Below are positions 1-55,053 of a stretch of DNA of 55,053 nt, piece after piece. The stretch covers positions 1-55,053 of the forward strand of contig VGUA01000007.1 in assembly GCA_016874535.1 (NCBI GenBank). Direction: 5' to 3'. Source of the stretch: Gammaproteobacteria bacterium. GTDB lineage: Bacteria; Pseudomonadota; Gammaproteobacteria; Ga0077536. A program made the position numbers and the translations under genes. The notes under the pieces were generated by a model. That model did not search any database, was not told the origin of the DNA, and saw only the letters and a program-made list of their open reading frames with translations. Every line of letters starts with the position of its first letter. The stretch's first letter is position 1.

Positions 1-38
1 GAAACGCCACCCCCATTCCTGATCGGGAGCAACGCGCC

Positions 39-221
39 ATGAAGTGGATATTGTGGATCATTGCCGTCACGGCCAATGGCAACGATCTGGTCATCGACAA
101 GGTCACATTTGACGATGCCACCCGCTGTGCTGCAGCGGCTGCCCAAGTGCAGGGCATCAACGGCACGGCCATAGGTTCCAATGCCCGTATCGAATCGATG
201 TGCCTGCAGACGGGGCCCTGA
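39..221 (+). CDS. Small hypothetical protein (60 aa)
   Basis: A 60-residue open frame with a GGGAG ribosome-binding site nine bases before its ATG. The first dozen residues are hydrophobic (MKWILWIIAV), like a short signal or membrane segment. Two cysteines (about residues 30 and 55) bracket an alanine-rich helix, a pattern seen in short exported proteins with one disulfide. I do not recognise the family. It is convergent with ispF, 22 bases away. The ribosome-binding site and composition make it more likely real than chance, but this is an inference. Confidence 0.5.
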   Translation: MKWILWIIAVTANGNDLVIDKVTFDDATRCAAAAAQVQGINGTAIGSNARIESMCLQTGP

Positions 222-243
222 ATCCCCGACAGTATTCGCCGGC

Positions 244-723
244 TCAGCCCCCTCGTGCCTTGATGAGCGCAATCGCGGTGGCGGCTATGCCTTCCCCGCG
301 CCCGGTGAAGCCCATCTTCTCCGTGGTGGTGCCCTTGAGATTCACCAGATCCTCGGGCACGCCAAGATCTTCCGCGATGCGCGTGCGCATCAGCGCCACA
401 TGTGGTGACACGCGCGGCTGTTCGCAGATGACGGTCGCATCGACATTCATCACCTCGTAACCGGCCTCGAGGAGCAGGGTTGCCACCCTGCGCAACAGGA
501 TGCGGCTGTCTATGCCCTTGAACTCGGCACTGGAATCCGGGAAGTGCCGGCCGATGTCGCCCAGTGCGGCGGCACCCAGCAAGGCATCGCAAATCGCATG
601 CAGCAGCACATCGCCATCCGAGTGGGCAGCCAGTCCGCGCGTGAAGGGGATGCGCACGCCGCCCAGCACCACATGATCGCCGTCCCTGAACTTGTGGGCG
701 TCGATGCCCTGGCCTACACGCAT
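244..723 (-). CDS. ispF: 2-C-methyl-D-erythritol 2,4-cyclodiphosphate synthase
   Basis: A 159-aa enzyme of the MEP isoprenoid pathway. It cyclises CDP-methylerythritol 2-phosphate to the 2,4-cyclodiphosphate and releases CMP. The N-terminus GQGIDAHKF supplies metal ligands D8 and H10, with H42 as the third ligand. The conserved KGTTTEKMGFTGRGEGI block lies near residues 129-145. Full length for the family. It starts one base after the ispD stop codon, so the two are probably translationally coupled, and they act two steps apart in the pathway. Last gene of the pyrG-kdsA-eno-ftsB-ispD-ispF run. Confidence 0.97.
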   Translation of the reverse strand: MRVGQGIDAHKFRDGDHVVLGGVRIPFTRGLAAHSDGDVLLHAICDALLGAAALGDIGRHFPDSSAEFKGIDSRILLRRVATLLLEAGYEVMNVDATVICEQPRVSPHVALMRTRIAEDLGVPEDLVNLKGTTTEKMGFTGRGEGIAATAIALIKARGG

Positions 724-724
724 G

Positions 725-1441
725 TCATGTCTCCTCTGCCTGGGCCCGCAGGAAACACTCGGCGAGTGCGAGATCTTCCGGGCGGGTGATCTTGATATTG
801 TCCGCGCGGCCTTCGACGAGTCGCGCCACGCCGCCGGCGAGTTCGATTGCCTGCGCTTCGTCAGTCACAAGGGCGCCGCTCGCGAGCGCCTCGGACAACG
901 CACGATGCAACCATCCGTAGCGGAACATCTGTGGCGTCAGCGCATGCCAGACGCGCGCACGATCGACAGTCTCCTCGATGGCGCCATCGGCCGCACAGCG
1001 CTTGAGGGTGTCACGCACAGCCGTGCCGAGGATCCCACCGCAGTCGGCATCCTTGAGGGTCGTGATGAGGCGCGAGATGTCATCGGCATGGACGCAGGGC
1101 CTGGCGGCGTCATGCACCAGCACCCAGTCGTCATCCGCCAGCGTGGTCCGCAATGAGGCCAGGGCATTGAGCACCGAATGACAGCGCTCGGCGCCACCCT
1201 CGACCTGGTGCACTTGCGGCAGGCTCGCGGCCAATGCCGGCCAGAGCTCATCATCCGCGGCAATGGCAACCGTCACGCCGCTGATCAGGGGGTGGTCGAG
1301 GAAACGTTCCAGGGTGTGCACGAGAATCGCACGGTCGCCCAGCTTGAGATATTGCTTGGGCAGCGGCGCCCCCATGCGGGCACCTTTGCCGGCGGCAGGA
1401 ATCACCGCCCAGCAGCGTGGCGATTTCACGGTCGAGCTCAC
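725..1441 (-). CDS. ispD: 2-C-methyl-D-erythritol 4-phosphate cytidylyltransferase
   Basis: A 238-aa cytosolic enzyme that joins CTP to methylerythritol 4-phosphate in the MEP pathway. The nucleotide-binding loop VIPAAGKGARMG lies at residues 13-24, followed by PKQYL with the conserved lysine. The second signature, LVHDAARPCV, is near residue 108. The start is a GTG that overlaps the ftsB stop codon as GTGA, which fixes the start and implies coupled translation. Its CTP comes from PyrG, encoded upstream in the same run. Confidence 0.96.
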   Translation of the reverse strand: MSSTVKSPRCWAVIPAAGKGARMGAPLPKQYLKLGDRAILVHTLERFLDHPLISGVTVAIAADDELWPALAASLPQVHQVEGGAERCHSVLNALASLRTTLADDDWVLVHDAARPCVHADDISRLITTLKDADCGGILGTAVRDTLKRCAADGAIEETVDRARVWHALTPQMFRYGWLHRALSEALASGALVTDEAQAIELAGGVARLVEGRADNIKITRPEDLALAECFLRAQAEET

Positions 1442-1767
1442 GGTGGCGTAGCCGGGGATGCCGAGTCCTGCGCAGCGGGGCCGAGCTCGGGAACCGGATC
1501 GATGATCTGGTAGAAGGTTTCGCCCTCTCTGACCATGCCCATTTCGCTGCGCGCGATTTCCTCGATGGCCTCCAGACCCTCCTTCAGATTCACCACTTCG
1601 GCCGCGAGCTTGCCATTGCGCAGGCGCAGGGCTTCGAGTTCCTTTTCCTGCGCCTCAATCTGGGCTTCGAGCCTGCTCGCATCCCGCAGGCCGCCCTTGC
1701 CGAACCACCAGGTGATCTGGAGGCCCAGCAGGAACAGACAGAGCAGACCGGCGAAGACTCTCAGCAT
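1438..1767 (-). CDS. ftsB: Cell division protein FtsB
   Basis: A 109-aa bitopic inner-membrane protein of the divisome; FtsB binds FtsL and FtsQ. A transmembrane segment spans about residues 3-21. A periplasmic coiled coil follows (about 28-70, rich in E, A, L and Q), then the conserved tail EEIARSEMGMVREGETFYQI. The last 20 residues are a Pro/Ala-rich extension. It lies 12 bases after eno and overlaps ispD by 4 bases. The eno-ftsB-ispD order is the standard gammaproteobacterial context and strengthens the call for a short, divergent protein. Confidence 0.93.
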   Translation of the reverse strand: MLRVFAGLLCLFLLGLQITWWFGKGGLRDASRLEAQIEAQEKELEALRLRNGKLAAEVVNLKEGLEAIEEIARSEMGMVREGETFYQIIDPVPELGPAAQDSASPATPP

Positions 1768-1779
1768 CCAGAGATTGCG

Positions 1780-3072
<1,293 letters not shown>

Positions 3073-3140
3073 TCACTGCTGGGGCTCGCTGCCTCCGCGT
3101 GTGTCGGGGAGACAGGGGACTTGTTACCGGGGCGCGATGC

Positions 3141-3965
3141 TCAGGACTGCATCACGCCCGCTTTTTTCACTGTCTGGTCGAGACTCCGGAGTGTCTCCAG
3201 CAATTCACGCATGCGCGCGAGCGGCCAGGCATTGGGACCATCGCTCAGGGCCCGATCAGGATCCGGGTGGGTCTCCATGAACAGGCCTGCAATGCCAACG
3301 GCAGTGGCGGCGCGCGCCAGGGCCGGCACGAATTCGCGCTGGCCGCCGGAGCTTGTGCCCTGCCCTCCCGGCATCTGCACGGAATGCGTGGCATCGAAGA
3401 CCACTGGTGCCGCGGCGCGCATCACCACCAGCGAGCGCATGTCGGACACCAGATAGTTGTAGCCGAAGGATGCGCCCCGCTCGCAGACCATGATTTGCTC
3501 ATTGCCCACCGCGCGGGCCTTGGCCACGACATGGGTCATGTCCCAGGGCGCGAGAAACTGTGCCTTCTTGATGTTGACCGGCTTGCCCTGGCTCGCGACG
3601 GCCTGGATGAAGTTGGTCTGCCGACAGAGAAAGGCAGGGGTTTGCAGCACATCCACGACCGAGGCTATTTCCGCGAGCGGCGAATCTTCATGCACGTCGG
3701 TCAGTACGGGCACGCCAATCTCGCGACGGACTTTTTCCAGGATCGCGAGCCCCGCCTCGAGTCCGAGCCCACGGAAACTCTCGTGCGAAGTGCGGTTTGC
3801 CTTGTCGAAGGAGGACTTGAAGATGAAGGGAATGCCGAGCTCCCGGGTCATGTCGGCGAGAGCGCCTGCCGTGTCTAGGCAAAGCTGCCCGGATTCAATG
3901 ACGCAGGGACCGGCAATGAGGAAGAACGGCTTGTCGCCGCCAATCTCGAAATCACACAGCCGCAT
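3141..3965 (-). CDS. kdsA: 3-deoxy-8-phosphooctulonate synthase (Kdo-8-P synthase)
   Basis: A 274-aa aldolase-type TIM barrel that condenses phosphoenolpyruvate with D-arabinose 5-phosphate to make Kdo 8-phosphate, a lipopolysaccharide inner-core precursor. Visible motifs are [10 protein letters not shown] (residues 16-25), the [16 protein letters not shown] lysine segment, LTDVHE, and the [12 protein letters not shown] loop. Full length. It starts 6 bases after the pyrG stop codon. Its substrate PEP is the product of enolase, encoded next, so the order pyrG-kdsA-eno also makes metabolic sense. Confidence 0.97.
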
Positions 3966-3971
3966 GCGGGG

Positions 3972-5724
<1,753 letters not shown>

Positions 5725-5743
5725 CGCTTGCAATCCGGGGCGA

Positions 5744-5752
5744 TGCTAGAAT
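5744..5752 (+). promoter_or_regulatory. Candidate extended -10 promoter for cstA
   Basis: TGCTAGAAT on the plus strand is an extended -10 (TGn plus TAGAAT) about 55 bases before the cstA ATG. I see no good -35 hexamer at 17 bases; a TTGCAA lies only 13 bases upstream. It sits back to back with the pyrG promoter candidate. Confidence 0.45.
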
Positions 5753-5806
5753 GCGCCGCCTTTTCTCGAAAACGCACCCCACCCGCCACCGCCTCGGAGT
5801 ACAGGC

Positions 5807-7894
5807 ATGTCCCAGCAGTCCCCCATGAACGGCCCGCGCCATTCGCCGGCGAGCATCCTGCTCTGGCTTGCCATCTCCGTGCTGGGCGCCGGCGCTTTTG
5901 GTGGCATCGCCCTGCACCGTGGGGAAACCATCAACAGCTTCTGGTTCATCATTGCAGCGGCCTGTGTGTATGCCATCGGCTATCGCTTCTACAGCCTGTT
6001 CATCGCCACGCGCATCCTGCATCTGGACGGGACCCGCGCCACACCAGCCGAGCGCCTTGCTGACGGTCGCGACTTCGTGCCCACCCACCGCTGGGTGGTG
6101 TTTGGCCATCATTTTGCCGCCATCGCGGGTCCGGGTCCGCTGATCGGACCGACCCTCGCCGCACAGTTCGGCTATCTGCCGGGCACGTTGTGGATCCTGC
6201 TGGGTGGCGTGCTGGGGGGCTGCGTGCAGGATTTCATCGTCCTGTTCTGCTCCCTGCGCCGCAATGGGCGCTCCCTCGGCCAGATGGCACGGGATGAACT
6301 GGGGCCCCTGGGCGGCTTGGCCGCCATGCTGGGCGTGGTGACGATCAGCCTCATTCTCATCGCCGTGCTGGGGCTCGTGGTCGTGAACGCCATGAAACAC
6401 AGCCCCTGGGCGACCTTCACCGTGGCGGCCACCATTCCCATCGCCTTCTTCATGGGCTTCTGGATGCGCGTGCTGCGCCCCGGCCAAGTACTCGAGGCCA
6501 CGGTCATCGGTATCGCCCTGCTGCTGCTGTCGGTGGCAGGGGGCGGCTGGATCGATGGCATTCTGAGCCTGCGCGTCTGGTTCGACTACGACGCACCCAC
6601 CCTCGCGCTCATGATCATCGCCTATGGCTTCATGGCGGCGGTGCTGCCGGTCTGGATGCTGCTCGCACCCCGCGACTATCTCTCCACCTTCATGAAAGTC
6701 GGCACCATTGCGGCGCTGGCGGTCGCCATCCTGCTGCTGCGGCCCGAAATTCGCATGCCGGCGGTCACCCAGTTCATCGATGGCACCGGCCCCATCTTCT
6801 CGGGCAAGCTCTTTCCCTTCGTGTTCATCACCATCGCCTGTGGCGCCATCTCCGGCTTCCATGCCCTCATCTCCTCGGGCACCACGCCAAAGCTGCTGAT
6901 GAACGAGAGCGATGCCCGCATGATTGGCTACGGCGCTATGATGATGGAATCCTTCGTGGCGGTGATGGCCATGATCGCGGCCACTGTACTGGAGCCCGGC
7001 GTCTACTTTGCCATCAACAGCCCGGCCGGAGTGGTGGGCGCAGAGGCGGCACAGGCGGTGGCCACCATCAGCAGCTGGGGTTTCCCGGTGACGGTGGAGC
7101 AGATGGAACTGCTGGCGCGGGAAATGGGCGAAGCCACGCTCTTCGCGCGCACGGGGGGAGCGCCCTCACTCGCAGTTGGCATGGCGCACATCTTTTCCAT
7201 GGTTTCCAGCCGCGAGCTGCTCTCGCTGTGGTACCACTTTGCCATCATGTTCGAGGCGCTGTTCATCCTGACCACCCTGGATGCGGGCACCCGGGTCTCG
7301 CGCTTCGTGCTGCAGGACTTTCTCGGCAACGCCGTCCCCGCCCTGGGCCGCACCAGCTGGTATCCCAGCGTGCTCTTCACCAGCGCGCTGGTGGTGGCGG
7401 CTTGGGGTTATCTGCTCTACATGGGCACGATTGATCCACTTGGCGGAATCAACAGCATGTGGCCCCTGTTCGGCATCGCCAACCAGATGCTGGCCGCGAT
7501 CGCACTTTGCGTGGTCACCACCATTCTGGTGAAAGCGGGCAAGACACGTCATGTGTGGGTGACCGCGCTACCGCTGTGCTGGCTGCTGATCGTGACGACC
7601 ACGGCCGCCTTCCAGAAACTGTTCAATCCCGCGCCGCGGATAGGCTTCCTCGCCCACGCCCGGGATCTGGCGGACAAGCTGGCTGCACAGGCGCTACCGC
7701 CCGAACTCGCGGCACAGGCGCCGCGCCTGATCTTCAACGACCGGCTGAATGCGGGGCTGACCCTGCTCCTGATGTGCCTCGCCTGGATACTGGTCATCGA
7801 CATGGTTCGCGTGTGTCTGCGCCATTGGCGCGGGGCGGTCGTGGCAGCGAGTTCGGAAGCCCCGTATGTGAGAAGCGCCCATGCAATGCCGTGA
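5807..7894 (+). CDS. cstA: Carbon starvation protein A family transporter
   Basis: A 695-aa polytopic inner-membrane protein with well over a dozen hydrophobic segments, the size expected of CstA/BtsT. Characterised family members take up peptides or pyruvate, and the substrate here cannot be read from sequence. The family signature stretches GHHFAAIAGPGPLIGPTLAAQ (residues about 101-121), FALISSGTTPK-like FHALISSGTTPKLL, and the TLDAGTRVSRF block are all present. The start is an ATG with GGAG seven bases upstream. It overlaps the next small gene by 14 bases, the usual cstA-ybdD pairing. Confidence 0.95.
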   Translation: MSQQSPMNGPRHSPASILLWLAISVLGAGAFGGIALHRGETINSFWFIIAAACVYAIGYRFYSLFIATRILHLDGTRATPAERLADGRDFVPTHRWVVFGHHFAAIAGPGPLIGPTLAAQFGYLPGTLWILLGGVLGGCVQDFIVLFCSLRRNGRSLGQMARDELGPLGGLAAMLGVVTISLILIAVLGLVVVNAMKHSPWATFTVAATIPIAFFMGFWMRVLRPGQVLEATVIGIALLLLSVAGGGWIDGILSLRVWFDYDAPTLALMIIAYGFMAAVLPVWMLLAPRDYLSTFMKVGTIAALAVAILLLRPEIRMPAVTQFIDGTGPIFSGKLFPFVFITIACGAISGFHALISSGTTPKLLMNESDARMIGYGAMMMESFVAVMAMIAATVLEPGVYFAINSPAGVVGAEAAQAVATISSWGFPVTVEQMELLAREMGEATLFARTGGAPSLAVGMAHIFSMVSSRELLSLWYHFAIMFEALFILTTLDAGTRVSRFVLQDFLGNAVPALGRTSWYPSVLFTSALVVAAWGYLLYMGTIDPLGGINSMWPLFGIANQMLAAIALCVVTTILVKAGKTRHVWVTALPLCWLLIVTTTAAFQKLFNPAPRIGFLAHARDLADKLAAQALPPELAAQAPRLIFNDRLNAGLTLLLMCLAWILVIDMVRVCLRHWRGAVVAASSEAPYVRSAHAMP

Positions 7895-8099
7895 GCGTGT
7901 GTGCGCAGCGAATTGGTTCACGCGGCTGCGGCGTACGCTGCGGGAAGTCCTGCAGCTGCTCAATGGGGATACGGCCTACGCCCGTTACCTCGCGCACTGG
8001 CGCGCAACCCACGCGGGAGAGGGCACACCGCTGAGCCGCGCCGAATTCTTTGCCAGCGAGACGGCGCGCCGTTGGAACGGTGTGCGTCGCTGCTGCTGA
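7881..8099 (+). CDS. YbdD/YjiX family small protein
   Basis: A 72-aa basic protein overlapping the 3' end of cstA. The core LNGDTAYARYLAHWRATH and the RAEFFASETARRWNG end match the YbdD/YjiX (DUF466) family, small proteins almost always encoded directly after CstA or BtsT. Their function is not settled; a role in transporter function is assumed from the pairing. It ends in a double cysteine (CC), which is unusual. The 35 bases to the convergent neighbour show no clear terminator. Confidence 0.88.
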   Translation: MQCRERVCAANWFTRLRRTLREVLQLLNGDTAYARYLAHWRATHAGEGTPLSRAEFFASETARRWNGVRRCC

Positions 8100-8134
8100 G
8101 TCGACGTCAGGCGGTCAACGAACCCTCTCCGCGT

Positions 8135-8746
8135 TCAGCGCCGCGCGGCCAAGGGGCGTGAGATGTCGAAATGGAGATCGAGCAGGTTACCCGTGTCCTG
8201 CTCACGCACCTCGAACACGAGGCACGGCACACCACCTGCACATTCAGCCTCGTAACTGGCGCCGGGCTCCAGACGCCTGCGTGCGAGATAGGCATAGATT
8301 TCCGCCACCGAGATGACTGCGCAAGGGGCGTCGGGCGTCTGCCCCTCCCCTCGCTGGCAGATCGAATCCAGCAGGCCCTCGGCCACCTTGCGATGGAAGG
8401 TGGCCTGCGCAGGAGCCCCCAGTCCCTCCTGTGCGCGCGCCGCGCCGAGATGCGCGAAGGGATTCACATATTCGAGCGCAAGCCATGCCGCGGCCGCCTT
8501 GTCGGCACCCGCGAAATCCGCGGTGGCCAGGGCCTCTTCGACCTTGTGCTGCCATTCGCGGAGCGCGGGCGTATCAACCCGATATTCGTCGCTGGCGGCA
8601 AAGGCCAGCCGCAAGGCCCTGAAATCGACCCCACTGTCTCCGGCCGCGACTCTGGGGTGCAAGTCGGACCAGGTGGCGTCCGTTGCGGGAGATGCCGCGC
8701 ACCATGCGCCGATCAACAGCAACAAGCTCGGGCCTGAGCACTTCAC
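8135..8746 (-). CDS. Secreted DUF4919-like protein
   Basis: A 203-aa protein with an N-terminal signal peptide (a hydrophobic run LLLLIGAWCAA, then a likely cleavage near residue 20). The mature part is alpha-helical (VDFRALRLAFAAS, about residues 40-52; WLALEYVNPFAHLGAARA, about 87-104) and ends in a small beta domain with VAEIYAYLARRRL and FDISRPL. The pattern resembles DUF4919 proteins, which have no assigned function. The start is a GTG overlapping the decarboxylase stop codon as GTGA, so the two are coupled. Cysteines about 35 residues apart could form a disulfide. The family call is from memory of pattern, not a search. Confidence 0.55.
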   Translation of the reverse strand: MKCSGPSLLLLIGAWCAASPATDATWSDLHPRVAAGDSGVDFRALRLAFAASDEYRVDTPALREWQHKVEEALATADFAGADKAAAAWLALEYVNPFAHLGAARAQEGLGAPAQATFHRKVAEGLLDSICQRGEGQTPDAPCAVISVAEIYAYLARRRLEPGASYEAECAGGVPCLVFEVREQDTGNLLDLHFDISRPLAARR

Positions 8747-10191
8747 GCGGCGAGAGCTGACGCGGTCCCGGCGATGAGCGCCCAGGCCTCATCGATGTGC
8801 CGGACGGCGGTCTGCGGCTGACCCACGCAGAAACGCAGCACGTACTGCCCATCGAGCACGGTGTGCGAGAGGTAGATTCTGCCACTTGCATTGAGCGCCT
8901 CGAGCAACGCGGCATTACGTTCGTTGTTGTCACGCAGGCGAAAGCACACGAGATTGAGGCGCGGTGGCGCCATGATCTCGAAGCGGGGATCGTGCTCGAG
9001 GTGGGTGGCAAAACGTGCGGCAAGCGCCACATGCGCGCGGATGTGGCGACGTAGTCCCTCCGCGCCCTCGCGACGCAGGACGAACCAGAGCTTGAGGGCT
9101 CTGAAGCGGCGCCCCAGCGGAATCTGCCAGTCGCGGTAATCGAGCGCCGCACCGTCATCACTGATGCTGTTGCGCAGATATTCGGGCGTGATGCTGAGGG
9201 CGCTGATGAGCGCACTGCGGTCAGCCACATAGAGGCAGCTGCAATCAAAATTGGTCAGCAGCCACTTGTGGGGATTGAAACAGTAGCTGTCGGCAAGTTC
9301 GAGCCCTGCCAGCAACGCCTGGTATTCGGGGCACACCGCCGCGCTGCCGGCGAGGGCGGCATCGACATGCAGCCAGATCCCTTCCTCGCGGCAGAGAGTT
9401 GCCAGTTCAGGCAGGGGATCGAAAGCGAGGGTGGACGTGGTGCCCAGCGTCACGCAGACCATGCAGGGGGTCAGGCCGGCGGCACGGTCGGCGGCAATCT
9501 GCGCCTTGAGCGCCGCGGGTGACATCGCGAAGTCGGCATCGACAGCAATCTTGCGCAACTGACGCCGCCCGAGCCCCGCCACCATCACCGCCTTCTCCAG
9601 CGAGGAATGGGTCTGGGTGGAGCCGTAGACCACCAGATCGCCGCGACAACCCTCTTCGTTGGCACGCCCGCCGGTGGCGCGTTCGCGGGCAGCCAGCAAG
9701 GCACACAACACGGCACTGGAGGCGGAATCCTGCAGCACACCCCCGCCAGTGCCCGAGGACAGGAAACGCGCCGGCAGTCCACACAGGCCGGCAAGCCAGT
9801 CGAGCATGTGTGTCTCGAGTTCGGTGCAGGCGGGGCTGGTGATCCAGAGCATGCCCTGCACACCGAGCGCGGAAGACACGAGGTCGCCCATCAGGGACGG
9901 CGTGGACGTGTTGGCGGGAAAGTAGGCAAAGAAGTTGGGCGACTGCCAGTGCGTTATGCCCGGCAGGATGAGCTTTTCGAGATCCTCGATCAGGGCCGGG
10001 ATGGACTCGGGATGTTCAGGCGCCGCGAGCGGCAGGGCGGCGCGCAGGGCCCCGGGGGCAACCTGTGATCGCACCGGGAACTGCTCCACGCGTGAAAGGT
10101 ACGACGCAACCCAGTCGAGGAAGGCGTGGGCCTCCCGCCTGAAGGCTTCTGCGTCGAAACCGTTCGGGTCGGACAGGAGGGCGTCACTCAC
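8743..10191 (-). CDS. PLP-dependent group II decarboxylase (aromatic-L-amino-acid decarboxylase-like)
   Basis: A 482-aa fold-type I enzyme. The PLP lysine is K309 in NPHKW, the pyridine-binding aspartate is D277 in HVDAA, and the ring-stacking histidine is H195 in TQTHSSLEKA. These positions match animal DOPA decarboxylase closely. The N-terminal three-helix segment and GITHWQSPNFFAYFPAN are also typical of that group. The likely substrate is an aromatic amino acid (Trp, Tyr, Phe or DOPA); the sequence does not decide which. GTG start with GGAG nine bases upstream. It is coupled to the secreted DUF4919-like gene. Confidence 0.9.
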   Translation of the reverse strand: MSDALLSDPNGFDAEAFRREAHAFLDWVASYLSRVEQFPVRSQVAPGALRAALPLAAPEHPESIPALIEDLEKLILPGITHWQSPNFFAYFPANTSTPSLMGDLVSSALGVQGMLWITSPACTELETHMLDWLAGLCGLPARFLSSGTGGGVLQDSASSAVLCALLAARERATGGRANEEGCRGDLVVYGSTQTHSSLEKAVMVAGLGRRQLRKIAVDADFAMSPAALKAQIAADRAAGLTPCMVCVTLGTTSTLAFDPLPELATLCREEGIWLHVDAALAGSAAVCPEYQALLAGLELADSYCFNPHKWLLTNFDCSCLYVADRSALISALSITPEYLRNSISDDGAALDYRDWQIPLGRRFRALKLWFVLRREGAEGLRRHIRAHVALAARFATHLEHDPRFEIMAPPRLNLVCFRLRDNNERNAALLEALNASGRIYLSHTVLDGQYVLRFCVGQPQTAVRHIDEAWALIAGTASALAA

Positions 10192-10274
10192 GGCAAGTCA
10201 CTCCACCATCATCAGCGCGACGCCAGGCTCGCAGGAGCGCCAACATCGGGCCGTACACGCGCACTGGCAGTCCC

Positions 10275-10305
10275 GCCGGCGATGAACTTCGGGCTCATCG
10301 CCGGC
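10275..10305. repeat. Strong 11-bp hairpin between peroxiredoxin and decarboxylase genes
   Basis: GCCGGCGATGA and its exact reverse complement TCATCGCCGGC flank a 9-base loop. It starts 14 bases past the peroxiredoxin stop codon (minus strand). No T-run follows on either strand, so it is not a classic intrinsic terminator. It could stabilise the upstream message, act with Rho, or be a REP-like element. Confidence 0.6.
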
Positions 10306-10318
10306 CGGTTCCGCAAGC

Positions 10319-10801
10319 TCAGAGATTGGCCAGGATGTGCTCGGCGGCACTGACCTTGAATTCGCCCGGCGCTTCGATGAACACATGGCTGGCCACGCCA
10401 TTGTCCACCACGATGGCGAAACGCTGGCCGCGCTGGCCCATGCCAAAGCCCGAGGCGTCGAGTTCCAGACCCAAGGCCTTGGTGTAGATGCAGTTGCCAT
10501 CGGCCAGCATGGTGATCTTGCCTTCGGCCCCGGCGTGCTTGCCCCAGGCGCCCATCACGAAGACGTCGTTCACGGCGAGGCAGACGATGGTGTCGACGCC
10601 TTTGGCCTTGAGTTTGTCGGCATGTTCGATGAAGCCCGGCAGGTGCTTCGCCGAGCAGGTGGGCGTGAAGGCGCCCGGCACGGAAAACAGCACCACCTTC
10701 TTGCCGTCGAAGAGCTCGGCGGAGGTGAGTTGACCCGGCCCCTTGTCGGTCATGATTCCGAAACTGCCCGTGGGCATCTTGTCGCCGGCTTTGATCGTCA
10801 C
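10319..10801 (-). CDS. Atypical 2-Cys / Prx5-type peroxiredoxin
   Basis: A 160-aa thiol peroxidase of the Prx5/PrxII group, which reduces peroxides with glutaredoxin or thioredoxin. The peroxidatic cysteine is C49 in VPGAFTPTCSAKHLPGF; VNDVFVMGAWGK and RFAIVVDNGV are typical. I chose the GTG at 10801 because GGAGG lies five bases before it and it gives the family-like N-terminus MTIKAGDKMP. An in-frame ATG lies four codons upstream (10813) but overlaps that ribosome-binding site, and a longer frame back to 10984 has no family support. Divergent from the FkbM gene. Confidence 0.92.
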   Translation of the reverse strand: MTIKAGDKMPTGSFGIMTDKGPGQLTSAELFDGKKVVLFSVPGAFTPTCSAKHLPGFIEHADKLKAKGVDTIVCLAVNDVFVMGAWGKHAGAEGKITMLADGNCIYTKALGLELDASGFGMGQRGQRFAIVVDNGVASHVFIEAPGEFKVSAAEHILANL

Positions 10802-10912
10802 GAGGACCTCCATCAGTCGAGTGGAAAAAAGAGCCGGCATTGTGCCACCCCGGATGGCAGCGCGGATAGGCGGGCCTTCCTGCATGGATATTCCCGCTGT
10901 AGGAAAAAGGGA

Positions 10913-10918
10913 TATAGT
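10913..10918 (+). promoter_or_regulatory. Candidate -10 box just before the FkbM gene
   Basis: TATAGT ends nine bases before the ATG at 10927, so a transcript from it would have a leader of only a few bases. The -35 is weak. An imperfect inverted repeat (ATATTCCC / GGGATAT) brackets the region and could be an operator. Confidence 0.35.
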
Positions 10919-10926
10919 CTGCAACC

Positions 10927-11757
10927 ATGAGTCGCTCGATCGCCCGATTCCTGACTGCCGTGGTGCGCGGCCTCGCCACGCCACTCAGCCATCGCCAGCA
11001 GCGCAGGGTCTACGCCCGCGTCATCGAGAATCTGGAGCGGCTGGACCTGGCCGAAGTGGAGACGAAGCGCGGCAAATTGCTGTTCAAGCAGCTGCGGGGC
11101 TCGTTCGTGGCCAGTGCGGTGTCGCGCTTCCATACAGATGAGCCGGAAACCCTCGCCTGGATCGACGGCTTCGCGCCCGGGGAGACCCTGTGGGACGTCG
11201 GCGCCAACGTCGGGCTCTACTCCCTCTACGCCGCACTCGGCGGACGCAACCCGCTGCTGGCCTTCGAACCCTCCGGCTTCAATTTCGGCCTGCTGGTGGA
11301 ACATGTGGCGCTGAATGGCCTCGGCAGATTCGTCAGTCCGCTCTGCCTGGCCCTGGGTCAGGGGCAGCGGCGGCTCGCTCACCTCCACATGCGTCACATG
11401 GACGCCGGCCATGGCAGCAATGCACTGGGCGAGGCACGCAATACCTTCGGCAGCTTCGAGGCGGTGTTCGAACAGGCCATTCCGGCCTGCTCAGTGGATG
11501 ATTTTCGCGAGCTCTTCGGCCTGCCGGCGCCTAATCACATCAAAATCGACGTGGACGGCATCGAAGTGGACATCGTTCGTGGCGCCGAAAAAACCCTGCC
11601 GGCGGTGAAATCGCTGCTGATCGAAATTGAAGGGGAAACCAGGCTCACCAACGCGGCAGAAATCGAACAGCGACTCGCTGCCGCAGGTCTGCATGAGGTG
11701 GTCGAGATCCGCGCGCAGGGCTCCCGCCGGAACCGTCTCTACCGCCGGGGTTCCTGA
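10927..11757 (+). CDS. FkbM family SAM-dependent methyltransferase
   Basis: A 276-aa Rossmann-fold methyltransferase. SAM motif I is LWDVGANVGLYS (residues 88-99), FEPSGFNF is motif II, and IKIDVDGIEVDIVRGAEKTL is the FkbM signature region. Family members O-methylate sugars, polyketides or other small hydroxylated molecules; the substrate is not apparent here and no glycan cluster surrounds it. The N-terminal 60 residues are basic and helical. There is no clear ribosome-binding site, and the promoter candidate sits almost on the start. Convergent with metZ, 13 bases apart. Confidence 0.85.
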   Translation: MSRSIARFLTAVVRGLATPLSHRQQRRVYARVIENLERLDLAEVETKRGKLLFKQLRGSFVASAVSRFHTDEPETLAWIDGFAPGETLWDVGANVGLYSLYAALGGRNPLLAFEPSGFNFGLLVEHVALNGLGRFVSPLCLALGQGQRRLAHLHMRHMDAGHGSNALGEARNTFGSFEAVFEQAIPACSVDDFRELFGLPAPNHIKIDVDGIEVDIVRGAEKTLPAVKSLLIEIEGETRLTNAAEIEQRLAAAGLHEVVEIRAQGSRRNRLYRRGS

Positions 11758-11770
11758 ATCCCGGCCCGCC

Positions 11771-12973
11771 TCAGGCGCCGGACTGCAGCGGTGCCAGTGC
11801 CGCCGCCAGATCCCGTCGAAGATCAGCCACGTCTTCCAGCCCGACCGAGAGCCTCACCAAGCCATCAACGATGCCGGCCTTGGCCCGATCGTCTGCGCTG
11901 AGTCGGCCATGAGTGGTGGTCGCCGGATGCGTGATGATGCTGCGCGTATCGCCCAGATTGCCGGTGATGGCGAAGAGCCGCACGCCATCGATGACCCGCC
12001 ACGCCGCTTCGCGCCCCCCCTCCACTTCGAAGGAAACAATGCCGCCAAAGCCGGTCTGCTGCCGCAGCGCCAGTGCGCGCTGGGGATGCGTGGCCAGCCC
12101 CGGGTAGTGGACACGGCTGACGGCCGGGTGGCCTTGCAGCCATTCGGCCAGTGCACCGGCGTTCGCGGAATGGGCGCGCATGCGCAGATTGAGCGTCTCC
12201 AGCCCCTTGAGGAAAACCCAGGCATTGAACGGACTCATGCTGGGCCCGGCAGCGCGCAGAAAGGGAAAGAATTTTTCGCGGATGAGCTGGGCGGTGGTCA
12301 CCAGCGCGCCGCCGACACATCGCCCCTGCCCGTCCAGATATTTGGTCGCGGAGTGGATGACGATGTCGGCACCCAGCGCCAGGGGACGCTGCAGCGCAGG
12401 CGTGCAGAAGCAGTTGTCCACCGCCAGCAGGCAATCACCCTGCGCACGGGCGATGGTGGCGACCGCCGCGATATCAACCACCTCGCCGAGTGGATTGGAG
12501 GGCGTCTCCAGAAACATCAGCCGGGTGTTCGGCGTGACCGCGGCCGTCCAGGCCGAGACGTCGGCTGCCTCGACGAAGCTCACCGCTATGCCGAACCGGC
12601 TCATGGACTGAAGCAGGCCGGTGGTGGTGCCAAAGACACTGCGTGAGCACACCACATGGTCACCGGATTTCAGCAGCCCCATGACCAAGGTGAGGATTGC
12701 GCTCATCCCGGACGCCGTGGCGAGGCAGGCCTCCCCGCCTTCGAGCGCAGCGAGACGCTCCTCGAAGGCACGCACAGTCGGATTGGTGAATCGCGAATAG
12801 ACATTGCCGTCCACGTCACCGGCGAATACCGCCGCTGCATGCGCTGCCGAGTCGAAACAGAAGCTGGAGGTGAGGAAGACGGGCTCGCTGTTCTCCCGTT
12901 CGGCAGAACGGTGCGAGCCGGCGTGCGTGGCGAGCGTGTCGAGCCCGCAGGTGTCGAGGGAATCGTCGGTCAT
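11771..12973 (-). CDS. metZ: O-succinylhomoserine sulfhydrylase
   Basis: A 400-aa Cys/Met-metabolism PLP enzyme that makes homocysteine directly from O-succinylhomoserine and sulfide. The PLP lysine is K211 in SATKYLDGQGR. The N-terminal TLATHAGSHRS, SRFTNPTVRAFE and ETPSNPLGEV blocks are typical. The assignment as MetZ rather than cystathionine gamma-synthase rests mainly on position: purF-metZ adjacency is conserved in Pseudomonas-type genomes. It lies 32 bases after purF and ends the long minus-strand cluster. Confidence 0.9.
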   Translation of the reverse strand: MTDDSLDTCGLDTLATHAGSHRSAERENSEPVFLTSSFCFDSAAHAAAVFAGDVDGNVYSRFTNPTVRAFEERLAALEGGEACLATASGMSAILTLVMGLLKSGDHVVCSRSVFGTTTGLLQSMSRFGIAVSFVEAADVSAWTAAVTPNTRLMFLETPSNPLGEVVDIAAVATIARAQGDCLLAVDNCFCTPALQRPLALGADIVIHSATKYLDGQGRCVGGALVTTAQLIREKFFPFLRAAGPSMSPFNAWVFLKGLETLNLRMRAHSANAGALAEWLQGHPAVSRVHYPGLATHPQRALALRQQTGFGGIVSFEVEGGREAAWRVIDGVRLFAITGNLGDTRSIITHPATTTHGRLSADDRAKAGIVDGLVRLSVGLEDVADLRRDLAAALAPLQSGA

Positions 12974-13005
12974 GGCGGCTTTTGCGGCAGGAGGTCCAGG
13001 CGGGT

Positions 13006-14538
<1,533 letters not shown>

Positions 14539-14561
14539 GCGTGAGTTGCTCGCGTTCGGGG

Positions 14562-15098
14562 TTAAGAAGAGCCGGCATCCGTCGCTGCTGCGGCGGGTTC
14601 CTGATCGTAGTCGAAATGCCCGGCAAATTCAGGAGGCAGCCACGTGATGGCGAGCCTGGCCAGTGCCTCGACATGGGGTAGCAGCACCGGCTCACGCCAC
14701 CAAGGGTCGCGCGGCAGTGGCGTAAGACCCGCCACCATCACCAGCGCTGTTGCAATCGCCACCCCGCGGGCCACACCGAAGAACACACCCAGCATGCGAT
14801 CGGTAGCCGTGAGACCGGTATGCGCCACCAGGCGCCCGATCAGGAAATTGAGCAGTGCGAATACAAGCAGGATACCCACCAGCAGAACGATGAAAGCGAG
14901 CGCGAGGCGTGCCGAGGGGACTTCAACCACATCGGCGAAACGGGCTGCAAGCGGGGGGGCGAAAGTGAATGCGCCCCAACCTGCGCAGGCCCAGCCGAGC
15001 AGGGACAGCACTTCGCGCACCAGCCCGCGAAAGAGGCTGAGCAGCGCCGAGAGTCCGACCACGGCCAGGATGAAGAGATCGGCCCAGTGCAGGCTCAC
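14562..15098 (-). CDS. cvpA: CvpA family inner-membrane protein
   Basis: A 178-aa protein with four predicted membrane segments (about residues 8-22, 31-49, 64-88 and 102-124) and a polar C-terminal tail. Motifs [15 protein letters not shown] and the [12 protein letters not shown] turn are family typical. CvpA is linked to colicin V production and to envelope stress or bile tolerance in other bacteria; its molecular activity is unknown. The GTG start follows the stop codon of the SPOR gene with no gap, which implies coupled translation. Confidence 0.93.
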
Positions 15099-15749
15099 TC
15101 AATCGCCCCTGACAATCATCCCGGAATACCCAAGCTCCTCTCTCAGTCTGCTGCGCATGGCCTCGGCCGCAACCCGATCCTTGCCCCCACTCACGCGCAC
15201 ACGAAAGCTCTGCTTGCCATCCACCTGCAGCGGGGATACGAAGGCCTGAAATCCTCCCACGATGAGACGAGCCCGCAGGCTGTCCGCGTTTTCCATACTG
15301 GAAAAGCTTCCAAGCTGGATCACCCACCCGCCATTGCGCGGCACTTGCGTGGTACCGCCCGGCGTCGGCCGCGCGGGCGGCGGAAGGGGCTCGGCTGCAG
15401 GAACTGGAATGGCAACCGGCTTGGGTGGAGCCGCTTGCGCGGTCTCGGCCGGGGCAGGCGGACTCGCTTCTGGCTTCGGTTCCGGTATCGGGAGGGTGGG
15501 TTCCGGTGGAAGCAGGCCGGCCATGGCTTCGGGATCCGCAGTCAGCCCTGCCGAGACTTCCTCGATTACTTCTGGCGCAGGCTCGGCAGGTGCATCCGGG
15601 AATTCATAGACCGGCATGGGCGCCATGTCGCGCGGCACGACGCGCGGTACCGGCGGCGTCTCCTGTTCGAGGAACGCCGGAATGATGAGCACGGCGAGGC
15701 TCACCAGCACCGCTGCACCAATCAGTCTCTGTTTGAGTTGGGGTTCCAT
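15099..15749 (-). CDS. dedD: SPOR domain protein (DedD-like)
   Basis: A 216-aa bitopic membrane protein: cytoplasmic N-terminus, transmembrane segment at about residues 9-27, a long Pro/Ala/Glu-rich periplasmic linker (30-138), and a C-terminal SPOR domain (141-214) beginning WVIQLGSFSSMENA. SPOR domains bind denuded peptidoglycan at the division septum. The start is the ATG at 15749, directly before the membrane anchor; the open frame continues upstream into folC without sense. The folC-dedD-cvpA order matches E. coli. Confidence 0.93.
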   Translation of the reverse strand: MEPQLKQRLIGAAVLVSLAVLIIPAFLEQETPPVPRVVPRDMAPMPVYEFPDAPAEPAPEVIEEVSAGLTADPEAMAGLLPPEPTLPIPEPKPEASPPAPAETAQAAPPKPVAIPVPAAEPLPPPARPTPGGTTQVPRNGGWVIQLGSFSSMENADSLRARLIVGGFQAFVSPLQVDGKQSFRVRVSGGKDRVAAEAMRSRLREELGYSGMIVRGD

Positions 15750-15762
15750 GGCAGGCCGGGTA

Positions 15763-17082
15763 TCAGGAGAACTCGGGTCGAAGAATGGCCAAGGCCTCGC
15801 CCACCGTGATGAACGAGCCGACGATGAGCACCCGTTCACCGGGAGCCGCCTTGTCCGCGGCGCTGCGTACCGCCTCTGCCACGGAATCATGGAGATCCGC
15901 GACACCGCGTCTCGCCAATCCGCGCCAGGTATCCGCCAGTTCAGCGGCGAGGGCACCCTGGCGCGCCGTGAGCGTGGCGAGGTGCCAGTAATCCACCACC
16001 TTGGATAATCGGTTCATCACGCTGGCGCGATCCTTCGTGCGAAGCATGCCAAGCACCACATGCGTCTTCGGCACCGGCGGGAGAGTCATGAGGGTGGCGA
16101 CGAAATACTCCACTGCCTGCGCATTGTGGGCCACGTCGAGAATGTACTCCACCGGTCCCGGGAGACGCTGGAAGCGCCCGGGCAGCACGGTCGAGGACAA
16201 GGCTGCGGCAATCTGGTCCCGGTTGACCGGGTGGCGTGTTGCGAGACGCTCGACCGCCTTCAGTACGCCCGATGCGTTGCGCAGCTGGTAGCCGCCGCTG
16301 AGGCTGGGTTTGGGCAGATGGTCCAGCAGCACATCACCGGACCACCAGGTCCAGTAATCCTGGTTGTCGACGAAATGGAAGGATTGGCCCAGCAACGCCA
16401 GTTGCGCGCCAGTCTCGCGCGCCACATCGACCAGGCTGTGCGGCACCTGCGGATCGGAGCACACGGCCGGTCTTCCCGCGCGCATGATGCCCGCTTTCTC
16501 CCGTGCGATTTCCTCACGGGTTCCACCGAGGAACTCCACGTGGTCGATATCGAGAGTGGCGATCACCGCCACGTCCGCATCAACGAGGTTGACGGCATCG
16601 AGACGCCCGCCCATGCCCACCTCCAGGATGGCGAGATCGAGTCCGGCCTCGGCAAAGATCATCAGTGCGGCAAGGGTTCCGAACTCGAATACCGTGAGCG
16701 GAGTACCGTCCCGTGCGGCGTCCACGCGCTCGAATGCGGCGCAGATCTGGTCATCACTCACGGGGTGGTGCTGAATCCTGATGCGCTCGTTGTAACGGAT
16801 GAGATGCGGCGACGTGTAAGCCGCGACGCGGTAGCCGGCTTCGCTGTAGATGCGCTCCAGCATCGCCACCGTGGAACCCTTGCCATTGGTGCCTGCCACG
16901 GTGATGACGGTGCATGGCAGGGACAAAAGCCCCAGTCGGGCCGCCACCGCGCGACAGCGGTCCAGCCCCAGCTCGATGTCGCGGGTGTGCAGCGTCTCCT
17001 GCCAGCTCAACCAGTCCTGCAGGGAGCGCGGGGAAGTCGCAGCAGCGTCCTCGTCACGCCCCGTCTGCGAAGGGATGTTCAT
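15763..17082 (-). CDS. folC: Bifunctional folylpolyglutamate synthase / dihydrofolate synthase
   Basis: A 439-aa Mur-ligase-like enzyme that adds glutamate to dihydropteroate and to folates. The ATP-binding P-loop is VAGTNGKGST (residues 62-71). SPHLIRYNERI, EVGMGGRLDAVN and the LDVAHNAQA motif are all present. The spacing is tight: 11 bases after accD and 13 before the SPOR gene. Full length for a gammaproteobacterial FolC. No folP gene is present in this window. Confidence 0.96.
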   Translation of the reverse strand: MNIPSQTGRDEDAAATSPRSLQDWLSWQETLHTRDIELGLDRCRAVAARLGLLSLPCTVITVAGTNGKGSTVAMLERIYSEAGYRVAAYTSPHLIRYNERIRIQHHPVSDDQICAAFERVDAARDGTPLTVFEFGTLAALMIFAEAGLDLAILEVGMGGRLDAVNLVDADVAVIATLDIDHVEFLGGTREEIAREKAGIMRAGRPAVCSDPQVPHSLVDVARETGAQLALLGQSFHFVDNQDYWTWWSGDVLLDHLPKPSLSGGYQLRNASGVLKAVERLATRHPVNRDQIAAALSSTVLPGRFQRLPGPVEYILDVAHNAQAVEYFVATLMTLPPVPKTHVVLGMLRTKDRASVMNRLSKVVDYWHLATLTARQGALAAELADTWRGLARRGVADLHDSVAEAVRSAADKAAPGERVLIVGSFITVGEALAILRPEFS

Positions 17083-17093
17083 TGCATGCGGGT

Positions 17094-17969
17094 TCAGGCG
17101 AGAGTCTGTGCCGGTGCTTCGGCATGCATGAGAATCGCGAGCGCGCTACCGAGGCGTTGGCGCAACTCGCGACGATCACAGATGAAGTCGAGCGCGCCGT
17201 GATCCAGCAGGAACTCACTGCGCTGGAAACCCTCCGGCAGCACCTGGCGCACGGTCTGTTCAATCACGCGGGGCCCGGCAAAACCGATGAGTGCATTCGG
17301 CTCGGCCACGTTGAGATCGCCCAGCATCGCAATGCTGGCGGAGACCCCCCCCATGGTGGGGTCGGTCAGTACGGAGACGTACGGCAGGCGTTGGGCGCGG
17401 AGTTCGGCCACCGCGGCGCTGGTCTTGGCCATCTGCATCAACGAGACGAGCGCTTCCTGCATGCGGGCGCCGCCACTGGCATGGAAGCAGACCAGCGGCA
17501 CACGTTCCTCCAGGGCACGTCGGGCGCCACGCACGAAGCACACAGCCACCACCGAGCCCATCGACCCACCCATGAAATCGAAATCAAACGCCGCCGCCAC
17601 CAGCGGCATGCCAAGCAGGGTGCCGCGCTGGACCACCAGCGCGTCATTCTCACCGGTTTCCTCTTGCGCCGCGCTCAGGCGATCCCGGTAACGTTTCGAA
17701 TCCTTGAACTTGAGGAAATCCGCCGGCGCGATGTTCTGGCCGATCTCCACTCCAGTGCCGGCATCAAGGAACTGTTGCAGGCGCTTGCGGGCGGAGATGC
17801 GCATGTGGTGTCCGCACTTGATGCAGACTTCGAGATTCCGTTCGAGCTCCGCGCGATAGAGCACCGCCTTGCAGCTGGGACAGCTCGACCAGACGCCTTC
17901 GGGAATGGATTTACGGCCCGCGCCCTCGATGCGAATGCGGGACGGCAGGAGTTTCTTGAACCAGTTCAC
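17094..17969 (-). CDS. accD: Acetyl-CoA carboxylase carboxyltransferase subunit beta
   Basis: A 291-aa subunit that, with AccA, transfers carboxyl from carboxybiotin to acetyl-CoA in fatty acid synthesis. The zinc ribbon is C30-x2-C33-x15-C49-x2-C52. The crotonase-fold core follows, with [19 protein letters not shown] and [18 protein letters not shown] chose the GTG at 17969, which gives the family start MNWFKKLLP; the longer frame to 18098 runs into trpA and has no family similarity. It lies 13 bases after trpA. Confidence 0.96.
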
Positions 17970-17982
17970 GATCTGCTCTCGC

Positions 17983-18804
17983 TCAAGCCGCGCGCCGCGC
18001 GTCCATGGCGGCACGCATGTCGCGTGCAAAGGCTTCCAGGCGCCGCGCCAGTTCCGCCGGCTCGCGGGCGTGTTGCTCAATAAGCTCGACCAGCACACTG
18101 CCCACGATCACCGCGTCACTGAAGCCGGCCAGCACCGCCGCGGCTTCAGGGGTGCGTACGCCGAAACCCACGCCCACAGGGAGTGTGGTCTGTCCTTTCA
18201 GTGTGCTCACGAAGCGCTGTACCTCATCGGCATCGGAGGTTTTCTGTCCCGTGACTCCTTTTACCGACACGTAGTAGACGAAACCCGAGGCCCGTGCGCA
18301 GATGGCACGCACGCGCTCCTGGCCGGAGGTGGGCGCCAGCAGGTAGATCTGCTCCAGTCCGTGTCGGGCGAAGGCTTCGTGGCAGTCATGGGACTCTTCC
18401 GGGGGCAGGTCGACCGTGAGCACACCATCCACACCGGCGGCCACGGCGCGCTCCGCGAAACGCTCGTAGCCCATGCACTCGATGGGATTCAGGTAGCCCA
18501 TCAGCACAACCGGCGTCGTGTTATCGGTCGTGCGAAAACGGCTCACCAGTTCGAGCACGCGCGCGAGGGTCATACCGCCTTCCAGCGCGCGTTCGCTGGC
18601 ACGCTGGATGGTTGGTCCGTCCGCCATCGGATCGGAGAAGGGCACCCCAAGCTCGATGAGATCGGCGCCACCGCGGACCAACGCCTGCATGCTGGCCAGG
18701 GTGGTGTCGGCGTCGGGATCGCCAGCCGTGATGAAAGTGATGAGCCCGGCGCGTCGCGCGGCGGCAAGCTCTGCGAAACGGCGGGGAATGCGATTCTGAC
18801 TCAA
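17983..18804 (-). CDS. trpA: Tryptophan synthase alpha subunit
   Basis: A 273-aa TIM-barrel subunit that cleaves indole-3-glycerol phosphate to indole, which is channelled to TrpB. The conserved [26 protein letters not shown] and [10 protein letters not shown] regions are visible. The start codon is TTG with a good CGGAG site about seven bases upstream. Full length. It lies 33 bases after trpB and directly before accD, as in Xanthomonas-type genomes. Confidence 0.96.
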
Positions 18805-18837
18805 CGCGATACTCCGAGAGGGTTCACAAGGCGGTTC

Positions 18838-20088
18838 CTAGAGGGTGATGCCATCGAGGTTGGCTACCGTGGGGATGTCCTTGTCACCACGGCCGGACAG
18901 GTTGATGACCAGAATCTGATCGCGCGCCAGAGTGGGCGCGAGTTTTTCGACCCAGGCAAGCGCGTGACTGGATTCCAGCGCGGGCATGATGCCTTCGGTG
19001 CGGGTGAGATTGCGGAAAGCCGCGAGCGCTTCCTCGTCCGTCACCGCCACGTACTCGGCCCGTCCGATGTCCTTCAGCCATGAGTGCTCGGGACCGACGC
19101 CGGGATAATCGAGCCCCGCCGAGACCGAATGGGTCTCGATGATCTGGCCGTTCTCATCCTGCATCAGGTAAGTGCGGTTGCCGTGGAGTACTCCGGGTCG
19201 ACCGGCACTCAAGGGCGCCGAGTGGCGGCCGGTCTCCACGCCATCCCCTCCGGCTTCCACGCCGATCAGCCGCACCGAAGTGTCCTCCAGGAACGGATGG
19301 AAGATACCCATCGCATTCGAGCCACCGCCCACACAGGCCAGTACCGCATCGGGCAGCCGGCCAAGCTGAGCCAGGCATTGCTCACGGGTCTCACGACCGA
19401 TGATGGCCTGGAAGTCGCGCACGATCATCGGATACGGGTGCGGCCCGGCCACGGTCCCGATGATGTAGAAGGTGTCGTCGACGTTGCTCACCCAGTCGCG
19501 CATCGCCTCGTTGAGCGCGTCCTTCAGCGTTTTCGATCCGCTCGTGACGGGCATCACCTCCGCGCCCAGCAGTTTCATGCGGAACACGTTGAGCGACTGG
19601 CGCTGGATATCGTTGGCGCCCATGTAGACGCGACAGGTCAGCCCGAATCTGGCCGACACCGTGGCGGTTGCCACGCCATGCTGGCCGGCACCCGTCTCGG
19701 CGATGATGCGGCGCTTGCCCATGCGTCGTGCCAGCAGGGCCTGACCTAACGCGCTGTTGATCTTGTGCGCCCCGGTGTGGTTCAGGTCTTCACGTTTCAG
19801 GTAGATCCGCGCACCGCCCAAGGCTTCGGACCAGCGTCGCGCGTAATACAGGGGGGATGGCCGTCCGACATAGTGCTTGAGATCGTCCTCGAGCTCGGCA
19901 AGGAATTCCGGGTCCGTGGAGTACTTGCGGTAGGCGGCTTCCAGTTCAGCGAGCGGGCCCATCAGGGTCTCGGACACGAATTTGCCGCCGTAAGGGCCGA
20001 AATGCCCGCGCGCATCGGGCTGCATCTCGAACTGTGACAAGGTGCGCTGCAGATCAGGCTTGGCGTTCAAAGTTTCGTACCTCGGCAA
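18838..20088 (-). CDS. trpB: Tryptophan synthase beta subunit
   Basis: A PLP enzyme (416 aa from the TTG at 20088) that condenses indole with serine. The PLP lysine lies in [10 protein letters not shown], with [10 protein letters not shown] before it and [13 protein letters not shown] as the phosphate loop. The start is uncertain. The longest frame uses a TTG that overlaps trpF by 35 bases. A TTG six codons later has GAGG nine bases upstream, and the ATG at 20025 gives the conserved [16 protein letters not shown] start but has no clear ribosome-binding site. Coupling to trpF is likely in any case. Confidence 0.95.
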
Positions 20089-20686
20089 CGAACTCGCGAA
20101 TCTTCGCGATGTTCTTGATTCCTTTGGATGATTCTACTCCGCCGCTCACATCCACGGCATAGGGTGCGAGCAGCTTCAGGGCGGTGCCCACGTTGCCCGC
20201 GTCCAACCCTCCGGCCAGCACCAGGGGGTAGTCCCTGGGTCCCGTGAGCAGTGACCAGTCGAAGGAGACTCCGGTGCCACCCGGAAGCTCAGGGTGCCAA
20301 GCGTCGATGAGCAAGGCGCGAGCGCCTGCATACTGCAGTGCAATGCGCGCGAAATCCAGCCCGGGCCTCGCCTGGACGGCCTTGATCCAAGGTCGAGGGC
20401 TCGCCGTGCAATCGGCGGGGGTTTCCGCGCCGTGAAACTGTACAAGGTCGACACCGGACTCCTCCACCTGCGCACGCATGAGCGCCCCCTCGGCGTCGAC
20501 GAACAGCCCAACCGTGCTGATGAACGGCGGCAGGCGTTCGATGATGCGCCCCGCCGCCTGAGCGGTGAGATAGCGTGGGCTCGGCGGATAGAACACGAAG
20601 CCCAGCGCATCCACGCCCGCCTCCACCGCGGCGAGCGCGTCATCCAGCCGGGTAATCCCGCAGATCTTGATCCGGACTCGTGGCAT
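20054..20686 (-). CDS. trpF: Phosphoribosylanthranilate isomerase
   Basis: A 210-aa TIM-barrel enzyme for the third tryptophan step, the Amadori rearrangement of PRA to CdRP. The N-terminal [16 protein letters not shown] and the active-site QFHGAETP and [13 protein letters not shown] segments are typical. The start is the ATG at 20686 ([10 protein letters not shown]); the upstream open extension overlaps truA and has no family similarity. The trpF-trpB-trpA order sits between truA and accD and lacks the other trp genes, a split arrangement common in Pseudomonas-type bacteria. Confidence 0.95.
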
Positions 20687-20777
20687 GGCGCTTGGATTTT
20701 GGCAATGGTGGCGGCGTCGTGCGCCGGGGCTGACGATTATCCACCCGGGCAAGGAATGGGTACAGCAAGCACCGGCC

Positions 20778-21569
20778 TCATGGCGCAAGGCCGCTCGAAT
20801 CCGAGGTCGGGATTCCGAAGTGCGGGGGATACTCCACGCGGATGAGATAGAGCCCGTCCGGGGGCGCTGTCACGCCAGCCCGGGTGCGGTCCCGCGCCGC
20901 CAGCAGGGCGTCGATCCAGTCTACCGGGCGTTCGCCCCGTCCGATTTCGAGCAGCGCACCGGTGAGGTTGCGCACCATATGCTGCAGGAAGGCGTTTGCT
21001 TCCACATCGAGTATCACCTTGCTGTCCTCCCGACGTATGGCGATGCGGTGCACGGTGCGGACGGGATGACTGGCCTGGCAGCCCGCAGCTCGGAAGCTTG
21101 AAAAATCGTGCTCGCCCACCAGCGCCTGCGCGGCAGTATTCATGCGCGCGGCATCGAGCGGCTTGAGCTCCCAGGTTGCACGGCGTGCCCACAGGGCGAC
21201 TCGGGTCGGCTGGTTCAGGATGACATACCGGTAAGCGCGCGCAGTCGCGGAAAAGCGCGCGTTGAAATCCTGCGGGACTTCGACCGCCCAGCGTACCGCC
21301 ACTTCCCGTGGCAGGTTGGCATTGGTCCCGAGCACCCACGACCGCAGGCTGCGCACTGCATGGGTCTCGAAGTGAACAACCTGGCCCGTGGCATGGACAC
21401 CGGCGTCTGTGCGGCCGGCACACCAGGTCGTGACCGGATGATCCGCGACCTTGGACAGCGCTTCTTCCAGACAGGCCTGCACCGTGCGTGCGTGGCGCTG
21501 GGTCTGCCAGCCGCTGAAGGCTGCGCCGTCGTATTCAAGACCCAAGGCGATCTTAGGGGCGATCTTCAT
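20778..21569 (-). CDS. truA: tRNA pseudouridine(38-40) synthase
   Basis: A 263-aa enzyme that modifies uridines 38-40 in the tRNA anticodon arm. The catalytic aspartate is D55 in CAGRTDAGVHATGQV. Other typical stretches are LEYDGAAFSGWQ (11-22), NARFSATARAYRY and LQHMVRNLTGAL. Full length. It follows fimV by 40 bases that contain a 12-base GC palindrome (CCGCCCGGGCGG) but no T-run, so read-through is likely. The fimV-truA order is conserved in Pseudomonas-type genomes. Confidence 0.96.
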   Translation of the reverse strand: MKIAPKIALGLEYDGAAFSGWQTQRHARTVQACLEEALSKVADHPVTTWCAGRTDAGVHATGQVVHFETHAVRSLRSWVLGTNANLPREVAVRWAVEVPQDFNARFSATARAYRYVILNQPTRVALWARRATWELKPLDAARMNTAAQALVGEHDFSSFRAAGCQASHPVRTVHRIAIRREDSKVILDVEANAFLQHMVRNLTGALLEIGRGERPVDWIDALLAARDRTRAGVTAPPDGLYLIRVEYPPHFGIPTSDSSGLAP

Positions 21570-21609
21570 TGCTCTCGCCAGCCGCCCGGGCGGGCGCTCC
21601 GGCCGGCTC

Positions 21610-23772
21610 TCAGGCGATTTGCGTCATCAGGCGACGCGCTTCTTCCAGCTGCGTGGCGTTGCCTGTCTGCAATACCTCTTCAAGTATCTGACGGGCACCG
21701 TCGGCATCCCCGAGTTCGATGTAGGCGCGTGCAAGATTGAGCTTGGTATCGGTCTGGTGCAGGGGGCTGCTTTCCTCTTCCTCGCCCTGCAGGGCGAGTT
21801 CGGCCCGATTGCGCGCCTCGGCGGATTTGCGCAGGGCGTCCGGATCCAGCGCCATGGTGTCGACCATGGGCGAGGAACCCGCATCGCCCAAGGTGAAGTC
21901 GAGTTCGATATCACCGCCCTCTTCGTCAGGCTCCAGCGACAAGCTCAGCACGCTGTCGCCCTCATCGTCCACGTCAAGGCTTGCGATGGAGGCTTCCATG
22001 GAACGCGTGATGTCGGCGAGGGATTCTCCCACGGTGGTTTCGGGCGCCGGTAGCGTCGTCTCGGGATAACCGCCGGTGGGGGGAAACTCTGAGGTATCTT
22101 CCAGAGAGAGGTCGAGCTCATCGGCCAGATCCGCCAGCGACCCCCGCGCGGCCTCCGCACGGGTTTGATCCAGCGAAAGATCGATTTCCGGGATTTCAGG
22201 CTCCAGCGATGTCTGGACCGGGTGGCCACCCGGTGCGGGCAGGCTCAAGGTCCGTCGGCTGGCGGCCGCGCGCTGGATCAGCAAGGCAGGCAGCACTATC
22301 AGCAGGACAAGGATGCCGACGACCGTGGCAGCACCGCCGGGCAAGGCATCGCGCAGAGCCTCCGGGACCAGGCTGTCCAGCATTCCAACCGTCTCGGGTT
22401 CGGGCGGCGGCGCGGCGCGGGCGCGTTCTGCCTTGGCCTGAAGCGCGGCCAGTTCCTCGTCCTTGACCTTCAGCTGGCGCTGGAGGAGATCGATGATCTG
22501 TTCCGCCTCGGTGAGCCTCGCCTCCAGCTCCGCATTCTCGCGGGCACTCACATCCGCGCTTTCCATGGCGAGCGCGGGGTCAGCAGTCCCCTCCGCATCA
22601 TTGCCGGGCGCCTCGCTGGCCTCTTGTGTCTCGGGGGCCGAGAGTTCAAGCCGTGCCTCGCGCTCCAGCGCGTCCTCCAGCGCATCGGGCGGGGTCTGCG
22701 CCGTCTCGTCCGCAGCCAGGGCGGCGTCGGTCGCAACGTCCGCGGAGGCCGCCTCCTTCGCTGCATCGGCCGCAGCTTCCTCAACAGATTCCTCTACGGC
22801 CTCCTCGATGATGGCCTCGAGGTCTGCCACTTCGGTGTCTGCGTCGCCTGCAGTCGGCTCGGCAGGAGTGGTGGACTCTGCAGGTGCCGTCGCGGCCACC
22901 GCGGACTCTGGCGTGGCCGCGGGTACCGGGACCGGCGTTGCCTGCTGCTGGCGCAGGGCCTGCCAGGCCTCGGCCTGACGCTCGAATTCCGCAGTTGCAG
23001 CGGGCCGATCCAGCGCGGAAATTTCCGCCGGCTCGGGCAGGCGCAGGACCACACCCCGCCGCAGACGATTCACGTTTCCGCCGACGAACGCCTCGGGATT
23101 GGCGCGCACCAGCGCCATTATCATCAGGTGCACACTCACCGTGCGATCCGGTCGGTAATCCAGTGCGAGCTCCCACGCGGTGGCGCCGGGCGGCACGGTG
23201 ATCTGGCCCGTGGCGGCGTCAGCCGGTGGGGCCACTGCAGGGGTGCTCGGGGAGGTTGGCGCGGGCAGGGCCGCAGGCGCCGGCGTGGCGGCCACAGTGG
23301 CGGATGCAGGCAGCGCGGCAACCAACGCAGGCCCGGCGGCCGTGACCGGGGCAGCCACTCCCGCCGGACGACCTTGTGCATATTCGGGGGGATCCAGCAG
23401 GACCGTGTACTCGCGCACGATACGGCCGTTGGCCCAATCGAGCTCGATGAGGAAATTGAGATAGGGCTCACGCACGGGGTCGAGGCTGCGGATTCGCAGA
23501 TACTCGGCGCCCGGCTCATCCGCCACCACCTCGAAACGGAGCATGAGCAACACGGATTCGCGTGGGATGCCGGCCCGGGCGAACTGCGTCGTGTCGGCGA
23601 GGCGCGCCTTGAGGGTGTCGAAGTCCTTGACCGAGCTGCCGGTGAAGGAGATACGCGCTTCGAAGGGTTCGTTGAGCGAGGAACGGGTTTCGAGAGCCCC
23701 GAGTCCCAGGGCCATGGCCAAGGGACTCAGCAAAGCCGTCAGGACCAGGACAACGGCTCTCATCCGTCGCAT
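21610..23772 (-). CDS. fimV: FimV/HubP-like polar scaffold protein
   Basis: A 720-aa envelope protein. It has a signal peptide (1-24), the conserved FimV N-terminal periplasmic domain beginning LGLGALETRSSLNEPFEA (25-135), a Pro/Ala linker, a LysM-like peptidoglycan-binding segment (about 190-246), an acidic Ala/Glu-rich region (about 310-410), a coiled coil (410-453), a transmembrane helix (481-500), and an acidic cytoplasmic region ending in a TPR-like FimV C-terminal motif (675-720). In relatives this protein organises polar type IV pili, twitching and cyclic-di-AMP/GMP signalling. The start is the ATG at 23772, with AGGAA seven bases upstream; the longer frame is not supported. Neighbour asd is the usual one. 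Confidence 0.93.
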   Translation of the reverse strand: MRRMRAVVLVLTALLSPLAMALGLGALETRSSLNEPFEARISFTGSSVKDFDTLKARLADTTQFARAGIPRESVLLMLRFEVVADEPGAEYLRIRSLDPVREPYLNFLIELDWANGRIVREYTVLLDPPEYAQGRPAGVAAPVTAAGPALVAALPASATVAATPAPAALPAPTSPSTPAVAPPADAATGQITVPPGATAWELALDYRPDRTVSVHLMIMALVRANPEAFVGGNVNRLRRGVVLRLPEPAEISALDRPAATAEFERQAEAWQALRQQQATPVPVPAATPESAVAATAPAESTTPAEPTAGDADTEVADLEAIIEEAVEESVEEAAADAAKEAASADVATDAALAADETAQTPPDALEDALEREARLELSAPETQEASEAPGNDAEGTADPALAMESADVSARENAELEARLTEAEQIIDLLQRQLKVKDEELAALQAKAERARAAPPPEPETVGMLDSLVPEALRDALPGGAATVVGILVLLIVLPALLIQRAAASRRTLSLPAPGGHPVQTSLEPEIPEIDLSLDQTRAEAARGSLADLADELDLSLEDTSEFPPTGGYPETTLPAPETTVGESLADITRSMEASIASLDVDDEGDSVLSLSLEPDEEGGDIELDFTLGDAGSSPMVDTMALDPDALRKSAEARNRAELALQGEEEESSPLHQTDTKLNLARAYIELGDADGARQILEEVLQTGNATQLEEARRLMTQIA

Positions 23773-23905
23773 GCTGCGCTTCCTATGATCAGGCGTGGCT
23801 TGAGGGAGGCTGCCCCCCGGTGACGCGCTGCACGCGTGGGCCGAAGCACCCGATTCCGGGCACCGCCGGCCATCCACGCGCTTGCGAACCAGCTTCAACT
23901 TTAAC

Positions 23906-24928
<1,023 letters not shown>

Positions 24929-24947
24929 CTTGCGGATTTCCTGGTAA

Positions 24948-26027
24948 TCAGCCGCCGAGCGCTGCCACGACCTTGCTGCCCATCTCCCGGGTTCCCACCA
25001 GTTGCGTGCCGGGGGCGTGGATGTCTGCCGTGCGGTAACCGTCGGCGAGCACGCGAGACACTGCCTGTTCGACCCGTTCCGCTTGGGCTGCCTCGCCAAG
25101 GGAGTAGCGCAACATCATCGCCAGCGAGAGGATGGTCGCCAGCGGATTGGCGACATCACGGCCTGCGATATCCGGTGCCGAGCCATGAATGGGCTCGAAC
25201 ATGCCCTTGTTGTCGGCATTGAGAGAGGCCGAGGGCAGCATGCCAATGGACCCCGTGAGCATGGAGGCGAGGTCCGAAAGAATGTCGCCGAAGATGTTGC
25301 CGGTGACCATGACATCGAACTGCTTCGGCGCCCGCACCAGCTGCATGGCAGCGTTGTCCACGTACATGTGGGTGAGCGTCACATCGGGGTATTCGCGAGC
25401 CACATCGGTCACGATCTCGCGCCAGAATTCGGTGGCCTCGAGCACATTCGCCTTGTCCACCGAACACACCTTGCGCCCACGCAGCAATGCGGCACGGAAT
25501 GCGGAGTGCGCAATGCGCCTGATCTCGCGCTCCGTGTAGATCATGGTGTTGTAACCGAAACGCTCACCCTGGGCGTTGGTCTCGATGCCCCGAGGTTTAC
25601 CGAAGTAGATGTCCCCGGTGAGCTCGCGGATGATCATGAGGTCAAGGCCCTCCACCACTTCCGGCCGGAGCGTGGAGGCGGCGGCCAGCGCCGGATACAG
25701 CATGGCGGGGCGCAGATTGCAGAACAGGTCGAGGCCGGAGCGCAGCCTGAGGAGCCCCCGCTCCGGACGGCGATCGCGCTCGATGGCATCCCATTTGGGT
25801 CCGCCCACCGCGCCGAGCAGGATGGCGTCGGAGGCCCGCGCCAGCGCCAAGGTCGCTTCGGGAAGCGGATCGCCGGTGGCATCCACCGCGCAGCCCCCCA
25901 TGAGCGCATTCTCCACCTCGGCGTCCAGGCCGAAGCGCGTGCGCAAGGCATCGAGCACTCCGGTGGCGGCACCCACGATTTCCGGCCCGATGCCATCACC
26001 TGCCAGGAGAAGAATCTTGTGCGACAT
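24948..26027 (-). CDS. leuB: 3-isopropylmalate dehydrogenase
   Basis: A 359-aa NAD-dependent beta-decarboxylating dehydrogenase of leucine synthesis. Typical stretches are [13 protein letters not shown] (5-17), [11 protein letters not shown], the substrate-binding [13 protein letters not shown], the [15 protein letters not shown] region and [12 protein letters not shown] near the C-terminus. Full length. First gene of the long minus-strand cluster, divergent from dapC. Neither leuA nor leuCD is in the window. Confidence 0.97.
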
Positions 26028-26119
26028 GTACCTGCTTCCAAGCCCGGGAAAAAAGGCCGCAAAGGATAGCTCAATCGTGCGGCACTGCGATACCGATGCC
26101 GCCCGCCAGTCGCATTCCC

Positions 26120-26125
26120 TATACT
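26120..26125 (+). promoter_or_regulatory. Candidate -10 box for dapC
   Basis: TATACT lies 31 bases before the dapC ATG, in the leuB/dapC divergent gap. The -35 region is weak, so the assignment rests on the -10 and its position. Confidence 0.4.
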
Positions 26126-26155
26126 GTGCGCCGCAATTACACCCGGCCGCCCTGC

Positions 26156-27355
26156 ATGAATCCCGGTCTCTCCCGACTCCAGCCGTACCCTTTCGAGCGC
26201 CTCGCGGCGCTGCGCAAGGACCTGCCCCACACCCACGCCCTATCGCCGATCAACCTGTCGATCGGGGAACCCCAGCACCCCACGCCAACGCTGGTGCATG
26301 AGGCACTGGTCGGCGCACTGGCTGGCACGGCCAAGTACCCCGCAACGAAGGGGGTAGCGCCCCTGCGCGAAACCATTTCCAACTGGCTGGCACGGCGTTT
26401 TGGCCTCCCCGCTGATGCAGTGGACCCCGAGCGGATGGTCCTGCCGGTGAATGGCACGCGCGAGGCTCTGTTTGCCATCGCCCAGACCCTTGTGCCACGC
26501 AATGCGGCGCGGGACGCAGTGCTGATGCCGAATCCCTTCTACCAGATCTACGAAGGCGCGGCGTTGCTCGCGGGGGCGGAGCCGGTCTTCATGCCCTGTC
26601 CGGCCCATCGGGACTTTCTGCCCGATTTCGAGGCTCTGGCTCCCGCCTTGCTTGATCGCTGCGCCCTCATGTACCTCTGCACGCCCTCCAACCCTGCCGG
26701 GTCCGTGATGTCCCGGGAGCGCATGGTGGCACTGCTTGATCTGGCCGACCGCCACGATTTCGCGGTGGTCTCGGATGAATGCTATTCCGAGCTTTATCTG
26801 GATGAGTCCTGCCCGCCGCCGGGCTTGCTGGAGGCGGCCTGGCACAGTGGGCGGCACGACTTCAGTCGTTGCCTGGTGATGCACAGCCTGTCCAAGCGTT
26901 CCAATGCCCCCGGCTTGCGCTCGGGCTTCGTGGCCGGCGATCCCGCACTCATCGCGAGCTTCCTGAAGTACCGGACCTACCACGGCTCGGCCATGCCCCT
27001 TCACGTGCAGGCGGCCAGCGTCGCCGCCTGGCGCGATGACGCGCATGTCATCGAGAATCGCGCGTTCTACCGCGCCAAATTCGCCGCGATGGCCGAGATT
27101 CTCGGGGACTGCCTGCCGCTCACCTTGCCGGCCGGAGGGTTCTACCTGTGGCCGGAATTCCCCATCGATGATCTCGAGATGTGCCGTTTGCTCATCCGCG
27201 AGGCCAACGTGACCACCCTGCCCGGCCAGTTCCTGGCGCGCACGGTGGATGGCCACAATCCCGGGCGCAATCGCCTGCGCATCGCGCTGGTGGCCGAACA
27301 GGCCAGCTGCGTCGAGGCCGCTCACCGCATTCGCAATGTCATGCAGAAACTTTGA
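26156..27355 (+). CDS. dapC: Succinyldiaminopimelate transaminase
   Basis: A 399-aa class I/II PLP aminotransferase for lysine/diaminopimelate synthesis. The PLP lysine is K247 in [26 protein letters not shown], the [13 protein letters not shown] loop and DECYSELY are typical. It lies 12 bases before dapD, the enzyme for the preceding step, which supports the specific call over a generic aminotransferase. The start is the ATG at 26156, which matches the family start [16 protein letters not shown], though no clear ribosome-binding site precedes it. Confidence 0.92.
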
Positions 27356-27367
27356 ACAGGAGCTCCC

Positions 27368-28189
27368 ATGCAGGATCTTGAAAACATCATCAACGACGCC
27401 TTCGAACGCCGCGCGGAGCTCACCCCGGCCACGGCCGCGGACGGCGAACGCGCGGCCGTCGAGGAAACCCTCGCGCGTCTCGAGGCCGGAACCCTGCGGG
27501 TGGCCGAAAAGCGTGGCGACACCTGGCATGTGCATGAATGGGCAAAGAAGGCGGTGCTGCTGTCATTCAGGCTGCATGACAACCAGGTGATGGAGGCTGG
27601 CAACACGCGTTATTTCGACAAGGTGCCGCTCAAGTTTGCCGGGATGTCCGATGCCGACTTCCGGCGCATCGGTGCGCGGGTGGTGCCGCCGGCCACCGTG
27701 CGGCGCGGGTGCTTCATCGGCAGCGGCGTGGTGCTGATGCCGAGCTACGTCAACATCGGCGCTTTCGTCGACAACGGCACCATGGTGGACACTTGGGCAA
27801 CGGTGGGTTCCTGCGCGCAGATTGGCAAGAACGTGCACCTGTCCGGTGGCGTCGGTATCGGCGGCGTGCTGGAACCCTTGCAGGCCTCGCCCACCATCAT
27901 CGAGGACAACTGCTTCATCGGGGCCCGCTCGGAAATCGTGGAGGGCGTGATCGTCGGTGAGGGTTCGGTGGTCTCGATGGGCGTGTACATCGGCCAGAGC
28001 ACCCGGATTTACGATCGCGCCACCGGGGAGGTGAGCTACGGTCGCGTGCCTCCGGGCTCAGTGGTGGTCTCGGGGAATCTGCCGGCTGCGGATGGCAGCC
28101 ACAGCCTGTACTGCGCCGTGATCGTCAAGCGGGTGGATGCCCGCACCCGCGAGAAGGTCGGCATCAACGAACTGTTGCGGAATATCTGA
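27368..28189 (+). CDS. dapD: 2,3,4,5-tetrahydropyridine-2,6-dicarboxylate N-succinyltransferase
   Basis: A 273-aa left-handed beta-helix acyltransferase that succinylates tetrahydrodipicolinate. An alpha-helical N-terminus (1-95) precedes hexapeptide repeats (about 105-225, with [26 protein letters not shown] and [22 protein letters not shown] regions). AGGAG lies five bases before the ATG. It completes a dapC-dapD operon. It converges with glmM, and only 13 bases separate the stop codons. Confidence 0.97.
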
Positions 28190-28202
28190 AGACGCGGAGG
28201 CC

Positions 28203-29555
28203 TCAGGCGAGCGCCGCGCGGACAACCTCGGCAAGCTCGTGCACGACTTCGTGCACGAGCGTCGCATCCTGGCCTTCGGCCATCACCCGCACCACCGGCT
28301 CCGTGCCGGAAGGTCGCAGCAACACCCGGCCCGCATCACCCAGACGCGTTTCCGCCGCGCGCACGCCGCGCATCACACCTGCGTGACCCATGATGTCCTC
28401 GCGCCGTGGGAGACGCACATTGACCAGCACCTGTGGCAGCTTGGTCATGCCCTGCTTGAGTTCCGCAAGTGTGCGTCCCGAGTGGATCATGGCCTCCAGC
28501 ACCTGCAGCGCCGAGATGATTCCATCGCCGGTGGTGGTGAGATCGAGGCAGATGATGTGGCCTGAGGACTCTCCACCGAGCGTCCAGCCGCGCGCGGTCA
28601 GGATCTCCATGATGTAGCGATCACCGACCTTGGCGCGAACCAGTTCGAGCCCCGCTTCGCGCAGGGCGAGTTCGAGGCCCAGGTTGCTCATGTGGGTGCC
28701 AACCACCGCACCCTGCAGGCGGTCGAGACGCTGGCGGTGGCGCGCGACCACATAGGTGATCTCGTCGCCATCGACGATCTCGCCTTGGGCATCGACCATG
28801 ATGAGCCTGTCGCCGTCGCCGTCGAGCGCAATGCCCACATCGGCGCCTGCCGCAAGCACCGCCTGTCGCAGGGCTTCGGGTGCCGTCGCACCGAAGCCGG
28901 CATTGATGTTGAACCCGTCCGGCCGGTTGCCGATCACGCTGACTTCAGCACCCAGCTCCTCCAGCACGGCGGGTGCGATGTGGTAGGTCGCGCCATGGGC
29001 GCAGTCCACCACCACCTTCAGACCCTGCAGTGTTGAACTGATGCCGAGGGTGCTTTTGCAGAATTCGATATAGCGTCCAGCCGCATCTGTCACCCGATGC
29101 GCCTTGCCCAGCTCGCGCGAAGTGACGGTTTTCAGCGGCGCCTCGAGCTCCGCCTCGATGCGGGCCTCGACCTCATCCGGAAGCTTGTGTCCCGTGGCCG
29201 AGAAGAACTTGATGCCGTTGTCCTCGAAACCATTGTGCGAGGCGCTGATGACAATCCCTGCGTTGGCGTGGAAAGTCCGAGTGAGATAGGCAATGCCGGG
29301 CGTGGGCATGGGACCCAGCAGGTGGATGTCCACGCCGGCTGCGGAAAGACCCGCCTCCAGTGCGGATTCGAACATATAGCCGGAGACTCGGGTGTCCTTG
29401 CCGATGAGGACCTTGGGACGGGTGCTGCAGCCGTGTGAGAGCACGCGCCCGGCGGCACCGCCGAGCTTCATGACGAAATCGGGCGTGATCGGGGCTTCAC
29501 CCACCTTGCCCCGAATGCCGTCCGTGCCGAAATACCTGCGTGTGGCTGATGCCAT
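28203..29555 (-). CDS. glmM: Phosphoglucosamine mutase
   Basis: A 450-aa enzyme that converts glucosamine 6-phosphate to glucosamine 1-phosphate for UDP-GlcNAc, peptidoglycan and lipid A. The phosphorylated serine is S106 in [16 protein letters not shown]. The metal loop is ALDGDGDR, the sugar-binding motif is GGESSGH, and the phosphate-binding [14 protein letters not shown] is at the C-terminus. The start is the ATG at 29555, with GGGGGAG upstream; the longer frame is low-complexity arginine-rich sequence. In related genomes folP lies between ftsH and glmM, but here the gap is only 55 bases. Confidence 0.96.
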
Positions 29556-29610
29556 CTCATCTCCCCCCTCGCGGCGAGAGCCGCCCCCGCGGCCCTCGTG
29601 ACTGGCAGCC

Positions 29611-31539
<1,929 letters not shown>

Positions 31540-31611
31540 TGTGTTACCTAATCCTCTCGTTGCGGTCTGGCAACGGTTCAGGGATGACGATCGTGCTTCC
31601 CAGCGTGGCCC

Positions 31612-31617
31612 ACTATA
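31612..31617 (-). promoter_or_regulatory. Candidate -10 box for ftsH overlapping the rlmE stop codon
   Basis: TATAGT on the minus strand overlaps the last codon and stop of rlmE, 73 bases before the ftsH ATG. No strong -35 hexamer and no sigma-32 consensus is evident here. Confidence 0.3.
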
Positions 31618-32233
31618 GCCGAAATCCGGCCGCCACCAGGTAGAACTCCCGCGACTGGCTGCGGGAGGCCGCCGGCTTGCGTCGGGCAACGGCCGCGAAG
31701 TGCTGCCGCGCTTCGCGCACAAAGACCTCGGTGTCGTTGTGCTGGAAGAGCTTGATGATCATAGTCCCGCCATCACGCAGAAAGTTCTGCGCGAGATGCA
31801 GGACCTGTTCGGCCAGCAGCACCGACCGCGCCTCATCCACGGCGCGTATTCCCGTGAGATTGGGGGCCATGTCCGAAATCACAAGGTCCACGGCCCGCCC
31901 GGCCAGCGCAGCGCGGATCTCCTCCTCAACCTGCGCCTCAGTGGCATCCCCGCGGATGAAGGTCACGCCGGACAGGGGCTCCATGGGCAGGATATCGACC
32001 GCCACCACCAGACCCTGAGGCCCGACCATGGGCGCGACCACCTGGCTCCATCCACCCGGGGTTGCGCCCAGATCGAGCACCACCTGGCCGGACTTCAGCA
32101 AGCGGTCACGCGCCAGCAGCTCCTCCAGCTTGAACGCGGCACGCGAGCGCAGGCCAGCCTGCTCGCGGCGCTTCACGAAGGGGTCAGAGGATTGCTTCTG
32201 GTACCAGCGGTTGCTGGAGCTGCGGCGGGACAT
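31613..32233 (-). CDS. rlmE: 23S rRNA (uridine-2'-O)-methyltransferase
   Basis: A 206-aa SAM enzyme (FtsJ/RrmJ) that methylates U2552 of 23S rRNA, a late 50S assembly step induced by heat in relatives. The basic N-terminus has [20 protein letters not shown]-like family sequence. SAM motif [14 protein letters not shown] (about 53-66) and the catalytic aspartate motif [10 protein letters not shown] are visible. It sits in the conserved greA-rlmE-ftsH order and has a 73-base gap to ftsH. Confidence 0.96.
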
Positions 32234-32266
32234 GAGGGGTCCGGGTGGGTCCGGCGCGCTACGCGC

Positions 32267-32739
32267 TCAGACGTACTCGACCGAGAGTATCTCGTACTCG
32301 GCGACTCCATTCGGAACCTGGATGGTGACTTCGTCACCCGCCTGCTTGCCGATGAGACCGCGTGCCACGGGAGAATTGATAGACACGAGACCGGCTTTGA
32401 TGTCCGCCTCGTCCTCGCCCACTATGCGGTAGGCAACCTCGTCCTCGGTATTGAGGTTGAGCAGCTTGACCGTCGCCCCGAAGACCACCCGCCCGTTGGC
32501 GTTGACCTTGGTGACATCGATGATCTCGGCGTTCGCGAGTTTGCCTTCGATCTCGGCAATCCTTCCCTCGGAAAAGCTCTGCTGTTCGCGCGCGGCGTGG
32601 TATTCCGCATTTTCCTTGAGATCACCGAGCGCGCGGGCTTCCGCAATAGCGTTGGTGATGCGCGGACGCTCAACCGTCTTCAGCCTGTGCAGTTCCTCGC
32701 GCAGCCGTTGCGCGCCCACCACTGTCATGGGTGATTTGC

Positions 32740-32743
<4 letters not shown>
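32267..32743 (-). CDS. greA: Transcription elongation factor GreA
   Basis: A 158-aa factor that stimulates transcript cleavage by backtracked RNA polymerase. The N-terminal antiparallel coiled coil (1-75) contains [16 protein letters not shown] with the acidic tip residues. The C-terminal FKBP-like domain (80-158) ends [19 protein letters not shown]. The start codon overlaps the carB stop codon as ATGA, so the two are coupled. An internal ATG five codons on would match shorter family starts. Confidence 0.97.
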
Positions 32744-35961
<3,218 letters not shown>

Positions 35962-35980
35962 GGCTGTCAGGGACTCGCGT

Positions 35981-37117
35981 TCAGGCGTTGCGGTGTCGAC
36001 GCATCAGGTCGATGAACTGGTCGAAGAGCGGCTGCACATCATGCGGCCCCGGGCTGCCCTCGGGATGTCCCTGGAAGCTGAAAGCCGGCGCGCGGGTGTG
36101 TGCAATGCCTTGCAGGGTTCGATCAAAGAGCGAGCGATGGGTCGCAATCAGCGACTCGGGCAGGCTCGCCTCATCCACCGCAAAGCCGTGGTTCTGGCTG
36201 GTGATGAGCACTTGTCCGGTGCGCAGATCCTGCACGGGATGATTGGCTCCGTGGTGGCCGAACTTCATCTTGACCGTGCGGGCGCCGCACGCGAGGCCGA
36301 GCAGCTGGTGCCCGAGACAGATGCCGAACAGTGGCGTGCCGGAGGCCAGGATCTCGCGGATGGCCTCGATGGCATAGGTGCAGGGTTCCGGATCGCCGGG
36401 TCCATTGGAGAGGAAAATCCCATCAGGTCGCGTGGCGAGCACGGTGGCCGCCGGTGTGGTGGCGGGGTACACGTCCACGGCACAACCCCGATCCGCGAGC
36501 AGTCGCAGGATGTTGTGTTTCACCCCGAAGTCATAGGCTGCAACCCGCCATTGGGGTGACCCGGCGTCGGTTTCATAGCCGTCGATGGCCAGCTTCCAGC
36601 TGCCCTCGCGCCAGGTGTAGTGCTGCCCCGTCGTGACCACCTTGGCGAGATCCGCGCCCTTCAGACCGGGGAACTCGCGGGCGCGGGCGATGGCCTCTGC
36701 TGCCGTGGCGTGCGGGCCAGCCACTATGCAACCACTCTGTGCGCCCTGGTCGCGGAGCAGGCGTGTGAGTTTGCGGGTATCGATATCGGCGATGGCAACC
36801 ACCCCCTGCTCGCGCAGGTAGACTTCGAGTGATGCACTGGCGCGCCAGTTGCTGACAGCGGCCGAACTGTCGCGAATGATGAGTCCCGCAGCGAAAACGC
36901 CATTCGCCTCGGCATCTCCGGGATTAACCCCTACGTTGCCGATATGCGGGTAGGTAAGCGTGACGAGTTGTCGGGAGTAGGATGGGTCGGTGAGGATTTC
37001 CTGATAGCCCGTCATCGCCGTATTGAAGACCACCTCGCCCACTGAGGCGCCGTGGGCACCTATGGCCGAGCCGTGAAAAACCGTCCCGTCGGCGAGCGCT
37101 AGGATTGCTGGTGTCAT
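35981..37117 (-). CDS. carA: Carbamoyl-phosphate synthase small subunit
   Basis: A 378-aa glutaminase subunit. The N-terminal domain contains [18 protein letters not shown], and the C-terminal class-I amidotransferase domain has [10 protein letters not shown], the nucleophile in [12 protein letters not shown] and the [13 protein letters not shown] histidine. The start is the ATG at 37117; the 30-codon longer frame runs into the promoter region. It heads the carA-carB-greA-rlmE-ftsH-glmM set, divergent from the Rieske gene. Confidence 0.97.
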
Positions 37118-37182
37118 GACCGATGTTATCGATTGGAAGCGGGGGCTCGGTGCCCGTGCATGCACACCACCCAACCTTGTGC

Positions 37183-37188
37183 ATTGTA
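37183..37188 (-). promoter_or_regulatory. Candidate -10 box for carA
   Basis: TACAAT on the minus strand, 65 bases before the carA ATG. The -35 at 17 bases (TTCCGT) is poor. A leader of about 60 bases would follow. I could not identify an ArgR box or a pyrimidine attenuator in it. Confidence 0.4.
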
Positions 37189-37242
37189 CTTGACCCCTTT
37201 TCCCCACGGAAGTGCGGAAACACGTGCAGGGAGCTCCTGGAC

Positions 37243-37614
37243 ATGAATGATTCGTTGAAAGTGTGCGCGCTTGAAGATGTTCCCGAGCGCGGAGCCCGAG
37301 GGTTTGAAGTTTTTTGGGATGGACGTGCGATTCCCCTGATCGTGCTGCGGGAAAACGGGCAGATCAGGGCTTATCTGAACAGCTGTCCCCACACGGGGGT
37401 GCGGCTGGAATGGCGGGCGGATGATTTCTTCGACGCGGAGGGCCAGCATCTCCAATGCACCACTCATGACGCGCGTTTTCGCCCTGAGGATGGTCATTGT
37501 GTTGCGGGCCCTTGTCGGGGTCAGGCTCTCGTCGCCGCTCTCCTGGAGGAGCGCGACGGGCAGATCAATCTGTTGGACCCGCAGAGCCTGCCGCGTTCGG
37601 CACGCCGCCGCTGA
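37243..37614 (+). CDS. Rieske [2Fe-2S] domain protein
   Basis: A 123-aa soluble ferredoxin-like protein. The cluster ligands are C48-P-H50 and C72-x2-H75, and the trailing [12 protein letters not shown] stretch is typical of small Rieske proteins. There is no signal peptide or membrane anchor, so it is presumably a cytosolic electron carrier or a redox component of an unidentified oxygenase. The start is the ATG at 37243 with GGAG nine bases upstream. It converges with the Gfo/Idh gene (6 bases between ends). No reductase or oxygenase partner lies beside it; the nearest flavoenzyme, at 51.6-53.2 kb, is unlinked. Confidence 0.85.
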
Positions 37615-37620
37615 GGAGGC

Positions 37621-38580
37621 TCAAGCCCCTGCCGAAACCTTCAGGTCCCGCTGCTGTCGCCGAATCTGCTGGCTGATGGCAACCGCCACCTCGAGCGCCC
37701 GCTTGCCGTCCTCCCCGGACACCGTGGGTGCCTCGCCGTGCCGGACGGCGCTCACGAAGGAGCGGATTTCGTCCATCAGTACATCGGTGCGATTGAGGCT
37801 CTCTTCCTCGAAGCTCATCTCGGGCACGCCGGGCTGGCCCGAGGCATTGCTCACCAGCAGGGTGTGGTTCAGGTAGTCCACCGAGATGCAAGCCCCGGGC
37901 TGGAAGATCTCCATGGCCCGCACGGGCTCGCGATTGACGCGACTGGCGGTGAGTTCCGCCACGCAGCCATTGGCAAAGTGCAGGGTGGCATGCGCGACGT
38001 CGATATCACCCGACACCACTACCGAGCCCGTAGCGTGCAGTGAGTCCACCGGGCTGTCGACCATGGACAGGACAATGTCGATGTCATGGATCATCAGGTC
38101 GAGAACCACATCCACTTCCGTACCGCGCTTCTGGAAACGGGACAGGCGCCTGGCCTCGATGCGATGGGGGTTGCTCAGACGGCGGCGCACCGCAATCACG
38201 GCGGGATTGAAGCGCTCCAGATGCCCGACCTGGAACACCACGCCCTGCTCCCGGGCGAGCGCGACGAGGGCTTCCGCCTCGTCCACGGTGGCGGTGACCG
38301 GTTTCTCGACCAGCACGTGCAGACCACGCATGAGACATCTTTGCGCGGCGTCATAGTGGTGGGCAGGCGGCGTGACGATGGAGACGAGATCCACCTCGTC
38401 GAGCAGGGCTTCGAGGCCCGGGAACGCCCGGATACCGTACTTTTCCGCGATCTCCTTGGCACGCGGCAAGTCCGTGTCGAGCACGCCAACCACCCGGGTC
38501 CCGGGCAGGCTGAGGTATTTCTGGACGTGGAAATTGCCCAGATATCCAACCCCGATGACCGCTGCGCGAAGGTCTGTCAT
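37621..38580 (-). CDS. Gfo/Idh/MocA family NAD(P)-dependent oxidoreductase
   Basis: A 319-aa sugar-type dehydrogenase. The Rossmann loop is GVGYLG (residues 10-15), the conserved lysine motif EKP is at 92-94, and the catalytic-region D-x3-H-D is at 161-166 (DLMIHD). The QVGHLERFNPAV block (about 118-128) is shared with UDP-GlcNAc 3-dehydrogenases of the GnnA type, which provide the precursor for amide-linked lipid A. That substrate is a guess, because no gnnB aminotransferase is nearby. The start is the ATG at 38580 (MTDLRAAVIGVG). It follows the anti-sigma gene by 59 bases. Confidence 0.85.
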   Translation of the reverse strand: MTDLRAAVIGVGYLGNFHVQKYLSLPGTRVVGVLDTDLPRAKEIAEKYGIRAFPGLEALLDEVDLVSIVTPPAHHYDAAQRCLMRGLHVLVEKPVTATVDEAEALVALAREQGVVFQVGHLERFNPAVIAVRRRLSNPHRIEARRLSRFQKRGTEVDVVLDLMIHDIDIVLSMVDSPVDSLHATGSVVVSGDIDVAHATLHFANGCVAELTASRVNREPVRAMEIFQPGACISVDYLNHTLLVSNASGQPGVPEMSFEEESLNRTDVLMDEIRSFVSAVRHGEAPTVSGEDGKRALEVAVAISQQIRRQQRDLKVSAGA

Positions 38581-38639
38581 GCGGCCACCATAACAACCGC
38601 ATCCCGGTCGCCGCAATCGCCAAGCCTCAGCCGACGCCC

Positions 38640-39308
38640 CTACCAGTATCGCGCGGCGCTCACCTTGGTGGTGCTGAAGACGGGCTCGGCGTAAAGCACT
38701 TGGCGGGAATAACGCAACTGCCTGAGGGCGTCGAGCAATTCACCCGGGCTCATTTGCCGCAGGAACGCCAAGGTGTAACGCCCGTCGGGCGTGGGGCCCT
38801 CGATCACCGCGGCGCCAACGGCGAGCACGATGGAGCGCAGCTCCCGCTCGGTGATGTCATCGTGGAAGATGAGGTTGACCTGCGGCCCCGGGGGCAAGCC
38901 ACCCATCTCGACGAGGTCCGGCGGAGGCATCAGATGGCCTGCATTGCGCAACCATGCCGTGCTCTGGTGGGCATTGTCTGCGGCCAAGGCCAGCAGGGAG
39001 GTGGACAGTGCGAGGATCGCGGCCGCCATCCAAGGCACAGTTCTCGGGGCGGCCGGCACGCGTTCGATACGCCTGGTCAGCCGCTGCAGGGCTGCCTCGC
39101 ACTCGGCGTCCTGTCCCGCCGCGCGGGCATGGCTCGCAAGCGTTTCGAGCAGCTGTATCTCGCGCCGGCAGATCAGGCATTCCCCGGCATGCGCACGGAC
39201 GAGATGCTGCTCCTCCCGTGGCAAGGTGCCATTCACATACCAAGGCAGGAGCGCGAAGCTCTCGCTGTGCAGAAGCTCCCCATCGGAAGGCTGGTGTTCG
39301 TGCTGCAT
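38640..39308 (-). CDS. Membrane anti-sigma factor with zinc-binding ZAS motif
   Basis: A 222-aa protein encoded directly after an ECF sigma factor (6-base gap). The cytoplasmic part has the zinc anti-sigma signature H40-x3-C44-x2-C47. A transmembrane helix spans about residues 91-110. The periplasmic part (about 140-212) is a compact alpha/beta domain with VNLIFHDDITERELRSI and GPTPDGRYTLAFL, possibly the signal sensor; I do not recognise a named family for it. The zinc motif predicts sequestration of the sigma factor and, in some relatives, thiol-redox control. Confidence 0.82.
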   Translation of the reverse strand: MQHEHQPSDGELLHSESFALLPWYVNGTLPREEQHLVRAHAGECLICRREIQLLETLASHARAAGQDAECEAALQRLTRRIERVPAAPRTVPWMAAAILALSTSLLALAADNAHQSTAWLRNAGHLMPPPDLVEMGGLPPGPQVNLIFHDDITERELRSIVLAVGAAVIEGPTPDGRYTLAFLRQMSPGELLDALRQLRYSRQVLYAEPVFSTTKVSAARYW

Positions 39309-39314
39309 GGTGAA

Positions 39315-39911
39315 TCAACCGCGCGCCGAGGCGAGCGCACCCAACAGCCTGCGCAGGTGGGCTCGCGCATGGAACATGCGGGTTTTCACGGTATTGACCG
39401 GGCAACCCACGATGTCGGCGATTTCTTCGTAGGAATAATCGAGCAGGTAGGTCAGCTCGACCACGCTGCGATGGGCGGGGGAGAGGCGCGCCAGCGCCGT
39501 ATTCAGCGCGCTCTTGAGCTGAGCCAGATCCGCTTCATGCAGCGGGTTCTCCTCCGCCACGAGTTCGTGAGTGTCGTCCAGGGACTCAAGGCCTGCGTGA
39601 CGGTTGCGCAGCAGGCGCTTCAGGGCTTTGCGATAGGCGATGCCGAAGATCCAGGTGGAAACCTTGGAGCGGCCGGCGAATGCGCTGCCGGAGGTCCATA
39701 CGGTGTACATGGTGTCGTTGACGACTTCCTCGGCGAGATCGCGGCGGTTGACCACGCGAATGAGGAAATCCATCAGGCGTGGGTAGTAGCGCCGGTACAT
39801 CTGGTCAAAATCGGCCCGGCTGCCGCGGACCACCGCCTCCAGGGCGGCCACATCCCGGGCATCCTCAGTGCTTTCTGCAAGCCCGGACTCCGGGGCTGGG
39901 ATAGGGTCCAT
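39315..39911 (-). CDS. ECF-subfamily RNA polymerase sigma factor
   Basis: A 198-aa group IV sigma factor. Region 2 lies at about 35-102 (FDQMYRRYYPRLMDFLIRVV, then STWIFGIAYRKAL) and region 4 at about 133-190 (LSPAHRSVVELTYLLDYSYEEIA and the recognition helix VNTVKTRMFHARAHL). There is no region 1.1 or 3. The start is the ATG at 39911; a longer frame to 39965 lacks similarity. It is co-transcribed with its anti-sigma partner. A GGAAC-N15-CGT pattern lies upstream, but so close to the ATG that I do not assign it as an autoregulated promoter. Confidence 0.9.
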   Translation of the reverse strand: MDPIPAPESGLAESTEDARDVAALEAVVRGSRADFDQMYRRYYPRLMDFLIRVVNRRDLAEEVVNDTMYTVWTSGSAFAGRSKVSTWIFGIAYRKALKRLLRNRHAGLESLDDTHELVAEENPLHEADLAQLKSALNTALARLSPAHRSVVELTYLLDYSYEEIADIVGCPVNTVKTRMFHARAHLRRLLGALASARG

Positions 39912-40007
39912 GCACCACGCTCCACGCGGGCTGGGTGCCGCGTTCCAGAAACTTAGTGTCCGCAAATCCTTCCGAGGTTCAAGCCCTGCGGCGGATTGCG
40001 AGTGAAC

Positions 40008-40847
<840 letters not shown>

Positions 40848-41990
40848 TCAGCCGAATTTCATGTCTTCGAAGAACTTCTTCACCCCGTCCAGCCAGGAAC
40901 TGGCACGGGGACTGTGCTCCACGGAGGCCTTGCCCAGCGAGTCACCAAAGGCCTTCAGGAGTTCTTTCTGCTGCTTGGTCAGGTTGACGGGTGTTTCCAC
41001 CATGGCGCGACAGATGAGATCGCCCACCGCGCCGCCCCGGACCGAGCGCACGCCCTTGCCGCGCAGGCGGAACATCTTGCCGCTCTGGGTTTCCGCCGGA
41101 ATCTTGAGCACTACACGGCCTTCGAGGGTGGGGACTTCGATCTCGCCCCCCAGCGCCGCCGTGACGAAGTCTATGGGCACTTCGGAATACAGGTCACTGC
41201 CTTCGCGCGTGAAGATGGCATGCTCGCGCACCACCACATTCACATAGAGATCTCCCGCCGGCCCACCATTCTGACCCGCTTCGCCCTCACCGCCGAGGCG
41301 AATGCGGTCTCCCGTATCCACGCCACCGGGTACCTTCACCGCGATGGTCTTGTTACCGCGCACCTTGCCGGTGCCATGACAGGTGCCGCACGGGTCTTTG
41401 ACCGCTTTGCCCTTGCCGCGACAGGCGGGACAGGTCTGCTGGACGGAGAAGAACCCCTGCTGCATCCGGACCTGACCGACGCCGTTGCAGGTACCGCAGG
41501 TTTCCGGCGCCGCGCGAGAACGGCTGCCACTGCCTTCGCAGGTTTCGCAGGTGATGAGCGTGGGGACCCGGATCTTGACTTCGGTGCCGCGCACCGCGTC
41601 TTCCAGATTCAGCTCCAGGTCGTAGCGAAGATCCGAGCCACGATAGGCGCGCGAGCCGCCCTGGCGCCCGCCGGCTCCGAAAATGTCGCCGAACACGGAA
41701 TCGAAGATGTCGCTGAAGCCACCGCCAGCCCCGCCCCCGAAACCCGCTCCTGCGGCCGCCGAGGGGTCAACGCCAGCATGGCCGAATTGATCATAGGCCT
41801 GGCGTTTGCGGGCATCGCTCAGAATCTCGAAAGCTTCCTTGGCTTCCTTGAAGGACTCTTCCGCCGCGGCATCATCCGGATTGCGGTCCGGATGGAATTT
41901 CATCGCCAGCCGACGATAGGCTTTCTTGAGCTCAGCCTCGCTCGCGCCGCGTTCGACACCCAGTACTTCGTAGTAATCCCGCTTGGCCAT
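40848..41990 (-). CDS. dnaJ: Chaperone protein DnaJ
   Basis: A 380-aa co-chaperone that stimulates the DnaK ATPase. The J domain has HPD at residues 33-35. A Gly/Phe-rich linker (about 75-115) contains [19 protein letters not shown]. Four zinc-finger repeats of the form CxxCxGxG follow ([32 protein letters not shown]; about 145-210), then the C-terminal substrate-binding domains. Full length. It follows dnaK after about 100 bases that hold two strong hairpins. Confidence 0.98.
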
Positions 41991-42017
41991 CAGCCTGTTC
42001 GTCCAGTGTTGATACGA

Positions 42018-42058
42018 ATGCGGCCCGCGACGAATCCGGGGACTCGTCCGGGCCGTAT
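42018..42058. repeat. Long hairpin in the dnaK-dnaJ gap
   Basis: CGGCCCG (42021-42027) pairs with CGGGCCG (42049-42055), and GACGA (42029-42033) with TCGTC (42044-42048), with one bulged base between; up to three outer pairs extend it. No T-run follows in the direction of transcription. Likely an mRNA processing or stability element, or an attenuator that sets dnaK above dnaJ. Confidence 0.6.
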
Positions 42059-42065
42059 GCGACCG

Positions 42066-42083
42066 GCCGGGGTCACCCCCGGC
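42066..42083. repeat. GC hairpin directly after the dnaK stop codon
   Basis: GCCGGGG pairs exactly with CCCCGGC around a 4-base TCAC loop, 7 bases downstream of the dnaK coding end. No T-run. It is a companion to the longer hairpin that follows. Confidence 0.55.
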
Positions 42084-42090
42084 AACTCGT

Positions 42091-43995
<1,905 letters not shown>

Positions 43996-44070
43996 GTTGC
44001 TGAAACCTTTCTTGGGCCAGGTCCGGTTACACCGCCAAGGGACCGGAGGGCGTGGATTGATGATGGAATG

Positions 44071-44100
44071 TCAGATGGGGGCTGTCGGTGGTTTATCAAG
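44071..44100 (-). promoter_or_regulatory. Sigma-32-type heat-shock promoter for dnaK
   Basis: On the minus strand, CTTGATA (44100-44094) is followed after 13 bases by CCCCATCTGA (44080-44071). This matches the heat-shock consensus CTTGAAA-N11-16-CCCCATnT and closely resembles the arrangement of the E. coli dnaK P1 promoter. The -35 overlaps the grpE stop codon (TGA within CTTGATA). Transcription would begin near 44064, leaving a leader of about 70 bases. Confidence 0.85.
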
Positions 44101-44656
44101 TCCCCTCGGGGGCTTTGGCGACCACCACCATGGCGGGACGAATCACCCTTTCGTGCAGGGTGTAGCCTCTCTGGAGCACGCGCAGCACAGTGCCGGGCTC
44201 GGCGGCGCTGCTTGCCTCCATCATCATGGCCTGGTGCTTCTCGGGGTCAAAACGGCTGCCGGTGGGATCAACGGAGACCACTGACAGCTTGTCCAGCGCG
44301 GCCTGGAACATCTGCGCCGTGAGCGCCATGCCTTCCTGCAGGCTGCTGATATCAGTGGCAGTGCGCGCGGCATCCAGCCCGAGATCCATGCTGTCCTTGA
44401 CGGGAATGAGGGCCTCGACCAGACGCTCGACACCGTATTTGTGCGCGGCCTCCACATCGCGCTGGGCTCGCTTGCGGGCGTTGTCGACCTCCGCCCGGGC
44501 CCGCAGGACCTCGTCACGATTGCGGGCCATCTCCGCCTGCAGGGCCGCGAGGGCCTCGGACAGCTGTGCAATCTGCTGATCTGGCGTCTGGGTTTCCGCG
44601 GCTTCCGCGACCGGCTCGGAGTCCGGCTGTTCGTTCGGGGTGGTGTCATCGTTCAC
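44096..44656 (-). CDS. grpE: Nucleotide exchange factor GrpE
   Basis: A 186-aa dimeric exchange factor for DnaK. An acidic, disordered N-terminus (1-30) is followed by a long coiled coil (about 30-100, with RARAEVDNARKRAQRDVEAA), then the beta domain with the conserved SRFDPEKHQAMMMEAS and VLQRGYTLHERVIRPAMVVVA. I chose the GTG at 44656, with AGGG eight bases upstream, because the frame before it has no family similarity. It lies between hrcA and dnaK. Confidence 0.95.
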   Translation of the reverse strand: MNDDTTPNEQPDSEPVAEAAETQTPDQQIAQLSEALAALQAEMARNRDEVLRARAEVDNARKRAQRDVEAAHKYGVERLVEALIPVKDSMDLGLDAARTATDISSLQEGMALTAQMFQAALDKLSVVSVDPTGSRFDPEKHQAMMMEASSAAEPGTVLRVLQRGYTLHERVIRPAMVVVAKAPEGT

Positions 44657-44753
44657 GACTGGACCCTTGTGCTGGTGACAAAAAGAGCGAGGCAGCGCGT
44701 GCCGGACCCGGACCGGGCCCAGCGTCACGCTTACAGACTGGGGAGGTTGGGGC

Positions 44754-45809
44754 TCAGGCCGGGGAATTCAAGGCCGAGGTCAGCATCTTGGCGGTGAGGT
44801 CGACGATTGGGATGACGCGCTCGTAGGACATGCGGGTGGGGCCAATGACTCCCAGCACTCCCAGCACCTCGCCATCATCGCCGTAGGTGGAGGTGACGAT
44901 GCTGCAGTCATCGAAGGCTTGGTAACCCGCCTCTTCGCCGATGAAGATCTGCACGCCATTGGCGTTCAGAGCCTGATCCAGCAGATGCAGGATGTCGCGC
45001 TTGCGGTTGAAGGCTTCGAACAGGTTGCGGAGCTTGTCGAGATCCGACAACTCGTTGATATCCATCAGGTTGGTCTGCCCGGCCAGCACATAATCCTTGG
45101 CTGAATCCTCCTCGACGAACACCTGTTGAGCCATGTCGATGACGGTGGCCATCATGCGGTTCATCTCGTCCCGGGTGTCGTTCATTTCCGCCAACAGGTC
45201 GCGCTTGACCTGACGGATGTCACGTCCGGTGAAGGCGCTTGTCAGGTAATTGGCGGCCTCGGTGAGTTCCGAGGCCGAGTAACGGCGCGCGGTCTTGATG
45301 ATGCGGTTCTGGACCTCCTGATCATTGATGACCAGGATGACCAGCACGCGATTGTCGTTGAGTGGCAGGAATTCCACTTGGCGCAGCTGCTTGCTTTCGG
45401 GCTTGGGCAGCATCACCACCCCCGCAAAGCGGGTGATTTCGGACAGCAGGCTGGAGGTTTTCTCGAGCAGACGGCGCACGTCTGATTCCTTTCGCACGCC
45501 TTCCACCAGACGCTGCATCTCGGCCGCCTGCGGTGCCCGGTAGGTCAGCATGCAGTCCACGAACAGGCGATAACCCCGCACGGTGGGGATGCGCCCGGCC
45601 GAAGTGTGGGGGGACCGAATCAGGCCCATATCCTCAAGATCCGCCATCACATTGCGAATGGTGGCGGGGCTGAGCTCGAGCCGGGTGTCGCGCGCGAGGG
45701 TTCTGGAACCCACGGGCTGACCGTCCGCGATATAGCGTTCCACCAGCGTCTTGAACAGAAACTGCGCGCGCTCGTTCAGCTCGAGTCCGTGAAATGCGCT
45801 ATCTGCCAT
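44754..45809 (-). CDS. hrcA: Heat-inducible transcription repressor HrcA
   Basis: A 351-aa repressor that binds CIRCE operators and responds to GroE. The N-terminal winged helix contains LFKTLVERYIADGQPVGSRTLA and the LSPATIRNVMADLEDMGLI recognition region. A GAF-like middle domain and the C-terminal GPTRMSYERVIPIV follow. The start is the ATG at 45809. I find no CIRCE sequence near it or before grpE or dnaK, so its target is probably elsewhere (groESL in relatives). Confidence 0.95.
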   Translation of the reverse strand: MADSAFHGLELNERAQFLFKTLVERYIADGQPVGSRTLARDTRLELSPATIRNVMADLEDMGLIRSPHTSAGRIPTVRGYRLFVDCMLTYRAPQAAEMQRLVEGVRKESDVRRLLEKTSSLLSEITRFAGVVMLPKPESKQLRQVEFLPLNDNRVLVILVINDQEVQNRIIKTARRYSASELTEAANYLTSAFTGRDIRQVKRDLLAEMNDTRDEMNRMMATVIDMAQQVFVEEDSAKDYVLAGQTNLMDINELSDLDKLRNLFEAFNRKRDILHLLDQALNANGVQIFIGEEAGYQAFDDCSIVTSTYGDDGEVLGVLGVIGPTRMSYERVIPIVDLTAKMLTSALNSPA

Positions 45810-45842
45810 GGATACGACCAACACGCATGGGAAAGTGGCCAA

Positions 45843-45871
45843 AATCTAGCACCGCACAAGGGTGCATGCAA
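45843..45871 (-). promoter_or_regulatory. Candidate sigma-70 promoter for hrcA
   Basis: On the minus strand, TTGCAT is followed after exactly 17 bases by TAGATT, which is preceded by TGC (extended -10). It ends 34 bases before the hrcA ATG. An imperfect GCACC/GGTGC repeat lies across the spacer, but its spacing does not fit CIRCE. Confidence 0.5.
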
Positions 45872-45942
45872 AACAAAAGGGCAGGGCGCCTTGCGGAAGC
45901 CGCCGAGGTGCGCAACGCTAGGGTTTTTCCGGCAGAGGCCTC

Positions 45943-46821
45943 ATGTTCAAGCGCATCGCCATCGTCACCAGGGGGGAGGATCCCTCCGTGTTGCAGGCTG
46001 TCGACGCGGTGCTGGAAGTACTGCGAAAGCGACAACTCGACTGTGTGATCGAGGGCCTGACCCTCGCCAGCTGTGAGGCCCGAGGAATCGCCCCCGCTGC
46101 CGGCCCCGGTGTTGCAGAAACGCGCGACCTCGTGATTGCGGTGGGTGGGGATGGCACGCTGTTGCGGGCCGCGCGCCTGGCGCATCCCCACCGGGTGCCG
46201 CTGCTGGGGGTCAATCTGGGTCGGCTGGGCTTTCTCGCCGATCTCTCCCCGGCCCAGGTGTCCAGCACGCTCGACGCCATTCTGGGTGGCGCCTTCGACT
46301 TCGAGGATCGTACGGTCCTGAACTGCGAGATCCTGCGCGGGCGCGTCCCGGTCGCGAGCGCACATGCCCTCAATGATGTGGTCATCCAGCGTTGGAACAT
46401 GACGAGGCTCATCACCCTGCACACCTATGTGGATGGGCGCTTCGTTCATTCGCAGCGTGCCGACGGCATGATCATCTCCACGCCGACCGGCTCCACCGCC
46501 TACGCGCTCTCCGGTGGCGGCCCCATCCTCTCGCCTGAACTGCCCGCCGTGGTGTTGGTGCCGGTGTGTCCGCATTCCCTGACCAACCGGCCAATCGTGT
46601 TGCCGCACACGGCCGTGGTGGAAATCGAGATCGGCAGTGATCACCCCGAGGAAGACGAATCCCGGGTGACCTGTGACGGCAACGCCCTGCCCAGCGTGAG
46701 TGCAGGCGACCGCATCCGCGTCTCGCGGCACCCGCAGACCGTGCGCCTGATTCATCCGGCCGGTCACGACCACTTCGCGGTGCTGCGGGCCAAGCTGCAA
46801 TGGGGTCAGGGACCTTGCTGA
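45943..46821 (+). CDS. nadK: NAD kinase
   Basis: A 292-aa enzyme that phosphorylates NAD to NADP with ATP. The GGDGT catalytic motif is at residues 68-72, NLGRLGFL follows, and TPTGSTAYALSGGGPI carries the NAD-binding loop. Full length. Divergent from hrcA with a 133-base gap. Its stop codon overlaps the start region of recN, as in many gammaproteobacteria. Confidence 0.97.
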   Translation: MFKRIAIVTRGEDPSVLQAVDAVLEVLRKRQLDCVIEGLTLASCEARGIAPAAGPGVAETRDLVIAVGGDGTLLRAARLAHPHRVPLLGVNLGRLGFLADLSPAQVSSTLDAILGGAFDFEDRTVLNCEILRGRVPVASAHALNDVVIQRWNMTRLITLHTYVDGRFVHSQRADGMIISTPTGSTAYALSGGGPILSPELPAVVLVPVCPHSLTNRPIVLPHTAVVEIEIGSDHPEEDESRVTCDGNALPSVSAGDRIRVSRHPQTVRLIHPAGHDHFAVLRAKLQWGQGPC

Positions 46822-48470
46822 AGTCCATCACCATCCAGGATCTCGCGGTGGTCCGCCACCTCGATCTGGAATTTCAGGCGGGGCTCACCGTGGTCACGGG
46901 CGAGACCGGCGCCGGCAAGTCGATTGTCCTGGATGCCCTGGGCCTCCTGCTGGGTGACCGCGCGGATTCCACCCTGGTGCGCACGGGTGCGGCCCGCGCA
47001 GTCCTCAGTGCGGCTTTCGAGGGGGATCTGCACCCGGAACTGCAGGAGCTGCTGGCGACGCACGAGCTCGATGGCGAGAAGGAGCTGCTACTCAGGCGGG
47101 TCATCAGCAGCGACGGCCGTTCGCGCGCATTCTGCAATGAAACCCCCATCACCCTGCAGACGCTGCGCGAGATCGGCGCACGACTGGTGGACATCCACGG
47201 CCAGCACGAGCACTACTCGCTGCTGCAGAAAGGCGTGCAGCGCGCACTGCTGGATGCTTTCGGCAAGCTGGGCCGCCTGTGCAGTGAGGTGGCAGAAGCC
47301 CATGGCGGCTGGCACGCGGCAGCCACCGAACTCGCCGCCCTGCGCGCAGCGGGGGATCCGGCGGATCGCATGGAATTCCTGCGCTTCCAGCTGGAGGAGC
47401 TTGGCGAGGCGCGTATCTCGGCCGAAGAACTCGTGCGGCTTGAACAGGAACACCGCCGCGCCGCGCATGTGCAGCGCCTGGGCGACGGCTGTGCGGAGAT
47501 CTCAGCACGACTTTTCACTGGTGACCGATGTGCCGCCCGCCAGCTCAGGCAGACGAGCGCACAGTTGCAGGATCTGGCCGGTTTGGACCCCGCCCTGGGC
47601 AGCATGCTGGAGATGCTGGAGCAGGCCTCAATCAACCTGACCGAAGCCGAGCGCGAGCTCGCGCAGTACAGTGAAGGTCTGTCCGCACGCGACCCCGGGG
47701 AATACAGGACCCTGGAACAGCGGCTCGGCAACCTGCATGACCTTGCCCGCAAGCACCGCTGCGAGATGACTGCCCTGCCCGAGGTGGTGACGAGACTTAC
47801 GGAAGAGCTGGCAGCACTGGATGGGCGGGAGGCGAGGGTTATCGCGCTGGAAAAATTGCTGACCGAGGCACGCCAGCGCTATGACATTACGGCCAGTGAA
47901 CTCTCAGCCGCGCGTCTGCGACAGGGCAAGGGACTGGGGAAAGCCATCTCCGAAATCCTGCAGCAACTCGGCATGCCGCATGCCCGCTTCGAGGTGGCGC
48001 TGGCGCCGCTGGCAGAGCCGAGCGCTCACGGCAGTGATGATGTGGAATTTCTCGTCAGCACCAACCCGGACATCCCCCCGCGCCCCTTGCGGAAAGTGGC
48101 CTCAGGTGGCGAGTTGTCCCGTACCAGTCTCGCCATCCAGGTGGCGACCGCCGGCACGGCGCAGGTTCCGACGCTGGTCTACGACGAAATCGACACCGGC
48201 ATTGGTGGGCGCGTCGCCACCATCGTCGCTCGCCACCTGCAGAGTATCGCTGGAACGCGACAGGTTCTGTGCGTGACGCATCTGGCCCAGGTCGCTTCAG
48301 CCGGTGCACAACATCTGTACATCACCAAGAGCGTGGAGCAGGGTCAAACCGAGACCCGCGCGGTCTATCTGGACAAGACAAGAAGGGTTGAAGAAATTGC
48401 CCGCATGCTGGGCGGGGACGAAGGCTCGGCGAAGGCCAAGGCTCACGCCAAGGAACTGCTGGGCGGCTGA
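46800..48470 (+). CDS. recN: DNA repair protein RecN
   Basis: A 556-aa SMC-like ATPase for double-strand-break repair. Walker A is GETGAGKS (34-41), a long coiled coil occupies the middle (about 150-370), the ABC signature is ASGGELSR, and Walker B is LVYDEIDTGIGG. The start is uncertain: the ATG at 46800 lies inside nadK, while a TTG at 46815 just before the nadK stop codon would give the typical MLKSITIQDLAVV start. I see no LexA box, since the start is buried in nadK. Confidence 0.96.
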   Translation: MGSGTLLKSITIQDLAVVRHLDLEFQAGLTVVTGETGAGKSIVLDALGLLLGDRADSTLVRTGAARAVLSAAFEGDLHPELQELLATHELDGEKELLLRRVISSDGRSRAFCNETPITLQTLREIGARLVDIHGQHEHYSLLQKGVQRALLDAFGKLGRLCSEVAEAHGGWHAAATELAALRAAGDPADRMEFLRFQLEELGEARISAEELVRLEQEHRRAAHVQRLGDGCAEISARLFTGDRCAARQLRQTSAQLQDLAGLDPALGSMLEMLEQASINLTEAERELAQYSEGLSARDPGEYRTLEQRLGNLHDLARKHRCEMTALPEVVTRLTEELAALDGREARVIALEKLLTEARQRYDITASELSAARLRQGKGLGKAISEILQQLGMPHARFEVALAPLAEPSAHGSDDVEFLVSTNPDIPPRPLRKVASGGELSRTSLAIQVATAGTAQVPTLVYDEIDTGIGGRVATIVARHLQSIAGTRQVLCVTHLAQVASAGAQHLYITKSVEQGQTETRAVYLDKTRRVEEIARMLGGDEGSAKAKAHAKELLGG

Positions 48471-48484
48471 GGCCGAGAGGCCCC

Positions 48485-48886
48485 TCAGGCCTTGCGCTTC
48501 ACATAGAGAATGAGGCTGTGGTCCTGCAGTTCGAAGCCGTGGGCCTCGGCCACGGCATGTTGTCTGCGTTCAATCTCCTCATCGAAGAACTCCACCACCT
48601 CGCCGGTCTCGGTGCAGACCATGTGATCATGATGCGGTCCGCGCGCCATCTCGAACACCGAGTGGGAACCATCAAAGTTGTGCCGCTCGACGATTCCCGC
48701 ATCCTCGAACTGGGTGAGGACTCGATACACCGTCGCAAGGCCGACGTCCTCGCCCGCTTCCAGCAAGGCCCGGTAGACGTCTTCAGCACTCAGGTGACGT
48801 TCGCCACCCTTCTCCAGAATCTCGAGGATCCGCAATCGGGGCAGAGTAGCCTTGAGACCGGCCTTCTTCAACGCAAATGTATCCAC
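48485..48886 (-). CDS. fur: Ferric uptake regulator
   Basis: A 133-aa iron-dependent repressor. The winged helix has the recognition helix ATVYRVLTQFED (51-62). The metal sites include HHDHMVC (85-91), EVVEFFDEEIERRQ and the HGFELQDHSL end. Only one cysteine (C91) remains of the CxxC zinc pair; the position of the second is threonine, and there are no C-terminal cysteines. Pseudomonas Fur also lacks this structural zinc site. Divergent from bamE, the conserved fur/omlA pair. Confidence 0.95.
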   Translation of the reverse strand: MDTFALKKAGLKATLPRLRILEILEKGGERHLSAEDVYRALLEAGEDVGLATVYRVLTQFEDAGIVERHNFDGSHSVFEMARGPHHDHMVCTETGEVVEFFDEEIERRQHAVAEAHGFELQDHSLILYVKRKA

Positions 48887-48911
48887 CCGTATTGCCTCTC
48901 AGGTTGGGCAT

Positions 48912-48931
48912 CGCGGCCGATCATGGCCGCG
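48912..48931. repeat. Perfect inverted repeat in the fur/bamE gap
   Basis: CGCGGCC and GGCCGCG flank a 6-base GATCAT core between the divergent fur and bamE genes. It could be an operator, but it does not match the A/T-rich Fur box. Confidence 0.4.
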
Positions 48932-48947
48932 TGGATGAGCCGTAGGA

Positions 48948-48953
48948 TATACT
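48948..48953 (+). promoter_or_regulatory. Candidate -10 box for bamE
   Basis: TATACT on the plus strand, about 118 bases before the bamE ATG, directly after the inverted repeat. No clear -35. The resulting leader of about 110 bases is long and shows no obvious structure. Confidence 0.4.
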
Positions 48954-49070
48954 GCCCCTCCAGTGGCAGCAGGCAGGTCTGGTCACGGACCGGCGGCAGC
49001 CAGTCTACCACCTTCTTCGCGGCCCCCGCCGAGCGCGTCAGCCTTCCCAAGCCCGGACACCGAGCGTCAG

Positions 49071-50237
49071 ATGAAGTTCAAGGTTATCTCCGTCCTCTCG
49101 CTGTGTGGCGTTCTGCTCCAGGGCTGTGCGACCAACCGCCTGCCCACGGCAGCCGATCTGCCCTCCGTGGGCTCGCTACCCTCTGTCGGCTCGCTGCCGT
49201 TCGTGCACAAGATTGATGTTCAGCAGGGCAATGTCATCACCCAGGACATGATTGCCCAGCTGCAGCTCGGCATGGACAAGAAGAAGGTCAATTTCGTGAT
49301 GGGCTCACCCATCATCATGGACACCTTTCATTCCAACCGCTGGGACTATCTCTACACCATCAGTGAACGTGGGGGACGCCCCAAGCGCCGCCGTATCACC
49401 CTGTACTTCGAGAACGAAGTGCTGGTTCGCGTGGAGGGTGACGTGAAGGCGGCGGAAGGCCGGATTGTGGTGGACACCCGCCAAGACATGACGGTGGATG
49501 TACCCAAGCCCGAGAAAAAAGGCGTGGTGGGTACCATCGTCAATACCATTCCGTTCGTCGGTGAGGAGAAGCCCAAGGTCAGGAAGCCGGCCAAGACGCC
49601 GGTTGACGACAGCGCCCCTCCGGGGGCGGATCGGGTTCCGGCCAAACGGCAAATCACGCCGGTGGAACGCGCCGCCCTCGAAGAACAGGGTGGTCCCGGG
49701 ATCTTGTCAAAGCTGAAGGGAGCTGTGCCCTTCACCGGCTCGAGCGCCCCCGGGGAAGCGCCCGTCATCGAGGCCGATGAGGGGGATGAGGTTGAAGAAG
49801 TTGTCGACGAGACAGTGACCGAGCTTGAAGAGTCGGTGCCCGAAGAGGAAACGCCGGAAGAAGAGTCTGACGGTCCGGGGCTGTTCGATAAGATTACCGG
49901 CGCACTGCCCTTCGTGGACGAGGAAGATGCCGAGCCGGAGGAAGACACCACGGAGGAAATGTCTGAAGTCCGGAGCGCTCCTGCGGACGAGGAGCCGGAG
50001 GAGAAGGACGACGAGAGCGAAGCCTGGGATTGGGAATCACGTTACGACGATGACAGAGTGATCTCCGCGCCCCCCCCCGGCGCCCCGACACCCATGCCGC
50101 TGGAGGATCGTCTTTCCGAGGAGGCCTACGAGGATGAAGAGGTTTCCGGACAGGACGCGGCGGACGATGAGGATGAGCAAGACGAAGACGGGGAAGACGA
50201 ACCCGGTTTCTTCAAACGCCTTTTCGGAAGCGACTGA
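49071..50237 (+). CDS. bamE: BamE outer-membrane assembly lipoprotein with long acidic C-terminal extension
   Basis: A 388-aa lipoprotein: signal peptide 1-18, lipobox LLQGC with C19, then a small SLPSVG repeat (31-45). The BamE fold follows (46-125: IDVQQGNVITQDMIAQLQLGM, the NRWDYLYTI turn and LYFENEVLVRVEGD). BamE supports BamA/BamD in beta-barrel insertion and normally ends at 110-180 residues. Here about 260 further residues follow, mostly Asp/Glu/Pro. A hydrophobic module recurs at 151-164 (GVVGTIVNTIPFVG), 209-223 (PGILSKLKGAVPFTG), 269-282 (PGLFDKITGALPFV) and, shortened, at the C-terminus (PGFFKRLFGSD). The ribosome-binding site is weak. Divergent from fur, as expected. Confidence 0.9.
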   Translation: MKFKVISVLSLCGVLLQGCATNRLPTAADLPSVGSLPSVGSLPFVHKIDVQQGNVITQDMIAQLQLGMDKKKVNFVMGSPIIMDTFHSNRWDYLYTISERGGRPKRRRITLYFENEVLVRVEGDVKAAEGRIVVDTRQDMTVDVPKPEKKGVVGTIVNTIPFVGEEKPKVRKPAKTPVDDSAPPGADRVPAKRQITPVERAALEEQGGPGILSKLKGAVPFTGSSAPGEAPVIEADEGDEVEEVVDETVTELEESVPEEETPEEESDGPGLFDKITGALPFVDEEDAEPEEDTTEEMSEVRSAPADEEPEEKDDESEAWDWESRYDDDRVISAPPPGAPTPMPLEDRLSEEAYEDEEVSGQDAADDEDEQDEDGEDEPGFFKRLFGSD

Positions 50238-50244
50238 GCGCTCT

Positions 50245-50538
50245 TTAACCGGCGCGCGCGGCGGCGCGCCGACGTCGTCGCTCCTTGGGATCCCGCAGCA
50301 GCGGGCAATAAACCTCCACCCTGTCCCCGGCCACGACCAAGGTCTCCAAGGTCATGAGTTTGCCGAACACCCCCACCTTGTAACGCACCAGATCGATCTC
50401 CGGATGCTCATCGAGTAGCCGCGCCCGCTCGATGGCGCCACGCAGCGTGGTGCCGACCGGAACCTTGAGCTTGCGCAGGAACGTGGTGTTGCCGGAGGCG
50501 TAAGCGACCTCGATGGCGATGAACTCAAACGCGACCAT
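50245..50538 (-). CDS. rnfH: RnfH family ubiquitin-like protein
   Basis: A 97-aa beta-grasp protein of the RnfH (UPF0125) family. The core VGTTLRGAIERARLLDEHPEIDL and YKVGVFGKLMTLET are typical, followed by DRVEVYCPLLRDPKERRR and a basic tail. The function is unknown; it is nearly always encoded next to ratA. The start is the ATG at 50538, overlapping the end of ratA by 14 bases. The upstream frame lies inside ratA. Confidence 0.92.
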   Translation of the reverse strand: MVAFEFIAIEVAYASGNTTFLRKLKVPVGTTLRGAIERARLLDEHPEIDLVRYKVGVFGKLMTLETLVVAGDRVEVYCPLLRDPKERRRRRAAARAG

Positions 50539-50959
50539 GCAGGGCATCCGCGCGCTGCTTGAAGGAATTGACCAGCGACCCCGTGATGGCCTTGAAGACC
50601 GGTGAGAGGCTGAGCGCGATGATCCGGCTTGCAAACTCGAACTCGAGTTCCAGGCTTACCTTGCAGCCAAGCGGCGTATCCGTGAACCGCCACACGCCAT
50701 GCAGACGCTTGAAAGGCCCGTCCACCAGTTTCATCTCAATGGTGTTGGGGCGGCTGCGCACATTGTCCGTGGTGAAGGCGTAGCGCAGCTTGCCCTTGGC
50801 GACAGACAGACGCGCCCTCAGGGTGTCTTCGGTCTGAGCCAGCAGTTCGGCCTTCTCGCACCAGGGCAGGAACTCCGTATAGCGCGCCACATCATCCACC
50901 AACGCGAACATCTGCTCGGCAGAGTAAGCAACGATGGCGGATTGGCGGATTTCGGCCAT
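50525..50959 (-). CDS. ratA: RatA-type START/COQ10 domain protein
   Basis: A 144-aa START-like protein. The conserved [25 protein letters not shown] (about 10-34) and the C-terminal [21 protein letters not shown] are diagnostic. In E. coli it was reported to block 70S ribosome formation as a toxin, while COQ10 homologues bind ubiquinone; either role may apply. The start is the ATG at 50959, in the divergent gap with smpB. The order smpB / ratA-rnfH-bamE matches E. coli. Confidence 0.93.
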
Positions 50960-51103
50960 GGCGGTGCGGGATTCCGTGCTTGGGACAAAGGGCAGAGGGC
51001 GGACGGCCCCCATGCGACGCGGCATTCTGCATCCACCTGCGGTCCCTGCCAATGCCGTTCATCCTCCGCGGCCGAGCGCGGCGGAACGGAGCACGGATGC
51101 CGC

Positions 51104-51112
51104 TGCTATACT
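51104..51112 (+). promoter_or_regulatory. Extended -10 promoter candidate for smpB
   Basis: TGCTATACT (TGn plus TATACT) lies 26 bases before the smpB ATG. No strong -35 is present, as expected for an extended -10 promoter. Confidence 0.5.
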
Positions 51113-51138
51113 CCCCCTCCCCCAGCCCAAAGCATTCC

Positions 51139-51618
51139 ATGAACAAGCCTGCCGGAAAAAAATCCAGCGGTGATGGCTCCATCACCCAGAACCGGAAAGC
51201 CTTCCACGATTACTTCGTGGAACAGCGCTTCGAGGCTGGACTGGTGCTGGAAGGTTGGGAGGTCAAGAGCCTGCGCGCGGGCAAGGTGCAACTGCGGGAC
51301 ACTTACGTCCTGCTGAAGGACGGTGAGGCCTTCCTGATTGGCGCGCTCATCAACCCGCTGACCTCGGCCTCCACGCACATCCACGCCGACCCCACCCGCA
51401 TCCGCAAGCTCCTGCTGCACAAGCGGGAGATCGCAAAACTGGTGGGCGCCATCGAGCGCAAGGGTTACACCGCGGTAGCCCTCGCGCTCTACTGGAAGAA
51501 GGGGCGCGTGAAGTGCGAGATCGGGCTGGCCAAGGGCAAGAAGCAGCATGACAAGCGCGACGCGGAGAAAGACCGCGACTGGGAGCGCGACCGCCAGCGC
51601 CTCATGAAAGGGCGATAG
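51139..51618 (+). CDS. smpB: SsrA-binding protein SmpB
   Basis: A 159-aa OB-fold protein that binds the tRNA-like part of tmRNA and delivers it to stalled ribosomes. [40 protein letters not shown] and [21 protein letters not shown] are diagnostic. The Lys/Arg/Asp-rich tail (about 130-159) enters the mRNA channel. The start is the ATG at 51139; the longer frame is not family-like. It overlaps the convergent monooxygenase by 17 bases. Its RNA partner ssrA lies 1.8 kb downstream. Confidence 0.97.
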
Positions 51619-53236
51619 CCTCCCGCTTGCCAAGCACGCAACCGGGGTAGCCGCCCGCCGCTTCTTCCGCACACCAGCGCCGATATTCCGGCATGCCGCC
51701 CAGGTAAATGAGTCCGGCGTGGGACTTGCCCTCGATGTTGGCGCCCACATACCAGCTGTTCACGGTGGGAAAGAGCGTGGCATGCAGGGCGCGCTCACAC
51801 TCGGCACTCCAGGCATCCTCGGCCGCGCGCGTCGCCTCGATGGTCGCATGACCGCTTGCCTCCAGATTCTGGATGCATTCGCCCACCCAGTTGATCTGCT
51901 CCTCCATCACGAACACCGGCTGGAACACCACCGACGGGCTGCCGGCAGCATCGATGATGAAGAGGTTGGGGAAACCGGCACACAGGAGTCCGAGATGCGT
52001 ACGTGCACCCTGAGCCCAGTGGTCCGCGATGGTCTCTCCATTTTTACCGCGGATATCCATGCGGGTGAGCGCACCGGTCATGGCGTCATAGCCCGTGGCG
52101 AGCACCAGGCTGTCGCACTCGTGAACCGCGCCCTTCACGCGCACGCCGGTTTCGGTGATGCATTCGATGGGATGCTTGCTCACATCCACCAGCTGGACGT
52201 GATCCTTGTTGTAGGTCTCGTAATAGTTGGTGTCCGCGATGAGGCGCTTCATCAGGATGGGATAGTCGGGCGTGAGCAGTGCAGCCTTGGCCGGATCCTT
52301 CACGCGCTCGCGAATCTTGCCCCGGATGAATTCCGCCAAGGTGTTGTTGGCGGCGAGGTCGGTGTAGACATCCGGATAGACGTTGTAGAAGGCGAGACCA
52401 CCATTGCGCCAACGCTGCTCATAGAGGGCCATGCGCTCTGCCGGTGATACTGCGAGCGCGGAGCCGGTGACAGGCTCCACCGGCTGGTAATCCACTGCCA
52501 CCCAACCACCAAAGGATTCATAGCGTTCCTTGCGTCGCCATTCGGCGTATTCCGCCTTCACGCGGAGCTGGTATTCTTCGGGCATGGGATGGTTACGCAG
52601 GGGCACAGCATAGGCCGGGGTGCGCTGGAAGACCGTGAGCTCGCGCGCCTGCTCGGCAATGAGGGGAATGGCCTGCACAGCCGATGATCCGGTGCCGATC
52701 ACACCCACCCGCTGCCCGAAAAAGTCCACCGGCTCTTTGGGCCAGAGTCCGGTGTGGTAGACCGCACCCTTGAAGTTGGCGAGGCCTTTGATGTCGGGCT
52801 TGTTGGGTGCGGAAAGCAGGCCCGTGGTCATGAGGCAGTAACGGGCGCGATGACGGGCACCATCGCTGGTCATCACCAGCCAGTCATTGGACTCCGCGTC
52901 GTAATGCGCACCCTCCACGCGGGTGTTGAACTGCATGTCGCGACGCAGATCGAAACGGTCCGTCACGAACTCGAAGTAGCGCGAGAGCTCGGCTTGGCCC
53001 GCATAACGCTCACTCCAGTTCCATTCCTGCTGGATCTCATCGGAGAAGGCGAAGGAATACTCCATGCTCTCGATATCCACCCGGGCACCGGGATAGCGGT
53101 TCCAGTACCAGGTACCGCCCACACTGCTGCCAGCCTCGAAGCAGCGCAACGAAAGCCCCAGCCGGCGCAAGTGGTAGACCGCGTAGATGCCGGCCATGCC
53201 GGCGCCCACGATAATGGCGTCGTATCTCTTTTCCAT
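51602..53236 (-). CDS. Flavin-containing (Baeyer-Villiger type) monooxygenase
   Basis: A 544-aa FAD/NADPH enzyme. The FAD loop is [10 protein letters not shown] (10-19), and the Baeyer-Villiger fingerprint FxGxxxHxxxW is exact: F155, G157, H161, W165 followed by P. A second Rossmann loop GTGSSA is at 181-186, and ATGYDAMTG lies in the C-terminal half. Such enzymes insert oxygen next to ketones (cyclohexanone-, steroid- or acetone-type); the substrate is not readable here. The ATG has GGGGGAG upstream. No degradation genes surround it, and it sits on the opposite strand between smpB and ssrA. Confidence 0.9.
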
Positions 53237-53350
53237 TCAGCTCTCCCCCGGTAGCCGCCAGCCTGTTGCGGGCGGTCCTGTCGTTGATGGTTGTGCGGGG
53301 ATGATAGAGGGCTGCGGCAGCAATGGAAGCCTCCCCTCTTGAATTTCACT

Positions 53351-53363
53351 TGGGGTCACCCCA
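53351..53363. repeat. Perfect palindrome upstream of ssrA
   Basis: TGGGGTCACCCCA, six base pairs around a single central base, 49 bases before the tmRNA 5' end. It may be a regulator site for ssrA or for the divergent monooxygenase. Confidence 0.4.
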
Positions 53364-53380
53364 CGTGAGATATACGGAAG

Positions 53381-53393
53381 CGCCTTAGAGGCG
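53381..53393. repeat. Second short inverted repeat in the ssrA promoter region
   Basis: CGCCT-TAG-AGGCG lies directly before the -10 candidate of ssrA, in the spacer position, where a bound protein would block RNA polymerase. Confidence 0.35.
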
Positions 53394-53399
53394 TATTCT
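53394..53399 (+). promoter_or_regulatory. Candidate -10 box for ssrA
   Basis: TATTCT ends 12 bases before the mature tmRNA 5' end, so a short 5' leader would be removed by RNase P. The -35 is not convincing. Confidence 0.4.
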
Positions 53400-53411
53400 C
53401 CAACTTCCAAC

Positions 53412-53772
53412 GGGGGCGACATGGATTCGACGTGGGTCGCGAAACCGAAGGGGCATGTCGAGGAGCAGTGACCTCGTAAATCCATCTGCAAGCTATTAGT
53501 TGCCAACGACGACAACTACGCACTCGCTGCTTAATACCCAGTAGGGTGCCGTCCGACTGAAGCCGTGCTGGTGCGTTCAGGTTTCGGGCGTCATATCTCA
53601 CCGGATCGCGATGCGGCCTGCCCGAGGCCAAGTTGCTAAAACCCTTAGGGCTCGCTGGAAGCAGACCCTGTCTGTCGGGGACGCCTCCGGTTAAATCAAA
53701 TGACAGACTACACATGTAGAACCGACGGCAGAGGGCTTACGGACGCGGGTTCGATTCCCGCCGCCTCCACCA
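53412..53772 (+). ncRNA. ssrA: Transfer-messenger RNA (tmRNA)
   Basis: A 361-base RNA that rescues stalled ribosomes together with SmpB. The 5' end GGGGGCGACATGGATTCGAC and the 3' end GGTTCGATTCCCGCCGCCTCC-ACCA form the tRNA-Ala-like half; the 7-bp acceptor stem has the G3-U identity pair. CCA is encoded. The tag reading frame runs from 53502 (GCC resume codon) to the TAA ending at 53534 and encodes ANDDNYALAA, the same tag I recall for Pseudomonas aeruginosa. The 3' end is the likely attachment site for the adjacent integrase. Confidence 0.98.
53747..53772. other. Probable attachment site (tmRNA 3' end)
   Basis: The T-arm and acceptor part of ssrA, a favoured target of P4-type integrases, lies 162 bases before an integrase gene reading in the same direction. 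The gene end is intact, so the element would have restored it. The matching direct repeat at the other end must lie beyond the window. Confidence 0.7.
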
Positions 53773-53782
53773 ATTTGATGTC

Positions 53783-53800
53783 CGGCGCGGTTCTGCGCCG
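53783..53800. repeat. Small GC hairpin after ssrA
   Basis: CGGCGC and GCGCCG flank a 6-base GTTCT-type loop, 10 bases after the tmRNA CCA. It may protect or process the tmRNA 3' end before the terminator. Confidence 0.4.
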
Positions 53801-53803
53801 TCC

Positions 53804-53840
53804 GTTACAGAAATCAAGATTTTGAATTCTGTAACTTTTT
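53804..53840 (+). terminator. Intrinsic terminator after ssrA
   Basis: GTTACAGAA (53804-53812) pairs exactly with TTCTGTAAC (53827-53835). Inner TCAA/TTGA pairs extend the stem past one mismatch, with a GATT loop. TTTTT follows at 53836-53840. It is AT-rich compared with the chromosome, so it probably came with the integrated element and now terminates ssrA. Confidence 0.7.
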
Positions 53841-53897
53841 AAGAACGCTGATGTCCGTCGATGGACTAGGCAATCCGACCTAGACCGGGGTAGGATT

Positions 53898-53934
53898 GGG
53901 GGTAAGTCGAGGTGAATGTCCACGAGTTACCCCC
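53898..53934. promoter_or_regulatory. Inverted repeat ending at the integrase start codon
   Basis: GGGGGTAA (53898-53905) and TTACCCCC (53927-53934) are exact complements 21 bases apart; the second arm touches the ATG at 53935. There is no ribosome-binding site in the second arm. It could be an operator for autoregulation by integrase or an excisionase, or an mRNA hairpin that restrains translation. Confidence 0.5.
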
Positions 53935-55053
53935 ATGCAGCTGTCAGACGTTGCGATACGCAAAGCCAAGCCCCGTGAGAAGCCGTACAAGCTATCGGAC
54001 GGCCGAGGCTTGTACCTGCTTGTCTACCCGAATGGGCGGCGCGGCTGGCGGCTGAAATTTCGCTGGCTGGGTAAGGAGCAACTCCTATCGCTGGGGCCTT
54101 ACCCTGACGTATCGCTCTCCACGGCTCGTGAGAAATGCGACGAATCGAGAAGGCTGCTAGCACAAGGCATCAACCCGTCTGACGCACGGCGCTCCGCGAA
54201 ACTAGCCTCCGCGCTGAATGCCGCGAGCACCTTCGAAGCCATTGCCCGAGAGTGGTTCCAAACGAATCTCACCAAGTGGGTGCCAGACCATGCCAACAGG
54301 ACGCTCCGGCGTTTAGAGCGCCATGTGTTCCCTTGGCTTGGAAAAAGACCGATCGTCGAGCTGACCGCAGCAGACTTTCTGCCGCACCTCCGGCGTGTAG
54401 AGCAGACTGGCGCTCTGGAGACGACCCATAGGGTTCTGAATCTCTGTTCACAGGTGATGCGATACGGCGTCGCCACCGCCCGTCTCACACATGACCCAAC
54501 CGTGAGCCTACGTGGTGCGTTGGCCACCCCTACCGTCCGCCACTTCTCCACGGTCACAGATCCAAGCCGCCTCGGGGAATTGCTGGCCATGATGGACGGC
54601 TACGGGGGGACTCTTACAGTGCGCTGTGCGCTCCGACTCGCACCGCTAGTCTTCGTTCGGCCAGGCGAGTTGCGTAAGGCCCGGTGGCAGGACATCAACC
54701 TCGATAACGCAGAATGGACATTCACCTCACCGAAAAAGGGTGTCCCTCTCGTCGTCCCTCTGGCGACGCAAGCCATCGCAATTTTTCGCGAGCTTCAGCC
54801 ACTAACCGCCAACAGTGAGTACGTCTTCCCCAGCGCTCGCTCCCACCAGCGTCCGATGTCGAACATGGCGGTCTTGGCAGCGTTGCGCCGCCTCGGGGTC
54901 GGTAAGGACGAGCTCTGCGGCCACGGGTTTCGTGCGTCTGCGAGAACCATCATGGACGAGGTCTTGGGCCTGCGCCCCGACCTTATCGAACACCAACTAA
55001 CGCACGTGGTACGCGGGCCACTAGGGCGGGCCTACACCCGTACGCAGTTCCTA
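53935..55053 (+). CDS. P4-type tyrosine recombinase/integrase (cut by the window edge)
   Basis: An open frame of 373 codons that runs off the right edge. The N-terminal arm-binding domain (about 1-90) starts MQLSDVAIRKAKPREKPYKL and contains LSDGRGLYLLVYPNGRRGWR. The core-binding domain lies at about 98-185 and the catalytic domain from about 205. Catalytic residues are all visible: R242 (VRPGELR), a lysine at 267-268, H330-x2-R333 (HGFR), H357 (QLTH) and Y367 (AYTR). The codon choice is less GC-biased than its neighbours (ATA, CTA, TTA, AGA and AGG occur), consistent with foreign DNA. It lies directly downstream of ssrA, its probable target. Confidence 0.93.
   Translation, partial: MQLSDVAIRKAKPREKPYKLSDGRGLYLLVYPNGRRGWRLKFRWLGKEQLLSLGPYPDVSLSTAREKCDESRRLLAQGINPSDARRSAKLASALNAASTFEAIAREWFQTNLTKWVPDHANRTLRRLERHVFPWLGKRPIVELTAADFLPHLRRVEQTGALETTHRVLNLCSQVMRYGVATARLTHDPTVSLRGALATPTVRHFSTVTDPSRLGELLAMMDGYGGTLTVRCALRLAPLVFVRPGELRKARWQDINLDNAEWTFTSPKKGVPLVVPLATQAIAIFRELQPLTANSEYVFPSARSHQRPMSNMAVLAALRRLGVGKDELCGHGFRASARTIMDEVLGLRPDLIEHQLTHVVRGPLGRAYTRTQFL

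Follow-up and report, generated by a model that had tools for sequence, protein, structure and literature searches.

Conserved hydrophobic modules in the long acidic tail of a gammaproteobacterial BamE lipoprotein

What BamC and BamE contribute to outer-membrane biogenesis is a long-standing question that has been addressed mostly in E. coli, whose BamE, to our knowledge, lacks a long modular tail of the kind described here. The bamE gene at 49071..50237 (forward strand, as for all features below) of the window, meaning the whole stretch of 55,053 nucleotides that was analysed, encodes a lipoprotein of 388 amino acids, the sole BamE of its genome, with a long acidic C-terminal tail in which a hydrophobic module recurs, and raises the question of what such a tail might do.

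The BamE gene and its tail

The lipoprotein signal peptide (49071..49127), read from the sequence, runs through the lipobox cysteine Cys19 (LLQGC19-A20), which is invariant among 30 aligned relatives; as the +2 position carries no Asp, the Lol rule predicts sorting to the outer membrane. The core domain (PF04355, 49227..49436) spans residues 53-122 and matches the Pfam BamE family with an E-value of 1.5e-22 (79.6 bits; curated cut-off 23.2). Against the NCBIfam equivalog PRK11548 for E. coli-type BamE the protein scored 42.2 bits, below the cut-off of 93, a shortfall that is due to divergence from the enterobacterial type and not from BamE as such. Known BamE (SmpA, OmlA) proteins share with it the domain, the lipobox and the fur-bamE-rnfH-ratA-smpB neighbourhood; the closest solved relatives are the BamE chains of PDB entries 9pxg and 7jrk, whose alignment with this protein ends at residue 146. 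In the window, the genes around bamE are presumably hrcA, nadK, recN, fur, bamE, rnfH, ratA and smpB, as named from ORF translations, and such surroundings are usual for bamE. A scan for promoters and terminators gave no signal exceeding chance.

The tail comprises residues 146-388, i.e. 243 residues, with 76 D/E (31%) and 22 K/R, and AF2 predicts it to be largely disordered apart from short helices; the first-pass annotation, which had described a long acidic tail following a normal BamE fold, was thus correct on this point. For length comparison, the first-ranked BamE match was taken from each of 114 genomes from across the class. Counted stop to stop, the open frames of the two genus members among them, at 432 and 440 codons, exceeded all others; the next had 358 codons and most of the other first-ranked frames 100-260 codons, so that the tail is, as initially proposed, far longer than usual. 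Among PDB entries, the 9pxg BamE chain (176 aa) runs about 45 residues beyond the aligned core, and BamE chains of 113 aa match to residue 104, with no room for a 243-residue tail of four modules. Searches of the literature accessible without subscription on C-terminal extensions or tails of BamE turned up no account of these motifs.

Modules of the tail and their conservation

Four modules, M1 to M4, were delineated. M1 (KKGVVGTIVNTIPFVGEE, 49515..49568), with the motif GVVGTIVNTIPF at residues 151-162, is kept in nearly the entire family. M2 (GPGILSKLKGAVPFTG, 49692..49739; motif GILSKLKGAVPF, residues 210-221) and M3 (GPGLFDKITGALPFVD, 49872..49919; motif GLFDKITGALPF, residues 270-281) are found in the genus only. 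N-terminal of M2 lies a genus-conserved segment, TPVERAALEEQ (49656..49688), helical according to the AF2 model and delimited from the genus alignment, with TPxERAALEE at residues 196-205; a Pro-rich element (VISAPPPGAPTPMPLEDRL, 50058..50114) between M3 and M4 is partly conserved and reads APGEGVxVPPDAP in other genera. M4 (EPGFFKRLFGSD, 50199..50234) is a short C-terminal copy, GFFKRLFG (GFFKRLF at residues 379-385), resembling the membrane-targeting sequence of MinD. AF2 places short helices of low confidence at M1 (152-159), M3 (271-276) and M4 (380-385), with M2 non-helical. M1-M3 follow the pattern G-phi-phi-x-K/R-phi-x-x-x-phi-P-F, with T and I at the K/R-phi positions in M1 of this protein; M4 forms a separate subtype, GFFxRLFG, without PF. 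The three PF-modules compare with a mean of 0.003 when the tail is shuffled 5000 times with its composition preserved; no shuffle reached three, and the M4 pattern turned up in 14 of the 5000, comparisons that overstate significance somewhat because the patterns were picked with the sequences already seen. The first-pass count of three modules plus a shortened fourth was thereby confirmed.

All four modules are present in each of the six species of the genus, where mean pairwise column identity is 0.73 for the core, 0.58 for the modules and 0.23 for the linkers; none of 242 circular shifts of the module mask gave a contrast as large, a figure that is descriptive since the mask was drawn with the alignment in view. 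Retention in relatives, which the first-pass annotation had named as the test of its proposal, is therefore borne out. That the tail is merely of low complexity and the modules incidental, as the freely varying linkers might suggest, is hardly credible to us in the face of the shuffled tails and of a conservation that tracks the modules. M4 had further been described as lying at the very end of the protein; this is true of this species and its closest relative, while the other four genus members continue for about 12-30 residues beyond it.

At the level of the family (30 sequences from 9 genera), Pro161 and Phe162 of M1 and Arg383 of M4 are at least 90% conserved. The M1 pattern is matched by 30 of 31 family proteins, one of these with SL in place of PF, an M4-type motif occurs in most of the 31, and M1 and M4 are retained family-wide despite varying tail length and linkers. 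M2 and M3, being confined to the genus and similar to M1, look like internal duplications of the latter. A search of the DNA for direct repeats returned nothing beyond acid-rich codons and a single 22-nt pair, with the modules absent; a recent DNA duplication of the modules was therefore rejected, and any such duplication would be old. Modules have also multiplied independently in other lineages, with two terminal modules each in loci L038 and L033/L035 and three copies in the BamE of L024, which belongs to another family.

The motif in other BamE tails, BamC and the proteome

Among the 18 BamE tails class-wide that reach 50 residues, 15 contain a G-phi-phi-x-[K/R]-phi module, against 1.1 expected from shuffles, as counted with a loose regular expression in loci that are the best-scoring 30 per family and not a random draw. 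The BamE proteins of Methylotenera relatives, for example, carry KGLMDKLKFW close to the core and FFDRMLEKIGF C-terminally. In Pseudomonas BamE tails (e.g. L079, L085, L093) another acidic segment, PGSxxxxIQxxVD, is conserved, with PVPTPEPL after it.

A similar signature is found in a BamC loop that belongs to the second helix-grip domain, where it occurs in 25 of 28 proteins under the likewise loose expression (0.57 expected) and in 21 of 28 under a stricter pattern (0.03 expected). In the BamC of this genome the second helix-grip domain contains KRGMLNKLKFWG, and its loop, KRGMLNKLKFWGNEDE (contig C17, L129), bears the same signature; class-wide, the loop is mostly KKxGFFSKLAFWxxDE-like. Among structures, the BamC (PF06804) chains 9pxg_C and 9cmw_C have a loop with this signature (KPGFFSRLFGG; KPGLFKRLLGKG), and BamC chains of enterobacterial type align only as far as the loop. 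In BamC the motif is single-copy and forms part of a loop within a folded domain, whereas this BamE has it repeatedly along a disordered tail; its occurrence in both proteins could reflect shared function or convergence.

The loose pattern is frequent in proteins at large, with 70 matches in the 29,000 residues of the window's ORFs, while the strict pattern is rare, with three matches in the same ORFs, M4 among them. A proteome-wide motif was rejected, as the strict patterns, searched at the DNA level, matched only BamE M2, M3 and M4 and three other places: a core segment of DnaE-like type, the C-terminal end of an RRM protein and a reading frame that is probably non-coding. The RRM RNA-binding protein (L127, C9:50061-50083), presumably cytoplasmic, ends in GGIKGFFKKIFG, which is also similar to the MinD targeting sequence.

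Membrane anchoring and its alternatives

The C-terminal membrane-targeting sequence of MinD belongs to a class of transplantable lipid-binding helices; it is amphipathic, has the pattern G-F-[LF]-x-R-L-F-G and works only when present in at least two copies. As no protein of this genome (189 contigs) reached the family cut-off for MinD, the P. aeruginosa protein was used as yardstick, whose C-terminus, KKGFLQRLFGG (PDB 6riq), M4 closely resembles. The targeting helix has weak affinity and requires two or more copies (review PMC6803595), a single E. coli copy conferring negligible membrane binding and regulation (PMC6158289), which fits the multiplied modules of BamE. MinD differs in being cytoplasmic and ATP-switched, whereas the BamE motif is periplasmic and its putative membrane binding is read from sequence. 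The tail windows with the highest hydrophobicity and hydrophobic moment fall in M1-M3, with moments that lie within the MinD-helix range or higher; shuffling within modules gave p values of 0.06-0.56 for the moment, and 0.38 for the MinD control, in a test that has no power at such length.

We give about even chances to the reading that the protein is an ordinary single-copy BamE with a disordered, acidic tail, in which M1-M4 would serve as weak, multivalent in-plane membrane anchors steadying BamE and the BAM complex at the periplasmic face of the outer membrane. We infer membrane binding, the membrane concerned and the effect on BAM as follows. M1, a few residues past the last BamE strand, would touch the leaflet, and M2-M4, on flexible, negatively charged linkers, would bind to and release from that same leaflet; each module would be weak singly, and jointly they would press BamE against the membrane and orient it, carrying BamD and POTRA-5 of BamA along. 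Alternatively, the modules may perturb the leaflet beside the barrel. Of the first-pass proposal, the idea of amphipathic modules kept by selection within an acidic disordered linker and acting multivalently is supported; the targets it had named, Bam subunits, chaperones or peptidoglycan enzymes, find no support in the present data, and MinD-type membrane-targeting helices are the better match to the sequence, although docking on a protein may still apply.

The strongest objections to membrane anchoring are the invariant Pro-Phe, which is unusual for helices that bind lipids and suggests that the contact is more specific, and the acidic linkers and some acidic flanks (EDEPGFFKRLFGSD), which oppose the binding of anionic lipids; both leave room for docking on BamD/BamA or SurA. 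The differing segment of Pseudomonas BamE means, in addition, that the role of the tail may differ between lineages. Docking of the modules on BAM itself, on BamD, on the POTRA domains of BamA or within BamE-BamE dimers, with the tail wrapping the complex or cross-linking adjacent complexes in the manner of the N-terminal lasso of BamC on BamD, is possible, if doubtful: the motif is closer to free membrane-targeting helices than to any Bam interface known to us, and a tail replacing BamC was rejected, BamC being present here and in 34 of the 36 genomes of the family, so that the tail is no substitute for it. Yet the PF of M1-M3 is more specific than lipid binding requires, M1 directly adjoins the BamE fold, BamE and BamC, with their similar motif, both contact BamD, and BamC-BamE contacts have been reported (review PMC13067283).

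Recruitment of SurA, by docking of hydrophobic-Pro-Phe to its parvulin domains and a resulting rise in local SurA near BAM, we consider improbable. The three copies of phi-P-F would suit it, and AF2 and HDX studies have been cited in favour of a contact between BamE and the second PPIase domain of SurA; the proline is, however, absent from M4, from the BamC loop and from most class-wide versions, and the contact is unseen in cryo-EM structures of BAM with SurA (both in review PMC13067283). More improbable still is a trans-envelope or cell-wall tether, with the modules near the C-terminus either entering the inner membrane or docking on a peptidoglycan enzyme and so connecting BAM to the inner side. 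An extended, disordered chain of 243 residues could, by our estimate, cross the periplasm, and in three of the six genus members M4 is immediately preceded by basic residues (KKR/KKK). Against this, M4 of the present protein has acidic flanks, M1 adjoins the core, shorter family tails with the same M1 and M4 could reach less far, and the domain search found no peptidoglycan-binding domain.

With less than an even chance, and taking both parts together, the BamE tails and the BamC loop of most non-enteric Gammaproteobacteria may share one periplasmic membrane-targeting module, and BAM would thus possess a second, multivalent lipid grip beside the barrel, absent in E. coli BamE and fourfold here. 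Occurring as it does in both the BamE tail and the BamC loop of most relatives sampled, the motif offers a concrete, mutable handle on the roles of the two proteins, and lipid binding by it, if true, would point to BAM lipoproteins acting on the membrane beside the barrel.
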